Positions 1 through 45,581 of a stretch of DNA of 45,581 nucleotides are shown here, one piece after another; within the stretch, counting starts at the first letter, position 1, and every line of letters starts with the position of its first letter. The stretch spans positions 1 through 45,581 of IMG/VR virus record IMGVR_UViG_3300009788_000153; one strand, given 5' to 3'. This DNA is from a virus. Under the pieces are notes generated by a model that saw only the letters and a program-made list of their open reading frames with translations, did not search any database and was not told the origin of the DNA. The translations under genes were made by a program, and so were the position numbers.

Positions 1-15
1 ATTTAGATCGCGAAC
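1..15. repeat. Terminal direct repeat, left copy
   Basis: The 15 bases ATTTAGATCGCGAAC open the window and also close it at 45567-45581. This shows that the two ends overlap, so the molecule is circular or has redundant or cohesive ends. It lies 276 bases upstream of the small terminase gene, about where the lambda family keeps its cos site. Assembly overlap, cohesive ends and an attachment core cannot be told apart from sequence alone. Confidence 0.8.
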
Positions 16-51
16 CTCATATGAGCGCATGTGACAACCTGTTTGTAAAGC

Positions 52-80
52 TTTACATTGCTTGACAGGTATGTAATAAT
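52..80 (+). promoter_or_regulatory. Candidate late promoter upstream of terS
   Basis: TTTACA (52-57) and AATAAT (75-80) are separated by 17 bases. Each differs from the sigma70 consensus at one position, and the -10 is preceded by TGT, giving an extended -10. Transcription would start near 87 and run into the terminase genes. This is a sequence match only. Confidence 0.5.
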
Positions 81-102
81 AGGGGGCATGAAGTATGAAA
101 TG

Positions 103-144
103 TCTATATATAGTATGCCTCCAGGAGCCTCTATATGTAGTATG
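103..144. repeat. Tandem 15-bp repeats upstream of terS (possible TerS-binding sites)
   Basis: TCTATATATAGTATG (103-117) and TCTATATGTAGTATG (130-144) differ at one base and are spaced 27 bases apart. Shorter AGTATG elements lie at about 92 and 251. In lambda, small-terminase R sites are repeated between cosN and nu1, and the position here is equivalent. They could equally be operators for the promoter at 52-80. Confidence 0.45.
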
Positions 145-290
145 TCAGTTGCAGGATCCTCCAGCCGGGACAAGCAAATCATCCATCAGGCTGTCCTTTC
201 GTTATTTCTCAGCCCTTTAAATCAGGCTGGCTCCTCCGCGGAGTCCATGGAGTATGGAGATATTCAAGGCAGATCCAGGCAGGTGGGGCC

Positions 291-935
291 ATGGAGTTAG
301 TCTCCAGATCTAAAGTGGCCAAGCGCGCCGGTGTCACAAGGCAGGCTGTTGGAGCCGCTGTTGTGGCTGGCAACCTCCGTCTGGTTGGAGAGGGGAGGAC
401 TGCCAAGATTGATCTCCATGACAAGCTGACTCAGGAGTACATCCTTGATCAGAATGCTCAGCGCAAACCGTCTGACCAGGGAAAGATCCAGGCTGATGAG
501 ATCAAGACTGCCGGCTCGAGCCAGGGCAAGAGAGAGGCCTTGCCTCCACAAGGGCCAAGCACTTTGCCGGATCTCCAGACCGCAACGGATGAGCAGATGA
601 GGGCCTTGACCAGACACGATATTGACAGGTATATCCTCCTTGAAAAACTGACAGCCCAGCAGTTAAAAAATAAACAGGATAGGAATTTGTTAATATCCAG
701 AAAAATTGTGAGGGAGGCTTTTGGGAAATTATATCAGGTTGACAATACTCAACTCAAAACATTGTCAACCAGGCTCTCTCCGGAGATCGCCTCTGTGACA
801 AAAGTGGATGCGCCTGAGACCATTCTCAAGATTGAGGAGTTGATAGAAAATGAAGTGTTTAGAACATTGAAGCATATTAAATTAATATTAAATAAAACTT
901 ATAAGCAAATGGAACTCAGCCCTCTTGCTGACTGA
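291..935 (+). CDS. Terminase small subunit (Nu1-like)
   Basis: The 214-residue protein begins with a predicted winged helix-turn-helix (about residues 3-45; SKVAKRAGVTRQAVGAAV), the kind of domain small terminases use to bind packaging sites. A polar linker follows, then a helical C-terminal half (about 105-210) likely to oligomerise and contact the large subunit. The start is ATG 291, just after a GGTGG element. It overlaps the large-subunit gene by 11 bases, the usual terS-terL arrangement. The role is inferred from the DNA-binding N-terminus and position; the family is diverse and sequence similarity is weak. Confidence 0.75.
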   Translation: MELVSRSKVAKRAGVTRQAVGAAVVAGNLRLVGEGRTAKIDLHDKLTQEYILDQNAQRKPSDQGKIQADEIKTAGSSQGKREALPPQGPSTLPDLQTATDEQMRALTRHDIDRYILLEKLTAQQLKNKQDRNLLISRKIVREAFGKLYQVDNTQLKTLSTRLSPEIASVTKVDAPETILKIEELIENEVFRTLKHIKLILNKTYKQMELSPLAD

Positions 936-2868
936 TCAAGGATTCCTGATAGAGCAAAATGAGTCCAAGCCTGTGGATCCTCCGCAGGAAAAGATATCAG
1001 AATATATTGAGGGCAAGAGGCTCCTCCCTCCAGGCACACCTTTTGCAGGCCCCTGGCAAAATTCGAGGACTCCTTATTCAGTTGAGCTCATGGATAATAT
1101 GAGTCCGTTTTCCCCTGTTCAATATCAGTCCATAATGAAAGCTGCCCAGCTTGGAATAACAGCCGCAATTGAATGCATAATTGCATATTGGATGGATGAG
1201 AATCCCACAGAGATCATGTATGTCAGTGCCAATGAGGGGCTATTGATAAAATGGTCAGAGAAAAGACTTGAGGCCTTGATTGATTCCTGTGGATTCAGGC
1301 ATAAAATATTTGCCCAGACGGAAAATAAAAGATCCAGGAGGACCGGAGACAAGATGTTTTCCAAGCATTTCCTTGGAGGCGCTCTTGATATGGTGACTGC
1401 CCGGTCCGGAGCCGGCCTCAGATCCGAGACAAAAAGACTGGCCATTGTTGATGAGGCAGATGGAGCGCCAAAGATATTGCCCGGAGATGATGGGCCATAT
1501 CTGGACAGTATTCATGCAAGGACAAATGCCTGGGGCCATAAAAGAAAAGTCACTGAGAATTCCACTCCTACAACATTTGAGGGGTTGATCCATGAGCGTT
1601 TTTTATTGGGAGACCAGCGGATATTTGCTGTCCCTTGTCCGCTTTGCGGAGAGCTGCAGCCTTTGGAATTTGACAAAATCCATCCGGACACAGAGGGTGG
1701 ACTCTTGCATAATGTTTATTATCTCTGTATAAAATGCAATGATGCAATATTCAATCATAATAAAACCTCAATGCTTAATGGGGGATTCTGGGATCCGCAA
1801 GCCACAGCCACAATGAAACATCATAGATCATATCAGATGGGTGCTCAATATTCTCCAGTGGGGATGTTTTCATGGATGGAATTGTATCAGAAATATTTAG
1901 AGGCAAAAGAGAAACCGGATGGCATGAAAAGTTTTACAAATTTATATCTGGGCCTGCCTTACAAGGAGACTGGAGCGCGGCCTGATCTGGAAAAGACGCT
2001 CAAGCTTGTTGGCGCTTATGATGAGAAAACTATACCTGATGGAGTCCTCTGGCTCACAATGGCTGTTGATGTGCAACGTGGATCAGAAACTGATGTCCAT
2101 AATCCGGCGCGTCTCGAGCTGGAGATTCTTGGCATGGGGGCCGGTTACAGATCATGGTCCATTTTATACAAGGTATTTGAGGGCGCTGTTGATGATCCTT
2201 TCTCCGGAGCCTGGGAGGATCTTGCTGACTGGCTGGAGCAAGGAGGCGCTATCTATGAGCGGAGTGATGGAATGGAATTTGTTGTCCAGATCGGATTTGT
2301 TGACTCAGGGGATGGAGAGAATTATGATGCTGTTTTCAGATGGTGTGGACGGTTTGATAATATCTTCCCATGCAAAGGCTTTGGCGCTATAGCGAAAAGG
2401 AAAGGGGAGAAAGGTGATGAGGTTGGGATCCATAACTTTAAACGCTATAGAGCCCAGACAACAACCAGATCCGGAGGTGCGCTTTTCTATGAGGTTTCAA
2501 CCAACTATTACAAGGGCCATATTTATAATAATTTAAAGATCGAGAGAGAGGGGGATCCTACAAAAAAGCAGAGGCCAGGATTCTGTGATTTCCCCAGGCT
2601 CCGTGGACCCAGATATTTTGAGATGTTGACAGCTGAGGAGCGAAGAAAGGACGGCAGTTTCTACCACGGAGGCCGGCGCAATGAGGCGCTTGACATCAGA
2701 GTCTATGGCATCTGTGCCTCAGATGTCTGGCTGGATGCCAAGGTCCTTGAGGCCAAGGCCACAGCCAAGTCCAATGGAGCAACCCCTGCCCAGGTCCAGA
2801 TGATCAACCACAAGGCCGTCATTGAGAGAATAGAGCTCAACACAGCCCGGAGCATTACAAATGATTAA
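925..2868 (+). CDS. Terminase large subunit (GpA/lambda type)
   Basis: ATP-driven packaging motor and nuclease, 647 residues, a normal size for the GpA family. The N-terminal ATPase has a deviant Walker A at 72-80 (KAAQLGITA), which keeps the first lysine but lacks a final one, and a Walker B at 171-177 (RLAIVDE). Paired cysteines at 238/241 and 268/271 look like a zinc knuckle. The nuclease domain starts near 375 with an acidic strand (AVDVQRG, Asp382). GpA-type enzymes usually cut at cos, which fits the packaging-site repeats upstream. The start is a TTG overlapping terS by 11 bases; GTG at 973 is an alternative. A clear promoter lies about 95 bases downstream, so the next genes can be expressed separately. 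Confidence 0.95.
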   Translation: MLTDQGFLIEQNESKPVDPPQEKISEYIEGKRLLPPGTPFAGPWQNSRTPYSVELMDNMSPFSPVQYQSIMKAAQLGITAAIECIIAYWMDENPTEIMYVSANEGLLIKWSEKRLEALIDSCGFRHKIFAQTENKRSRRTGDKMFSKHFLGGALDMVTARSGAGLRSETKRLAIVDEADGAPKILPGDDGPYLDSIHARTNAWGHKRKVTENSTPTTFEGLIHERFLLGDQRIFAVPCPLCGELQPLEFDKIHPDTEGGLLHNVYYLCIKCNDAIFNHNKTSMLNGGFWDPQATATMKHHRSYQMGAQYSPVGMFSWMELYQKYLEAKEKPDGMKSFTNLYLGLPYKETGARPDLEKTLKLVGAYDEKTIPDGVLWLTMAVDVQRGSETDVHNPARLELEILGMGAGYRSWSILYKVFEGAVDDPFSGAWEDLADWLEQGGAIYERSDGMEFVVQIGFVDSGDGENYDAVFRWCGRFDNIFPCKGFGAIAKRKGEKGDEVGIHNFKRYRAQTTTRSGGALFYEVSTNYYKGHIYNNLKIEREGDPTKKQRPGFCDFPRLRGPRYFEMLTAEERRKDGSFYHGGRRNEALDIRVYGICASDVWLDAKVLEAKATAKSNGATPAQVQMINHKAVIERIELNTARSITND

Positions 2869-2962
2869 GCCCTTTCCTGCCTGATATTCTTCATATGGGA
2901 TATCCCCCTAATACATAACAAATCATTAATATCAAATAATATTTCCGGCCTCCGTTTTCCGC

Positions 2963-2992
2963 TTGACATTTCTATTATATTATGAGTATAAT
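2963..2992 (+). promoter_or_regulatory. Promoter with embedded operator, cargo operon
   Basis: TTGACA (2963-2968), 18 bases, TATAAT (2987-2992): both hexamers are perfect sigma70 consensus. Overlapping the spacer and -10 is the dyad ATTATATT-ATG-AGTATAAT (2974-2992), with one mismatch between arms. The same dyad, in the same orientation and place, occurs in the promoters at 39166-39195 and 44730-44758. A repressor bound here would block RNA polymerase. Upstream, GGGATATCCC (2897-2906) is a separate 10-bp palindrome of unknown role. Confidence 0.8.
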
Positions 2993-3039
2993 ATAAACAA
3001 GATGAGGGACAGGGATAACATAAACCAGGAGGGAACTAA

Positions 3040-3264
3040 ATGAAAACAGCATATGCGATACACCCGGCCCTTAAGAATGCCAAAGGAGAGTATATACCCA
3101 TCATTGTGAAGGAAGGACAGACAGGTTATTATCTCACTGATTGGGCATGGGGCAAAGATCTTGATGAGGCAGAGAAAATAGCAAGGGCCAAGAATAGAGC
3201 CATGGGCATATCTGATGCATTGACCCAGCGTTTAATCCTTGCTTCTATGAGAGAGAGTCTCTAA
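3040..3264 (+). CDS. Small protein of unknown function, first gene of cargo operon
   Basis: A 74-residue protein starting at ATG 3040, nine bases after a strong CAGGAGGG ribosome-binding site and about 45 bases after the operator-bearing promoter. It contains an aromatic, charged middle (YYLTDWAWGKDLDEAEKIA) and a basic C-terminal helix. There is no signal peptide or membrane segment. It overlaps the next gene by one base, so the two are translationally coupled and may work together. I do not recognise a family; the small single domain resembles other phage accessory proteins. Confidence 0.65.
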   Translation: MKTAYAIHPALKNAKGEYIPIIVKEGQTGYYLTDWAWGKDLDEAEKIARAKNRAMGISDALTQRLILASMRESL

Positions 3265-4166
3265 TGGCAAAGCTAACCATTCTGAGTTTTGGGGGAGGGC
3301 AGGACAGCACTGCCCTCCTATACAAATATATCTATGATGCAGACTTCCGCGCCAAGTATGCTCCGGAGGACTTCCTTGTGATCATGTCTGACACTGGAGA
3401 TGAGCATGGCTCCACATATAAGCATGTGCATTTCACTGAGCAGCTCTGCAAGGAGCACTCTATCCGTTTGGTATTCATTACTGAGGACATGGGATATCAT
3501 GGATCCTGGGGCAACCTGAGATCCTTCATGAGGAGGACCAATACAATATTCTCCAAGGCTTTTCCAAAGACATGCACTGACAAGCTCAAGCTCAGGCCCA
3601 TTTATAATTACCTTGAAGATCATATCAAGCGGACATATTACTATGGCCCAGATATTCCCTCAAGTCCAAAGATGGCTTACAAGGAATTTGCAGCTACTCA
3701 TGGAAAGATTGATGTCATGATTGGCATAGCTAAGGGAGAGGAAAAGCGCCTGCCGGATCCAGCCAAAGCAGACAAGCTCCCGAAGTGGCAGCAGGCCTCC
3801 ATCAACAAAGTGTATCCTCTGATTGATCTGGGCTTGGACCGGCAGGGCTGTCAGGATTATATCCGCTCTGTGGGCCATGCAGTGCCATCTCCGAGCAATT
3901 GTGTACTCTGCCCATGGCTCAATGAGACTGAGCTTGTTTATCTCTATAAATTCCACAGGACGGATTATGAGGAGTGGGTACAGCTCGAGCAAAACAAGCT
4001 GGATGCCAATGCTCATATGGGAGATAAAAACCTTGGAGTCTGGGGATCCAGAAAGACCCTCCCTCAGAAACTTGAGGAGGCCCTTGAGAAACACGGCCAC
4101 ATGACTGATGAGGCCCTGCAGGAATATAAAATGAGCCATGGCCATTGTGTGGCCAGTAAGTATTAA
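3264..4166 (+). CDS. PAPS-reductase-like ATP pyrophosphatase family protein
   Basis: A 300-residue protein with the PP-loop signature of N-type ATP pyrophosphatases near its start (SFGGGQDS, 8-15). This is the adenylating loop seen in PAPS reductases, DndC and thiolation enzymes. Cysteines in the C-terminal half (CVLCPW, near 212-217, plus TCTDK near 113) could bind metal or sulfur. Phage members of this family are common but mostly uncharacterised. It may activate a substrate for sulfur transfer or reduction; DndC-like phosphorothioation is less likely because no DndB, D or E homologue is present. It is coupled to the preceding small gene (ATGG/TAATGG overlap). Confidence 0.8.
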   Translation: MAKLTILSFGGGQDSTALLYKYIYDADFRAKYAPEDFLVIMSDTGDEHGSTYKHVHFTEQLCKEHSIRLVFITEDMGYHGSWGNLRSFMRRTNTIFSKAFPKTCTDKLKLRPIYNYLEDHIKRTYYYGPDIPSSPKMAYKEFAATHGKIDVMIGIAKGEEKRLPDPAKADKLPKWQQASINKVYPLIDLGLDRQGCQDYIRSVGHAVPSPSNCVLCPWLNETELVYLYKFHRTDYEEWVQLEQNKLDANAHMGDKNLGVWGSRKTLPQKLEEALEKHGHMTDEALQEYKMSHGHCVASKY

Positions 4167-4177
4167 AGGAGGATCAG

Positions 4178-4384
4178 ATGGCACTGACAGCTGAAAAAAG
4201 AGCAGAGCTAGATAATGGGATCTTTGATGATTGGTCTGAGGCATTTGCTGTCTGCAGAGAGGGTAACACCCCTTTAATTGTCAGGGAGATCAAAGAGACA
4301 GGCCAGAAAGGCAAATGGAAAATATTTCCCTCTGGCCATTGCAAGCGCTGGCAGAATGGTATCTGGATAAAGGATCTGGGATAG
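4178..4384 (+). CDS. Small hypothetical protein
   Basis: A 68-residue protein with a good ribosome-binding site (AAAGGAGG, six bases before ATG 4178). It starts with a short acidic helix, then a compact, probably beta-rich segment ending in aromatic residues (HCKRWQNGIWIKDLG). No membrane segment or signal peptide is present and I do not recognise it. It lies 11 bases after the PP-loop gene and 13 before the next, so it is part of the same transcript. Confidence 0.55.
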   Translation: MALTAEKRAELDNGIFDDWSEAFAVCREGNTPLIVREIKETGQKGKWKIFPSGHCKRWQNGIWIKDLG

Positions 4385-4397
4385 GAGGGATGAGATA

Positions 4398-4724
4398 ATG
4401 TTTACGAGAAAATATACAGATGAGATTTATGAGAAATATTGGGAGCCAGGGTTTGAATGGATGAGCGAAGAAGGATTTTATAAAGCTGTCCATGTTATAG
4501 CCAAAGACCTTGAAGAAGCAGGCAAGGAAGCAAGCAATTGTTATCTGGAAGAAGTAGCTAGAAATATAGTGCTTGCAAAAACTCTCAAAGAGGCTGAGGG
4601 CCTGTTACGCTCATATCTTGCTCAGACACAAAAGCCCATTCCTGATGATATAGATGTGCTTGTAAAGCATTTGAGGGAAGATGTTATAATATTTCTCAAC
4701 AAGCAAGAGGGAGGCTCGATATGA
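4398..4724 (+). CDS. Helical hypothetical protein
   Basis: A 108-residue, mostly helical, acidic protein with alternating charged and aliphatic residues, probably a small helical bundle. It follows AGGAGGG and starts at ATG 4398. Its end overlaps the lipoprotein gene by four bases (ATGA type), showing coupling in the operon. There are no transmembrane segments or catalytic motifs that I recognise. Confidence 0.6.
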   Translation: MFTRKYTDEIYEKYWEPGFEWMSEEGFYKAVHVIAKDLEEAGKEASNCYLEEVARNIVLAKTLKEAEGLLRSYLAQTQKPIPDDIDVLVKHLREDVIIFLNKQEGGSI

Positions 4725-5299
4725 GAGACGGCATAAACATTTTCATTTGTATTTTAATCATCATAGGATGTCTATTTCTTCTAGCCGGTTGCGGCTCAGG
4801 GGATAGTGTTCCCCCCCAGGGTAACGGATCTGGAGAGGATCCTCCTCCCATGGCTATCAACAGCATTGCTTTGACTTGCCTGGATGTGGACAATGACCGG
4901 ACCTGTGAGGCTCAGCTCGAGGCCTCCGGCATATTCAACTCCGGCGCTGTCAAGATCTCAGGCTCCCCCATGCCTGCAGACTATCTCAACTTAGAAATGA
5001 AAAGCACGCTGGAGGCCAGGGCCTCAGTATTCCTTTATTCAATGATATCCATCTCAGGATGCGGAGACCAGCCCCTGGCCTTTGACGCTGTGAACATAGA
5101 GCCTGGAGAGACCGTCTCATATTCGGAGGCCCTCTGGGGTTTCCGTTGTGGATCCCCTGACTTTAATGAGCTTGTCATGACCATCTATAATGCAGCGCAT
5201 TTCAACCCCTGGGATTATCCCTCTGCATATGTATATCCCAGAGACCAGGCTATTGCAAATGCCGTTGTCAGATGGCAGAATACAGGATCCGGAGGATGA
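4721..5299 (+). CDS. Predicted lipoprotein
   Basis: A 192-residue exported protein. A short polar N-terminus and a hydrophobic core (IFICILIIIGCLFLL) lead to the lipobox LAGC, so Cys24 is the predicted lipidated residue. The next residues, Gly-Ser, do not include the Asp that retains lipoproteins in the inner membrane of enterobacteria. A Gly/Pro/Ser linker follows, then a domain with four further cysteines that could form disulfides, fitting an extracytoplasmic location. Phage lipoproteins often block superinfection or inhibit receptors, but nothing here proves that. Its linker codons contain a 22-base sequence that recurs in the origin region (see 4805-4826). Confidence 0.8.
   Translation: MRDGINIFICILIIIGCLFLLAGCGSGDSVPPQGNGSGEDPPPMAINSIALTCLDVDNDRTCEAQLEASGIFNSGAVKISGSPMPADYLNLEMKSTLEARASVFLYSMISISGCGDQPLAFDAVNIEPGETVSYSEALWGFRCGSPDFNELVMTIYNAAHFNPWDYPSAYVYPRDQAIANAVVRWQNTGSGG
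4805..4826 (+). repeat. 22-bp exact copy of the origin iteron
   Basis: Twenty-two bases beginning AGTGTTCC and ending AGGGTAACG are identical to 44278-44299 inside the O-like gene, in the same reading frame (both encode SVPPQGN). A chance match this long is improbable in a 45-kb genome. It may be a second initiator site or a recombination trace. Confidence 0.75.
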
Positions 5300-5300
5300 T

Positions 5301-5501
5301 ATGGATCAGATAGATATACAAGAAATGAAAAATGTTATTGATGGACTACTGGATCTGGCTGTCCCTCACGCCAAAGCCATCAGGGCATATTTTAATGCAT
5401 TGATTGATCAGGGATTTAATGAGGATCAAGCTCTCAGGATCGTGATGAGACATGGAGTGATCCCTCCCTATGGCAACGCACCTGAGATAAAAGGAGGATG
5501 A
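5301..5501 (+). CDS. Small helical hypothetical protein
   Basis: A 66-residue acidic, helical protein. ATG 5301 is preferred over the longer frame from 5190 because a GGAGG element lies five bases upstream and the lipoprotein gene ends just before it. The C-terminal part (DEDQ-type helix followed by RHGVIPPYG) resembles the small helical folds common in phage accessory genes. No family is recognised. It overlaps the next gene by four bases. Confidence 0.6.
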   Translation: MDQIDIQEMKNVIDGLLDLAVPHAKAIRAYFNALIDQGFNEDQALRIVMRHGVIPPYGNAPEIKGG

Positions 5502-5998
5502 GCATTATAAAAGAAGATGCTCCAGAGAATCTGACACATAAGGAACTTGTAAAGGCCACAGCGCGTTGGCTTGAGAATAATTATAGATCCCCTCTGAAAT
5601 GTTCCATTGTCATTGCTGAATTGAAAACCGCAAACAGTGAGACTCCGGATGTGATTGGATTCAGGTATGGCAATTCAATTCTTGTTGAGTGCAAAGTTTC
5701 CCGCGCGGATTTTCTGTCTGATAAGAAAAAGCATTTCAGGCAAGAGCCATCACAAGGCATGGGAGACAAGAGATATTACATAGCTCCTAAAGGTAAGATC
5801 AAACCTCATGAGCTCCCTGACAAATGGGGCCTCTTTGAAATATATGACAGTGGTATTATTAAGATGATCAAAGAGGCTGAGTTATTTGATGAGGTTGATA
5901 AACATTCAGAGATAATAGTCTTGGCATCTGTAATCAGGAGACTTGAAATATCAACAGCCGTATTTGTGCGGCCAGAGGAGCTAGATAATGGGAGTTAG
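5498..5998 (+). CDS. MmcB-like / PD-(D/E)XK-type nuclease fold protein
   Basis: A 166-residue protein with a restriction-nuclease-like core: an acidic strand (ETPDVIGF) followed by a strand with the E-x-K pair (ILVECKVSRADF, Glu68 and Lys70). It then has the conserved phage-family signature GMGDKRYYIAP and the WGLFEIYDSG strand. Related proteins are described as MmcB-type DNA repair proteins or putative nucleases. It probably binds or cuts DNA; the metal site Asp-(x)n-Glu-x-Lys appears intact. The ribosome-binding site abuts ATG 5498, an unusually short spacing. Confidence 0.7.
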   Translation: MSIIKEDAPENLTHKELVKATARWLENNYRSPLKCSIVIAELKTANSETPDVIGFRYGNSILVECKVSRADFLSDKKKHFRQEPSQGMGDKRYYIAPKGKIKPHELPDKWGLFEIYDSGIIKMIKEAELFDEVDKHSEIIVLASVIRRLEISTAVFVRPEELDNGS

Positions 5999-6401
5999 AT
6001 CTATAGTGATGGACCGGGAGGCACTGTCAAAGCCATGTGAGGAAGTTGGGCATATTAATGATGTGCAGGCTGTGATAAAAAATCTGATTGACACAGCGCG
6101 CTCTCAGCCCACTTGCGCCGGCCTTGCCGCCAACCAGATAGGATACAAGGCCAGAGTTTTTGTTGTGAAGATCCGCGGCAAGTTCCTGCATTTTGTAAAT
6201 CCCTCATTCTTTCCCACAGGACCGGCCATGGTATCCTTTAAGGAGAGCTGCCTGAGCTTTCCAGGCCAGATCACAGAGACAAAGCGCCATGCTCAGATAG
6301 CTGCCTATGGAAATAAAAAAGGCAAGAAACTAATCCTCTCAGGCATTGAGGCAATTGCCTTTCAACATGAGCTTGATCATCTGGATGGTATCTGTATTTA
6401 A
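5988..6401 (+). CDS. def: Phage peptide deformylase
   Basis: Removes the formyl group from N-terminal methionine of new proteins. All three family motifs are present: motif 1 CAGLAANQ (43-50, oxyanion Gln50), motif 2 ESCLS (metal ligand Cys88) and motif 3 QHELDH (His127, Glu128, His131). At 137 residues it ends right after motif 3 and lacks the C-terminal extension of bacterial enzymes, as phage deformylases typically do. It starts at ATG 5988 behind GAGGAG and overlaps the nuclease-like gene. As last gene of the cargo operon it may sustain translation during infection. Confidence 0.95.
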   Translation: MGVRSIVMDREALSKPCEEVGHINDVQAVIKNLIDTARSQPTCAGLAANQIGYKARVFVVKIRGKFLHFVNPSFFPTGPAMVSFKESCLSFPGQITETKRHAQIAAYGNKKGKKLILSGIEAIAFQHELDHLDGICI

Positions 6402-6431
6402 TTCAATAATTCCAGCATCTTAATTAATAAG

Positions 6432-6460
6432 TAGACTTTTTACTATATTTAATTTATAAT
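6432..6460 (+). promoter_or_regulatory. Candidate promoter for a leaderless connector transcript
   Basis: TAGACT (6432-6437), 17 bases, TATAAT (6455-6460). The -10 ends eight bases before ATG 6469, and no Shine-Dalgarno sequence is visible, so a transcript starting about seven bases after the -10 would have almost no leader. It would restart head-gene transcription after the cargo operon. Confidence 0.45.
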
Positions 6461-6468
6461 CTATCCAT

Positions 6469-6762
6469 ATGATTTGCTTAACAGCGGAAGAAAGAGCGGA
6501 GATACAAGCCCAGATAGTTATCCTGGAGGCGCGCCTGACAGCCCTCAATGCCGCATACCTCTCAGGATCCGTGGAGGTCAAGATGTATTCCCTTGATACT
6601 AATGAGGGAAAGCAAACCACAACATTCAGATCCTTGAAGGAATTGCAAGAGGCTGTTGAGTCAACCGAATCCAGACTGAATTCCTTGAGGCGCAAACTCA
6701 GGGGCCAGGGTAATACCAACATGAGGCTCCAGAGACATGGACCATTCAGGAGATGTTGTTGA
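6469..6762 (+). CDS. Head-tail connector-like small protein (gpW position)
   Basis: A 97-residue protein: an N-terminal helix (LTAEERAEIQAQIVILEARLTA), a short beta segment containing TFRSLKELQEAVEST, then a basic C-terminal tail. Small helical proteins of this kind sit between large terminase and portal in lambda-like genomes, where gpW completes the head. The role here rests on that position and the similar helix-strand-helix pattern. ATG 6469 has no ribosome-binding site but a TATAAT just upstream. The stop overlaps the portal ATG by one base. Confidence 0.6.
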   Translation: MICLTAEERAEIQAQIVILEARLTALNAAYLSGSVEVKMYSLDTNEGKQTTTFRSLKELQEAVESTESRLNSLRRKLRGQGNTNMRLQRHGPFRRCC

Positions 6763-8453
6763 TGGACGGCTCCAGTCTCTGGTCCAGATTTAAAGGCGCT
6801 TTAAATATCGGTTCCACTCCCTCTCCAGTTCCCCCCTCCGATGGCAACCAGGACAGCGCTCCGGGAGCCTATCATGGAGCAGGAGGCTCAGGGGGAGAGC
6901 TGATGTTTGGCCATCTCTCCGATGGCTCCAAATTTATTTCAGGCCTTTCCGGATCCGGCAGGAGTATAACCCTGTCTCATCACATGCTGAGACAGAATGC
7001 AAGGCAGGCCTTTCATGAGAACGTCCAGGCCAGAGCGATTGTTGAGAGGCAGTCTGATTCAGTTGCCGGCACAGGTCTCCGGCTCGAGGCAACTCCCAAA
7101 GCTGACCTCCTTGGAATAACCAGAGAGGATGCTGAGATCTGGGCCAGAAATGTTGAGGCGCGCTTTGACAGCTTTGCCATGAGCAAGAAACAGCACAGGG
7201 CAGAGCTCATGAATCTCTATCAGGCCCAGAGACTTTTTCAGATCATGCAGCACAGGGACAATGATGAGTTTATCCGTCTCTATTATGAAAAGGATCCCTC
7301 CCTCCTCAGCCCTCTGCTATTCAGTTTTATTGATACCAACCAGATCAGAGGCTATGGCTTCACAAGTACATATGGACCTCTGGGCCTTGTTGATGGGATC
7401 GAGCGTGATGAGAGGGGCAGGGAGGTTGCATATAAGGTATGGAAGCGGCTCCCCAATGGGAGATTTGAGGACATCACTATCCCAGCCCGGAGCAAAGACG
7501 GCAAGCGAATTTTCATGCTCCATGGATTCACTGCCGAATATGCCGGCCAGGGCAGAGGATATTCAAGGCTTGCCCATGCCCTGCAGGAATTCCAGAACCT
7601 CACGGACTTTTCCCTTGCATCAATAATAAAAGCCATCAACCAATCAAACATTGTGGCCAAGGTTATGCCCTCCAAGACAGAGGATGCTGTGGATCCTCTT
7701 GGGGGAGTTAATGCCGCCGTTGGAGTCAGGTCAGCCTCAAGTGTTATGGGCTCCAACCCATGCCCGGATCCCGGAGCCGAGGGAGTGACAGCGGCATCCC
7801 TACAGCCGATAACCCAGACGCTTGAGGCCAGGGAGCATATCCCAGGGAGCACGGTTGTCACGACTCTCCCCAAAGGCATGGATATGGAGCTGATGGCAAC
7901 AACCTCTCCCGGAGATAAGTTTGACACGTTTGTTGATTCCTTCACATCTTATCTGACGGCCTCCACAGGGATGCCTCTTGAGGTCATGCTCATGAGGTTC
8001 GGTCAGAATTTCTCTGCCTCCAGGGCCTCTCTCCTGCTGTTCTGGAGGATAGTCCAGATATGGCGTGATGAGATGGCCGCGGAGTTCCTTAATCCCGTTT
8101 ATGAGATGTGGCTGTCTGAGGAGATCGCTGCCGGCAGAATAAGCGCTCCGGGCTGGAATGATCCCAGACTTAAAGCTGCCTGGTTATCCAACCAGTGGAT
8201 TGGGGATCCTCCTCCTGATATTGACCCATCAAAGACGGCCAAAGCCGTGAGGGAATATATGAGCGTTGGAGGACTTTCAGGCAAGCGCATGGCGCGCAAT
8301 CTTAATGGCTCCAGCTTTGACATGAATGTTGAGCAGCTTGCAAGGGAATTTGGCTCCAAGCCTCCTCCTCCATGGATCAAGAATCCGGAGGAGGCTCGAG
8401 CTGAGGAGACAAGGGAAGTTGTGCAGGATATGAAAGATGAGGAGGATAGTTAA
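6762..8453 (+). CDS. Portal protein (lambda GpB family)
   Basis: The 563-residue portal forms the dodecameric ring at one capsid vertex, through which DNA enters and to which the tail attaches. Family features include the N-terminal SITLSHHMLRQNARQAF-like segment, ENVQARAIVERQSDSVAGTGLRLEA near 85-110, the clip and stem region around FIDTNQIRGYG, and the conserved MLMRFGQNFSASRASLLLFWR near 412-432. ATG 6762 is chosen over ATG 6753 because AGGAG at 6748-6752 gives it a normal nine-base spacing. The acidic C-terminus is typical. The next gene starts with no intergenic gap. Confidence 0.93.
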   Translation: MDGSSLWSRFKGALNIGSTPSPVPPSDGNQDSAPGAYHGAGGSGGELMFGHLSDGSKFISGLSGSGRSITLSHHMLRQNARQAFHENVQARAIVERQSDSVAGTGLRLEATPKADLLGITREDAEIWARNVEARFDSFAMSKKQHRAELMNLYQAQRLFQIMQHRDNDEFIRLYYEKDPSLLSPLLFSFIDTNQIRGYGFTSTYGPLGLVDGIERDERGREVAYKVWKRLPNGRFEDITIPARSKDGKRIFMLHGFTAEYAGQGRGYSRLAHALQEFQNLTDFSLASIIKAINQSNIVAKVMPSKTEDAVDPLGGVNAAVGVRSASSVMGSNPCPDPGAEGVTAASLQPITQTLEAREHIPGSTVVTTLPKGMDMELMATTSPGDKFDTFVDSFTSYLTASTGMPLEVMLMRFGQNFSASRASLLLFWRIVQIWRDEMAAEFLNPVYEMWLSEEIAAGRISAPGWNDPRLKAAWLSNQWIGDPPPDIDPSKTAKAVREYMSVGGLSGKRMARNLNGSSFDMNVEQLAREFGSKPPPPWIKNPEEARAEETREVVQDMKDEEDS

Positions 8454-8726
8454 ATGGCAGATCCAGCGGTTGTACCATGTCCGGCAGATGAGTGGACCAA
8501 AGTGGCTACAAATGTTGTCCAGGGCCTTGTGACAAGGCTCAACAGCTCTCCCAGCGTTTACAAGCAGACATACAGGGACACAGGGGGAGCAGCGCCAACA
8601 GTTTTGGGAATTGATGCAATCCCCATTTTTGCAGAGGGCATCAGCGTGCCAATTTCAGCCACTGCAGGTATTGATGTGTATATCTATCCTGTTGGCGCTG
8701 CCGGCTCAGTCAGAGTGGATGTGTAA
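8454..8726 (+). CDS. Small beta-rich hypothetical protein, head region
   Basis: A 90-residue protein with well-spaced alternating strands (IPIFAEGISVPISATAGIDVYIYPVG) and no signal peptide. The ribosome-binding site GAGGAG sits nine bases before ATG 8454. It is directly after the portal in a position where lambda has the protease, so it is an insertion. Its small all-beta form suits a capsid-surface or neck decoration, but no family is recognised. Confidence 0.6.
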   Translation: MADPAVVPCPADEWTKVATNVVQGLVTRLNSSPSVYKQTYRDTGGAAPTVLGIDAIPIFAEGISVPISATAGIDVYIYPVGAAGSVRVDV

Positions 8727-8727
8727 T

Positions 8728-9189
8728 ATGGAGCAGGTAGGGCCAGGGACCTTTATACCCGGACCCCATGAAGTGCCAGCCAGCATCAATGTGATTGTTG
8801 GAACTCCTACAGGCTCAGTATCTGATATACAGACCTGGCGAGACGGCAATACATTGGATATCCTTGAGGCTGCCGCAACTCCCGGCCAGAATGTAGAGAT
8901 CACTTTTACCAATATCAAGGCATTCAGGCGCGTGGCAATTGGGATGTATTATTCAGGATCGGTTGCTCACTGGATAGAAGTGCAGCTATGGGATAACATA
9001 GCTGCCTCCTGGAAAACCTTACGCACAATTTTGACAGGCCTGGGCCTTGATTATAAATATTCTGATCTCCCTGTCCGGTCAGATGATTTTGTCAATGGAT
9101 CTGGAGAGGTCAAAATGAGGCTCTATCATCCTGCAATGGGCAATGCCGCGCATAATTCATTTATTGATTATGCGGCTTTAATAAGATAA
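8728..9189 (+). CDS. Beta-sandwich surface protein, head region
   Basis: A 153-residue protein of alternating strands (VEITFTNIKAFRRVAIGMYY, HWIEVQLWD, VKMRLYHPA), consistent with a jelly-roll or carbohydrate-binding sandwich such as those on phage surfaces. The start at 8728 is chosen because it follows the previous stop by one base. The longer frame from 8611 would overlap most of gene 8454. Its first five residues, MEQVG, and the underlying bases match the start of the gene at 11189. The role is inferred from fold pattern and context. Confidence 0.6.
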   Translation: MEQVGPGTFIPGPHEVPASINVIVGTPTGSVSDIQTWRDGNTLDILEAAATPGQNVEITFTNIKAFRRVAIGMYYSGSVAHWIEVQLWDNIAASWKTLRTILTGLGLDYKYSDLPVRSDDFVNGSGEVKMRLYHPAMGNAAHNSFIDYAALIR

Positions 9190-9204
9190 CAGGAGGTTAA
9201 TAAT

Positions 9205-9528
9205 ATGGCCGATGCAACTGACATGAAAGCACTTGAGAATTACCAGCAGAAAGTAGGCTCACAGAACGATAAGGCAAACCGTCGTATCGAGTTTGCTGAT
9301 AATATTCGTGAGCTTGAAAATCAAAACAGAGAAATTGTTTTGGCTATCAAGGCTGATTATATCAAGACACCCGACAAGGTGACAGATGAAGAAGCGGGGC
9401 TGAACTTCAAGGACTCCGATTCTTTGTCAGCAATGGTTATTGTGGAAAAGCAAATTCTTGCGGCAGTAAAGGAGTATGAAGATTCAATGACAAGAATACT
9501 TGATCTACTTCCGGCAAACAATAGATAA
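9205..9528 (+). CDS. Coiled-coil hypothetical protein
   Basis: A 107-residue protein with long charged helices (NIRELENQNREIVLAIKADY and VIVEKQILAAVKEYEDSMTRILDLLP) that suggest a coiled coil. A good AGGAGG site precedes ATG 9205. Together with the next gene it has visibly more AT-rich codons than the neighbouring head genes, so this part may have been acquired. It may be a stalk or trimeriser for the adjacent surface protein; that is an inference. Confidence 0.6.
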   Translation: MADATDMKALENYQQKVGSQNDKANRRIEFADNIRELENQNREIVLAIKADYIKTPDKVTDEEAGLNFKDSDSLSAMVIVEKQILAAVKEYEDSMTRILDLLPANNR

Positions 9529-9531
9529 CAG

Positions 9532-10857
9532 ATGGCCGGAGAAAATTTATTAAAGAAAGCCGCTGATTGGGATTCTCTGGCAACCGGACTTGAGGCTGTT
9601 GATGGTGCTATCCGTTTGCAAGTTGGGAAAGGAGTGGCTTGGGGTGCTGTAATTGAGGACACTGTACCCTCTAGTGCTTCACCTGCTTGGTCTGATTTTG
9701 TCTCGGGTGGTGGTTCGATCTCTGTTATTAATGGAGAAATATTATTTAATTCACCTTCTAGCGGTCAAACGGCCTTTAGTAATTTACCCAGAGCAACGTG
9801 GCCCGGAAATCCATCTGGATATATTTTCGCTACGGGCTTGACAATTTATATGAAGCGCGTGGGCTTAAATCCTACTACAAATGCGGGGCTTGAGATTGAT
9901 GATGGTGCAAAAAGATTAACCATAACACAGGTTGCAAATGGTTGGAATACCGTTTCACCATCTGTTTCAGATGATTCTAATCATGATGAATTCCTTTTCT
10001 CTTTTATTGCAGATAAAGTCACGATGTTTTCTCGTTTTTCAGGTGGTGATGGGTTATGGGTTTTGCAGATAAATGACCAACCTATGGCTGCTGGTGGCAA
10101 TGAAAGAATATTAATTGGTGATACTAGTGGCGCTTCATCTCCTGTGCAACGGGCTTTAATGGATTTCTTTAGAGCGCGGACTGGCGCGGCTGTTACTCCA
10201 TTTTTAAACACAAGCCCTGTGTCTACAATGGGCGCGGTTGCGCTTCCCCAAGGATTTATTATAAACGGGCTTGGTGATTTCAGAACAAGTATAACAGGAA
10301 GCGGTACGTTAAAGGCTGCTTACAATATCAATGATGCCGGATGGTCTGGACTATTCGATGATATAGAGGCATTAAATGCCTTCCTGCTTGCAAATCCAAT
10401 AACAATAACTGATGCAGTAAATTCAGTTGATCTACGAATGACTCATGGTTCCAATGGGCTGGAGCAAGTGCAGTTCTGGCCAGGAGAGGGGCCGAATCTT
10501 ACGAGTGCAATTGTGTGTGACTTCCCTAATGAATCTGATGTCAGATTGAATGTGGATTATGATAGTGGCAACCTTACGGGCTCTGCAGCGATACCTGGGC
10601 CAAGTGATGTGCGCGATGGCGTGGCCGTGGACGACACAACCGGCTCTGCCGCTATACCAGGTGAAAATGATGTTCGGGAAGGCGTGGCCGTGGACGACAC
10701 AACAGGGACGTATGAGCCGGCAGATGAGGAGAATGTGCGCCTCAATGTGCAATATGGCGCAAACAGCACAGAGTTTACTGGCGAACTTGATCCGGTTACA
10801 TTAGCATTGCCGCTTGAGATCATAGAAATAGAGGGACTGGAGGTAATAAAGTTATGA
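9532..10857 (+). CDS. Putative head-fibre or surface protein with repeats
   Basis: A 441-residue protein. Residues about 40-230 alternate strands and turns in the way of a LamG/concanavalin-like sandwich (SDFVSGGGSISVINGEILF, FLFSFIADKVTMFSRFSGG). A second beta-rich part follows. The C-terminus (about 345-425) carries units GSAAIPGxxDVRxGVAVDDTTG, a 21-residue motif type that is common in phage fibre-like proteins. The ATG has no clear ribosome-binding site but starts four bases after the previous stop, so reinitiation is likely. A capsid-surface fibre or adhesin is the best guess; a tail location is less likely given its neighbours. Confidence 0.65.
   Translation: MAGENLLKKAADWDSLATGLEAVDGAIRLQVGKGVAWGAVIEDTVPSSASPAWSDFVSGGGSISVINGEILFNSPSSGQTAFSNLPRATWPGNPSGYIFATGLTIYMKRVGLNPTTNAGLEIDDGAKRLTITQVANGWNTVSPSVSDDSNHDEFLFSFIADKVTMFSRFSGGDGLWVLQINDQPMAAGGNERILIGDTSGASSPVQRALMDFFRARTGAAVTPFLNTSPVSTMGAVALPQGFIINGLGDFRTSITGSGTLKAAYNINDAGWSGLFDDIEALNAFLLANPITITDAVNSVDLRMTHGSNGLEQVQFWPGEGPNLTSAIVCDFPNESDVRLNVDYDSGNLTGSAAIPGPSDVRDGVAVDDTTGSAAIPGENDVREGVAVDDTTGTYEPADEENVRLNVQYGANSTEFTGELDPVTLALPLEIIEIEGLEVIKL
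10618..10703 (+). repeat. Internal direct repeat in the surface protein gene
   Basis: Twenty-three bases starting GGCGTGGCC at 10618-10640 recur exactly at 10681-10703, 63 bases (21 codons) apart. Exact identity implies recent duplication or conversion and offers a substrate for expansion or contraction of the fibre. Confidence 0.8.
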
Positions 10858-11189
10858 GCCTTGGAAAGCTGGTACTTGTCACAGGAGATACGGTTACACT
10901 TCAATATCAATTGGTCTCAGCTGAGACTGGTTTCCCAATTGATATAACAGGCAATACATTCATATTTGCCGCCAAGCTGAATCCGTCTGAGGCAACATTT
11001 ATAATTGATCCTATTGCCGGATCTATAGATGATGCAGCCAGTGGGAAATTCTCATTTGAGGTCCTGGTCCCTGATGATCCAGATGATGGAGTCTATGAGA
11101 TAGAAATGACGGTCCCTGGGCCAAAGATAACAACGCTGACTCCAGGGGGAGGCCTGCCAATTTCAATCAGTCAGGAGATAATAACCTGA
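10854..11189 (+). CDS. Immunoglobulin-like / BppU-N-like domain protein
   Basis: A 111-residue, all-beta protein starting LGKLVLVTGDTVTLQYQLV and continuing PIDITGNTFIFAAKLN. This matches the pattern of the N-terminal domain of phage upper baseplate proteins and related Ig-like domains, which carry fibres or receptor-binding parts. A GGAGG site precedes ATG 10854, which overlaps the previous gene. In this context it may link the surface protein to the capsid. The assignment is by pattern only. Confidence 0.6.
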   Translation: MSLGKLVLVTGDTVTLQYQLVSAETGFPIDITGNTFIFAAKLNPSEATFIIDPIAGSIDDAASGKFSFEVLVPDDPDDGVYEIEMTVPGPKITTLTPGGGLPISISQEIIT

Positions 11190-11683
11190 TGGAGCAGGTA
11201 GGCAATGGAGAAAAGCTCACATACTTTGGCAGGTTGCTTGTTACGGGTACTCAGTCAATCCCTAATGTTCTGACATGCATTGATGTAACAAGCTTTAATC
11301 TCCTTGCTTTTACTCCCACTCCTGATGGCCTCTTTGATTATGATGCTCCATCAGGAGTATTCACATTCAAAGTGAGGGGGATCCTTGATATATCCGCAAC
11401 ATTAAATATAGATACATCTGCAGGTGTGACAGAGGTTGAAATAATTACTGAGTATGATTCAGGATCAGGATGGCAGAAACGAAACGCAAGGACAGCTGAG
11501 CTGCCGGTCATAGGTCAGAAACAGACAACGCTTGAGGGAACATTGGAACAAGTAGACCTTGATCATAAACTGAGATTCTTTGTCAGATCTCCGGATGCCA
11601 GCGCAAGCTTTAAAACTCAGGTGCTGGGGGATGGCTCAGTTGTGCCGGCAGCCCTTGTGCATTTCAAGCTGTTTACCAGATGA
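11189..11683 (+). CDS. Beta-rich surface protein, head region
   Basis: A 164-residue protein with regular strands (GVFTFKVRGILDISATLNI, TEVEIITEYDSGSGW, KLRFFVRSPDASASF), resembling a C1q/TNF-like or jelly-roll trimer domain. The start overlaps the previous stop and shares the sequence ATGGAGCAGGTAGG with gene 8728, suggesting common origin of the starts. It is the last gene before a promoter that begins the protease-scaffold-capsid group. Probably a capsid decoration or fibre tip; no firm family. Confidence 0.6.
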   Translation: MEQVGNGEKLTYFGRLLVTGTQSIPNVLTCIDVTSFNLLAFTPTPDGLFDYDAPSGVFTFKVRGILDISATLNIDTSAGVTEVEIITEYDSGSGWQKRNARTAELPVIGQKQTTLEGTLEQVDLDHKLRFFVRSPDASASFKTQVLGDGSVVPAALVHFKLFTR

Positions 11684-11716
11684 TTAATATACTTTTTATA
11701 CTTTTTAATATAAATA

Positions 11717-11745
11717 TTGACTTTTATATAAAAATCAATTAAACT
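11717..11745 (+). promoter_or_regulatory. Candidate promoter for protease and capsid genes
   Basis: TTGACT (11717-11722), 17 bases, TAAACT (11740-11745), in a 70-base AT-rich gap after 11683. The -10 is only a 4/6 match. It would give the capsid genes their own transcription start after the surface-protein block. Confidence 0.35.
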
Positions 11746-11759
11746 CATGGAGGATGAGC

Positions 11760-13133
11760 GTGGACAATAACATATGGGCAGCTGATAAAAGCTTTATAAT
11801 CAACTATCTGGAGACATTGGCAAATGCCTCCTTTAATGATAAGCAGACCTCTCTTTTTGGCCTTGAGGAGTCTGAGGAGGATCCTAATCCAAGCATCCTT
11901 TCAATTGAAGGAAATACGGCCTTAATTAAAATACAGGGAATCCTAACCAAGGATCCCCTCCCGGCTATTGCCAGATTCTTTGGTTTCACAGGCACTACAT
12001 TTGACCAGATCCTTGAGGCCGCTGCCCAAGTCCTGCAGGACGGACGCATTGAGAATGTCCGTTTAATAATGAATACTCCCGGAGGAGAGGCCGCTGGCAC
12101 TGATGAGGCTAGTCAGGCAATTGCAGAGCTTGCAAAAAAGAAACACGTTGTTGCTGAAAACCATGCACTCATTGCATCAGGTGGATACTGGATAGCCTCC
12201 CAGGCCGGCCAGATAGTTTCCATATCTCCGGCAAACATGACCGGCTCCATAGGAGTCATTGTGACTGGCTGGGATTTTTCAAAGGCACATGAAAAAATGG
12301 GAGTCAAGAGGGTGATCATCCTCTCAAAGAACGCTCCACAAAAAGGAGGCACTCAGACTCCTGCCGGCAGGGCTGGAATTCAGGACACTGTTGACGCTCT
12401 CGAGCGCGTCTTTATACAAAGGATATCCGAGGGCAGAGGGATCCCCGCGGAGCAGATAGAAAAGACATTTGGCCGCGGGGGAGTTCTGGTTGCTCAGGAC
12501 CCTGATGAGGACCAGCATGATGCTCTTTCCGTGGGGATGATAGATTCTGTTGTTGTGGCTCTTGGAAAAACCGTTACTCCAGAGGGGAACGCTTCAAGCA
12601 ATATTATAAATGATAATGGCTCTGCAGTTGCGGAGCCAATTGAGATAACCAATAACTCCGCAATAGCGGACAACTCACTAATGGAGGCAAATATGGAGCT
12701 TAAAGATGTAAAGCTTTCAGAACTTTTGGCAAGCAGCCCTGATGCCAAAAAGGAGCATGATGCCGCTCTTGCAACCGCAAAAGCGGAAGGGGTTACAGAG
12801 GGAACGGAGCAGGGAGCCAAGCAGGCAGAGGAAGCCATTACGACCAGGATCACAGGATGCACTCCTTTCCTGACCTCCGACAAGTATCCCCAGCCCATTC
12901 AGGATCTTGCCGTCAAGGTACTCAATGGGGAGTCTGATGTTGCGGCGCTCACGAGCGCAGCCTCTGCCCATGACGCAACGGTTGAGGCAGCGGCATCAGC
13001 GGCTGCTGCAGGAGAATCAAAAAAGCAGCCAGAGACCGTCCAGGATGATGGCCAGCAGGTATCAACAGACGGCCATATCCGCAGTGAGGATGATTTTGCC
13101 CTTGCTGTGAAGCAGGCCAGAGGGGAGGAATAA
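11760..13133 (+). CDS. Head maturation protease, S49 (SppA-like) family, with scaffold C-terminus
   Basis: A 457-residue protein comparable to lambda gpC. It matures the procapsid by cutting scaffold and portal or itself. The S49 core has the oxyanion loop NTPGGEAAG (about 106-114), catalytic serine in ALIASGGYWIAS (Ser140) and a likely partner lysine near SKNAPQKGG (about 190-195). After residue 300 the chain becomes a helical, Ala/Glu-rich scaffold. GTG 11760 is preferred over ATG 11754 because GGAGG at 11749-11753 directly abuts the ATG but is six bases from the GTG. The last third is also a separate translation unit (12693-13133). Confidence 0.9.
   Translation: MDNNIWAADKSFIINYLETLANASFNDKQTSLFGLEESEEDPNPSILSIEGNTALIKIQGILTKDPLPAIARFFGFTGTTFDQILEAAAQVLQDGRIENVRLIMNTPGGEAAGTDEASQAIAELAKKKHVVAENHALIASGGYWIASQAGQIVSISPANMTGSIGVIVTGWDFSKAHEKMGVKRVIILSKNAPQKGGTQTPAGRAGIQDTVDALERVFIQRISEGRGIPAEQIEKTFGRGGVLVAQDPDEDQHDALSVGMIDSVVVALGKTVTPEGNASSNIINDNGSAVAEPIEITNNSAIADNSLMEANMELKDVKLSELLASSPDAKKEHDAALATAKAEGVTEGTEQGAKQAEEAITTRITGCTPFLTSDKYPQPIQDLAVKVLNGESDVAALTSAASAHDATVEAAASAAAAGESKKQPETVQDDGQQVSTDGHIRSEDDFALAVKQARGEE
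12693..13133 (+). CDS. Nested scaffold protein (Nu3-like), internal start in protease gene
   Basis: An in-frame ATG at 12693 is preceded by a perfect GGAGG (12683-12687) five bases away, a better site than that of the protease itself. The product would be 146 residues: MELKDVKLSELLASSPDAKK, then an Ala/Glu-rich helix and a low-complexity C-terminus, typical of an internal scaffold. Lambda makes Nu3 the same way, from within gene C. Sharing the C-terminus would let protease co-assemble with scaffold in the procapsid. Evidence is the site and composition; expression is not shown. Confidence 0.75.
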   Translation: MELKDVKLSELLASSPDAKKEHDAALATAKAEGVTEGTEQGAKQAEEAITTRITGCTPFLTSDKYPQPIQDLAVKVLNGESDVAALTSAASAHDATVEAAASAAAAGESKKQPETVQDDGQQVSTDGHIRSEDDFALAVKQARGEE

Positions 13134-13136
13134 ATC

Positions 13137-13586
13137 ATGCCGGTACAGTCAGAGAGAGATAGTTCCAATGTCCCATTTATCCTGTCAGGCATCAGCTTTG
13201 TCAGTGAGGCTGAGACGCTCCTGCAGGACGCTGGGCGCGCAACTCCTCTTGTCTATGGCACGCTCATGGCCAAGGTGGCTGCTTCGCAAAAGTGGGTTCC
13301 TTTCATAGATGAGACAGAAACGGACGGCGCAGCCATTCCCCAGGGGATATATCTGGGCGCGGATATTACAGCCGCGGAGCTTGTTGCCGGAGACGTTGTT
13401 GACAGGCCCATCCTTGAAGGTGGGAGCCTGACCATTGACGTGCAGCAGCTTGTGATAGAAAACAGCAAGCTGCTCACAACCGTGATCACGGTTGGAACAA
13501 CGGACCTACGGACAGTGAGAGATCATCTCATGGCTAAAGGGATATTCACGGAGACCACTGTGGATATAACCGAATTCGAGAACTAA
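13137..13586 (+). CDS. Head decoration protein (gpD-like)
   Basis: A 149-residue protein with the family's Pro/Gly-rich N-terminus and beta-tulip core (GTLMAKVAASQKWVPFID, AIPQGIYLGADITAAELVAG, VGTTDLRTVRDHLMAKGIF). Lambda gpD trimers bind the expanded capsid and stabilise it. The order protease/scaffold, decoration, capsid is exactly that of lambda C-Nu3-D-E. A GGAGG site precedes ATG 13137. Slightly longer than lambda gpD (110 residues), mostly at the N-terminus. Confidence 0.85.
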   Translation: MPVQSERDSSNVPFILSGISFVSEAETLLQDAGRATPLVYGTLMAKVAASQKWVPFIDETETDGAAIPQGIYLGADITAAELVAGDVVDRPILEGGSLTIDVQQLVIENSKLLTTVITVGTTDLRTVRDHLMAKGIFTETTVDITEFEN

Positions 13587-13600
13587 GGAGGCTATAGAAA

Positions 13601-14827
13601 ATGGGAAGCATATCAGCAGGACTTTCGCCCATAGCAATGGATCCCTTTGCCAGGTTCATGGTTGCGGCCTTTAAGGAGGAGGAGATCATTGGAGTGCCAT
13701 CCGGTTTCCAATCCTTCTTTGGCAACCCTGCCGGCTTTGGGCTTACTCATTTCAGCCCGGATGCTAATCTGGTTGACATTGACATCCAGCGGGGCAATGA
13801 GAAGCTTGCGGCGCTCATCCCCCGCGGCACTGTCTCAAGGCCCCTTGGCTCCACACAGAAAAACCAGAGGGCTGAGAAGTTCACGAGCTTTTCAAGGAAA
13901 TACCCTCTGTCTGAGGAGGAGGGAGACATATCAGCTGACCAGCTGATAAACAGGATTGCCGGAGAGAATCCCTATGCTGGCGCAACCAGGGAGTCAAGGC
14001 TCCGGGTATTGGCTCTCCTGCAGCACAAGGAGAGTATCAGGCGCTCTGTGAGGATGTTTGAAGTCCTTGCCGCGCAGTCAATCCTCACAGGCAAGATGGA
14101 TGCCATCATTGGCACAACGGACACAAACCTGCAGTATGATTTCAAGAGGCGTGCCACACACAATGATACGGTTTCCAATCCCTGGGACGGCGGCTCTGCG
14201 GACATACAGGGAGACCTGACCAGCGCCTGTGATCTCATCAGGGCAGACGGCCACTCCATGCCTGACGGCCTTTTCCTGGGCAAGTCAGCCATTGGGGCCA
14301 TCATCAATGACACTGACATGAAGGCCAAGGCGGACAACAGGCGCTATGAGCTCATACAGGTCAGCACAAATAACCCTGTCCCTGACAAGTATGCGCGCTT
14401 TGTGGAATCCGGTTGGATCCCCCGCGGCCTGTTGCGCCTGGATAGTGGCTATGAACTCTGGATGTTCTGCTATCTGGACGTTTTCACGGACAGCGCCGGA
14501 GATCCTCAGCCTTACATGCCTATTGACGAGGCCATTGTGATGTCTGTCAACAGCCGGTTTGACAGATACTTTGGTCCTCCGGAGCTTCTACCTCCCACAG
14601 CGGCAAAGAGGGCCATGTATTCAGAGCTCTTTGGCTTTGACCCTGCAATGCCCAGCGTGCCTGCAAACATCAAGGGGACCGGCTCAATAGTCATGGGGGA
14701 GATGTTCTATGGAGACGCTTATATTGGGAGCCAGGGCAAGAATGTGACCATCCGCACACAGTCCGCTCCGATATTTGCGACAACGCAAACTGACAACATC
14801 GTCAAGCTTGACGGTCTGATCACTTAA
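13601..14827 (+). CDS. Major capsid protein (lambda GpE family, HK97 fold)
   Basis: The 408-residue shell protein. Recognisable features are a conserved N-terminal part leading to VPSGFQSFFGNPAGFG, the region IDIQRGNEKLAALIPRGTVSRPL, the spine-helix segment ESRLRVLALLQHKESIRRSV, and the C-terminal YFGPPELLPPTAAKRAMYSE typical of GpE-like proteins. Length and position agree with the family. AAGGAGG lies upstream of ATG 13601. It is presumably expressed at the highest level of the late genes. Confidence 0.93.
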   Translation: MGSISAGLSPIAMDPFARFMVAAFKEEEIIGVPSGFQSFFGNPAGFGLTHFSPDANLVDIDIQRGNEKLAALIPRGTVSRPLGSTQKNQRAEKFTSFSRKYPLSEEEGDISADQLINRIAGENPYAGATRESRLRVLALLQHKESIRRSVRMFEVLAAQSILTGKMDAIIGTTDTNLQYDFKRRATHNDTVSNPWDGGSADIQGDLTSACDLIRADGHSMPDGLFLGKSAIGAIINDTDMKAKADNRRYELIQVSTNNPVPDKYARFVESGWIPRGLLRLDSGYELWMFCYLDVFTDSAGDPQPYMPIDEAIVMSVNSRFDRYFGPPELLPPTAAKRAMYSELFGFDPAMPSVPANIKGTGSIVMGEMFYGDAYIGSQGKNVTIRTQSAPIFATTQTDNIVKLDGLIT

Positions 14828-14841
14828 AGGAGGGTAACTCT

Positions 14842-15348
14842 ATGCAATGGATGCGCGAAGGACATACAATCAGAATTGCTGGAGAGACTTATGCCTTTGG
14901 GGATGAGATACCCTCAAGCAAGGTTGACAGCAAGACCTTAAAGAAGTGGAAAGAAAAGGGCTGGGTTGGCTCCGTGGCCAAGCCCGGAGTGATCTCCGGT
15001 AGGGACAAGTTGGAGGAGCAGATCTCCGATCTGTCCACGGCCAACAAAGTGATACAGGTTGAGCGTGATGAGCTCAAGGCCCAGGTCCATGAGCATGGCA
15101 AGGAGACGGATGATCTCAAAAAAGCCCATGCTGCCGAGATCAAAGGTATGCAGGCCGATATAAACAAGGCCGTTGACCTTGAGAGAAAGATGGCTGAGAT
15201 AGTGGAGGCCCGGAGCAAGGAGCTTGATGAGAAAAATCAGCTCCTTGAGACCATCACAAAGCTCAAGACGGACCATGCAACCGAGCTGGAGACACTCAAA
15301 AAGGCCCATGCTGTTGAGGTCAAAGAGCTCAAGGAGAAAAAGAAATAA
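14842..15348 (+). CDS. Coiled-coil protein after capsid gene (FI-like position)
   Basis: A 168-residue protein: a compact N-terminal part (HTIRIAGETYAFGDEIPSSK, about 1-55), then a long heptad-rich coiled coil to the C-terminus ending in lysines (KELKEKKK). In lambda the gene after E is FI, which aids packaging, and this location is equivalent, though no sequence match to FI is visible. An AAAGGAGGG site precedes ATG 14842. A packaging or head-tail joining role is plausible. Confidence 0.6.
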   Translation: MQWMREGHTIRIAGETYAFGDEIPSSKVDSKTLKKWKEKGWVGSVAKPGVISGRDKLEEQISDLSTANKVIQVERDELKAQVHEHGKETDDLKKAHAAEIKGMQADINKAVDLERKMAEIVEARSKELDEKNQLLETITKLKTDHATELETLKKAHAVEVKELKEKKK

Positions 15349-15611
15349 TGACCAAGACTCCTGACAACAAAGCGCTCAAGGCTAATGTCACGGTATATGA
15401 GGGAGCCAGGAGATTCAAACCTGGCTCCCTGGAGTCTACTCTGCCCGAGAGATTCAAAGACAAGGACCATGACAAGCTGAGAGAAAAGATACTCCAGAAA
15501 GCTCCCTCCTCACACACACCCGCTGAGCCAGGGACCACAGAGACCACAAGCTCCCAGCCTACAGGTAGCAAGGCTGGGAGCAACGTCTCTGCCGATAAGG
15601 GCAGCGGATAG
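15348..15611 (+). CDS. Small disordered hypothetical protein, head-tail region
   Basis: An 87-residue protein overlapping the previous gene by one base. The N-terminal half has strands (KALKANVTVYEGARRFKPG); the second half is Ser/Thr/Pro-rich and likely disordered (AEPGTTETTSSQPTGSKAG). Many phage connector accessory proteins look like this. No family recognised. Confidence 0.55.
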   Translation: MTKTPDNKALKANVTVYEGARRFKPGSLESTLPERFKDKDHDKLREKILQKAPSSHTPAEPGTTETTSSQPTGSKAGSNVSADKGSG

Positions 15612-15612
15612 C

Positions 15613-16011
15613 ATGGCTCTTAATCTGAGGGAGCGGTCAGAGCAAGATCTCAAGTTTTCATTGGAGGGTGAGTGGGCTCTCCCTGTTGTTTTGATAGATC
15701 CGGACGGCAACAAGCTGGATACCAATCAGAACACAGGAGAGCCCCTCACAGGCCAGGTGCTTTATGACAGCGTGAAGGACAACCCCCAGACCGGAGCTCC
15801 TGTAGTAACCAATAAACCTGTTGTGACATTGAGACGCTCGAGCCTTTCACGGACCCCGGAAGCAGGAGAGAAATGGTTTGTGCAGATCCCTGTTGATCCA
15901 TCAACAACAGCCACTCTTGAGAGTTTCCAGCTTGATAAGGAAAGGCCTCCAGAGGGAGGCCGGTCCATCGGTTTCATACGAATATACTTGAGGAGAGTCA
16001 AGCAATCATAA
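15613..16011 (+). CDS. Putative head closure / connector protein
   Basis: A 132-residue beta-rich protein (WALPVVLIDPDGNKLDTNQ, VVTLRRSSLSRTPEAGEKWFVQIPV, SIGFIRIYLRRV). It resembles in layout the small neck proteins that seal packaged DNA, encoded between the capsid and tail genes. It overlaps the next gene by one base. The assignment is by size, strand pattern and place. Confidence 0.55.
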   Translation: MALNLRERSEQDLKFSLEGEWALPVVLIDPDGNKLDTNQNTGEPLTGQVLYDSVKDNPQTGAPVVTNKPVVTLRRSSLSRTPEAGEKWFVQIPVDPSTTATLESFQLDKERPPEGGRSIGFIRIYLRRVKQS

Positions 16012-16670
16012 TGGCCACTGATTTTATGAACATAATGCAGTTTCAGAATGTCAGGGACAGTATCATCAATAATGTCCTTGGCCCTGCTGAAAAAGGCAGA
16101 TACCGGACAGTAGGAGCCCAAAGGCAAGCCAAGGCCGCTGAGGAGATCCTTGGCTATAAAAGAGAGATAATAACCTATTACCATTCAGGGGATATCCCCA
16201 AAGGTGCTGGAAGTAATGCAGGACAGGCCCAGCATGATTGCTCTTTCAGGATAGAGCTTGCTGTGGCCATGGAGAATGAGGCCAATCTGGCTGTTATTAA
16301 TGATCCCTCATCCACTATTGAGCAGGTAGGCGCGGCAATTCAGGCATCAGCTGATGCCTCTTTCCTTGCGGACAGATCAATGGATGAGCTAATTGCCATT
16401 GCATATCAGATCCTGATGGATCCCAAAAACTATGACCTTGGATTAAAGCCCGGATCTGTTGCCAACAGATGGGTTTCAGCTATACAGAAAGATGATGTTA
16501 TCACTGAGGGAGAATATGTTGTCTTGACAGCCTCAATCCTGTTGACATGCAGAGTGGCTGAGGATGTTGTTGGAGATGCTGGAGTCTCTGGAGACTTCAC
16601 AATTGATACTGTAATAGATCAGCCGGATGATGATGTTGAAAAGACAGGCATCACTACGGCCACAACATAA
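16011..16670 (+). CDS. Putative tail completion / terminator protein
   Basis: A 219-residue protein just ahead of the sheath. It has a helical N-terminus, a strand-rich middle (DCSFRIELAVAMENEANLAV) and a C-terminal strand pair (YVVLTASILLTCRVAEDV) typical of tail-terminator folds. Such proteins cap the tail tube and join the head. In Mu, gpJ and gpK occupy this region. No strong sequence signature was seen, so confidence is moderate. Confidence 0.55.
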   Translation: MATDFMNIMQFQNVRDSIINNVLGPAEKGRYRTVGAQRQAKAAEEILGYKREIITYYHSGDIPKGAGSNAGQAQHDCSFRIELAVAMENEANLAVINDPSSTIEQVGAAIQASADASFLADRSMDELIAIAYQILMDPKNYDLGLKPGSVANRWVSAIQKDDVITEGEYVVLTASILLTCRVAEDVVGDAGVSGDFTIDTVIDQPDDDVEKTGITTATT

Positions 16671-16683
16671 GGAGGCTTGAGCC

Positions 16684-18258
16684 ATGGCGTTGACATCTGA
16701 TTCACTTGCAGCCGCTGCTACATCATCAGTAAAAAACGTGCAGTTCCAACCGGCAGCGCGCAACGTGCCAAGAAAGATCCTCATCATAGCCACATATGAC
16801 GCTTCAAAGACAACCATTGTGGATGAGGTAGCTGCCCAGATCCTCAGCCCGGAGGACGCTGGGAATACTTACGGATTTGGCTCCATGATCCACAGGCTCT
16901 CCGTGCAGTCTTTCCTTGGAGGCCAGGGCATCCCCACTTTTGTCAGCCCCCAGGCAGAGGCCGGAGGCGCTGCCGCCTCCACAGGTGAAATTGAATTTGC
17001 AGCCTCATCTGGAGTTGTGGCCGGCACTGTCAATATGTATATTGCCGGCATTGCCGTGCCTTTTGCGGTGACAACAGGCATGGTTGCAGCGGATGTTGCC
17101 CAGGCCGCGGTTGATGCCATCAATGCCATCAAGGAATTGCCTGTCTCAGCTGCTCTCACTGTGGCCGCGGCTGACCTCACGGCAAAGAGCAAAGGTCCCT
17201 GGGGAGATGATATCTCCATCACTTTCAACCTTGGAGTTGGACAGGCCCTCCCCACAGGAGTCAGCGCGGTTGTCACGGCCATGGCATCAGGCGCAGGGCT
17301 CCCGGATATACAGGATGCCCTTGACGGCCTTGGCACTGATGATAATGCCAATGAGGCCTTTTTCACGGACGTTGTGCATGGCTATGGCCAGGACTCCACA
17401 ACGCTGGACGCAATTGCCACATATGGAGGCCTAGGCAATGACTTTGTTGGACTCTATTCCAAGACCGTTGGCAGGCCTTTCCGCGTAATGACAGGAGATG
17501 TGGCCGCTGGCTCTGCAGGCCTCATAGCTCTGCAGGTTGTTGCGGATGCGCGCAAGCTGGACAGGACCAATATGGTCATTGCCGTGCCTGATTCTGCCAA
17601 CCATCCCTCCGAGATCGCGGCGCTGGCCATCGGGATCATGGCCCTGGTAAACCAGTCAAGGGCCGCGGAGTCATATATTGGCCGGCTCCTCTCCGGCATA
17701 TGGCCAGGAGACAAGGCTGACAGGTGGACCTCCGATTATGACAACAGGGATATTGCGGTCAAGGGAGGCATCAGCCCCACACTGGTTGAGTCAGGCGTTG
17801 TTGTCATGCAGAACGTGGTCACTTTCTACAGGCCTGACAGCGTGCCTGTTGACAGCAACGGCTACCGCTCCGGGCGCAATATCAGCATCCTGCAGAATAT
17901 CATCAATTCTGTCCGGGTAAACTTTAACCAGGAAAAATGGAAAGGCATCTCCATTGTTGCCGATGCCAAGAACGTTGGCAATGCTGTGGACCGGCAGAAA
18001 GCCAGGGACATCACTGCTGTTGTTGATGATGATGTTGCACTGGCCAAGGACTTTGAGGCCAAGGCCTGGATCTTTGAGGCCGCTTTTACCATCGAAAAGC
18101 TCAAGGAGACGGATGCATCCGGCAACCTCACGGCAGTTACCATCAGGGATGGAGTCACAGGGTTTGACAATACTCTCTCCGTTATCCTCTCAGGTGAGGG
18201 AGGGATCCTTGATACGGTGACGGAATTCGATACCAGCATAGCAGTATTGACTGCATAA
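16684..18258 (+). CDS. Tail sheath protein (Mu gpL-like)
   Basis: The 524-residue contractile sheath subunit. It starts with the family-type N-terminal arm and strand (NVPRKILIIATYDASKTT), has an inserted beta-rich domain (about 95-210), the central sheath fold (GLNDF-type region AFFTDVVHGYGQDSTTLDA) and the conserved C-terminal part (INSVRVNFNQEKWKGISIV). Its presence shows that the tail contracts, despite the lambda-like head. An AAGGAGG element precedes ATG 16684. Confidence 0.92.
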   Translation: MALTSDSLAAAATSSVKNVQFQPAARNVPRKILIIATYDASKTTIVDEVAAQILSPEDAGNTYGFGSMIHRLSVQSFLGGQGIPTFVSPQAEAGGAAASTGEIEFAASSGVVAGTVNMYIAGIAVPFAVTTGMVAADVAQAAVDAINAIKELPVSAALTVAAADLTAKSKGPWGDDISITFNLGVGQALPTGVSAVVTAMASGAGLPDIQDALDGLGTDDNANEAFFTDVVHGYGQDSTTLDAIATYGGLGNDFVGLYSKTVGRPFRVMTGDVAAGSAGLIALQVVADARKLDRTNMVIAVPDSANHPSEIAALAIGIMALVNQSRAAESYIGRLLSGIWPGDKADRWTSDYDNRDIAVKGGISPTLVESGVVVMQNVVTFYRPDSVPVDSNGYRSGRNISILQNIINSVRVNFNQEKWKGISIVADAKNVGNAVDRQKARDITAVVDDDVALAKDFEAKAWIFEAAFTIEKLKETDASGNLTAVTIRDGVTGFDNTLSVILSGEGGILDTVTEFDTSIAVLTA

Positions 18259-18276
18259 AAAGGAGGAGCGGATAAT

Positions 18277-18669
18277 ATGGCACGGACATCAGGAACACTC
18301 AGAAAGGTAACTCTGGACGGAGTTCCCTATCTTGTACCGGGAGACATTAATGTCACATTGAATCTGTCTCCTTTTGAGACGGAGGGCCAGCCAAGCTCTG
18401 GGGAGACAATGTATAAAATGACCATCAGGATCCCCACGGCTGAGGGCGTGACCCTTTCAGCCAACCCTGTGGAGCAGGACCAACTCAGAGCGCTTTCAGA
18501 GCGCCTCTCAAGTTTCCCCCTGTCTCTCACTCTGGCTGATAACTCTGTCTACATCTCCAAGGGCCGTATCAACTTTGAGAACGTGGAGACTGAGAGCAAT
18601 GTTGCAAGCATCGTGATCATACCGGACAGGGCTCTTGGAGCCTGGGAGCTGTTTGCCTCCCCCGAATAA
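18277..18669 (+). CDS. Tail tube protein (Mu gpM-like)
   Basis: A 130-residue tube subunit, similar in size to Mu gpM (118 residues). Family features: TLRKVTLDGVPYLVPGDINV at the start, an acidic turn, and strands MYKMTIRIPTAEGVTLS and LTLADNSVYISKGRINFENV ending in a compact C-terminus. It directly follows the sheath, as in Mu and most myoviruses. The start ATG 18277 follows AGGAGGAG. Confidence 0.88.
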   Translation: MARTSGTLRKVTLDGVPYLVPGDINVTLNLSPFETEGQPSSGETMYKMTIRIPTAEGVTLSANPVEQDQLRALSERLSSFPLSLTLADNSVYISKGRINFENVETESNVASIVIIPDRALGAWELFASPE

Positions 18670-18707
18670 ACAACAGCTGTGAAACAGTTTGAAAAGGAGA
18701 GAGCATT

Positions 18708-19136
18708 ATGAATGATGCAAAGGCTGTCAAGATTTCAGAGAAAGTTGCAAAGGATCAGTTTAAAGTGTTTGTGGATTATTATGATCTTGATTTAACCCTT
18801 ATCCCTGCATCTGCCAGGGAGTCTGTTGATTCGGCAATTGACCGGATCATGAAAGCCATTACAAAGGGCAGGCTTGAGATCAGGGAATCAGAATCCGGAG
18901 TTGAGCTTGTCCAGACTTTCAAGTTTCCCATGGGAGAGAAATCAAGCATGGTCTATGGGGTATTGACAGGCAAGACAAAGGTTTCTCTCAAGACCAAATC
19001 AGAGCAGGATCCCTTTGGCAGGATGTATGCCCTTGCAGGTTCGCTCACAGGCATTGGAGATGATGGGATCATGGCATTGAAAGGCCCTGATCTCTCTCTT
19101 GCGGAGTGCATCGGCTGCCTTTTTTTACAGGTGTAA
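18708..19136 (+). CDS. Tail assembly chaperone, short form (Mu gp41-like)
   Basis: A 142-residue helical protein between tube and tape measure, where tail assembly chaperones lie in nearly all tailed phages. It coats the tape measure during tube assembly. The zero frame ends at TAA 19134-19136, just nine bases after a slippery T-TTT-TTA (19121-19127). A long -1 frame continuation gives an extended form. ATG 18708 follows AAAAGGAGAG. Confidence 0.85.
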   Translation: MNDAKAVKISEKVAKDQFKVFVDYYDLDLTLIPASARESVDSAIDRIMKAITKGRLEIRESESGVELVQTFKFPMGEKSSMVYGVLTGKTKVSLKTKSEQDPFGRMYALAGSLTGIGDDGIMALKGPDLSLAECIGCLFLQV

Positions 19137-19282
19137 TAGACAGGCTGGACCAGGCAATGGGAGATGCTTTCCACAGGGGAGCATCTCCCTCAGAGATCAA
19201 GGCTATGCCTTATCATGAGCTGAAATACTGGCAGGGCTGGCATCAACTACTTGCCAAAAAGGAGAGCTTTCCGGATGCCTGA
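18708..19282 (+). CDS. Tail assembly chaperone, -1 frameshift extended form
   Basis: Ribosomes slipping back one base at T-TTT-TTA (19121-19127) bypass the stop and read on to TGA 19280-19282. The extended form is about 191 residues; the added 51 contain an alpha-helical, aromatic segment (MPYHELKYWQGWHQLLAKKE) like the T domain of lambda gpG-T and the corresponding Mu region. The extension has no start codon with a ribosome-binding site of its own, and it runs just into the tape-measure start, as expected. Programmed -1 shifting here is known for many phages; that this one is used is inferred. Confidence 0.82.
19121..19127 (+). promoter_or_regulatory. -1 frameshift slippery heptamer
   Basis: The heptamer T-TTT-TTA is in the zero frame as TTT-TTA, an efficient X-XXY-YYZ slip site. 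It lies at the end of the short chaperone gene, with a zero-frame stop seven bases beyond. The run is part of CCTTTTTTTACAG, so both tRNAs can re-pair after slipping. Confidence 0.85.
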
Positions 19283-21020
19283 TTTTGCCGTTAATACAGC
19301 GTTTACTGCCCAGGATAGAGTGACAAAAGCCTTTGGATCCATGGGCAGAGGCGCTGATAAATTCGGGAACAAATCAACCAAGGCATTCAGACAGGCCTCC
19401 AAGGGAGCCTCTCAATTTCAAAGCATCACAAAGGGGATCCTCACAGCCGGCGCTGTATCGCGTGTGACAGGTGGACTGGCCAGGGGCCTTGGCTCAGTGG
19501 CCAGAGAGTTTGTCAGCTTTGACCAGGCCATCACAGCCTCCTCAGCAAAATTCAAGGGCCTTGATATTACCACTCAGGCCGGCCAGAAAACCCTCCAGAA
19601 CCTCAAGAAAACCGCAAGAGATGTTGGAGCCGCCACTCAATTCAGCGCCGGACAGGCAGCTGAGGGCCTTGACTTCCTGGCCATGGCCGGCTTTAATGCA
19701 GAGCAGTCCATGATTACTTTGCCGGGAGTTGTGGACCTTGCCACAGTGGCCAATGTGGATCTTGCCAGGGCAACGGATATCGCGTCTGATTCCCTTGGAG
19801 CTTTTGGGCTTATGACTGAGGACACAACGCAACTCCAAAAGAATTTTACCAGAGTAAATGATGTCATGGCCCTGACCATGGCCCGGACCAATACCAATAT
19901 GGAGGATATGTTTGAGGCTGTAAAGAAAGGCGCTCCTGCTTTCACGGCAGCTGGCCAGCGCATGGAATCATTTAATGCACTGGTTGGGATCATGGCCAAT
20001 TCAGGAGTCAAGGGATCAGAGGCCGGCACTTCCTTGAGAAATGTCATGCTCAGGCTTGCCAAGGCAACCCCGGAGGCACAGAGAGTCCTGAAAAAATTAG
20101 GAGTTGAGGTCCAGGATGCAGACGGCAATTTCAGGGATGTTGTGGATATTATTACCGATGTGGAGAAAGGACTCAAAGGAATGGGAACGGCTCAGAAAAC
20201 AGCAGCCCTGACAACCATATTTGGTAACAGGGCTGTTACAGGATTCAATATCCTGCTCAAGGCAGGCACTGACAAGATCAGGGCATTCAGAGATGAGCTG
20301 GATAATTCAGCAGGATCATCAAAGAAAATGGCTGACATCATGAGACAGAGCCTTGGCAACAGATTAAAGGCCCTCCAGTCAGCAGCCATTGAGACAGGTT
20401 TTAAATTCTTTACAGCATTTGAGAAACGCGGAGGGAATGCCATTAATAAACTGACGGAGATCGTGCGTAACTTCGATATACAGCCCATAATCAATGCGGT
20501 GCAAACTACAATTAATGTCATGACAACCATGTTTAATATAATGAAACCCTTTGTGCCTCTCCTCCAGGGCATAGTGGCAGGCTTTCTTGCATATAGCGTT
20601 ATGCTCAAGGGCCTTGCGATTGTCCAGGCTGTTATTGGATTTATTAGATTCCTTTTGGTATTAAAAAGTATGGTTGGAACAATGGGCATCCTTAATGTTG
20701 TAATGGCCGCAAACCCCGTTGGAATTATAATTATAGCTATTGCATCTCTAATTGGGTTGATGGTAGTCCTTGAAAAGAAGTTTAAAATATTCTCAAGATC
20801 ATTTAAAGCAGTTAAAGGTTTCCTTGGATTTGGAGATGGAGAGTCTGCAGCTGCAGAGGAAAACAGGCAGGCCCCAAATACTGCTGAGGTTGAGGCAAGG
20901 CAAAAGATCAATTTCAATGGCCAGCTGAATATTGCCGGCGCGCCTCCGGGCTCAACAGTGGAGTCCGAGACAACCGGCGCTCCTCCTATCAAGGTTGAAT
21001 TGCTGGGAGCCAACCAATGA
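19275..21020 (+). CDS. Tail tape measure protein (TP901-type core)
   Basis: The 581-residue tail-length ruler, which also enters the host envelope during infection. The TP901 core is clear at about 110-330 (GAATQFSAGQAAEGLDFLAMAG, TNTNMEDMFEAVKKGAPAF, VKGSEAGTSLRNVMLRLAK). Several hydrophobic segments follow (about 410-510), as usual. ATG 19275 behind GGAGAG is preferred to the TTG at 19251, which has no ribosome-binding site and lies within the chaperone extension. The protein is short, suggesting a short contractile tail. Confidence 0.92.
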   Translation: MPDFAVNTAFTAQDRVTKAFGSMGRGADKFGNKSTKAFRQASKGASQFQSITKGILTAGAVSRVTGGLARGLGSVAREFVSFDQAITASSAKFKGLDITTQAGQKTLQNLKKTARDVGAATQFSAGQAAEGLDFLAMAGFNAEQSMITLPGVVDLATVANVDLARATDIASDSLGAFGLMTEDTTQLQKNFTRVNDVMALTMARTNTNMEDMFEAVKKGAPAFTAAGQRMESFNALVGIMANSGVKGSEAGTSLRNVMLRLAKATPEAQRVLKKLGVEVQDADGNFRDVVDIITDVEKGLKGMGTAQKTAALTTIFGNRAVTGFNILLKAGTDKIRAFRDELDNSAGSSKKMADIMRQSLGNRLKALQSAAIETGFKFFTAFEKRGGNAINKLTEIVRNFDIQPIINAVQTTINVMTTMFNIMKPFVPLLQGIVAGFLAYSVMLKGLAIVQAVIGFIRFLLVLKSMVGTMGILNVVMAANPVGIIIIAIASLIGLMVVLEKKFKIFSRSFKAVKGFLGFGDGESAAAEENRQAPNTAEVEARQKINFNGQLNIAGAPPGSTVESETTGAPPIKVELLGANQ

Positions 21021-22277
21021 GTTTCCTGGACAGGCTCAGGCCATCAATCCAGCTGACCTCCCCCGGAGGCTCAGAATTCACAGCCCTCTGGCAGGGCAAT
21101 ACCCGGAGCATAGAAAAGAAGCTTGGAATATTCCAATATCCCAAGGTCCGCGGGGCCATTGTCCAGGACCTGGATGTTGGCCCTGTCCGTTATCCCCTGA
21201 CAATATTTTTTCAGGGAGAGGACCATGATCTGGAGTCCAACAGGTTCCTGGATGCCTGCAAGGAAAATGGCCGCTGGCAGGTAGTGCATCCTGTCCATGG
21301 TCAGCTCGAGCTGCAACTGGTCTCCGCAACGGAGCAGGCGCTCCCTGTAGAATCCGGCAACCTCACACAGTTTGATACTGTCTGGCTGGAGCCTATCAGA
21401 GAGGCCCAGCTGGCATCCCCTGCTCAACTTAAAAGCTCAGTGGCCAACCAGATCAATGTGGCCAATGGGAGCTCTGCTGACCAACTCCTGGCCAATGTAT
21501 CTCAGGACACTGCCGGCCAGGTATCAGCTTTCCAGGGCGCTGTAAATAATGTCATTGCCGTTGTTGAGAGTACGCTTGAGAGCATATCAGATCTCAATGC
21601 TGAAATCACAGCGCGCATGACCTCCATCAAGAGGGATATCCTCTGTCCTTGCCGTTGTGCCAATGGATATCCTCTCTGTGGCCGGCCAGGTCCAGCAGCT
21701 TGTCCAGTTGCCGGCGCTGGCCATTGCCGATGTGGAGGCAAGGCTTGACGCTTATGGCCGTTATGCTGATGAGATATTTGGTCTGGATCCCGGAGGAGCG
21801 AACCTTGAGGGCAGGAATATTGTATCCGTGAAAGAGGTTGCTTTGATAGCCGGCATTGGAGCGGTTGCGGGGATCTCCTCCACAGGGACTCTCAACTCAA
21901 GGCTCCAGGCAGTGGAGGCAATAGAGATAAATGCAGCCCTGTTGAATGACACAATAGACAACCTGGATTCCTCTCAAGAAGCCTTTGAGAGCGTGCCAAT
22001 TGATGTGCAGTATTTCTCACAGAGCGAGAGTTTCCCCACTGTTGCAACTCTCACAGCACTGACTCAAGCCTTTCTCTTGCGGTCCATATTCAACCTGGCC
22101 ATTGAAAAACGGTTTATCCTGAGCCAGCAAAAATCCCCCATCAGGATAACCATTGAGGAGTATGGATCCCTTGGAGAGGGAGATGCCAATCTTGATTTCT
22201 TTATAACCACAAACCAGATCGAGGGCCTTGAGATAATCATGCTCCTTGCCGGCAGAGAGGTTGTGGTTTATGTCTGA
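21017..22277 (+). CDS. Mu gpN-like baseplate / DNA circularisation protein, apparent frameshift
   Basis: The N-terminal frame (21017-21748) begins with a clear DNA_circ_N domain (LWQGNTRSIEKKLGIFQYPK, VRYPLTIFFQGEDHDLESNRF). Near 21630 the frame turns into cysteine-rich nonsense (DILCPCRCANGYPLCGRPGP) while another frame continues with sensible sequence (VLAVVPMDILSVAGQVQQL) to 22277. Skipping one base around 21635-21641, for example in the GGG of AGAGGGAT, restores one chain of about 419 residues, the expected length. The downstream ATG 21657 has no ribosome-binding site. So this is a recent indel, a sequence error or a true +1 shift. The protein normally connects tail tube and baseplate hub. 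Confidence 0.82.
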
Positions 22278-22506
22278 GAAAAAATCCATAAAGCATATCA
22301 AAACTCCACTTGAAAAAGGTCCAGCTCATGTTGTCCAGAGCCTTGTTGGTATTGCCGGCTCAACAGAGGAAGAAGTTACAAGCATGATCGTTAAAAGCTG
22401 GATGATCCAGAATATGGATATGCTGGAAAAACTTGGCATTACTATAAAGGTTAATGGAGGCAATTTTATTATGGACAAGTCTGGGGAGGGATGGCCCTAT
22501 GAGTAA
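22270..22506 (+). CDS. Small helical protein, tail cassette
   Basis: A 78-residue protein starting at ATG 22270, eight bases after AGAGAGG and overlapping the gpN end. It has a helical C-terminal half (SMIVKSWMIQNMDMLEKLGI) and a short strand pair (ITIKVNGGNFIM). It is the first of four coupled genes inserted between gpN and gpP. No family recognised. Confidence 0.6.
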   Translation: MSEKKSIKHIKTPLEKGPAHVVQSLVGIAGSTEEEVTSMIVKSWMIQNMDMLEKLGITIKVNGGNFIMDKSGEGWPYE

Positions 22507-22837
22507 ATTCAGAGAGGCAACGGTCAAGGACAAAGAGGAGAATATCCTTGGGAAGTCCTGCTGGTTTTTCTGCCCTGGCTGTGAGGCTTATCACAGGATT
22601 TATGTTGAGGGGCCTGATGTCTCTCCTATCTGGGAATATAATGGCAAGCCGGATAATCCAACCATCTCTCCAAGCCTGCTTGTGAATAAAGATGATCCAC
22701 AGACCCGCTGCCATTCGTTTATCAAGGATGGCCAGATCCGATTCCTTAATGATTGCCATCATAAATTCAAAGGTAAGACTGTGGAGCTCCCTGACTGTCC
22801 GGGCATGGATGATCTTCACACTGAGGTCAAACGGTGA
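22499..22837 (+). CDS. DUF6527-like small zinc-binding protein
   Basis: A 112-residue protein with the signature of a phage family often mislabelled ammonia monooxygenase: WFFCPGCEAYHRIYV, then WEYNGKPDNPTISPSLLV, CHSFIKDGQIRFLNDCHHKF and KGKTVELPDCP. The conserved Cys and His residues probably bind zinc in a small beta fold. The function is unknown. ATG 22499 is chosen because GGGAGGG lies just upstream; the longer frame from 22454 overlaps gene 22270 fully. It is coupled to the flanking genes. Confidence 0.78.
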   Translation: MSKFREATVKDKEENILGKSCWFFCPGCEAYHRIYVEGPDVSPIWEYNGKPDNPTISPSLLVNKDDPQTRCHSFIKDGQIRFLNDCHHKFKGKTVELPDCPGMDDLHTEVKR

Positions 22838-23238
22838 TAGCACATATCAGCCAAAAAGATTCTCATGGATGCGCTGTGGCTTGTATGGCTATGGTCTCTG
22901 GTCATAGCTATGATTATGTCAGAGATTTTTATAGCGCCAAGGATTTTTCAAAGGCCGGCCTCACTCATTTTGATTATGTGGAATTTTTTGTTGAGCATGG
23001 GATATCCATCAATTGGAAATGGCCAGGATATCAAGCCAAAGGACTCAATAAAAAAAGAGATCCCTGGCCCTGTAAACTTTGGGCAGAGATAAACATTGTT
23101 AAAGTAATGACTCTGGCTCAGACATCTCATGCAATTGTTGTCTTAAAAGATGGCACTGTATTTGATCCTTTAGATCCACTTATCCCTACCCTTTCAGCCT
23201 ATAAAGAAATAACTCAGATTATAGGAATATATAAATGA
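22834..23238 (+). CDS. C39-like papain-fold cysteine peptidase
   Basis: A 134-residue protein with Gln7 and Cys13 in QKDSHGCAVACMAMVSG, His99 in SHAIVVLKDG and Asp111 in VFDP, the order of the C39 peptidase triad and oxyanion Gln. C39 domains process peptides, while related folds cleave peptidoglycan peptides. In this tail position it may process a tail protein or help the tail tip to penetrate the cell wall. The start GTG 22834 follows GAGGT and overlaps the previous stop. The catalytic residues are visible; the substrate is inferred. Confidence 0.75.
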   Translation: MIAHISQKDSHGCAVACMAMVSGHSYDYVRDFYSAKDFSKAGLTHFDYVEFFVEHGISINWKWPGYQAKGLNKKRDPWPCKLWAEINIVKVMTLAQTSHAIVVLKDGTVFDPLDPLIPTLSAYKEITQIIGIYK

Positions 23239-23717
23239 CTGAGAAATGTTGGATAGACACTCAGGCTATGATGTCAATTATGGCTAAAGCCAAGGAAAAA
23301 TATCCTCTCGAAACAGGAGGAGTTTTAATTGGTTATCACAAGGGGCAGGACGTAATTATCACTGATATAATTGGCCCTGGACATGGAGCAATTCATGAGC
23401 AATTTTATTTTGAAGGTGATACGGACTGGCAAAAAATAAAAATGGATGAGATATATGATGCCACTGATGGCCGGCTCAGATATCTTGGAGACTGGCACTC
23501 TCATCCTGATGGTCCAATAAATGCAAGCCCTCTGGATTTAGAGGCAATGAAAATTGTCAGAGACGCTCCGGAGGCTTTAACCCCTGAGCCTTTGATGCTT
23601 ATTATTGGAGGGGATTTTTCCAAAATATGGTTTGAAGTCTGGGAGCTTGCTGATAGCAACCTGAGATCATTGCCTATTAAAGAATTTCAATTTGATAGGG
23701 AGTGTTTAAATGCCTAA
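23235..23717 (+). CDS. JAMM/MPN (JAB) metalloprotease
   Basis: A 160-residue MPN domain with an intact JAMM site: Glu26 in PLETGGVLIG, His88 and His90, Ser98 and Asp101 in DWHSHPDGPINASPLD, a perfect HxHx7Sx2D. JAMM enzymes cut isopeptide or peptide bonds; tail-encoded ones occur as the N-terminal half of lambda gpK. It is coupled to the C39-like gene by four bases and to gpP by eight. It could mature a tail component, act on peptidoglycan with the C39-like enzyme, or remove ubiquitin-like tags. Only the active site is certain. Confidence 0.85.
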   Translation: MTEKCWIDTQAMMSIMAKAKEKYPLETGGVLIGYHKGQDVIITDIIGPGHGAIHEQFYFEGDTDWQKIKMDEIYDATDGRLRYLGDWHSHPDGPINASPLDLEAMKIVRDAPEALTPEPLMLIIGGDFSKIWFEVWELADSNLRSLPIKEFQFDRECLNA

Positions 23718-24963
23718 CCCTATTCCAGGCAAGACATATATTGTGCAGGATGAGAATTCCCTCAGCCAGGTAGCTCAGCGCGCATATGGAGACGCTACTC
23801 TCTGGCCAAAGATATTTAAAGCCAACCAGTCTCAGCTCCGGTCCGGAGATCCTGATGTCATATTCCCTGGAGAGCAGATATTTATCCCTCTGGACTCCGG
23901 CCTTGAGCAGCTTAAAACACAGGTCTCAGAGACCACGTTGTCCAACAAGGCCCCTGATGAGCTGACCCTCATCCTTGACGGCCTTGAGGTCCCTGTGGAC
24001 TCCTGCCGGATCCTCCGGACAATGGACACGGTAGCAGATGGCTGGACAGCATCACTGGCCTGGGCTCCGGGACTCAATCTGGAGTTGGACAAGAGGCTCC
24101 TGCCATATAGTTATCTCCCAGCCTCCGTGTATATTGGAGGAGAGCTCCTTGTCAATGGCCTACTTTATAATATTGAATCTGAGATCTCCGGCTCAGGGAG
24201 GAGAAAAAATCTGGAGGGATTTAGTTTCACGGCTGATCTGATGGATTCAACCCTCAAGCCTCCATATGAAAAAAATAACTTCACGCTCAAGCAGAGGGCT
24301 GAGGAGCTTGTGGCACAGATCGGCATTGCTGTGATATTTGATATAGATCCTGGAGATCCCTTTGACCGTATCACGGCCAATGAAGGTGATACCATATTCA
24401 ATCATCTGAATAAACTATCCAGACAGCGGAGCGGACTCCTATCATCAACCCCACAAGGAGATCTCCTTGTCCATCAGTCAGCATCAGGAGCGCCTGTGGC
24501 CACGCTTGAGGAGGGCCGGCAACTTGTCAGGAACTTCAAGGCAGGTTTTAATGGGCGCGCACGTTTTAACGCATATAGAGCTCTTGGCAAATCGCCGGCC
24601 GGCAACAAGGTTGGCATTGCCAATGATGATAATGTCCCGCGCTCGAGGTTCCTGACATTCACGGTTAATGAGACTACCAAGGGGGATATCCAAAAGGCAG
24701 CGGACTGGAGGAGATCCAAGCAGCTTGCAGACGCTCTCACAATCCCCCTGCCGGTCTCTGATTGGTTTGACCCCGCAGGCAACCTCTGGAGAGAAAATAC
24801 CCTTGTCACGGTGATCTCAGAGGCAATCCATGTGCCAGACGGCTTTGACTTCCTTATCCGCTCAGTGGAGTATGTGCTTGACGGCACGGCCAGGACGGCC
24901 ACACTCAATATTGTGCCTCCTCAAGTCTATACAGGAGAACCCCTGGAGGAGCCCTGGAAATGA
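23710..24963 (+). CDS. Baseplate hub protein (Mu gpP-like) with N-terminal LysM domain
   Basis: A 417-residue protein. Residues about 7-58 form a LysM peptidoglycan-binding domain (YIVQDENSLSQVAQRAYG ending IFPGEQIFIPL). The rest is a gp27/gpD-type hub (LTLILDGLEVPVDSCRILRT, FSFTADLMDSTLKPPYEKNN, PVSDWFDPAGNLWRENTLVT). The hub sits at the tube end and holds the spike. The LysM fusion could anchor the tip to the wall. Order gpN-gpP-gp45 follows Mu except for the inserted cassette. Confidence 0.88.
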   Translation: MPNPIPGKTYIVQDENSLSQVAQRAYGDATLWPKIFKANQSQLRSGDPDVIFPGEQIFIPLDSGLEQLKTQVSETTLSNKAPDELTLILDGLEVPVDSCRILRTMDTVADGWTASLAWAPGLNLELDKRLLPYSYLPASVYIGGELLVNGLLYNIESEISGSGRRKNLEGFSFTADLMDSTLKPPYEKNNFTLKQRAEELVAQIGIAVIFDIDPGDPFDRITANEGDTIFNHLNKLSRQRSGLLSSTPQGDLLVHQSASGAPVATLEEGRQLVRNFKAGFNGRARFNAYRALGKSPAGNKVGIANDDNVPRSRFLTFTVNETTKGDIQKAADWRRSKQLADALTIPLPVSDWFDPAGNLWRENTLVTVISEAIHVPDGFDFLIRSVEYVLDGTARTATLNIVPPQVYTGEPLEEPWK

Positions 24964-25457
24964 GCGTCCGAATTGGCAAGGTGACAGGGAGAGCGATTGG
25001 CAAGAACAGGGACGGATCTGATGATGTCCTGCTCCTGCAGGTGGAGATATCGGATCCGGATGATGTCCAGACGGTCCAGCTCATGAACCCCTCCGGAGAG
25101 AACAGCAACCCTCCTGATGATAGCCAGGTATTGATCATAGATATAGGCTCTGCTTTCAAGGTTGCTGTGGCCGCGGATGATGGCATTGCTCCCTTTGGAG
25201 ACCCCGGAGACAAGCAGATATACTCTGTTGATGGAGGCATAATAAAAGCCTTTATTAATCTGCTGACATCAGGTAACATAGAATTGAATGGAAATGCAGA
25301 TAACGCGGTGAGGTTTAATGCTTTGGATACTCAAATGCAGACATTAATCATAGCAATAAATGCTTTATTTGCTACTAAAGCAGACGGCTCAGGGACTGCA
25401 GGATCCCTGAGCCTTGATCTTTCCTCTGCAAAGGTTGATGAGGTATTGTTACCATGA
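24960..25457 (+). CDS. Baseplate spike (Mu gp45-like)
   Basis: A 165-residue membrane-piercing spike protein. The OB-like N-terminal region contains LLLQVEISDPDDVQTVQLMN, then the long beta region that ends in the short triple-helix-like repeats (LNGNADNAVRF, SGNIELNG). Mu gp45 is 197 residues. It overlaps the hub gene by four bases. A His-x-His iron motif at the tip is not visible. Confidence 0.85.
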   Translation: MSVRIGKVTGRAIGKNRDGSDDVLLLQVEISDPDDVQTVQLMNPSGENSNPPDDSQVLIIDIGSAFKVAVAADDGIAPFGDPGDKQIYSVDGGIIKAFINLLTSGNIELNGNADNAVRFNALDTQMQTLIIAINALFATKADGSGTAGSLSLDLSSAKVDEVLLP

Positions 25458-25885
25458 ATAAATATATCAATTATTTCATTTATATTATTAAACATAAATA
25501 TTATGTTTTTTTAGAATGTTTTAAGATGGGATTAATATTACATGCTTTTACTCATGATCTTTCAAAGTTTATGCCCTCAGAGTTTATTCCTTATGCCATT
25601 AAATTCTATGGTAATAAACCTATAACAGAAGAAATTAAAATTAACTTTGAAATAGCCTGGTTATTACATCAACACAGGAATAAACATCATTGGGATTTCT
25701 GGATTAATTCTCAAGGCATAGCAATTACTATGCCTAAGAAATATATAATGCATATGATTGCTGATTGGAGAGGTATGTCAAGAGTTTTTGGAGACACTGC
25801 CAAAGATTTTTATGAAAAAAATAAAATCAAAATGAACCTCCATACAAAAACAATCGAATTAATATATGAGGAATTGATGCCATGA
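25454..25885 (+). CDS. DUF5662-like HD-type protein
   Basis: A 143-residue protein with His34-Asp35 in AFTHDLSKFMPSEF, HHW at 78-80, and DW at 104-105, the layout of phage proteins assigned to DUF5662, an HD-like fold. Its activity is unknown. Base composition is markedly more AT-rich than the tail genes on either side, so it looks like an acquired gene sitting in the baseplate operon. It overlaps both neighbours by four bases, so it is translated with them. Confidence 0.75.
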   Translation: MNKYINYFIYIIKHKYYVFLECFKMGLILHAFTHDLSKFMPSEFIPYAIKFYGNKPITEEIKINFEIAWLLHQHRNKHHWDFWINSQGIAITMPKKYIMHMIADWRGMSRVFGDTAKDFYEKNKIKMNLHTKTIELIYEELMP

Positions 25886-25962
25886 TTAAATGGCTCAAAG
25901 ATAAGTTTAATATCATTATGGATGCCTGTTGTGAACTCGTGCAGGAGGATTATTGGTCATGA
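25882..25962 (+). CDS. 26-residue small ORF in baseplate operon
   Basis: A short ORF starting MIKWLKDKFNIIMDACC, coupled ATGA-style with the previous gene and ATGA-style with the next. It contains the AGGAGG site used by the gp46 gene. It may be a real micropeptide or only a coupling device that carries ribosomes across the gap. Composition is similar to the AT-rich gene before it. Confidence 0.4.
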   Translation: MIKWLKDKFNIIMDACCELVQEDYWS

Positions 25963-26399
25963 CAATTAATATCTATCAGGGAGATCCGGCTCTTGTCCTG
26001 GGGGAGAATGGGAGCCGCCTTGTTTTTAAAGGAGGCCAGCCGGTCATGGACCAGGGCCTTGAGAACCTTGTCCTTATATCTCTATTCACAAAGCCCGGAT
26101 GGATAGGAAATACACTCTTTCAGGACCCCGCTCAACAGATAGGATCTGATTTTCTTGACGCTGCCAACCAGTCAATTACAGTGAGTTCATTGAATGATAT
26201 GATCCAGGCCGCCAAGAGAGCGCTTGATGATCCTGTCTTTGGCACAGTGACAGTCAATGTATCCAACCCAAATTCATACAGGTTGAATTTTGCCATCAGG
26301 ATAGAGCCTCCCGGGCAGGATGCCATGGACCTGTTGCTTGAGAAAAACGGTTTAAACTGGATTTTCCAGAATCTTAATCCAGCACATGAGAGGATATAA
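25959..26399 (+). CDS. Baseplate wedge protein (Mu gp46-like)
   Basis: A 146-residue protein of the gp46/gp25-like family, which joins the baseplate wedge to the sheath. Characteristic pieces are VLISLFTKPGWIGNTLFQDP near 40-60 and the terminal strands (YRLNFAIRIEPPG). ATG 25959 is preferred over TTG 25953 because of the AGGAGG at 25943-25948. Position between spike and gp47 matches Mu exactly. Confidence 0.85.
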   Translation: MTINIYQGDPALVLGENGSRLVFKGGQPVMDQGLENLVLISLFTKPGWIGNTLFQDPAQQIGSDFLDAANQSITVSSLNDMIQAAKRALDDPVFGTVTVNVSNPNSYRLNFAIRIEPPGQDAMDLLLEKNGLNWIFQNLNPAHERI

Positions 26400-27608
26400 A
26401 TGGCAGCTATAATCCCAACAACTGAGGAGCAAAAAGCAAACAATCTGGCAAACTTTGAGGCAGAGGTTGGACAGGATGCGCCACTTGCTGACAAAGCATT
26501 CCTGAGAGTGCTTGCCGCCATGGAGGCCCTGCAATTTACAACCCTTTACAAATACGCCATGGAGAGGATCCTCCAGGTGCTGGCCCTTACGGCCACAGGC
26601 GAGGGACTTGACCTCATAGGAGCCAATCTGGGAGTTACACGGAAGGTGGCAGAGGCAACAATATTGACAGCCACATTGCCGGGAACGGATACAACGGTTA
26701 TACCTCAGACAACTGATTTTATAGGGGTTGCCAATGGAGTAAGATATTTCCTGAATGCAGCGGCAACAATAGGAACGCCAACCCCAGGCATAGCCGAATT
26801 AACTATGACTGCTGAGGTAGTTGGGGTTATTGGAAACTTGCAGGCTGGAGATACGCTGTCTATTGGCACACAAATACCCGGAGCAGAATCAATTGCTATT
26901 GTGGCAATTATAACAGGACAGACAACGGCTATTTTAAATACAGGCGCGGAGGAGGAGACGGATGATGCATACCGGCTCCGCGTGCTGGACAAGGAACGCG
27001 CTGTCTGCGGGGGAGGCAACGGTTTTGACTTTAGGTCCTGGGCTGAGGAGGTTGCAGGAGTCCTTAGAGGATACCCATATTCTGGCCGGCCATTCGGAGA
27101 TCCTGTTGTCAGTGTGCCTCCGGATCGGACAGTTTATGTTGAGGCAACCACAAGCATTGACCCTGATGGAATAGCTCCCCAGAGCCTGCTTGATGAGGTA
27201 AGGGAATCGATTACAACTGACCCTGTGACAGGATTTGCCAGACAACCTCTTGGCCTCACTGATGAGACGCTGTTTATTGATTCCATTACGCGGATATCTT
27301 TCTTTGTCCAGATAAACGATCTGACAGCGCCTCCCGATATAGAGGCCACTGTAAAGACAAAGATTGAGGATGCTCTCTCAAGCTATTTCAGGGGCATAAA
27401 GCCCTTTGTTGACAGTATAGATTCTCCTCTGGACAGAGATGATCTCATAACGGACCTCACAGTCTCAGAGGTTGTGCAGGATATACTCTCAGCCAATGGC
27501 TCATCAGCGTCCGCTGTTGCCTTTGGCCTCTCAGTGGGATCCTTTGTGTCTCAATACAGACTCAATCCCGGAGAGCTTGGCAAGTCCGGAGGAGTAACCT
27601 ATGTCTAA
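26400..27608 (+). CDS. Baseplate protein J-like (Mu gp47-like)
   Basis: A 402-residue baseplate wedge protein. It has the family's N-terminal helices, the strand-rich middle (VIPQTTDFIGVANGVRYFLNA) and the characteristic EEETDDAYRLRVLDKERAVCGGGNGFDFRSWA near 182-212, then the C-terminal dimerisation region. The ATG directly follows the previous stop. Wedge proteins of this type radiate out from the hub to carry the fibres. Confidence 0.9.
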   Translation: MAAIIPTTEEQKANNLANFEAEVGQDAPLADKAFLRVLAAMEALQFTTLYKYAMERILQVLALTATGEGLDLIGANLGVTRKVAEATILTATLPGTDTTVIPQTTDFIGVANGVRYFLNAAATIGTPTPGIAELTMTAEVVGVIGNLQAGDTLSIGTQIPGAESIAIVAIITGQTTAILNTGAEEETDDAYRLRVLDKERAVCGGGNGFDFRSWAEEVAGVLRGYPYSGRPFGDPVVSVPPDRTVYVEATTSIDPDGIAPQSLLDEVRESITTDPVTGFARQPLGLTDETLFIDSITRISFFVQINDLTAPPDIEATVKTKIEDALSSYFRGIKPFVDSIDSPLDRDDLITDLTVSEVVQDILSANGSSASAVAFGLSVGSFVSQYRLNPGELGKSGGVTYV

Positions 27609-28395
27609 CGGGCAAGAGCTCATGAGAGCCCATATCAATGATCTCCTGCCTCCGGGAGCTTTATGGAGACCGGAGGATGATGAGGGATTTGATCAGCTCC
27701 TTGACGGCATGGCCCTTGATTCTGATGCTGTCCGTGTTGCATTGGCACAACTTGCGGATATCCGCAATCCTCTTTTAACTCCGATCCTCTCTGATCTTGA
27801 GAGAGAATATGGAATACTTGTTGACCCCAGGCTCACAGAGGAAACACGCCGGCAGCGCCTCAATGCCCTTGTCTATAATGCTGACAGTGACGGCACAGAG
27901 GATGATCTGGAGACAACCCTGCAAGATGCAGGCTTTGATGTATTTGTCCATCAGAATGATCCTGCTGTTGACCCTGCCATTTTCCTTGACCAGGATTTCC
28001 AGATGGTTGCTGGAGGAGGCAATGCCTATGCCGGACGCTCAGATGCTTTTGCCTCTCGCATAGGTGGAGAGCTCCTTGTGAACGGAGATATATTTTCAAC
28101 CTCTCCTTTATATCTTGTTGTGGCAAATACTATTTATGCTGGAGACGGATCCACAGCCGGAGAGTTTGATGAGATGGCAATAGTTCCATTTGAGTATGAG
28201 ATCCCAACAGACCCTGATGCATGGCCTTTTATTTTCTTTGTAGGTGGACCGGCCACAAGGGATCCAGGCACAGGAGCATTGACAGCAATTGAATCAGCTG
28301 AGATACCGAATGAAAGACAGGAGGAGTTTAAAAGGACGATCATGAGATATAAGCCACTCCATACATGGGCTGGATTGATCGTAACTTATGTATAA
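27601..28395 (+). CDS. Baseplate protein (Mu gp48-like)
   Basis: A 264-residue protein. The N-terminal part (HINDLLPPGALWRPEDDEGFDQLLDG and AQLADIRNPLLTPILSDLEREYGILVD) is the conserved pattern of Mu gp48 relatives, which link the wedge to the tail fibre. It overlaps the gp47 gene by eight bases and has a good GGAGGAG site. The C-terminal region is larger than in Mu (about 190 residues) and includes a strand-rich insertion. Confidence 0.85.
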   Translation: MSNGQELMRAHINDLLPPGALWRPEDDEGFDQLLDGMALDSDAVRVALAQLADIRNPLLTPILSDLEREYGILVDPRLTEETRRQRLNALVYNADSDGTEDDLETTLQDAGFDVFVHQNDPAVDPAIFLDQDFQMVAGGGNAYAGRSDAFASRIGGELLVNGDIFSTSPLYLVVANTIYAGDGSTAGEFDEMAIVPFEYEIPTDPDAWPFIFFVGGPATRDPGTGALTAIESAEIPNERQEEFKRTIMRYKPLHTWAGLIVTYV

Positions 28396-28410
28396 CGGAG
28401 GGACAAGAGA

Positions 28411-29226
28411 ATGATTGTTTACAAGACATTTTTCACAAACACAAATGGAGTTGATTTCCCGGATACTGAATCAAGAAACGCATCCGGACCATCAGCAACG
28501 GACGGCACTGAGTTTGTCAAAGGTATGATTGATGATATGTGGGGAGCCAGACAGGCCCTCATGAACAGGGCCGGACTCACTCCTGATGGAGTGTCAGAGT
28601 CTGACAGCGCCTCTCAGTTTGTTGAGGCACTTATAAAAGGCTTTGCCATTGGCCCAGGCATTGGAGTCACTTACTGGAAAGATGGGGATCCTGCTGTCAA
28701 TGGAGATAGAGTCCTCCTCTTGAATGGCCAGGGAGTCCTCCGGTCCAGCTTTCCTGATCTGGACGCTGCCGTCTATGTTGGAGACGGGAACAATGCCGCT
28801 GTTGCCGCGGCAGGTGGAGGCTATTATCATGCTGATGATGCTGCCGGCACGATCCCCAATACGGCAGGAATTTATCTGATCCTGCCCGAGACAAGGGGCT
28901 ATGTCCTCAGAGGTCTTGATCTTGCGGCCAGTGTGGATCCGGATGGAGCAGGTAGATTCCTTGGAGACAATCAGCTTGATGCACTCCAGGGGCATTTATT
29001 TTATAATGGGCTTGCCGCTGGAGTAGGAGGAGCCGCTGATATCTATGGAATTACAACAAATGAGGTTCCAGGATTAGCAACATCCAGAGTCTCAGAAACA
29101 CCTGGAGGGGTAGCGGAGCAGATGTTGACATCTGCACCCAAGACCAATGGCGTGGATGGCACTCCCCGCATATCATCTGAATCGCGCATGGTCAATGTTT
29201 CTGTTGTCCATGGCATAACATACTAA
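28411..29226 (+). CDS. Tail fibre with collar-type domain
   Basis: A 271-residue fibre. The N-terminus would attach to the baseplate, and the C-terminal part contains the short-fibre collar pattern: LPETRGYVLRGLDLAAS, DPDGAGRFLGDNQLDALQGH. Such domains also appear at the ends of Mu-like gpS. It is probably the receptor-binding protein. It is small for a long fibre, so host binding may be short-ranged. A GGAGGGA element precedes ATG 28411. Confidence 0.82.
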   Translation: MIVYKTFFTNTNGVDFPDTESRNASGPSATDGTEFVKGMIDDMWGARQALMNRAGLTPDGVSESDSASQFVEALIKGFAIGPGIGVTYWKDGDPAVNGDRVLLLNGQGVLRSSFPDLDAAVYVGDGNNAAVAAAGGGYYHADDAAGTIPNTAGIYLILPETRGYVLRGLDLAASVDPDGAGRFLGDNQLDALQGHLFYNGLAAGVGGAADIYGITTNEVPGLATSRVSETPGGVAEQMLTSAPKTNGVDGTPRISSESRMVNVSVVHGITY

Positions 29227-29236
29227 AGGAGCTACA

Positions 29237-30040
29237 ATGAAAACTGTACTATACAGAAAGATTGACGGATTGCAGATAGTGTCAGGGTTTGCAAGTCTTG
29301 TGATTGACCCTGTTGAGACAGGCAAGATAGTTAAAGAAAAATTGCCTGACACGGATGAGTTTAAGGCAATAACAAAGCAGCAGGAAGCTATGCAGGAAAC
29401 TCTCCAGAAAGCAAATGCATCATTGAAAGCAGCTAACCTGGCCTACAAGGCAAAGAATAAAAAAGCAGCGGAGGACCATTCCAGGGACAACAGGCAATCC
29501 ATGGAGATATATTATGGCCAGATGGCTGACCTCAAGGCCATGACTCCCGCTCTGGAGAAAATGCGCCGGAGACTTTTTGTTGAACATGCTGTTTATTTCA
29601 TGCCAAAAGACGGAGAAATCTGCCTGCAGGATGATGAGATATCAAACCTTATGAAAAAGATCCATGCTCTGCAGGAGGATTCTTTTCTGGATATCGGAGG
29701 CAATATCATCCCTGATAACAGGGGCATTGTCTACTGGAAAAAGACCGCTGCCGGCTGGACACAGACCACTATTTCCAAGTTGGGAGAGAAAGTCCCTGCC
29801 AAAGCTTACACTGCAGACGCTCTCACAGAGGACCAGAGAGATGAGATAGAGGCCCAGAGGATCTCTGTGCTGTCAAGCACTCAGAAAGATGCAGAAAAGA
29901 TCAAGGCATTAGAATTGGCAAAGAACAGAGTCCATCAGTACAGGCTTGATCTGGAGCTTGAGGGAGATCCCGATGCCCTGAATAAAGCCCAGGTGCGTTA
30001 TGCAGAGCTGAAAGAAGCAATAGAGAAAAAATACATTTAG
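29237..30040 (+). CDS. Coiled-coil protein after fibre (possible fibre chaperone)
   Basis: A 267-residue protein with long charged helices (about 50-90 and 190-265) and a strand-rich centre (IIPDNRGIVYWKKTAAGW). It stands where Mu places the fibre-assembly chaperone gpU, but no match to that family is visible. It could assist fibre folding or form a fibre part. It follows AAAGGAG and lies 10 bases after the fibre stop. Confidence 0.55.
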   Translation: MKTVLYRKIDGLQIVSGFASLVIDPVETGKIVKEKLPDTDEFKAITKQQEAMQETLQKANASLKAANLAYKAKNKKAAEDHSRDNRQSMEIYYGQMADLKAMTPALEKMRRRLFVEHAVYFMPKDGEICLQDDEISNLMKKIHALQEDSFLDIGGNIIPDNRGIVYWKKTAAGWTQTTISKLGEKVPAKAYTADALTEDQRDEIEAQRISVLSSTQKDAEKIKALELAKNRVHQYRLDLELEGDPDALNKAQVRYAELKEAIEKKYI

Positions 30041-30050
30041 AGGGGGATCC

Positions 30051-30470
30051 ATGGCCGGCACTGATGAGCTTGAGCGCATGATCGAGCATGTTGCAGGAGA
30101 TGTCCAGAAAGTGGAGGAGGCGCACGGCACTCTCAATGGCCAGGTCCATGAGTTTATGGTTGCCTCTGCAAGGACAAATGCCGAGCTGGCCGGCTATGTT
30201 AAAAATGCTGCCCTGGATATCTCTGCAGTGAGAAAAAGCTCAGAGAAATCATCTGAGGCCCTCCAGGCTGCCATTGCTGTTATGGGAAAGACTCTGACAG
30301 ATGAGATCACTGAAAGAAAAGTTGCCGATACGGAGCAAGACGGTAAAATAAAAACCGTCAAAGTTGAGTTGATCGGCAGGATTAGGAATGCCGGCTATGC
30401 AAAGATAGTGGCATTTATCGCCTCAGCCGCTCTGTTGGTAATCGGAGCCTCAAGTATATTTGGAGGTTGA
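30051..30470 (+). CDS. Coiled coil with C-terminal membrane anchor (XhlA-like)
   Basis: A 139-residue protein with a predicted coiled coil over about 1-110 and one hydrophobic segment at the C-terminus (IVAFIASAALLVIGASSIF). This tail-anchored arrangement is seen in XhlA-type lysis proteins and other accessory holins. It begins the lysis-type group together with the membrane protein at 31033. GAGGGGG precedes ATG 30051. A spanin-like role cannot be excluded. Confidence 0.6.
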   Translation: MAGTDELERMIEHVAGDVQKVEEAHGTLNGQVHEFMVASARTNAELAGYVKNAALDISAVRKSSEKSSEALQAAIAVMGKTLTDEITERKVADTEQDGKIKTVKVELIGRIRNAGYAKIVAFIASAALLVIGASSIFGG

Positions 30471-30643
30471 TGCCTGAGAATCCGATCATAAAGGCCTGGG
30501 AGGAAGTGGTCAAGCATCCGGGAGGTTATGATATCTGCCAGGAATTTATTGAACATCTGATAAAAAGATATGGGGATAATGTCAATTATTTCCTTGGAAA
30601 GGTGGACAGAAATGCTCCCTCAAGTCACTCTACTACGGACTAG
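30470..30643 (+). CDS. 57-residue small ORF, lysis region
   Basis: This short ORF begins at ATG 30470, overlapping the previous stop by one base, with TGGAGG five bases upstream. The product (starting MPENPIIKAWEEVVKHPGG) has an aromatic, charged helix and the segment KRYGDNVNYFLGKVDRN. It overlaps the next gene by 32 bases. No family recognised; coupling and a good ribosome-binding site support it as real. Confidence 0.55.
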   Translation: MPENPIIKAWEEVVKHPGGYDICQEFIEHLIKRYGDNVNYFLGKVDRNAPSSHSTTD

Positions 30644-31046
30644 AACATCAGACCACGGCACTGAGGGACTCCTCTATGCCAGGGGAGTCCGCTTTTATAC
30701 CATGGAGCCTCCGGACCGCAACAACCAGAGGAATATATCATCAATCCCTGCCGGATCCTATGAAGTCCATAAGCGCTGGAGCCGAAAATATAAGATACAT
30801 TATTGGATCACAGAGATCCCTGGCCGGACGGTTTGCCTCATCCATCCGGGCAACGTGGGAGGAGACCGCTCTCGAGGCCTCAAGACCCATACATGGGGAT
30901 GCCTGCTCCTTGGGCTGGCCAGAGGCACTGTCTATGGCCAGAGGGCCATATTGAGCTCTAAACCGGCTATCAGGCGCTTTACAAGCCTGATGGCCATGGA
31001 AACCTTTAAACTACACATAATGGAGGCAGGGCATGGAATTAGTTAG
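30612..31046 (+). CDS. DUF5675-like protein (lysis region)
   Basis: A 144-residue protein. It matches the DUF5675 layout: TLLRTRTSDHGTEGLLYARG, EPPDRNNQRNISSIPAGSYEV and RTVCLIHPGNVGGD with GCLLLG, conserved in phage lysis regions. The conserved His and Cys could be catalytic, and the fold is probably beta. It may substitute for an endolysin, because no muramidase, amidase or peptidase of a known lysis family is present here. ATG 30612 is preferred to the longer frame since it begins at the conserved domain; it overlaps both neighbours. Confidence 0.7.
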   Translation: MLPQVTLLRTRTSDHGTEGLLYARGVRFYTMEPPDRNNQRNISSIPAGSYEVHKRWSRKYKIHYWITEIPGRTVCLIHPGNVGGDRSRGLKTHTWGCLLLGLARGTVYGQRAILSSKPAIRRFTSLMAMETFKLHIMEAGHGIS

Positions 31047-31617
31047 CACAGCCTTAGAAATAGCAGGAGGATTGCTCTCAGGAGGCCTGGGAGGCATTCT
31101 GGGAGGCTTTACGGGCATTATTGGCACGTTTGTAACCTCATACCAGAAAATCAAGAATAAAAAGCTTGACCAGGCCCATGAGGCTGAGATGAGAAAGGCT
31201 GACCAGGAGGATATGAGGCTTGAGTCCACGCTCCTGATGGCCAGGGACAAGGCAGCGGCAGATGCTGAGATAGAGGTTGCGGCCATTGACGCTTTCAAGG
31301 AGAGCCAGAAAGATATCATGGCCCCAGCCTTTGACAAGTCATATATGAACAAGATACATCCCTGGATAGCAGGGCCAATAGCTTTCCTGATGGCCCTTGT
31401 GGACATTATCAACAAGACTATCAGGCCGGCCATCACATATTATTTCATGTATCAAGGCCATCTGATCCTGGAAAAGGTCCTGAGCAGAGCGGATGTCCTG
31501 ACCATTGTTGAGGCTCAGGGAGTTGTCTCCATCATCCTGTATCTCATGGTTACTGCAGTAACATGGTGGCTGGGCCAGAGGCCAATGGACAAGGCCATGG
31601 AGAAAGTATTTGCATAA
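31033..31617 (+). CDS. Holin-like multi-pass membrane protein
   Basis: A 194-residue protein with a Gly-rich hydrophobic N-terminal segment (ISAGGLLSGGLGGIL-like, about 8-35), a charged central helix (about 45-95), and two further membrane segments (about 112-135 and 164-186). The motif KTIRPAITYYFM is seen in 3TM holins of gene-transfer-agent type. Position at the end of the late operon, just before a strong terminator, suits a holin. It overlaps the DUF5675-like gene by 14 bases. Confidence 0.7.
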   Translation: MELVSTALEIAGGLLSGGLGGILGGFTGIIGTFVTSYQKIKNKKLDQAHEAEMRKADQEDMRLESTLLMARDKAAADAEIEVAAIDAFKESQKDIMAPAFDKSYMNKIHPWIAGPIAFLMALVDIINKTIRPAITYYFMYQGHLILEKVLSRADVLTIVEAQGVVSIILYLMVTAVTWWLGQRPMDKAMEKVFA

Positions 31618-31658
31618 TAACGATCTCTGAAAAGCGTGGTGCTGATCCTCCGCGCTCA

Positions 31659-31694
31659 GGCCCTCCGGTTCCTCTCCTCCGGAGGGCCTTTTTT
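31659..31694 (+). terminator. Intrinsic terminator of the late operon
   Basis: GGCCCTCCGG (31659-31668) pairs perfectly with CCGGAGGGCC (31679-31688), followed by six T (31689-31694). The 10-bp GC-rich stem with a U tract will stop transcription after the lysis-type genes. It abuts the next promoter: the T tract runs directly into TTGACA. Confidence 0.9.
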
Positions 31695-31695
31695 G

Positions 31696-31723
31696 TTGAC
31701 ATATGTTTATAATTTGTTATAAT
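31696..31723 (+). promoter_or_regulatory. Consensus promoter of the non-coding RNA
   Basis: TTGACA (31696-31701), 16 bases, TATAAT (31718-31723): both hexamers are perfect. The start would be near 31730. It directly follows a terminator, showing an independent transcript. Confidence 0.85.
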
Positions 31724-31729
31724 AAAAGA

Positions 31730-31894
31730 AGCTAACAAGGTCAATGATGCTAGGCCTTCCCATTGCGGGTTATATCTGAGTGTTTTGATTAGGTAGCAAG
31801 AGAGGGTAGCGCTGCAGAGCTTTCCGAATTGCGCTAGGTTATAATCAATCATTTAGACAGCATCAAGGCCCCTGAGAAATCAGGGGCCTTTTTT
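31730..31894 (+). ncRNA. Candidate structured small RNA (about 165 nt)
   Basis: Between a consensus promoter and a strong terminator lie about 165 bases with no ORF. They fold in a plausible way: P1 pairs TGATGCT (31745-31751) with AGCATCA (31859-31865), P2 pairs TTGATTA (31785-31791) with TAATCAA (31842-31848), and P3 pairs TAGCGC (31807-31812) with GCGCTA (31831-31836) inside P2. A small CCC/GGG hairpin (31759-31769) fills the rest. GGCCTT (31753-31758) could instead pair with AAGGCC (31865-31870) and so open the terminator. I do not recognise a family. It could be a trans-acting RNA or an attenuated leader of the downstream gene. Confidence 0.7.
31865..31894 (+). terminator. Intrinsic terminator of the non-coding RNA
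   Basis: AAGGCCCCTGA (31865-31875), loop GAAA, TCAGGGGCCTT (31880-31890), then a run of T to 31894. The stem is 11 bp and perfect, with a GAAA loop. The run again leads into TTGACA, repeating the terminator-promoter junction seen 200 bases upstream. Confidence 0.9.
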
Positions 31895-31895
31895 G

Positions 31896-31924
31896 TTGAC
31901 ATCACTCTCCGTGAGTGTTAAAAT
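31896..31924 (+). promoter_or_regulatory. Promoter of the secreted-protein gene
   Basis: TTGACA (31896-31901), 17 bases, TAAAAT (31919-31924), one mismatch in the -10. The spacer contains the dyad CACTC-TCCGT-GAGTG, a possible operator. Transcription would start about 20 bases before the gene at 31951. Confidence 0.8.
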
Positions 31925-31950
31925 CAGGCATCTGATAAAAGGAGGTATGC

Positions 31951-32355
31951 ATGAAAAAGATTATGACAATGCTGTTGGTATTGATGGTTGTCATGCTGGC
32001 CATGTGGGCCGCGCTCCCGGCTTTTGCTCATCACGCGGACCCTATGGACAGTCCTCTGGCAAGCATCATGCAGGACATGGAATTCAGGGGGATAACCCCG
32101 GACGCTATGCCTTGCAGGGGCTCTGTGGACTGCAAATCCATAGAGTCCGGAAAAACCTTTATGGATCTTTTTGCAACTCTCATTCTGATGGACTCTATGA
32201 ACACAGACAGCGGATCCAGCTTGGCGATTATCGAGGTACGCGCCGGCGCTGATATCTCTGCTGGAATAACTGTGACCGATAATGCAAACGCTGCCGGCCA
32301 GGGACTCCTGCTCCGACATCTGGATGGTGGGCCGGCATTTGCCGGCATTGGTTGA
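31951..32355 (+). CDS. Secreted small protein (moron-like)
   Basis: A 134-residue protein with a strong signal peptide: MKK, a hydrophobic core of about 16 residues and the cleavage site PAFA-HH near residue 26. The mature part has two cysteines (CRG-x4-C) and a beta-rich C-terminus. Its own promoter, a perfect AAAGGAGG site and a following terminator make it an independently expressed unit, as morons are. It is likely to act in the periplasm or outside the cell, perhaps altering host susceptibility. No family recognised. Confidence 0.75.
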   Translation: MKKIMTMLLVLMVVMLAMWAALPAFAHHADPMDSPLASIMQDMEFRGITPDAMPCRGSVDCKSIESGKTFMDLFATLILMDSMNTDSGSSLAIIEVRAGADISAGITVTDNANAAGQGLLLRHLDGGPAFAGIG

Positions 32356-32391
32356 CTGCAGCTGACATAAAACCTGCGTTTTCTGAAAACT

Positions 32392-32424
32392 AAAAGGGCT
32401 CCGGATCTCTCCGGAGCCCTTTTT
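32392..32424. terminator. Bidirectional terminator between converging operons
   Basis: AAAAGGGCTCCGGA (32392-32405), loop TCTC, TCCGGAGCCCTTTT (32410-32423). A long perfect stem has A-rich and T-rich flanks on opposite sides, so it can stop transcripts on both strands. The secreted-protein gene converges here with the minus-strand operon ending at 32449. Confidence 0.92.
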
Positions 32425-32448
32425 ATATGGAGCTGAGTGAGGTTTAGA

Positions 32449-33222
32449 TCAGGTTTTTGTGAGGGCCTCCCCCTCTCCAGGCTCAGGAGTTGGCTCTGGG
32501 CGCTCCTGAGCGACTCCTCCTGATGCCATGTTTGTCCGGATCCTGGCCATCTCCTCCTGATAGCCATAGATATGGAGTCCTGAGCTGTAGGCATACATTG
32601 GGCCATTCTTGAGGCCTGTCTCCTCAGCAACCAGCTGCTTGAGGAGCTCGATGCCTCCAAGATTCGTGGGGAGGCCTGCCCAGAGATCCCATGACCGGAA
32701 AAATACGGACACGCTCAGCACATCAGGAGGTATGACCTTGAAGTCAATGAGCCTCAGACAGGGAGGATCACATTTGCCATCATTGCCAATGCATGTGTCC
32801 AGATCATAGGGAGTGGCGATCTCAATGACGGCATGGTTTGTCAGGGGAGTCTCCTTGAGCATCTTCACTATCCGCTGATACTGTGTGTCTCCCTGGAGTG
32901 GCATGTTGGCATGGATCCTTGTGGCGTATTTGTAGGTCTCGTTTTCTGCCAGGTCTGGATCCATGATGTATCCGGCAAAGTAATCCTCAATATACTCCAT
33001 GGTTGTGGGAGCGGGAATCCCCAGGCCCGGAGGGATATGAGGGACAATATCCATACCAGGGAACTCAATGTAAATGCTGGCCCCTGGGTATTGCTGCCTG
33101 TGCTGTTCTCCCTCAAAGGATCCTCTCTGGATGGCCTGCTTGTAAGCGCCTCCGAAGATGTGCCATACCAGCTGGAACCATGCATCTGATATGGTCTTTG
33201 CATCAATGTGTATTGGCTTCAT
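32449..33222 (-). CDS. Thymidylate synthase family protein
   Basis: A 257-residue TS-fold protein. It has the catalytic Cys155 in CDPPCLRLIDFKV, Arg176 and Asp179 in FFRSWDLWAGLPTNLGG and His217 in YSSGLHIYGY, aligned with the TS active site. Asn187 (PTN) corresponds to the residue that selects dUMP; dCMP hydroxymethylases have Asp there. So it should act on dUMP, either methylating (TS) or hydroxymethylating. The C-terminal tail (RPEPTPEPGEGEAL) is unusual and replaces the normal TS end. The start is at 33222 with AAAGGAG seven bases upstream. It ends the modification operon. Confidence 0.83.
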   Translation of the reverse strand: MKPIHIDAKTISDAWFQLVWHIFGGAYKQAIQRGSFEGEQHRQQYPGASIYIEFPGMDIVPHIPPGLGIPAPTTMEYIEDYFAGYIMDPDLAENETYKYATRIHANMPLQGDTQYQRIVKMLKETPLTNHAVIEIATPYDLDTCIGNDGKCDPPCLRLIDFKVIPPDVLSVSVFFRSWDLWAGLPTNLGGIELLKQLVAEETGLKNGPMYAYSSGLHIYGYQEEMARIRTNMASGGVAQERPEPTPEPGEGEALTKT

Positions 33223-33631
33223 GTTCACGCTCCTTTCTCTCTTTTTCGGCTTTGACAAAAGCCTTTATTTTATCACTGACCATTGTGCCAATTGGATCAT
33301 CTGTATAAAACCGGACCGGCAAATCTCTCTCAATTGCATATATCATCTCCCGGTTTGTACTCTGGCCAATGTAATTCTGACAATTCACAACAAAGATCTC
33401 ATTAGCAAGATCTATTTTTCTGAGATGGAGCTCATCCATGGCATCAGCAACTCCCTCATGTTCTGCCAGGTGATCCGGGATCTCCTCAAGGCTGTACCAA
33501 TAGGGGAGCAAGTGGAGGCCCATTGTGATGGCTTTTTCTTCACGCTCGAGCATCCAGGCACATGCTGCCATAACATCAGTGAAACGTGATGATCCACACA
33601 AGACAATTATCTTTGGTTTATCAGGCAGCAT
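33203..33631 (-). CDS. Nucleoside 2-deoxyribosyltransferase-like protein
   Basis: A 142-residue protein with the N-terminal strand and loop of the family (KIIVLCGSSRF, 7-17), then HLRKIDLANEIFVVNCQNYIGQST (about 68-91), where the acidic residue and Asn lie in the usual positions. Members exchange bases on deoxyribonucleosides or hydrolyse them (dNMP glycosidase type). It overlaps the TS gene by 20 bases, suggesting joint expression. The ribosome-binding site is AAAGGAGGG. The precise activity is unknown. Confidence 0.7.
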   Translation of the reverse strand: MLPDKPKIIVLCGSSRFTDVMAACAWMLEREEKAITMGLHLLPYWYSLEEIPDHLAEHEGVADAMDELHLRKIDLANEIFVVNCQNYIGQSTNREMIYAIERDLPVRFYTDDPIGTMVSDKIKAFVKAEKERKEREHEANTH

Positions 33632-33643
33632 TAACCCTCCTTT

Positions 33644-33958
33644 TTAGTTGGTATAGATGCATTCCATTATCTCTGTGGCATGTTTCTTACTGCCAATGCC
33701 ATCAAGATAATATTCATAATCTTCTGAAAGATTCTCATGACATAAGCAAAAACCAAGAGCTGACAGATTATCCCATATGTCTGAGCAGGCCTCACACATT
33801 TTAAAAACCCTGAAATCCTCCCACTTGCCGGATATGTATCTATATCTCTGACCTTTTATAATGGGCTTATTACATTCACAGCATTTGTGATCTTTTGCTG
33901 CTATTCTGTCTATTGCATTGTAAAACTCTGGATTTGGCTCATCACAATAACAGTCCAT
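33644..33958 (-). CDS. Zinc-ribbon-like hypothetical protein
   Basis: A 104-residue protein with two cysteine pairs (CCECNKP at about 27-33 and CEACSDIW at about 57-64), probably one zinc site, and a helical C-terminus. Start ATG 33958 follows AAAGGAGG and overlaps the stop of the previous gene by one base. It is one of several zinc-binding small proteins in this operon, which may act as DNA or RNA accessory proteins. Confidence 0.6.
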   Translation of the reverse strand: MDCYCDEPNPEFYNAIDRIAAKDHKCCECNKPIIKGQRYRYISGKWEDFRVFKMCEACSDIWDNLSALGFCLCHENLSEDYEYYLDGIGSKKHATEIMECIYTN

Positions 33959-34215
33959 CAGTTGATCCTCCTTTTTTTGAATGGCACAGGAGCCCAGAAA
34001 CAACATATGCGCTTTCCAGTATATCCACATTCAAAGCAACCCGCGCCAATGTAGCATTTTGATTTATCATCCCATGGATAATTGCCTGCTGGATGGCCGT
34101 CTATAGTCTCATAACAACCAGAGCATGAATGTGTAAAACTGTAAATCTCACATAGCCGGCCATCAATGACTTTATAATTGCGCCGGCCGTCAAATTTAAT
34201 ATACTCGATCTCCAT
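33958..34215 (-). CDS. Cys-rich hypothetical protein
   Basis: An 85-residue protein with seven cysteines, including CSGC and CFECGYTGKRICC, suggesting one or two zinc sites. It follows AGGAGG and starts at 34215, adjacent to the stop of the methyltransferase gene. No catalytic motif is seen. It may help a modifying enzyme bind substrate. Confidence 0.6.
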   Translation of the reverse strand: MEIEYIKFDGRRNYKVIDGRLCEIYSFTHSCSGCYETIDGHPAGNYPWDDKSKCYIGAGCFECGYTGKRICCFWAPVPFKKRRIN

Positions 34216-35289
34216 TTAAAATAATACCTCCTGTTGAAAGCGCTTGATGCCAAGGTCCAGAGAATCTCTGTTGATATCAATGCCAATATATCTCCGGCCA
34301 TGTTTCTTGCAGACCTCTCCAGTTGTCTGGGATCCTCCAAAGGGATCCACAATAATGTCTCCAGCTCGAGAGCCGGCTAGGATGCAAGGCTCAATGAGTT
34401 CTGCAGGGAACACGGCAAAGTGTGCCTCCTTGTATGGCTTTATGGGGATGGTCCAGACAGAGCGTTTGTTTTTGCCACTCTCAGAAAAGTCACACTTTTC
34501 TCCTCCCATATGAGGGCGCTGGCCCATTTCTTTTGCGTTAATTTTTTTGCTCCAGTTTGTCCTATCTCTTTTCCCATAATCTTTGGCAGGTTCGTTTATT
34601 GCGGCTGCATTATAATAATATATCTCTGATTTAGCCATTAAAAATAAATATTCATGAGCAGTAGTTGGTCTATCTTTGACACTCTCAGGCATTGGATTTG
34701 GTTTATGCCAAATATTTACACGGTCCTGAGAATATCTGACAATCCGCTCCTCCATAATATGTCCACAACCACAGGGGCAATATATTTCAACTTCTTCTAT
34801 TATATCTTTTCGGAGATACCAACCTGATGCTTGCAAAGCAAAGGCCACACGCCAAGGGATGCCTACTAGATCTTTAGATTTTAGTCCCTTTATTGGCATA
34901 CGGTTAGGCTGAGTTGTAGGTCCTTTCCCATCTATCCATCTTGCACCTTGTTGGCCTCCCCCCGGAGCCTTACCTACTTTTCCACTATTTGTTGCATAAC
35001 TATCTCCCAGATTGAGCCAGAGGGTTCCATCAGGCTTGAGGATCTTGTTGATATGCCGAAATACCTCTGACAGGCGCTCTGTGTAGGCCTCTGGGGAGTC
35101 CTCAAGGCCAACCTGGCCGTCAACCCCATAATCTCTGAGGCCCCAATATGGAGGAGATGTTACACAGCACTGGATGGACTCCAGCTCGAGCTGAGGCAGG
35201 ATCTCAAGACAGTCTCCATGGAGGAGGACAATATCAGGCTCCTCATAATATATTTTATCTTTCAAACTATCAGGGATCATATCACTCAT
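34216..35289 (-). CDS. DNA methyltransferase (N4-cytosine or N6-adenine type)
   Basis: A 357-residue amino-methyltransferase. Motif IV TSPPYW (44-49) precedes the SAM-binding FGG motif in VDPFGGSQTTGE (about 326-337), an order typical of the beta class; SPPY favours N4-cytosine but also occurs in N6-adenine enzymes. A Cys cluster (CPCGCG) suggests zinc. ATG 35289 behind GAGGAG overlaps the Dcm stop by eight bases. No cognate endonuclease is seen, so it likely protects phage DNA. GGATCC, the target of the N4-cytosine enzyme M.BamHI, is very frequent here. Confidence 0.88.
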   Translation of the reverse strand: MSDMIPDSLKDKIYYEEPDIVLLHGDCLEILPQLELESIQCCVTSPPYWGLRDYGVDGQVGLEDSPEAYTERLSEVFRHINKILKPDGTLWLNLGDSYATNSGKVGKAPGGGQQGARWIDGKGPTTQPNRMPIKGLKSKDLVGIPWRVAFALQASGWYLRKDIIEEVEIYCPCGCGHIMEERIVRYSQDRVNIWHKPNPMPESVKDRPTTAHEYLFLMAKSEIYYYNAAAINEPAKDYGKRDRTNWSKKINAKEMGQRPHMGGEKCDFSESGKNKRSVWTIPIKPYKEAHFAVFPAELIEPCILAGSRAGDIIVDPFGGSQTTGEVCKKHGRRYIGIDINRDSLDLGIKRFQQEVLF

Positions 35290-36523
35290 TATTAAAAAGC
35301 TCCTCATAGAGTTTTATTCTCCGGCCAATCCAATGGACAACCGGAGTGGCCATGCTATTGCCCAGCGCCTTATACCTCACATTGTCAGGATGCTTTGCAA
35401 ATCTTTTTGCAGTTGATTCTGAGAAACCAAATGATGTCATGAGATACATTATGATTTCATGATTATATTTTTTAATTGTCCTGCCTATGCCTGGAATGAG
35501 AGTATAATTATCAGGAAAGCCCTGGAGCCTCTCACACTCAACAGGAGTAAATCTCCGGACAATTGAATTGTCTCTAATATATGGTTGCTGTTTCATTCCC
35601 GGCTCTGCAGCAAGAGCGCCTGAGATCCTTCCTTTTTCTCCGATGATCCGGACCTCATCTCTGCTATTTTGAGCAAAAGCAATTAAATCTGTTGCATCCT
35701 TGAAGTCTCTGGACTTCAAGGCGCTGGCCTTATTGTCAGGCTCATAATCTCCAAAGCCTTTCTTGCGATAAGAAATACACATATCTACCATTTGACCACT
35801 GGGGGATTTAAATGGAGAATATGCCTCAGCTCCGATTGTTGGAGCTGTTTCTGCACAAAAAATCATCCGGTCTGAGCCGGACTGTTTCCCTTTGCAGCTA
35901 TCCTCTCCAGAACCTCCTGTAATTGTGGGGGCAACTTCTTGCCTCTCTTCTTTGCTCTTCTTAAAATTCCCGCGCAGGCTTTCGGGCTCAAATAATACCG
36001 CGAGAGATGGTCTCCAGTCTCCAAAATATCCGACAAGAAACACTCTCCTCCTCCGTTGGGGTACTCCGAAGTATTGAGCGTTAAGCACTCTCCATGAAAG
36101 GCCATACCCGAGTTCAGCCAGCCCTCTGACAAAGGTTGAAAAATCCCGTCCTTCGTTAGAGGACAGCACGCCGGTGACGTTTTCCCAAATGACCCAGCGG
36201 GGATTATACTTGGCAATGATTCCCAGATAGACAAGGCAAAGGTTGCCACGCGGATCATCCATTCCTTTTCTGAGGCCAGCAATGCTGAATGACTGGCAGG
36301 GGGATCCCCCGCAAATAAGTCCAAGTTGTCCATGGTCAGGCCACTCCTTATATTTGTTTGCATCCCCATAATTAGGGACGGCAGGATAATGATGCTTTAG
36401 AACTTTGCATGGAAATTTCTCTATCTCTGAGAAAAATGCCGGCTCCCAGCCAAGGCTATCCCAGGCAACAGTGGGAGCCTCTATCCCTGAGAATACGGTT
36501 GCGTATGTAAAAGGATCACTCAT
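35282..36523 (-). CDS. DNA (cytosine-5) methyltransferase
   Basis: A 413-residue C5 methyltransferase. It shows motif I (TVFSGIEAPTVAW, 9-21), motif IV with catalytic Cys76 (GGSPCQSFS), ENV (114-116) and QRRRR (156-160), then a variable target-recognition region and GNSMATPVVHW near the end. ATG 36523 is preferred to 36565 because AGGAG is nine bases upstream. It overlaps the second methyltransferase gene, so both are made together. No restriction gene is present, which points to anti-restriction. Confidence 0.95.
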   Translation of the reverse strand: MSDPFTYATVFSGIEAPTVAWDSLGWEPAFFSEIEKFPCKVLKHHYPAVPNYGDANKYKEWPDHGQLGLICGGSPCQSFSIAGLRKGMDDPRGNLCLVYLGIIAKYNPRWVIWENVTGVLSSNEGRDFSTFVRGLAELGYGLSWRVLNAQYFGVPQRRRRVFLVGYFGDWRPSLAVLFEPESLRGNFKKSKEERQEVAPTITGGSGEDSCKGKQSGSDRMIFCAETAPTIGAEAYSPFKSPSGQMVDMCISYRKKGFGDYEPDNKASALKSRDFKDATDLIAFAQNSRDEVRIIGEKGRISGALAAEPGMKQQPYIRDNSIVRRFTPVECERLQGFPDNYTLIPGIGRTIKKYNHEIIMYLMTSFGFSESTAKRFAKHPDNVRYKALGNSMATPVVHWIGRRIKLYEELFNNE

Positions 36524-36782
36524 TATCTGAGTCTCCTGCAGTTGCTGTATTTGTTTTATTGCCACTTATGCTAGTATAGAGTTGTTTGCGAGTCATTTTA
36601 TTAGTATTGCAAAAAGACATCTTGCAACTCTTGCATTTAATAGCACGTTTATTCCCCAATTTAACTAGGAAAGTACCACTCTGATCAGAAACCCGGAGGA
36701 GCTTCTTTGCATTATACATCTGCTCAGCTCCGCAATTACTGCAAGTGACCTTGATCTGTTTATTTGCCTTGAGGTTTTTCAT
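36516..36782 (-). CDS. Zinc-ribbon protein
   Basis: An 88-residue basic protein with two CxxC pairs, CSNCGAEQMY (14-17) and CKSCKMSFC (50-53), spaced as in a zinc ribbon, and a polar C-terminal tail. It overlaps Dcm by eight bases at its end and the next upstream gene by four at its start. A nucleic-acid-binding role is likely. No closer family. Confidence 0.65.
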   Translation of the reverse strand: MKNLKANKQIKVTCSNCGAEQMYNAKKLLRVSDQSGTFLVKLGNKRAIKCKSCKMSFCNTNKMTRKQLYTSISGNKTNTATAGDSDNE

Positions 36783-37585
36783 TTTGATATTTCCTTTTTA
36801 TATATTCCCGGATTGGACCAGACAAAAACAGGATCTCTCCATTCACGGCCATATGTGCGGCGCTCAGGCCCTTTATAGAGCTGAGCGAATGGCCAAAAGC
36901 CAAGCTCAAGGACTCTGCTTGCTCTGGCCTCAGCTTCTTTGGGAGTCTCATCTCCATATCCAAAGAGTACATAACAGCGTTTTTTCCTGATAGGTATATA
37001 TTTTAAAAGCCTTGAGGCTCTCTCAAGTGCTGGGAGATCTCCTTTTGTATCACAAGCAAACCAGAGCTCTTTAATTTTTATTTTATTGATCAGATCAATA
37101 TGCCATGGCTTGAGGAGCCTTGCATCCAATCCCCCAGCAAAATTAATTCCTTTTCTCTGTTTAGAAAGCATCTCAAAAACATTCTCAATATGAGTCCTTG
37201 AGCAAGCTAATAAATTATTATCCTGAATAATATGTCCTGGCTTTATAGGATATTCCCTTATTGTGGATCCCTCTCTCTTTGGTACAAAACAAAAGCCACA
37301 GCGCCTGATGCATCCTCTGGAGGTTATTGTGACTCCCTCTTTTATGAATCTCCCTGGCACAAAGTCCGCTCCCGGATCATCAAAGGCCGGTCCTCCAATT
37401 TGGACATCTGAATAATGACCGCTCCATGATTTAAAAAGCTTTTGGCCTAATGGGATATCCTCAGTAAAAGTGATAGAGATTTTGACAGGGAGGTCCTCCT
37501 CTGCCCTGAATAGAGGCACATGGCCAATATACACAAGAGGATCCTCCGGAGTCCATTTGGTCTTTCTGGGAAAGACTCTGATCAT
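36779..37585 (-). CDS. Radical-SAM-like protein
   Basis: A 268-residue protein with the radical SAM cluster motif CIRRCGFC (Cys92, 96, 99) and the following PKREG segment. A later region (GGLDARLLKPWHIDLINKIK) fits the SAM-binding barrel. It probably uses an iron-sulfur cluster and SAM to start radical chemistry on an unknown substrate. It sits among DNA methyltransferases and nucleotide enzymes, so DNA or nucleotide modification is plausible. Coupled to both neighbours. Confidence 0.75.
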   Translation of the reverse strand: MIRVFPRKTKWTPEDPLVYIGHVPLFRAEEDLPVKISITFTEDIPLGQKLFKSWSGHYSDVQIGGPAFDDPGADFVPGRFIKEGVTITSRGCIRRCGFCFVPKREGSTIREYPIKPGHIIQDNNLLACSRTHIENVFEMLSKQRKGINFAGGLDARLLKPWHIDLINKIKIKELWFACDTKGDLPALERASRLLKYIPIRKKRCYVLFGYGDETPKEAEARASRVLELGFWPFAQLYKGPERRTYGREWRDPVFVWSNPGIYKKEISK

Positions 37586-37872
37586 GGTCTCATCTCACAA
37601 GCGGAAATATTTAAATCAGGATCCCTCATATAGCCTGTGATGGCTCCCTGGTCCACTTTAAGGATGATAAACCGCTTGCCATCAACACAGAGCTCAGCGG
37701 ACTGATCATCGGCGCGTATGACCTCTATCCGGATCTCAGGGGCCTTAATCTTTTGAGGTTTGCCGTCCGGCCAGAAAGAGATCACTATCATCAGGATCCC
37801 TATCATGAAAAGCAATGCATTTTTTTTATCTTCATATGACCAGGATGATTTTCTAAACTCATCAACTTTCAT
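37582..37872 (-). CDS. Small membrane protein
   Basis: A 96-residue protein with one membrane segment (ALLFMIGILMIVISFW, 19-34) after a polar start, then a beta-rich outer or inner domain. The start MKVDEF behind AAAGGA resembles the start MKVDNY of the next gene upstream. It is coupled to the radical-SAM gene. Unknown function. Confidence 0.6.
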   Translation of the reverse strand: MKVDEFRKSSWSYEDKKNALLFMIGILMIVISFWPDGKPQKIKAPEIRIEVIRADDQSAELCVDGKRFIILKVDQGAITGYMRDPDLNISACEMRP

Positions 37873-37875
37873 GTA

Positions 37876-38019
37876 TCAGTCCTTTCCCTCAAGATCCGCT
37901 TTCATTGCAATGAAGGTCAGGCAGGACCCGCATTTATCCTCCAATGTATTGAGGCGCTCCGTGCATTGTATGCAGATGTTTTCCGAGATCCAACTATCAT
38001 CATAGTTGTCAACTTTCAT
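37876..38019 (-). CDS. 47-residue zinc-finger-like protein
   Basis: A short ORF from ATG 38019 with CIQC and CGSC, a four-cysteine zinc pattern. AAAGGA lies nine bases upstream. The frame before this ATG has no better start. It overlaps the upstream gene's end and lies close before the next. Very small, but with the zinc pattern and the operon position it is probably real. Confidence 0.55.
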   Translation of the reverse strand: MKVDNYDDSWISENICIQCTERLNTLEDKCGSCLTFIAMKADLEGKD

Positions 38020-38335
38020 GGCTTTTATCCTTTCTTGACGGCATAGGAGCGCCTGCATGTGCAGCAGCCAAGATCTCAAAGAGTCTATCAGAGCCATCCT
38101 CTTTCACTACCTGAGCAGCAAGAAAACTCATGAGTTGGCTCAAAGTCTTTAAGCCATTTTCTCTCATGATCTTTCTTGCACATCTATACATAGGAGGAGA
38201 AAGGATAATCTTGGGCTCTGTCTGATGATGGCTGGCATTCTTTATGAGCTCCTTGGCATCATGGATATCCTGAATGATATCTTGAGGGCCTGAATCTTCC
38301 CAGCCGGACGCTGTTGATCTGTTTGTCTTTCTCAT
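38009..38335 (-). CDS. Helical hypothetical protein
   Basis: A 108-residue protein: a polar N-terminus, then helices with LSPPMYRCARKIMRENGLKT and LSQLMSFLAAQVV. The ATG 38335 overlaps the previous stop (ATGA). It ends within the next small gene. No motif recognised. Confidence 0.55.
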   Translation of the reverse strand: MRKTNRSTASGWEDSGPQDIIQDIHDAKELIKNASHHQTEPKIILSPPMYRCARKIMRENGLKTLSQLMSFLAAQVVKEDGSDRLFEILAAAHAGAPMPSRKDKSHES

Positions 38336-38676
38336 CTCTGTCTCTTGCCTCCCTTGCGTTTGAATTTCCTCATGATTCTCCGTTTGCGGATATTCTCCAT
38401 GACAAGCTCGAATAGCAATGAAGCTTTCTCCTGAGTGAAGCCACATTGGACAACCTTTTCTATTACAATAGGAGCAGCTTTCACTGCCATAAGATGAGGG
38501 ATGTGTTTTAGATTATATACAGCCATGGCCGCCGGGAAAGTCTCCATTGCTGCCTTGGCCCACATGGTTTTTGCCTGTAGATTTAATCCAGCTTGGACTC
38601 CCTTGTCCACTGCAACTTTTAAAGAAGCATTGATCTTTTTGAGATCAATTGGTCCAATTGTTATCTTTTTCTCCAT
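38332..38676 (-). CDS. Basic helical hypothetical protein
   Basis: A 114-residue protein with a hydrophobic helical middle (MWAKAAMETFPAAMAVY) and a very basic C-terminus (RKRRIMRKFKRKGGKRQR), which may contact nucleic acid or membrane phospholipids. ATG 38676 behind GGGAGAGG is chosen over 38697. It overlaps the next gene by four bases. Confidence 0.6.
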   Translation of the reverse strand: MEKKITIGPIDLKKINASLKVAVDKGVQAGLNLQAKTMWAKAAMETFPAAMAVYNLKHIPHLMAVKAAPIVIEKVVQCGFTQEKASLLFELVMENIRKRRIMRKFKRKGGKRQR

Positions 38677-38686
38677 AGCCTCTCCC

Positions 38687-38833
38687 CTATTTTGCAACTG
38701 CCATCACAATACAGGTGATAACCGATGCCACAAGCCAAGCTATCAGAGCGGCCACTGGCACAAGTATCTCAAAATGAAGGCCGGCAAAGACGGCCATCCA
38801 TAAACAACCTACACAAAAGATCCTTTCTATCAT
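38687..38833 (-). CDS. 48-residue two-span membrane protein
   Basis: A short ORF with two hydrophobic stretches separated by HFEILVP. Its ATG overlaps the upstream stop (ATGA). It is too short for many gene finders. Possible roles include membrane association of early proteins or an inhibitor of a host factor. Unknown. Confidence 0.55.
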   Translation of the reverse strand: MIERIFCVGCLWMAVFAGLHFEILVPVAALIAWLVASVITCIVMAVAK

Positions 38834-39141
38834 GACCCTTTCTCCTTGTCCAGTTGAAATAAAAAGTTATAGACATCCGCAACAATAAATGGATCCTGAT
38901 GCTTGGACTCCTGCAAGCTCTCCATCATCCATTTATGGCCTCTGTTGAGGAGCTCCAGCATCTCATCAGCTTTTTTGTCCAGCTGAGGATGATCTGTCTC
39001 CAGCCGTATATCAAAGGCAGTCTCATTTGGATCATGAGGATCCATGGCTCCAAAGCCAACAGACTTTTTAGTGAGTATTATCTCTTCCATATGGAGCTTG
39101 GCAAATCGCCGGCCATTCTTTAAAAAGATAATCCTTGTCAT
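38830..39141 (-). CDS. Hypothetical protein, first gene of modification operon
   Basis: A 103-residue protein with a strand-rich start (TRIIFLKNGRRFAKLHMEEI) and two C-terminal helices. It begins 25 bases after the -10 of the operator-bearing promoter, with AAAGGAGAGG before ATG 39141. Being first in the operon, it is probably the earliest expressed. No family recognised. Confidence 0.6.
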   Translation of the reverse strand: MTRIIFLKNGRRFAKLHMEEIILTKKSVGFGAMDPHDPNETAFDIRLETDHPQLDKKADEMLELLNRGHKWMMESLQESKHQDPFIVADVYNFLFQLDKEKGS

Positions 39142-39165
39142 ATGATCCTCTCCTTTCAGGTTTCT

Positions 39166-39195
39166 ATTATATTCTATTCATAATATAATAGTCAA
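39166..39195 (-). promoter_or_regulatory. Promoter with embedded operator, modification operon
   Basis: On the minus strand: TTGACT (39195-39190), 18 bases, TATAAT (39171-39166). The dyad ATTCTATT-CAT-AATATAAT on the plus strand (39171-39189) has one mismatch between arms and the same centre as at 2974 and 44736. It lies inside the end of no gene and only three bases from the HD gene's stop. Confidence 0.8.
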
Positions 39196-39197
39196 GG

Positions 39198-39725
39198 CTA
39201 TTCTGTGAGGGCGTGAAAGCGCCTTATGAATTCCCCTCTTGCAATCTGGGGAGTCCAGAATGAGAGAGTTATCTCAGCTGGATCCGGGAGCTCAACCCCT
39301 GGCCATGGAGTATCATTGGCCATGGCAACTTTTTTCTCAAGGGCCAGCATCCTTTTATCCATGATATCAACCATTACCTCATTGTATGGAGGGATCTCAA
39401 ACCTCTCACAGATGAGATGGAGGAGGCTTTCCTCAAGGGCCATGAAGCTGGGATGATGCTGTCTGATCGTGCCATTGAGGTCCGACACATAGGCCTCAGC
39501 GGCATCATGCATCAGGAAGCCAAGAGTGTCCTCTCTGGAATAGCCATCATTTTCAGCCTGGATGGATCCCAGGACACAATGCTCAGCCACGCTATAAAAT
39601 TCATGCGTATGGCCATTGAAACGGCATTGCATTGAGAGACTGTGTGCAATGTCCAGCATCTGGATCTGATGCATTTTGGGATCCTGTAGATCAATGAGCT
39701 GGCCTGAGTAAGTTGCAATTATCAT
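39198..39725 (-). CDS. HD-domain nucleotidase-like protein
   Basis: A 175-residue HD protein of the YfbR-type phosphohydrolase group. Metal ligands are His33?, the EHC in EFYSVAEHCVLGS, and HDAAEAYVSDL (His-Asp near 73-74), typical of 5'-deoxynucleotidases. It likely hydrolyses dNMPs and so shapes the nucleotide pool. ATG 39725 overlaps the previous stop by four bases. It ends the first minus-strand operon. Confidence 0.78.
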   Translation of the reverse strand: MIIATYSGQLIDLQDPKMHQIQMLDIAHSLSMQCRFNGHTHEFYSVAEHCVLGSIQAENDGYSREDTLGFLMHDAAEAYVSDLNGTIRQHHPSFMALEESLLHLICERFEIPPYNEVMVDIMDKRMLALEKKVAMANDTPWPGVELPDPAEITLSFWTPQIARGEFIRRFHALTE

Positions 39726-39961
39726 TTCTCTCTCCTTTGAACCTTGATTATTGCCTCCTTGACCCTCTGAGGCATCAACAACTTTTCAGAATCGCTCAGG
39801 CCCTCTGAGTAGATCTTGAGGGACCTTTTCTCCTTGTCCACATCAACGGGATAGCGGCGCTTGAGGATGGCCTGCCTCAGCGCTCTGAATTGGACATCAG
39901 AAAACGTAACAGGCATATAGCAGATCTGGCCATCAATCGTAACAGTCAACTTTACTCGCAT
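39722..39961 (-). CDS. Small hypothetical protein
   Basis: A 79-residue basic protein: two strands, then helices (SDVQFRALRQAILKRRYPV). A GGGAGG element precedes ATG 39961. No motif recognised. It sits between the MazG and HD genes and is coupled to the latter. Confidence 0.55.
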   Translation of the reverse strand: MRVKLTVTIDGQICYMPVTFSDVQFRALRQAILKRRYPVDVDKEKRSLKIYSEGLSDSEKLLMPQRVKEAIIKVQRREK

Positions 39962-39970
39962 TGGACCTCC

Positions 39971-40273
39971 CTAATATTTTTTACCATGTTTGTGCTCCCT
40001 GGTTTCGTTGTATTTCATTTTCTTGAGGATAGCGGCTTCAATATCTAAACCCCGCTCATGAGCTGTGTCAAGCACTCTGATAATGACATCTGCAAACTCC
40101 TCAGATACACAGCCTTTTTCTCCCTCTGGGATGCCGTTTCTATCGCCCTCAAGTGCCTCTGAGAGTTCAGTATGCATCAGAGCGATCATCTCTCGAAAAT
40201 TACGCTCCTCATCCCAGAAACCTTTGTCTTTGGCAGTCTGATGGATCATGCTGGCCAGCTCTTTGATCATCAT
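39971..40273 (-). CDS. MazG-type NTP pyrophosphohydrolase
   Basis: A 100-residue all-helical pyrophosphatase with EExx pairs: HTELSEALEG (Glu36, Glu39) and EEFADVIIRVLDTA (Glu59, Asp62), the magnesium site of MazG/dUTPase-like proteins. Phage MazG proteins lower ppGpp or clean unusual dNTPs; here the target is unknown. The start overlaps the DUF5131 stop. The size equals single-domain phage MazG. Confidence 0.82.
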   Translation of the reverse strand: MMIKELASMIHQTAKDKGFWDEERNFREMIALMHTELSEALEGDRNGIPEGEKGCVSEEFADVIIRVLDTAHERGLDIEAAILKKMKYNETREHKHGKKY

Positions 40274-40992
40274 TTATTCAACCCCCATGCAAGCTCTTTA
40301 TGCTCTCTGCCGTCAAGCAGATGAGTTTTCTTGTTGACTTTCTTGAGAAAGAAAGGCACTCCCACAGCCTCACATTGCTCCTTGAGGGACTTGAACCATG
40401 CCGGATCCGCTGGGAGCGCTCCTGGGCCTGTCTGACAGCCGGCAATGACCTGTTTTATATAGTCATGCCATGGCACAACTCTGCCGGGATGCGCCTCAGT
40501 GGAGAAATCAGAGTTGATGCTGTCCAGATCCAAGGGAGCCAGCAAGGGCTCCAGGCTTATAAAGGTAGGTTGTCCAGTCAAGTAAAGATGTGAGGCTCTC
40601 TGGAGATCCTCTGGGCCTGTGACAGTTGCGCCAAGCCAGCAATTAGACGGCCATATGAAATCAGCATACCTGCCCGGATTCTTTGTCAACCATAGAAAGG
40701 TGTGTTGACTGGCCAGATGGCACTCCTCTATCACAGCATTTATATCATCCCTGGTCCACCATTCTCCCATCATGTCTGTCATGGATCCCACAAAGACCGC
40801 TTGAGGCTTTGAGGTCTCCCCAGGCTGTCCAAGGCGCTTGTCATGGAAATCAGGCGCAAACCCTTTTGGGAATGACTTTTTGTATCTGGGGTTTTCCGCT
40901 ATCCTTCGGGCATAGCAATATGTGCAACCATGCAAACAGCCGGTCATTGGATTCCAGGTGCAGTCAGTCCATTCAATGTTTGATTTATTCAT
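40270..40992 (-). CDS. DUF5131 (phage Gp37/Gp68-type) iron-sulfur protein
   Basis: A 240-residue protein with the family start IEWTDCTWNPMTGC and the cluster motif GCLHGCTYCYARR (Cys19, 23, 26), a CxxxCxxC arrangement like that of radical SAM enzymes. Another conserved piece is SQHTFLWLTKNP. The substrate is unknown, though members are frequent in phages. It overlaps the MazG gene by four bases and shares one base with the next. Confidence 0.88.
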   Translation of the reverse strand: MNKSNIEWTDCTWNPMTGCLHGCTYCYARRIAENPRYKKSFPKGFAPDFHDKRLGQPGETSKPQAVFVGSMTDMMGEWWTRDDINAVIEECHLASQHTFLWLTKNPGRYADFIWPSNCWLGATVTGPEDLQRASHLYLTGQPTFISLEPLLAPLDLDSINSDFSTEAHPGRVVPWHDYIKQVIAGCQTGPGALPADPAWFKSLKEQCEAVGVPFFLKKVNKKTHLLDGREHKELAWGLNK

Positions 40993-41201
40993 TAAAGATT
41001 CTCCACAACTATTCTATAAATTGTTTTACACGTTTCCTCCTTTGCATTATAGACATGAGCTTTTAATTCAAGCTCAGCTTTAAGCTCAGGATCTCCACCT
41101 GACATGCCAATTGCTTGCCAAGCAAAATCTCCTTTTAATTCATTCGCTGATTTTGCTGTATCATCAATAAGCTTTAGTATCGTTGCTTTTTTAACAGACA
41201 T
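40992..41201 (-). CDS. Small helical hypothetical protein
   Basis: A 69-residue helical protein (MSVKKATILKLIDDTAKSANELKG at its start). It shares single-base overlaps with both neighbours. No motif recognised. Confidence 0.55.
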   Translation of the reverse strand: MSVKKATILKLIDDTAKSANELKGDFAWQAIGMSGGDPELKAELELKAHVYNAKEETCKTIYRIVVENL

Positions 41202-41506
41202 TATATCCCTCCATCTTCAAGATGTTTAACAGCATCCTCTCCGGACATCACAGTCTCCAGATCATCTTTCTTGACCCATGCATCTCCTGGCCATGGCTTG
41301 ACCTGGATCCTCAACATGCTGACCCCAAGGCGCTTTGCGCTAATCTGAGCAGCTATCTGAGCTATCTCTGGATCATCATAGAGCAATGGACCTTTAACAG
41401 TTCCTAGCCAGCATTTATCCACTATGTCAAAGAGGCCCAGCCAGACCTTTTCAATGACATCGGGATCATGAGGATCAAACTGACTGACTGGTATTTTATC
41501 CATCAT
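41201..41506 (-). CDS. Hypothetical protein
   Basis: A 101-residue acidic protein with a helical N-terminal half and a central strand (GVSMLRIQVKPWPGD). It overlaps the membrane protein gene by four bases. No known family. Confidence 0.55.
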   Translation of the reverse strand: MMDKIPVSQFDPHDPDVIEKVWLGLFDIVDKCWLGTVKGPLLYDDPEIAQIAAQISAKRLGVSMLRIQVKPWPGDAWVKKDDLETVMSGEDAVKHLEDGGI

Positions 41507-41712
41507 TCTCCCTTGATGAGTTTAATGATCCATTTGAAAGTGAACCAGACAGTGATGATCACATTCAGGGGCCAGATCATAGCCAAGACTAGCCTTTCCC
41601 GGATCGATGGATGATGCCAGCGCTGAGCGTGCAGCTCACAGAAACTGGCAATGGCTCCTGATAGCCAGATAATGAAGATCAGCATATACAAAACAACCGT
41701 TATCTCTTTCAT
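41503..41712 (-). CDS. Small two-span membrane protein
   Basis: A 69-residue protein with two membrane segments (VLYMLIFIIWLSGAIASF and LAMIWPLNVIITVWFTF) joined by a basic loop, ending in a Lys-rich tail. Overlaps both neighbours. It could act as an inhibitor or membrane anchor; unknown. Confidence 0.6.
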   Translation of the reverse strand: MKEITVVLYMLIFIIWLSGAIASFCELHAQRWHHPSIRERLVLAMIWPLNVIITVWFTFKWIIKLIKGE

Positions 41713-42893
41713 GACATCCTCCTAACTCCATCTAATTTCATGGGCATGACAACTGCCTCATAAGTTTCATTGCCAAGATCCACTTTGCTCTCATTGTCCA
41801 GAGTCTCTGTGAGATGCATTGGGCTCAGCTGATCTGTCATGCCCAGGCTGACAATTGAGCTCTTGCACTTGAGGAGGGCCTCATGGAGATAGTGTATGTT
41901 CATGCCAAATTCAAGCTCAGGCCCATCAAAGCTCTCAACTTTGAAATCCGTCTCAGCTGAGTAATCTCCTTGCAGAGTTGCAGACAAGGAAAAGCCGAGA
42001 TGGCAAGCAAGGATCTTTGTGCCATAAGATTTCCGCTCAATTGGGATCGCTTTGAGTTTTTCAATGGCCCTGATCATGTCAGCCTTTCTGAATACTACAA
42101 ATGACTCACATTTCTTTGGTATAACCTGATCGTATTTTGGATAAGTACCATCTACCAGTCTGGAGATGAGCATTGTAGTGCCACATTTCAGCAGAGCATG
42201 GGAATCCGTGAAAGCAATCTCTGGCTCCTTATCGCAAATCCTGACTATTTGCATGAGCGAAGTCAGCCAGCGCCTTGGCGCAATGAAATTGCGCCTCTCA
42301 GGCAATGAGGTTGATGTTTCCATCTTCTTTTTAAGCAGAGCCATCCTGTGGCCATCAGTGCCAACCAGAATCAGGCCATCATCAGTAAAAATGAAAGGCA
42401 CGCTGTTGAGAGTATATCTGGTATCGCTATGCCCAGAGGCATAAAATACCCTGTTTATCATCTCTCTGAGTTCCTTGCCACCTAAACTGAATGAGGCCAT
42501 CAATTTGCCAATTTTGGGCTCCTTGAAAAAGCCGGCATCATCAGGAGTGCTGTGGAGCAGGTAGCTGCAGCCATCAGAGAACACTTTGAGAGAGACTTTC
42601 GTGTCCTCCTCTATTGTTGATAGAGTGACAGGCCCTCTGGCCTCCCCAATGATCCTGAGCAGCGTCTGGCAGTCAACAATGACCTCTCCTCTCCGGCAGT
42701 CAGTTGCTTGCACAAGAGCTTTGAAATAGTTATCTCCATCATATGCCTCAATTGACATGAGACAGCCTGCATGATCCCCAGACACGGACAATTTCACAAG
42801 TTGGCACATTGGGAGAGATGGTTTCTTTTCCCTTGCCTGAAAAGCCTTGTGCAACGTCTTATGAAAAACATCTCTTTCCACTCTTGCCATCAT
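41709..42893 (-). CDS. Sliding clamp homologue (DnaN-like)
   Basis: A 394-residue beta-clamp protein. Clamp signatures: TRYTLNSVPFIF, LILVGTDGHRMALL, LISRLVDGTYPKYDQVIP and the C-terminal YEAVVMPMKL. It would form a dimeric ring on DNA and give processivity to a polymerase. No polymerase or clamp loader gene is found, so it must work with host or another phage factor. AGGAGG precedes the start. The N-terminus is diverged from bacterial clamps. Confidence 0.85.
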   Translation of the reverse strand: MMARVERDVFHKTLHKAFQAREKKPSLPMCQLVKLSVSGDHAGCLMSIEAYDGDNYFKALVQATDCRRGEVIVDCQTLLRIIGEARGPVTLSTIEEDTKVSLKVFSDGCSYLLHSTPDDAGFFKEPKIGKLMASFSLGGKELREMINRVFYASGHSDTRYTLNSVPFIFTDDGLILVGTDGHRMALLKKKMETSTSLPERRNFIAPRRWLTSLMQIVRICDKEPEIAFTDSHALLKCGTTMLISRLVDGTYPKYDQVIPKKCESFVVFRKADMIRAIEKLKAIPIERKSYGTKILACHLGFSLSATLQGDYSAETDFKVESFDGPELEFGMNIHYLHEALLKCKSSIVSLGMTDQLSPMHLTETLDNESKVDLGNETYEAVVMPMKLDGVRRMS

Positions 42894-42905
42894 AATCAGA
42901 TCCTC

Positions 42906-43343
42906 CTATTTGCTTTTTCTATGTGCTTCATTCATACGTTTATCCAGTATTGCCTTTTCTATTTCCAGATTTAAGTCTGCTTTTTTATATCGCAAATCAT
43001 CCTCCTCCACTACTGGAGGATTAAATTTAATTGATCCTCTTTTTTTCCTCAGCATTTCCATTAAAGCATCAACCTCTGGATTCTCAGAATAATATTGATC
43101 CTGTTTGCGGAATTTAGCAAAATAGCTTTTTAAGAAATCAGCCACAAGGAGAGCGGTCTCTGGTTTATGCATGGACCCAATAAAATCAAATTCATGCTCC
43201 TCATCTCCTGTGATCTCAAGGATATGATATTCATCATTCTTGCCTGGAATGCTTTTATGCATAACAACAAGACTGCCGGCCTCAAGTGAACGCATAGGCT
43301 TTACTTGAGCGTCCGGTTTTGTCCAATCGTAAATGGGAGGCAT
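42906..43343 (-). CDS. Hypothetical protein, first gene of minus-strand operon
   Basis: A protein of about 145 residues (start MPPIYDWTKPD). A strand-rich N-terminal region (SLVVMHKSIPG, YHILEITGDEEHEF) precedes a charged helical C-terminus. The start is uncertain: 43343 lacks a ribosome-binding site, and 43295 is the alternative. A weak promoter (TTGAGG, 18 bases, TGTATA) around 43393-43422 lies upstream with a repeat arm in its spacer. No family recognised. Confidence 0.55.
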   Translation of the reverse strand: MPPIYDWTKPDAQVKPMRSLEAGSLVVMHKSIPGKNDEYHILEITGDEEHEFDFIGSMHKPETALLVADFLKSYFAKFRKQDQYYSENPEVDALMEMLRKKRGSIKFNPPVVEEDDLRYKKADLNLEIEKAILDKRMNEAHRKSK

Positions 43344-43401
43344 TAGAGGAAAGAAAAGAAAGGCCGGCCAAAACAAGCGCCAAGCCTTTCTATATACAGA
43401 A

Positions 43402-43465
43402 CTCCGGACCGGCTGACCTCAAGAAAACCCGCAAGCGGAGTATATCTTGTTGGACCGGTCCGGAG
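43402..43465. promoter_or_regulatory. Inverted repeat in divergent control region
   Basis: CTCCGGACCGG (43402-43412) is repeated exactly in inverse at CCGGTCCGGAG (43455-43465), 42 bases apart. The right arm includes the perfect palindrome GGACCGGTCC (43452-43461). The left arm lies in the spacer of the weak minus-strand promoter at 43393-43422. Two operators for one regulator, joined by a loop, would fit. Confidence 0.6.
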
Positions 43466-43526
43466 AGTCTGTCTGTGTATGCGATTTCTCAAGGTCATGA
43501 ACAGAACATATCACAGCCCAAAAGCT

Positions 43527-43556
43527 TTGTCAAGCAGAAAATGCTTGCAAAATAAT
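43527..43556 (+). promoter_or_regulatory. Candidate promoter for leaderless wHTH gene
   Basis: TTGTCA (43527-43532), 18 bases, AATAAT (43551-43556). The -10 ends seven bases before ATG 43564, and no ribosome-binding site is present. The transcript would begin at or next to the ATG. Confidence 0.45.
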
Positions 43557-43563
43557 TTCCAAC

Positions 43564-43911
43564 ATGATATTTTTAAACGTGACCTCAAAAGATTCTGATA
43601 GACTAACAATACGGTTGGATGCAATAAACACTTTCTTATTACATGACAGAGCATTGACGTTGTATCAAATATGGAAAATGTGTGAGGAGCGCTATCCCAT
43701 CAATACATTAGAGGAAGTCATTGCAGATCTTACTTGCTCCGGACTCATCACTGAATCCGGTTGGACTAAATGCTCTTGGACATCTCAGCTTGTAAAAGTA
43801 TTTACCTTTAACGACCAATCGCTCTCCACAAAAGGCAGGCCAGATAACCCCCAGAAAAGAAATTCATCTGGCCTGCCCCTGCCTCTCATACCAGACAGAA
43901 AGGGAATATAA
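43564..43911 (+). CDS. Winged-helix-like protein, possible regulator
   Basis: A 115-residue protein with a helix-turn-helix pattern (LDAINTFLLHDRALTLYQIW, EEVIADLTCSGLITES) like replication-region winged helices, and a low-complexity C-terminus. It lacks a ribosome-binding site but has a promoter-like sequence ending next to the ATG, so it may be leaderless. It precedes the O-like gene by six bases. It could be an origin- or promoter-binding protein. Confidence 0.6.
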   Translation: MIFLNVTSKDSDRLTIRLDAINTFLLHDRALTLYQIWKMCEERYPINTLEEVIADLTCSGLITESGWTKCSWTSQLVKVFTFNDQSLSTKGRPDNPQKRNSSGLPLPLIPDRKGI

Positions 43912-43917
43912 TACTCT

Positions 43918-44370
43918 ATGAAGATAACCACGCGAGAGCAGTTTTTATATAGAAACGCGATCATTGATGATGTCCTTGCAAAGTATAATTTCCCATCCAG
44001 ACAAATCCGCGTCCTCCTCCATATAATGAGAAAAACATTGGGTTTCAATCAGACTCATTTTTATGCCGCTGTCAGGGATATCTCCAGGGCCACTGGCCTC
44101 CAGATCTCTCACACTCATAAAACAATTAAGGCGCTGGAGGCAAAAAATATTATTGCCACAAGGCCAACAACAAGAAAGACTCATATTGAGCTCAATGTGG
44201 ATTATATGAGCTGGAGGCTCAAGGAGCCAGACACATTATTTACGGGGAACGGAGTGTTCCCCCCGGAGGGAACGCCGAGTGTTCCCCCCCAGGGTAACGC
44301 TTTTTCTGACAAAGAAAGGCGCGAAGGACTTGCAAGAGTTAGGAAGTTGATAAAATCATTGCCCTCATAA
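43918..44370 (+). CDS. Replication initiator, lambda O-like
   Basis: A 150-residue protein with the O-type winged helix (QIRVLLHIMRKTLGFNQTHF, ISRATGLQISHTHKTIKALE, about 29-80). The C-terminus is short, so it keeps the origin-binding domain but lacks most of the part with which lambda O recruits helicase. Repeats in its coding sequence at 44244-44299 look like its own binding sites. TATAAT lies five bases upstream of ATG 43918. No helicase loader or primase gene was found nearby. Confidence 0.8.
   Translation: MKITTREQFLYRNAIIDDVLAKYNFPSRQIRVLLHIMRKTLGFNQTHFYAAVRDISRATGLQISHTHKTIKALEAKNIIATRPTTRKTHIELNVDYMSWRLKEPDTLFTGNGVFPPEGTPSVPPQGNAFSDKERREGLARVRKLIKSLPS
44244..44299. other. Candidate replication origin (iterons inside O-like gene)
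   Basis: GGGGAAC-GGAGT-GTTCCCC (44244-44262) is a perfect dyad. From 44253 two 22-base units starting AGTGTTCC and ending AACG (44253-44274, 44278-44299) repeat 25 bases apart; inside the first, GTTCCC and GGGAAC form another dyad. Lambda keeps its origin iterons in O at a similar relative place. AT-rich sequence lies downstream (44371-44470). Confidence 0.7.
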
Positions 44371-44506
44371 TAAAGATTAAGTAACCATTAAAAAAGCAAA
44401 TCCATGTTTATAACTTGTCAGTAAGTTTGAATTATAAGCAAAGACTGAAAGACCTCCTATAATGAAAAAGATCTACATCATCTGATGGGCCTATCTATCA
44501 ACTAGA

Positions 44507-44538
44507 AACAAAAAGGGCCAAGGCAAAAGCCCTGGCCC
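44507..44538 (-). terminator. Terminator of the ribbon-helix-helix gene
   Basis: GGGCCAAGGC (44515-44524), loop AAAA, GCCCTGGCCC (44529-44538), one mismatch; on the minus strand it ends in TTTTTGTTT. It lies 15 bases downstream of the small gene's stop. Confidence 0.85.
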
Positions 44539-44553
44539 TCTGGAATGCATCTA

Positions 44554-44703
44554 CTACTTTTTAGGCTTACGGCCAAGCAATTTGAGAATGGCCAACTTAA
44601 CAACTCTGCTGTCATTCTCTATGCCATGTTTTTTCTTGTACTCGTCAAGAGCTTCTCTCTCATCAACCGTTAAAGATGTTATGACATTGCCTCCCTGGGC
44701 CAT
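44554..44703 (-). CDS. Ribbon-helix-helix (Arc/MetJ-type) repressor candidate
   Basis: A 49-residue ORF with the RHH pattern: a single strand (GNVITSLTV), helix A (DEREALDEYKKKHG) and helix B (NDSRVVKLAILKLLGR), with a basic tail. Such proteins dimerise and bind short inverted repeats. AAAGGAGG lies nine bases before ATG 44703. It has its own operator-bearing promoter and its own terminator, so it forms a single-gene unit. It is the best candidate to bind the dyad shared by three promoters. Confidence 0.78.
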   Translation of the reverse strand: MAQGGNVITSLTVDEREALDEYKKKHGIENDSRVVKLAILKLLGRKPKK

Positions 44704-44729
44704 CAGTTGGATCCTCCTTTCTTGTTTCT

Positions 44730-44758
44730 ATTCTATTCTATTCATAATAGAAAGTCAA
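44730..44758 (-). promoter_or_regulatory. Autoregulated promoter of the RHH gene
   Basis: On the minus strand: TTGACT (44758-44753), 17 bases, TAGAAT (44735-44730). The 17-base spacer is exactly the perfect dyad TTCTATTATGAATAGAA. Binding there would block the polymerase completely, so the gene probably represses itself. Confidence 0.85.
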
Positions 44759-44763
44759 CTGCT

Positions 44764-44793
44764 CAGACATATTGAATGGAAATTTGGTATAAT
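44764..44793 (+). promoter_or_regulatory. Extended -10 promoter for leaderless gene 44799
   Basis: CAGACA (44764-44769), 18 bases, TGG-TATAAT (44785-44793), a perfect extended -10. It ends five bases before ATG 44799, so the start of transcription would lie at the ATG. No ribosome-binding site is visible. Confidence 0.55.
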
Positions 44794-44798
44794 GTGAT

Positions 44799-45503
44799 AT
44801 GGCTTCAAATGATTTATTTAAAATATCAGCGCCTGATCTAATCAACCTGAGACGCTTCTATAAAAGAGCTCCAAAACAATTCACTTTTGCTGTGGCCAAT
44901 ATGCTCAATTCATTTGCTTTCGGGACCAGGGAGCAGGCCCTCAAGGTCCTCAAGGGATCTATGACTATAAGAAATCCGCGCTTTGTATCCAAGATGTTGA
45001 GAGCCCAGACCGTGAAAGGCTCAACCCCCATAGCCTCACAGAAAGCCCTTGCAGGATCGCTCGAGAGCCAGAGATTCACTGGATGGTCAGAGCAGGAGCT
45101 TGGCACAGCGCCTAAGAAAACGCGGACAGCATCTCTCTTTGCAAGGGCAGGGCAACATGCTAAACAAATGAAGCGCAAGGCAAGACTCCTCCCAGGCACA
45201 AAGTATATGACCCCTGATGATGTCAAGGGAAAGAATGCTCATCACAGAGCGGTTGTGTTACTCATAATAACCAACCGAGAACGGAGCAAGGAGCCCTTTG
45301 TTATCAAGGGACATGATACTCTCATGGATGGACTCTATCAATGGGCTGGCAAGGGTAAGCTCAAGATGCTGCAGACCTTTGAGGAGGCCAAGAGACCAAA
45401 GAAGTTGGATTGGTTGACAAGGGCGCGCAAGCGATATTTCAACAAGACAAACATCACAAGCCTCTGGGAAAAGACTCTCAAGCGGACACTCAAGCTCAAA
45501 TAG
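44799..45503 (+). CDS. Putative minor tail / tail completion protein (gpZ-like)
   Basis: A 234-residue basic protein. Its N-terminal half (RAPKQFTFAVANMLNSFAFG, SMTIRNPRFVSKMLRAQTVK) resembles in layout the lambda minor tail protein Z family, which joins tail and head. It is placed upstream of terS once the genome is circular, not among the tail genes. No ribosome-binding site is present but there is an extended -10 immediately upstream. Other roles, such as DNA binding, are possible. Not a known enzyme. Confidence 0.5.
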   Translation: MASNDLFKISAPDLINLRRFYKRAPKQFTFAVANMLNSFAFGTREQALKVLKGSMTIRNPRFVSKMLRAQTVKGSTPIASQKALAGSLESQRFTGWSEQELGTAPKKTRTASLFARAGQHAKQMKRKARLLPGTKYMTPDDVKGKNAHHRAVVLLIITNRERSKEPFVIKGHDTLMDGLYQWAGKGKLKMLQTFEEAKRPKKLDWLTRARKRYFNKTNITSLWEKTLKRTLKLK

Positions 45504-45566
45504 ATTATCTTATATTAATCAGCTAGTTATAAAAGGTACTGTGCCAGCCTACCCCCATCAGGAGGG

Positions 45567-45581
45567 ATTTAGATCGCGAAC
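45567..45581. repeat. Terminal direct repeat, right copy
   Basis: Exact copy of bases 1-15. Joining the copies makes one continuous non-coding stretch of about 350 bases between the stop at 45503 and terS at 291. That stretch would hold the packaging site and the late promoter. I saw no convincing gene in it. Confidence 0.8.

Follow-up and report, generated by a model that had tools for sequence, protein, structure and literature searches.

The 45,581-base virus sequence IMGVR_UViG_3300009788_000153, which was analysed over its whole length and will be named hereafter the window, carries four genes that separate a gpN-like baseplate gene from a gpP-like one, and one of the four encodes a JAMM protease. 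The question raised by this locus is whether such an insert belongs to the tail machinery or whether its JAMM protein acts on something else, e.g. on tags that the host attaches to proteins. The insert and its two neighbours are arranged along the window in the following way.

21017..22277, + strand: gpN-like baseplate protein, 5′ of the insert (DNA_circ_N; PHROG baseplate hub), in frames 21017-21748 and 21657-22277
22270..22506, + strand: orphan protein of 78 aa; its gene opens the insert and overlaps the gpN stop
22499..22837, + strand: DUF6527 protein (PF20137, PHROG 3362), its ATG at 22499 overlapping the preceding stop
22834..23238, + strand: C39-like, papain-type candidate with Cys13 and His99; Pfam C39 score below the cut-off
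23235..23717, + strand: JAMM isopeptidase, well supported as being of the bacterial E2-E1-JAMM type, with intact E26/H88/H90/S98/D101
23710..24963, + strand: gpP-like baseplate hub, 3′ of the insert (GpP_4th, PHROG 177)

Stop and start codons overlap among the four forward ORFs of the insert (22270-23717), and the gpP gene starts at 23710. The arrangement given in a preliminary description of this DNA, that is, four coupled genes separating gpN from gpP, is borne out by the ORF coordinates, the overlapping ends and the family matches of gpN and gpP. The gpN assignment itself held in part: a gpN-like gene is present 5′ of the insert, but it is read in two overlapping frames whereas most of its relatives have a single ORF, and this may reflect a sequencing error, a genuine break or frameshifting. 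The joint GC content of the insert is 0.417, and 12 of 442 similar-sized windows were equally low or lower. There was no E1 or E2 gene among the window ORFs, and HMM searches of the window gave neither a CD-NTase nor Cap2.

The first protein of the insert (78 aa) had no Pfam, PHROG, NCBIfam or PADLOC match, and none in phages at E 0.1. The second had been described as DUF6527-like, and it is indeed a member of this family, as it passed the Pfam gathering score for PF20137 (51.9 bits; cut-off 23.6) and matched PHROG 3362 (E 7.8e-33). Relatives are present in 293 phage records, the window protein resembles these phage forms, and its Cys/His pattern suggests zinc binding. The third protein, which had been taken for a C39-type cysteine peptidase, matched PHROG 4049 (2.3e-5). 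Its Cys13 and His99 are invariant in an alignment of four sequences, but its Pfam C39 score of 13.9 bits lies under the gathering cut-off of 22 (one relative gets 18.9), and no C39 structure matched it; the structure model of this protein failed (pLDDT 44.7). Searching viral contigs with the C39 alignment returned 237 candidates and one relative, which had been found previously, and searching genomes returned no relative among 181 candidates. Two relatives (L002:7992-8399 and L024:5863-6432) each lie directly 3′ of a large gene, which is a PHROG portal gene in L024 and is unmatched in L002, and in L024 the relative is followed by a head morphogenesis gene.

The fourth protein is a JAMM protease with an intact site, as was recognized from the start. 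Its Prok-JAB score is 51.6 bits (cut-off 25), residues E26, H88, H90, S98 and D101 complete the E, HxHP, SxxD pattern, and the predicted structure contains a confident JAMM domain (mean pLDDT 95.9). The PADLOC models for the JAB of defence operons matched it at 1.2e-27, and PHROG tail families at 2.1e-4 at best. Matches to the NCBIfam models Cap3 and 6A-MBL stayed under the equivalog cut-offs (for Cap3, 1.7e-17 and 64 of 200 bits). The fold search gave the Cap3-CD-NTase complex 9ild among its best matches; the phage JAB proteins of BFVD and PHROGs have the JAMM fold in common with the window protein, and identity was 21% at most among the fold-search matches reaching E 0.001.

A quick tree with 123 rows placed the window protein within a clade of 104 rows (SH-aLRT 96) that holds the E2-E1 type, grouped with L026 and L027 (90) and separate from four CBASS-type rows (L058, L059, L060 and L063). 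The tree label 'bactE1E2' is a default and also covers L065, L094, L107 and L127, none of which yielded a complete E1. A careful tree, built from 86 of the 123 rows after dropping nine long or odd ones (including HK97 gpK and L025) and 28 near-duplicates, brought the window together with L026, L027 and L029 at 93/94. It is well supported that the window JAMM is an enzyme of the bacterial E2-E1-JAMM type. That is, it shares its domain, catalytic residues and tree position with the proteins of bacterial E2-E1-JAMM operons (L019-L022, L067-L146), but it comes without E1, E2 or the peptide of those operons (see below) and lies inside a phage tail module.

Relatives of the tail genes surrounding the insert were informative as to its status. 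Relatives of gpP were found at 16 viral loci, with up to 65% identity in gpP, and at all 13 loci showing gpN this gene lies directly 5′ of gpP, no more than about 230 bases away. Two pairs of loci, L009/L010 and L015/L016, are near copies, and gpN is split in the first pair; in L005 and L007 gpP is preceded by other genes and the contig starts before gpN, and L018 starts within gpP. No relative of the DUF6527, C39-like or JAMM proteins was present around gpP in L003-L017, and Prok-JAB matched in none of 14 whole records of tail relatives, some of which are fragments. Thus, the order gpN-insert-gpP, which the preliminary description had suggested looking for in other myoviruses, was not recovered in the tail relatives. 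Because these relatives join gpN directly to gpP, without the insert genes, the insert does not belong to the core tail. When 297 genomes from a single phylum were searched with gpP, the matches were weak, the best two having 28-29% identity.

We then considered where else the JAMM gene occurs. Relatives are present in 102 plasmid records, and at 1e-5 there was none across 50,697 phage records (one weak match at 0.5). In viral contigs, a single-sequence search found nothing and an alignment search found 30 loci. An E1 or E2 gene was detected by HMM near the JAMM gene in 77 of 80 bacterial loci, which were the best 80 of 189 relatives from the genome scan, versus 7 of the 30 viral loci; that is, the JAMM gene is orphaned in 23 of the 30. 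The three bacterial exceptions, followed up with tblastn, comprised an E1 truncated by the contig end (L107), a fragment (L094) and a locus with none (L127), E1 being undetected at L127 and also at the plasmid locus L065. Fisher's test on 23/7 versus 2/78 gives 1.8e-15, a value that serves as a guide only because the loci are related and were sampled differently. No ThiF match was found in 24 whole viral records, 14 of which bear JAMM. Among the plasmid loci opened, a ThiF or E2 gene adjoins JAMM in L019-L022 and L062-L064, CBASS operons make up L058 and L060, an annotated nucleotidyltransferase lies upstream of JAMM in L059 and L063, short ThiF and Mov34 genes are present in L061, and L065 is unannotated.

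The catalytic residues are intact in all 24 phage JAMM copies, the window included, and head, packaging or neck genes flank the JAMM gene in each of the seven viral loci tested against PHROG:

L026: neck, head protease and major head protein
L027: head closure
L029 and L046: terminase and portal
L030: head-tail adaptor
L041: terminase
L044: terminase and head morphogenesis

In the named phage record L025 a gene annotated as JAB adjoins portal and MuF-like genes, and the orphan JAMM of L053 apparently lies, by eye, among replication genes. Orphan JAMM copies are thus found at differing sites in unrelated phages, mostly in head, packaging or tail modules. A single origin for all of them was not rejected (AU p 0.134), and we therefore do not claim several captures. 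Twelve phage orphan JAMMs (L032-L041, L043 and L044) form a tight clade, the examined copies of which lie after a terminase gene and/or before a MuF-like gene.

At the start of the matching bacterial operons, 5′ of the E2-E1 gene, there is a short proline-rich ORF, a new observation of the present analysis. Under a strict rule the peptide is found in 69 of the 77 operons that have enough sequence upstream, versus 3 of 5446 background ORFs, and under a looser rule in 72 of 77; both rules were written after the peptide was first seen, and the background was computed with the strict rule only. The 77 operons come from 85 loci, after leaving out three without an E1 call and five at contig edges. 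The peptide has a median length of 55 residues and 30% proline, its C-terminus is exactly Gly in 61 of 72 cases, and an RPVG end, with at most two residues beyond, is seen in 49 of 69. Examples 5′ of the E2-E1 gene are L075:4035-4241 and L021:2989-3165, the latter being annotated as a hypothetical CDS. Under the strict rule the peptide occurred in none of four CBASS-type loci and none of four other E1 loci. From these sequence features we infer that the peptide is a candidate for the modifier, one lacking a ubiquitin fold. Upstream of the bacterial operons lie WYL genes (11 loci) and M78 peptidases (clusters of five and four loci), calls that were checked with Pfam on four representatives. Regulators of these types (CapW, CapH+CapP) are reported from the neighbourhood of CBASS, BREX and Bub operons (PMC13373217); the same source notes that a protective effect of Bub operons against phage had not been shown.

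The DUF6527 gene has bacterial connections of its own. An E1 gene is adjacent to it in 12 of 19 bacterial loci (11 by E1 HMM, and L162 by a JAB-type match and by eye), no E1 was seen in the other seven, and two of these adjoin muramidase or glucosaminidase genes. In L147-L153 and L159-L163 the DUF6527 genes are directly beside E1 genes. Four of the E1s beside DUF6527 were tested with Pfam, giving three DUF6791-ThiF and one ThiF, and two upstream genes were Multi_ubiq. Iyer and others described polyUbl operons with a metal-binding protein (PMC1779556), which may be DUF6527. However, DUF6527 was absent from all 24 JAMM- or gpP-related viral records, and none of the 293 phage records with DUF6527 relatives had a window-type JAMM at 1e-5, so that joint action of the four genes is without support. 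Likewise, no C39 or DUF6527 match was found in the JAMM loci examined. Both the C39 membership of the third protein and a concerted action of the four genes are unproven.

Starting from what is observed directly, i.e. the JAMM family, the intact site, the orphan state, the insertion in a tail module and the relatives elsewhere in phages, we propose, at about even chances, that the insert JAMM is a captured deconjugase that would reverse host ubiquitin-like tagging late in infection as a counter-defence. Because its bacterial kin belong to ubiquitin-like tagging operons, the enzyme may strip host tags rather than build the tail. The insert would be an accessory (moron) cassette, expressed alongside the late genes, the JAMM gene of which would have been captured from bacterial operons made up of proline-rich peptide, E2-E1 fusion and JAMM. 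Were the host to tag virion or host proteins via isopeptide bonds during infection, the phage JAMM could cut the bonds between modifier and target, which would blunt the host tagging response to the benefit of the phage. The host operon would then be a defence system, the proline-rich peptide would be the modifier on which the phage JAMM acts, and the DUF6527 and C39-like neighbours might help. A broader picture is more doubtful, namely that conjugation with a disordered, proline-rich modifier ending in Gly would be widespread in bacteria, and that unrelated phages would have captured orphan JAMMs undoing it during virion assembly. Removal of host ubiquitin-like tags had been listed earlier as one alternative; such a role would agree with where the JAMM falls in its family, with its orphan status and with its context.

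Viral deubiquitinases are known from eukaryotic viruses. If the proposed role is true, they would extend to phages, and the operons would point to conjugation in bacteria by means of a modifier that lacks a fold. A literature search covering mostly papers outside subscription returned no recognized description of an orphan phage JAMM of the E2-E1 type, and the name DUF6527 was absent from its results within the same limited scope. Known systems do offer parallels. Cap3 cleaves cGAS isopeptide links (PMC10449767) and has been presented as an antagonist of Cap2 (PMC11153139), attachment of cGAS to T4 fibritin has been reported (PMC10097602), and peptidases of jumbo phages are treated in PMC7824862. 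According to PMC11364771, the Bil (bacterial ISG15-like) system tags the central tail fibre with a ubiquitin-like protein, and such tagging of a tail protein is a possible reason for a phage to carry a deconjugase. Bil and the window share a JAMM, acting as deconjugase in Bil and putatively so in the window, but Bil is a host operon whereas the window JAMM is phage-borne.

Other roles have to be weighed against that of a captured deconjugase. The presence of many orphan JAMM copies in morphogenesis modules, together with the overlap of the insert genes with gpN and gpP, would also suit virion maturation, in which the JAMM protein, possibly with the C39-like protein, would process a phage structural protein. 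However, tail relatives with as much as 65% gpP identity do without JAMM, and no constant substrate neighbour exists because the JAMM location varies between phages, so we hold this role to be unlikely. The preliminary description had favoured a split, rearranged gpK, in which JAMM and papain-like proteins would act on the cell wall or on gpI in tail tip assembly. Lambda-type gpK consists of JAB and NlpC/P60 domains (PMC1779556), and the window also has a JAB domain in a tail module, with two peptidase types adjacent to each other beside tail genes and with a JAB that weakly resembles that of HK97 gpK (hhalign probability 66). Nevertheless, the window JAMM is a separate gene on another JAB branch, no NlpC/P60 match was found, and the tail relatives lack the insert genes and, in 14 of 14 records, Prok-JAB matches. 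Furthermore, HK97 gpK had no PADLOC JAB match at 1e-5, as against 1.2e-27 for the window protein, and is far from it in the quick tree. The split gpK was rejected on these grounds and appears highly improbable.

A phage Cap3 deconjugating CD-NTases, i.e. a strict anti-CBASS function, would account for the NCBIfam Cap3 match and for the 9ild structure match; the JAMM fold and the deconjugase family are common to both proteins. Yet the Cap3 score is less than the equivalog cut-off, the tree separates the window from the four CBASS-type rows, and neither CD-NTase nor Cap2 was found in the window; a strict Cap3 identity is thus disfavoured and this function very unlikely. Finally, the low GC content and the patchy distribution would agree with a passenger cassette that has no role in infecting the present host, or with a gene directed at host tagging beyond the lytic cycle, but the frames are open and overlapping and the catalytic site is intact, which makes a passenger distinctly unlikely. 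The captured deconjugase is the reading we prefer.

The insert is likely not the only accessory one in the window. A DUF5662 gene (25454-25885; GC 0.27) lies between gp45 and gp46, where the gaps of the relatives vary, and is likely another such insert. Farther downstream, the minus strand of the window encodes two DNA methylases, a DUF5131 protein and a DNA polymerase beta clamp (34216-42893).

Follow-up and report, generated by a model that had tools for sequence, protein, structure and literature searches.

The stretch of DNA analysed here (hereafter the window) is a virus record of 45,581 bases from a metagenome, IMGVR_UViG_3300009788_000153, in which a late block of + strand genes extends to 31617 and the genes from 32449 onwards form a block on the - strand. 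Between them, at the point of convergence of the late operon and the early genes, lies a block of ~0.8 kb built as two insulated cassettes in the order T0-P1-RNA-T1-P2-secreted protein-T2. The RNA unit comes first, and is insulated by T0 from the late operon and by T1 from the secreted-protein cassette that follows. The features of this block are:

31658..31690, + strand: T0 terminator, which closes the late operon on this strand (11-bp stem, 10-nt loop, T6)
31684..31702, + strand: left copy of GGGCCTTTTTTGTTGACAT, an exact 19-bp direct repeat in which a terminator tail is fused to a -35 box
31696..31723, + strand: P1, a sigma-70-type promoter (TTGACA-16-TATAAT, 12/12, TG extended -10)
~31730..~31892, + strand: predicted non-coding transcript of ~163 nt, its ends inferred from promoter and terminator
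31739..31870, + strand: predicted closing stem, GGUC/GGCC (31739-31742 with 31867-31870) plus UGAUGCU/AGCAUCA
31744..31779, + strand: ORF of 11 codons (MMLGLPIAGYI), probably due to chance and preceded by a weak AAGG
31775..31857, + strand: predicted inner nested helices, UCUGAGUG/CAUUUAGA and UUGAUUA/UAAUCAA
31865..31890, + strand: T1 intrinsic terminator (11 perfect pairs, GAAA loop, T6 tail)
31884..31902, + strand: right copy of GGGCCTTTTTTGTTGACAT
31896..31924, + strand: P2, promoter of the second cassette (TTGACA-17-TAAAAT, 11/12)
31951..32355, + strand: second cassette, an orphan 134-aa protein with a signal-peptide-like N-terminus (judged by eye)
32393..32422, + strand: T2, a terminator of 13 bp, detected on both strands and facing the convergent early genes

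An earlier note on this DNA had called the neighbouring genes lysis-type, a label that gained no support: one is a DUF5675 gene and the other belongs to phrog_6637, of unknown function. The 134-aa ORF (31951-32355) is preceded by an AAGGAGG site, and its product matched no family with confidence and no toxin family. Facing this second cassette, the - strand protein at 32449-33219 partly matches thymidylate synthase (Pfam E 4e-12).

The core of the earlier description, a consensus promoter followed by a perfect GAAA-loop terminator, was borne out, with P1 (31696-31723) scoring 12/12 with a 16-bp spacer and an extended -10, and T1 (31865-31890) having 11 perfect pairs and a T6 tail. As a chance background we used dinucleotide shuffles of the whole window (15 shuffled sequences, giving 30 strand scans) and defined a unit as a promoter of at least 11/12 followed at 60-320 bases by a terminator of T1 grade. 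Promoters scoring 12/12 occurred 0.017 times per strand in the shuffled windows, those of at least 11/12 0.25 times, and T1-grade terminators 0.03 times; no unit of such quality appeared in the 30 strand scans of shuffled sequence. The real window holds exactly one unit by this definition, the P1-T1 pair. The predicted transcript and the window are close in GC content, at 0.46 and 0.47.

The sequence between P1 and T1 has no credible coding content. No + strand ORF that starts inside the predicted transcript exceeds 11 codons, and no tRNA or tmRNA was found. On the - strand, a 100-aa ORF (31550-31852) crosses the T0 region and runs antisense into the gene at 31033; it has no Shine-Dalgarno sequence. 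The sequence statistics give good support to a non-coding transcription unit that is independent and terminated and has a moron-like setting; with such a promoter and terminator, a non-coding RNA of ~160 bases is very probably made.

The claim that this is a new structured RNA with its own promoter and terminator fared unevenly: the independent, terminated, non-coding unit stands, but the predicted stability of the RNA body does not exceed that of shuffles. Folding of the whole predicted transcript gave a z-score of about -3 against shuffles. This value is due to the terminator, because the 133-nt body without it had a z-score of -0.6, and 248 of 1000 shuffles folded at least as well. The three nested helices described earlier do exist (UGAUGCU/AGCAUCA, UCUGAGUG/CAUUUAGA and UUGAUUA/UAAUCAA) within a body whose stability stays at shuffle level. 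Pair probabilities in the 8-bp and 7-bp inner nested helices are mostly 0.9-1.0, and a stack of nested 8+7-bp helices was present in 22 of 1000 shuffles and in one of 100 window segments. These helices are mildly unusual, a mild excess over chance in a post hoc comparison, the helices having been seen first. Few single-stranded stretches that could act as a seed are predicted in the RNA.

The gene at 31951 is immediately preceded, on its own strand, by a structured leader and then a terminator. The unit might therefore act in cis, with transcription from P1 attenuated at T1 and read-through adding to expression of the secreted 134-aa protein. The lower part of the closing stem competes with the base of T1, the GGUC/GGCC pairs overlapping the T1 stem base, so that two mutually exclusive folds can be drawn, and the weak 11-codon ORF sits at the 5' end. 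During transcription of T1 the closing stem, GGUC/GGCC plus UGAUGCU/AGCAUCA, is predicted to form at -41 kcal/mol, and the finished terminator then displaces it to give a fold at about -57 kcal/mol. Because the T1 fold is favoured by about 16 kcal/mol relative to a fold in which the 3' arm of T1 is blocked, there is no convincing antiterminator, and these modelled energies make a weak case for attenuation by an alternative fold. The gene at 31951 moreover has its own near-consensus promoter, P2, just after T1; the 11-codon ORF carries no run of regulatory codons; and no riboswitch or leader family exceeded the Rfam threshold. We regard a cis-acting leader as unlikely.

Comparison with Rfam agreed with the earlier impression that no known RNA is apparent, as no family scored above threshold. 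The T1 terminator alone matches 40 Rfam families, including dozens of unrelated sRNA families, and the near-matches of the whole RNA are due to this terminator, since they vanish on its removal: at a relaxed threshold the terminator-free sequence gave a sole weak match (E=1.1). The near-match that bears on family membership is STnc100 (RF02076; E=0.0038), itself a prophage-encoded sRNA (PMC13192938), which raises the question of whether the RNA belongs to a known family that the Rfam models just missed. The alignment runs end to end but lies below threshold, its 23.3 bits being half of the gathering score of 47; most paired positions of the model are skipped or deleted, the matched letters are those of the terminator and of the A/T-rich 5' region, and the match is lost once the terminator is removed. 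Membership of an STnc100-type family is largely refuted, and that of any other known family narrowly missed in this way is most improbable. 6S RNA (RF00013) did not appear among the matches, even with E allowed to reach 10.

A type III toxin-antitoxin locus consists of an RNA antitoxin, a terminator and a toxin gene, with an RNA antitoxin made of tandem repeats. The window shares with it the succession of promoter, RNA, terminator and gene. It differs in that its RNA has no tandem repeats (none at 31600-32000), and in that the gene at 31951 has its own promoter, an export-signal-like N-terminus and no toxin family match; we rejected this candidate.

The terminase shares at most about 32% identity with the best listed records of deposited phages, from which the phage is remote. 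About 40 relatives at 42-56% terminase identity are present in IMG/VR, together with one fragment (L015) whose terminase is identical and which ends before the RNA region. In four relatives identified by terminase or tail homology and readable at their late end (L059, L074, L069 and L070), the late and early genes converge directly, and none of these four, few and moderately distant as they are, carries a promoter-terminator unit there. Because of this absence the two-cassette block behaves as accessory DNA, and as far as can be seen from these sequences the 0.8-kb block would be accessory in this genome. Relatives sought through the gene at 31033 and the secreted-protein gene yielded none of use, and two further contigs (L002 and L003) were rejected as relatives because they are unrelated and share a short chance match.

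Searches for the RNA itself gave no homologue. Only chance matches of terminator or promoter size were found by blastn in phages and plasmids; three exact patterns drawn from three parts of the RNA found no copy in IMG/VR; and the RNA was absent from 21 related records or genomes and from the records searched among the terminase relatives (about 50 loci). A sample of Zixibacteria genomes, a host phylum guessed from prophage relatives, gave zero matches, and 393 genomes of Spirochaetota, likewise a guess, gave four matches of 24-34 bases, about the chance number at this cut-off. A diverged homologue would escape these searches, which do not prove absence.

The 19-bp repeat GGGCCTTTTTTGTTGACAT occurs exactly twice in the region. 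Its copies bracket the RNA unit exactly 200 bp apart, and one period holds P1, the RNA and T1. Recombination between the two copies would drop the RNA unit and leave T0-P2-gene, and the reverse event could have inserted it. Elsewhere in IMG/VR, GGGCCTTTTTTGTTGACAT was seen once, at 6200-6290 of L077 (IMGVR_UViG_3300021400_000141), an unrelated large phage contig of 419 kb, at a junction after a tRNA cluster. We also scanned the relatives together with the window (635 kb, about 58 loci) for promoters lying no more than 28 bases after a terminator, and found eight such junctions, two of them in the window. One relative, L024 (IMGVR_UViG_3300009509_000039), has three in tandem at 5023-5340, directly after its terminase. 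Between them lie two mini-units of ~60 nt, each a promoter-terminator pair without an ORF, and a 91-aa ORF follows downstream. One mini-unit has a 12/12 promoter, and each has a terminator tail beside a TTGACA box. The sequences of these mini-units are unrelated to the RNA of the window.

These junctions suggest that the P1-T1 unit might be a relay without an ORF, or a decayed moron, whose working parts are the terminator-promoter junctions separating cassettes and whose RNA is a functionless by-product. We keep a relay without RNA function as the main rival because of the junction findings: the exact repeat at 200 bp would allow the unit to be gained or lost by recombination with T0-P2-gene intact, and L024 carries two tandem ORF-less mini-units after its terminase. 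Consistent with it are also the chance-level structure of the RNA body and the lack of any conservation found for the RNA. Against it, a perfect extended promoter and a perfect terminator would be costly to keep if useless, nested 8+7-bp helices of this kind would be somewhat rare by chance, and no remnant of an ORF is recognisable. On balance we think this explanation rather unlikely.

Other repeats lie elsewhere in the window. An A/T-rich element of ~39 bp (TTTCTATTATATT..TATTCATAATATAA) is present in three copies, at 2958-2996, 39150-39188 and 44714-44752. Every copy overlaps a predicted promoter, the one at 2963 being perfect, and the element resembles a common operator for a phage regulator. 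Repeats of 22 bp (AGTGTTCCCCCC..GGGTAACG) occur at 44253-44299 and 4805-4826. A lambda-O-like replication initiator gene (43918-44370) contains two of these repeats in its C-terminal part; by analogy with lambda O, they are possible origin iterons. The window also encodes, at 41709-42893, a DNA polymerase III beta clamp in which all three Pfam domains were detected.

We consider that the RNA unit has a somewhat better than even chance of being an accessory small-RNA gene of the moron type. The parts of this reading visible in the DNA are the promoter, the terminator, the lack of a credible ORF, the insulation and the 19-bp repeat borders. It is supported by the tandem of a 12/12 P1 and a strong T1, a combination that shuffled windows never produced, by the position in an insulated block between the end of the late operon and the converging early genes, by the absence of such a unit at this junction in the four relatives, and by the similar GC content of transcript and window. 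Against it weigh the lack of a homologue in the collections searched, the chance-level folding of the body, the scarcity of predicted seed-like single strands and the chance-level pairing with phage translation starts. Transcription by host RNA polymerase would run from P1 (31696-31723) to T1 (31865-31890), releasing an RNA of ~163 nt with a rod-like 5' body and a 3' GC-rich terminator stem with a U-tail. By analogy with known phage sRNAs, we infer that this RNA is made, is stable and may act in trans, its targets being RNAs of the host or the phage, or a protein; regulation of host or phage messages in this way is plausible. The best pairing of the RNA with the phage's own translation starts was within the range of shuffled bodies, which makes host targets likelier than phage ones, and the longest exact complement elsewhere in the phage sequence was only 11 nt.

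Separately expressed sRNA loci of phages and prophages are established, among them PreS, VpdS, StxS and AgvB (review PMC12197685) and the Pas sRNAs and STnc100 (PMC13192938), and Salmonella prophages encode ncRNAs (PMC7067206). Like the trans-acting sRNAs of this kind (lambda PreS, VP882 VpdS, StxS, AgvB, PasA-D and STnc100), the predicted transcript forms a short non-coding unit in a phage genome, terminated at its end by an intrinsic terminator with a U-tail, and has an accessory distribution; unlike them, it showed no sequence or structural relationship to them. With the moron cassettes of temperate phages it shares its own host-type (sigma-70-type) promoter and terminator, insertion at a module boundary and absence at the same place in relatives (the four moderately distant ones above), but it encodes no protein. 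Among the window proteins examined, none was recognised as an integrase or as part of a lysogeny module. Taken as a whole, the unit appears to be an element of a known general kind, a phage sRNA or an ORF-less moron, without known relatives.

There is a slim chance of something broader, namely that the RNA is the first representative seen of a new family of phage sRNAs and that the phages of this group use chained relays of terminator and promoter, each giving off a short non-coding RNA, with the relay as the mobile unit, as the 19-bp repeats here and the two tandem ORF-less units in L024 might indicate. Most of the known phage sRNAs come from a small number of enterobacterial phages. An sRNA candidate with clean boundaries in an uncultured phage, carried on a repeat-bordered cassette of 200 bp, would show how non-coding morons are gained.

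Follow-up and report, generated by a model that had tools for sequence, protein, structure and literature searches.

Arc of phage P22 and CopG of plasmid pMV158 are small autonomous DNA-binding proteins of about 45-53 residues; Arc acts within a lysogeny immunity region, and CopG sets plasmid copy number. SvtR of the Sulfolobus rod-shaped virus SIRV1 is a very small ribbon-helix-helix (RHH) autorepressor that recognizes an imperfect inverted repeat in the promoter of its own gene and also binds at three further sites, its strongest site being a late structural gene (PMC5569661). In SIRV2, a regulatory sequence common to aca8, which codes for a predicted winged helix-turn-helix protein, and other early genes precedes 11 of 13 early genes, and the regulator was proposed to shut them off (PMC11065993).

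The 49-residue protein described here is encoded by a contractile-tailed phage. It resembles Arc and CopG in length and, as predicted, would share their strand-helix-helix order, but detectable sequence homology to either protein is absent, and the immunity region of Arc has no counterpart in this phage. With SvtR it would share the character of a tiny viral RHH repressor whose own promoter, like further sites, carries an inverted repeat, binding being predicted in our case, although SvtR belongs to an archaeal virus with archaeal promoters and favors a late structural gene. As with aca8, a virus-specific regulatory sequence is common to the putative regulator gene and other, presumably early, genes; here, however, the protein is RHH-like, three promoters are concerned, and no anti-CRISPR gene was recognized. 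SvtR and the early sequence of aca8 are two viral precedents for the logic of a self-limiting repressor. Our main reading, to which we give a probability of roughly 0.5, is that the 49-residue protein is a dimeric RHH autorepressor limiting a small early regulon through three promoters, and overall the analysis points to a repressor that limits its own synthesis and that of a few other phage genes, and not to a lysogeny switch. The gene is real, has clear boundaries and is of an ordinary kind, and it belongs to the very small sort often lost to length cut-offs; the added value lies in the proposal of a concrete three-site regulon in a phage without recognizable lysogeny genes.

The 49-codon gene and its setting

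The analyzed DNA (the window) is a single virus record of 45,581 bases that carries the terminase, portal, protease, capsid, sheath, tape measure and baseplate genes of a contractile-tailed phage. Family scans placed the structural genes, from terminase to baseplate, rightward from 291 to ~30,000, and methylase, radical-SAM, nucleotide and beta-clamp genes are read in the leftward direction, from ~43,400 to 34,200. Since the 15-bp ends are identical (ATTTAGATCGCGAAC; positions 1-15 and 45567-45581), the near-identical record L002 (100% identity over 12,865 bases) starts at the same base as the window, and the terminase is of the lambda kind, the genome, whose record is called linear, is probably complete with filled-in cohesive (cos) ends. 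An O-like replication gene was identified by family scans at 43918-44370 on the plus strand. It contains a pair of 24-bp direct repeats separated by 25 bp (44252-44300), which resemble lambda-type origin iterons.

The original prediction had singled out an unlisted ORF, which lies between this gene and a divergent tail gene (44799-45503, plus strand), and the ORF was confirmed on the minus strand at 44554-44703, with an ATG start and 49 codons (MAQGGNVITSLTVDEREALDEYKKKHGIENDSRVVKLAILKLLGRKPKK). The signals ascribed to it were also found as described. The Shine-Dalgarno sequence AAGGAGG (44719-44713, minus strand) lies 9 nt 5' of the ATG, and an intrinsic terminator with a 13-bp stem and a T tail (44541-44512, minus strand) follows immediately 3' of the stop codon. 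The gene's own sigma-70 promoter, promoter A (TTGACT-17-TAGAAT; 44730-44758, minus strand), has its hexamers at 44758-44753 and 44735-44730, and its whole 17-bp spacer (TTCTATTATGAATAGAA) is an operator-like perfect inverted repeat, TTCTATT-3-AATAGAA (44736-44752), with 7-bp arms and a 3-nt centre. More ATAGA pentads are found downstream of this repeat.

The combination of these signals was compared with 300 dinucleotide shuffles. ORFs of at least 45 codons with AAGGAGG before an ATG numbered 11 in the window against a mean of 0.22 per shuffle; with a terminator as well, the 49-codon gene stood alone in the window, and no such case arose in the 300 shuffles. Its in-frame codon score of 0.31 bits per codon ranks first among 151 ORFs of 40-60 codons and is on par with the best known genes. 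Because of the Shine-Dalgarno sequence, promoter, terminator, shuffle counts and top codon score, the ORF is a real, monocistronic gene. The proposal that it lies in a replication control region holds for one side, where the O-like replication gene is near, but only partly overall, as the other side is occupied by the probable first late gene.

Relation to ribbon-helix-helix proteins

No homologues of the 49-residue protein were found in the phage, plasmid, viral-contig and genome collections or in the records of relatives, so that conservation provides no evidence for it. A weak match to the phage MT835590 falls within a large unrelated gene, and matches to the solved structure 8fje_A (E 0.015), to DUF6576 and to phrog_14875 were weak or partial and were left out. 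No RHH family model in Pfam or NCBIfam matched the protein, and a one-genome search with PF01402 and PF12651 gave no match; genuine RHH proteins likewise barely match one another.

AlphaFold2, run on the single sequence as a monomer, predicted helices at residues 13-26 and 32-42 with a break at G27 (mean pLDDT 70), a layout that would correspond to that of RHH proteins. The model contained no strand, and a Foldseek search with it gave no match. Profiles were then built from 30 RHH domains taken from genomes. In the gapped HMM the protein scored 2.6 bits in the wrong register, and Arc likewise scored 2.6 bits, making this profile uninformative for both. In the ungapped profile, residues 6-45 scored 5.5 bits in the expected register, and equally good scores were reached by 8 of 5000 and 54 of 20001 shuffled sequences (p ~0.002-0.003), showing that position-specific RHH residue preferences are present beyond composition. 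The register assigns NVITSLTV to the strand, DEREALDEYKKKHG to helix A, IEND to the turn and SRVVKLAILKLL to helix B, and an L077-type domain (VTVTLDEELVAEVDTLMRERGYQNRSEAIRDLTRSGL) shows the same spacing without gaps in our own alignment.

The protein is thus likely, but not proven, to belong to the RHH class. The RHH pattern originally claimed has moderate support, from the predicted helices and the ungapped profile, and matched no RHH family model; the comparison with Arc/MetJ proteins yielded the right register in the ungapped profile but not in the gapped HMM.

A motif common to three promoters

A search with the spacer of promoter A led to a near copy at 39172-39188 and then to a third site at 2975-2991, which together define the operator-like motif TATTATGANTANAAT. 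Exactly three copies occur in the phage against 0.003 expected from shuffling, and three against 0.02 when the motif has to lie behind a TTGAC hexamer that is correctly spaced from a TAnAAT hexamer. Having been obtained with a motif defined after inspection, these figures are post hoc, yet they are fairer than a matrix trained on the same three sites, which scores 26-28 at these sites and 16.5 at the next. Other promoters with a TTGAC hexamer in this phage (11717, 31696, 31896, 43533) do not contain the motif. A relaxed form of the promoter motif was found in 34 viral contigs with one match each, which we take as chance except for the near-identical phage. Against this background of single matches, a phage with three copies is unusual.

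Each copy lies inside a strong promoter. Besides promoter A, these are promoter B (TTGACT-18-TATAAT; 39166-39195, minus strand) with its dyad at 39172-39188, and promoter C (TTGACA-18-TATAAT; 2963-2992, plus strand) with its dyad at 2975-2991. Behind promoter B lies a 103-residue gene to which no function was assigned (38830-39141, minus strand), the first of a leftward run that also includes a gene for a hydrophobic, probably membrane-located, peptide of 48 residues (38687-38833, minus strand). Promoter C precedes a moron-like operon (3040-4166, plus strand) composed of a 74-residue gene and a PAPS-reductase-like gene (phrog_424). An operator-like site inside the gene's own promoter thus recurs at further promoters, as in autoregulated repressors. 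Repression of promoters, as originally put forward, is plausible and is strengthened by the motif at exactly two further promoters, with binding and repression being putative on the basis of sequence.

Promoters A and B are alike at 25 of 27 positions, and the flanking AGAAAC..GAAAGGAG is common to both down to the Shine-Dalgarno sequence, a likeness that may reflect a duplicated promoter block. Lytic viruses are known in which early promoters have a sequence block in common (PMC11065993), and A, B and C could all be such a duplicated strong early-promoter block, in which the motif would be mere promoter sequence and the 49-residue protein, RHH or not, would act elsewhere or not at all here. 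We consider this unlikely, as promoter C has diverged and yet its dyad is kept: the arms read TTCTA/TAGAA in A, TTATA/TAGAA in B and TTATA/TATAA in C, and between A and C they change together, by matching changes on both sides. Moreover, sigma-70 promoters normally tolerate most variation in the spacer, whereas it is the most conserved part here.

The motif could also be the operator of another protein, either a host factor or the product of one of the leftward genes that follow promoter B (38009-38446, minus strand), with the 49-residue gene merely one of its targets. This product is a possible second RHH protein, and its RHH-like segment (EPKIILSPPMYRCARKIMRENGLKTLSQLMSFLAAQVVKE) scores as well as the 49-residue protein (6.9 bits, reached by 18 of 3000 shuffled sequences), but the call is weak (pLDDT 47). 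The promoter of a small regulator gene typically contains the operator of that regulator, and the 49-residue gene is monocistronic behind site A, which argues against this assignment; we hold it to be quite improbable. Our favored candidate for the binder of the shared motif is the 49-residue protein itself.

For such an autorepressor, the following sequence of events would apply. Soon after infection, host RNA polymerase would read the strong promoters A, B and C, and promoter A would yield the 49-residue protein, which would act as a dimeric RHH DNA-binding protein. The N-terminal strands of its two subunits (about residues 6-12) would form a beta ribbon reading the dyad TTMTA-N7-TAKAA at the spacer between the -35 and -10 hexamers. 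As the protein accumulates, it would block RNA polymerase and so silence promoter A together with promoters B and C. The regulon would be limited to the repressor's own gene, the gene at 38830-39141, perhaps with genes behind it, and the PAPS-reductase operon. If this is true, the early genes of the phage can be recognized by the motif, and among them are two small genes without assigned function that could act on the host.

The original prediction further suggested that the protein takes the place of a cI-type repressor. Its divergent position near a replication gene and its own promoter with an operator-like repeat would suit a repressor or switch that controls lysogeny in a temperate phage. 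However, no match to a tyrosine integrase (PF00589), a resolvase (PF00239) or HTH_3 (PF01381) was found in the phage, although the integrase search was positive in the relative G011 and in 14 controls. Family scans of the phage's other genes likewise revealed no integrase, lysogeny gene or lysogeny module in a genome that looks complete, and an integrase is also absent from the near relatives; the machinery of a temperate phage was thus not found. In addition, the motif promoters drive the 49-residue gene, the small leftward gene and the moron-like operon, and the replication genes are not among their targets. The cI-type role was accordingly abandoned as very unlikely.

The right-end junction in related phages

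The divergent neighbour of the 49-residue gene at 44799-45503 encodes a minor-tail-like protein (phrog_4688) and is a conserved right-end gene. A related terminase is encoded by 44 viral contigs, and the tail gene is also found at the corresponding end of the four long relatives G004-G007 as well as in records G011 and G016. Because of this recurrence, the late operon probably begins with this gene and would continue across the joined ends of the genome to the terminase genes. A promoter-like site with an extended -10 (CAGACA-18-TATAAT; 44764-44793, plus strand) would place its start point at or beside the ATG of this gene. The gene lacks a Shine-Dalgarno sequence, and with the TATAAT 5 nt ahead of the ATG its transcript may be leaderless. 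In G007, TTGACA-17-TATAGT is found 6 nt before the matching ATG.

Leftward genes divergent from the tail gene are also present in relatives, where they encode a protein above the Pfam ParG cut-off in G007 (IMGVR_UViG_3300009509_000039), an HTH_17 protein in G005 and a zinc-ribbon-like protein in G006; none is homologous to the 49-residue protein. The adjoining gaps are rich in short repeats, with 11 GTAACA repeats upstream in G007, and these junction repeats may be replication iterons. Like our gene, the G007 gene points leftward, away from the right-end tail gene, codes for a small DNA-binding protein (a probable one in our case) and adjoins a gap that contains repeats, but its product has 185 residues, the repeat is GTAACA, and detectable homology to the 49-residue protein is absent. 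An RHH gene of the ParG type at this divergent position speaks for the regulon reading.

Antitoxin and partition roles are both known for RHH proteins, and the ParG match at the same junction could indicate that the 49-residue protein is an antitoxin or a ParG-type partition protein. Since the gene is monocistronic with its terminator directly 3' of the stop codon, a partner toxin gene is absent, and Pfam scans of the non-structural genes revealed no ParA-type ATPase, which leaves little room for either role. Returning to the autorepressor, we tentatively extend it by analogy with the role proposed for Aca8 in archaeal viruses: an orphan RHH protein might serve as a general brake on the early regulon of a virulent cos-type myovirus, its motif might mark host-takeover or anti-defence genes (38830-39141 and 3040-4166), and the late-operon side might be a regulator slot that related phages have filled anew with DNA-binding proteins of unrelated families, a generalization that we regard as possible but doubtful.

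Arrays of 12-20 bp repeats were also observed beside the right-end tail gene in three relatives, L065 (700-1220), L063 (900-1620) and L067 (4850-5500). Their repeats are AAGTGGTCAGAG, GTGATCTAAAT and TAACCCAGTGG, respectively, and the arrays are perhaps origins or operator arrays.
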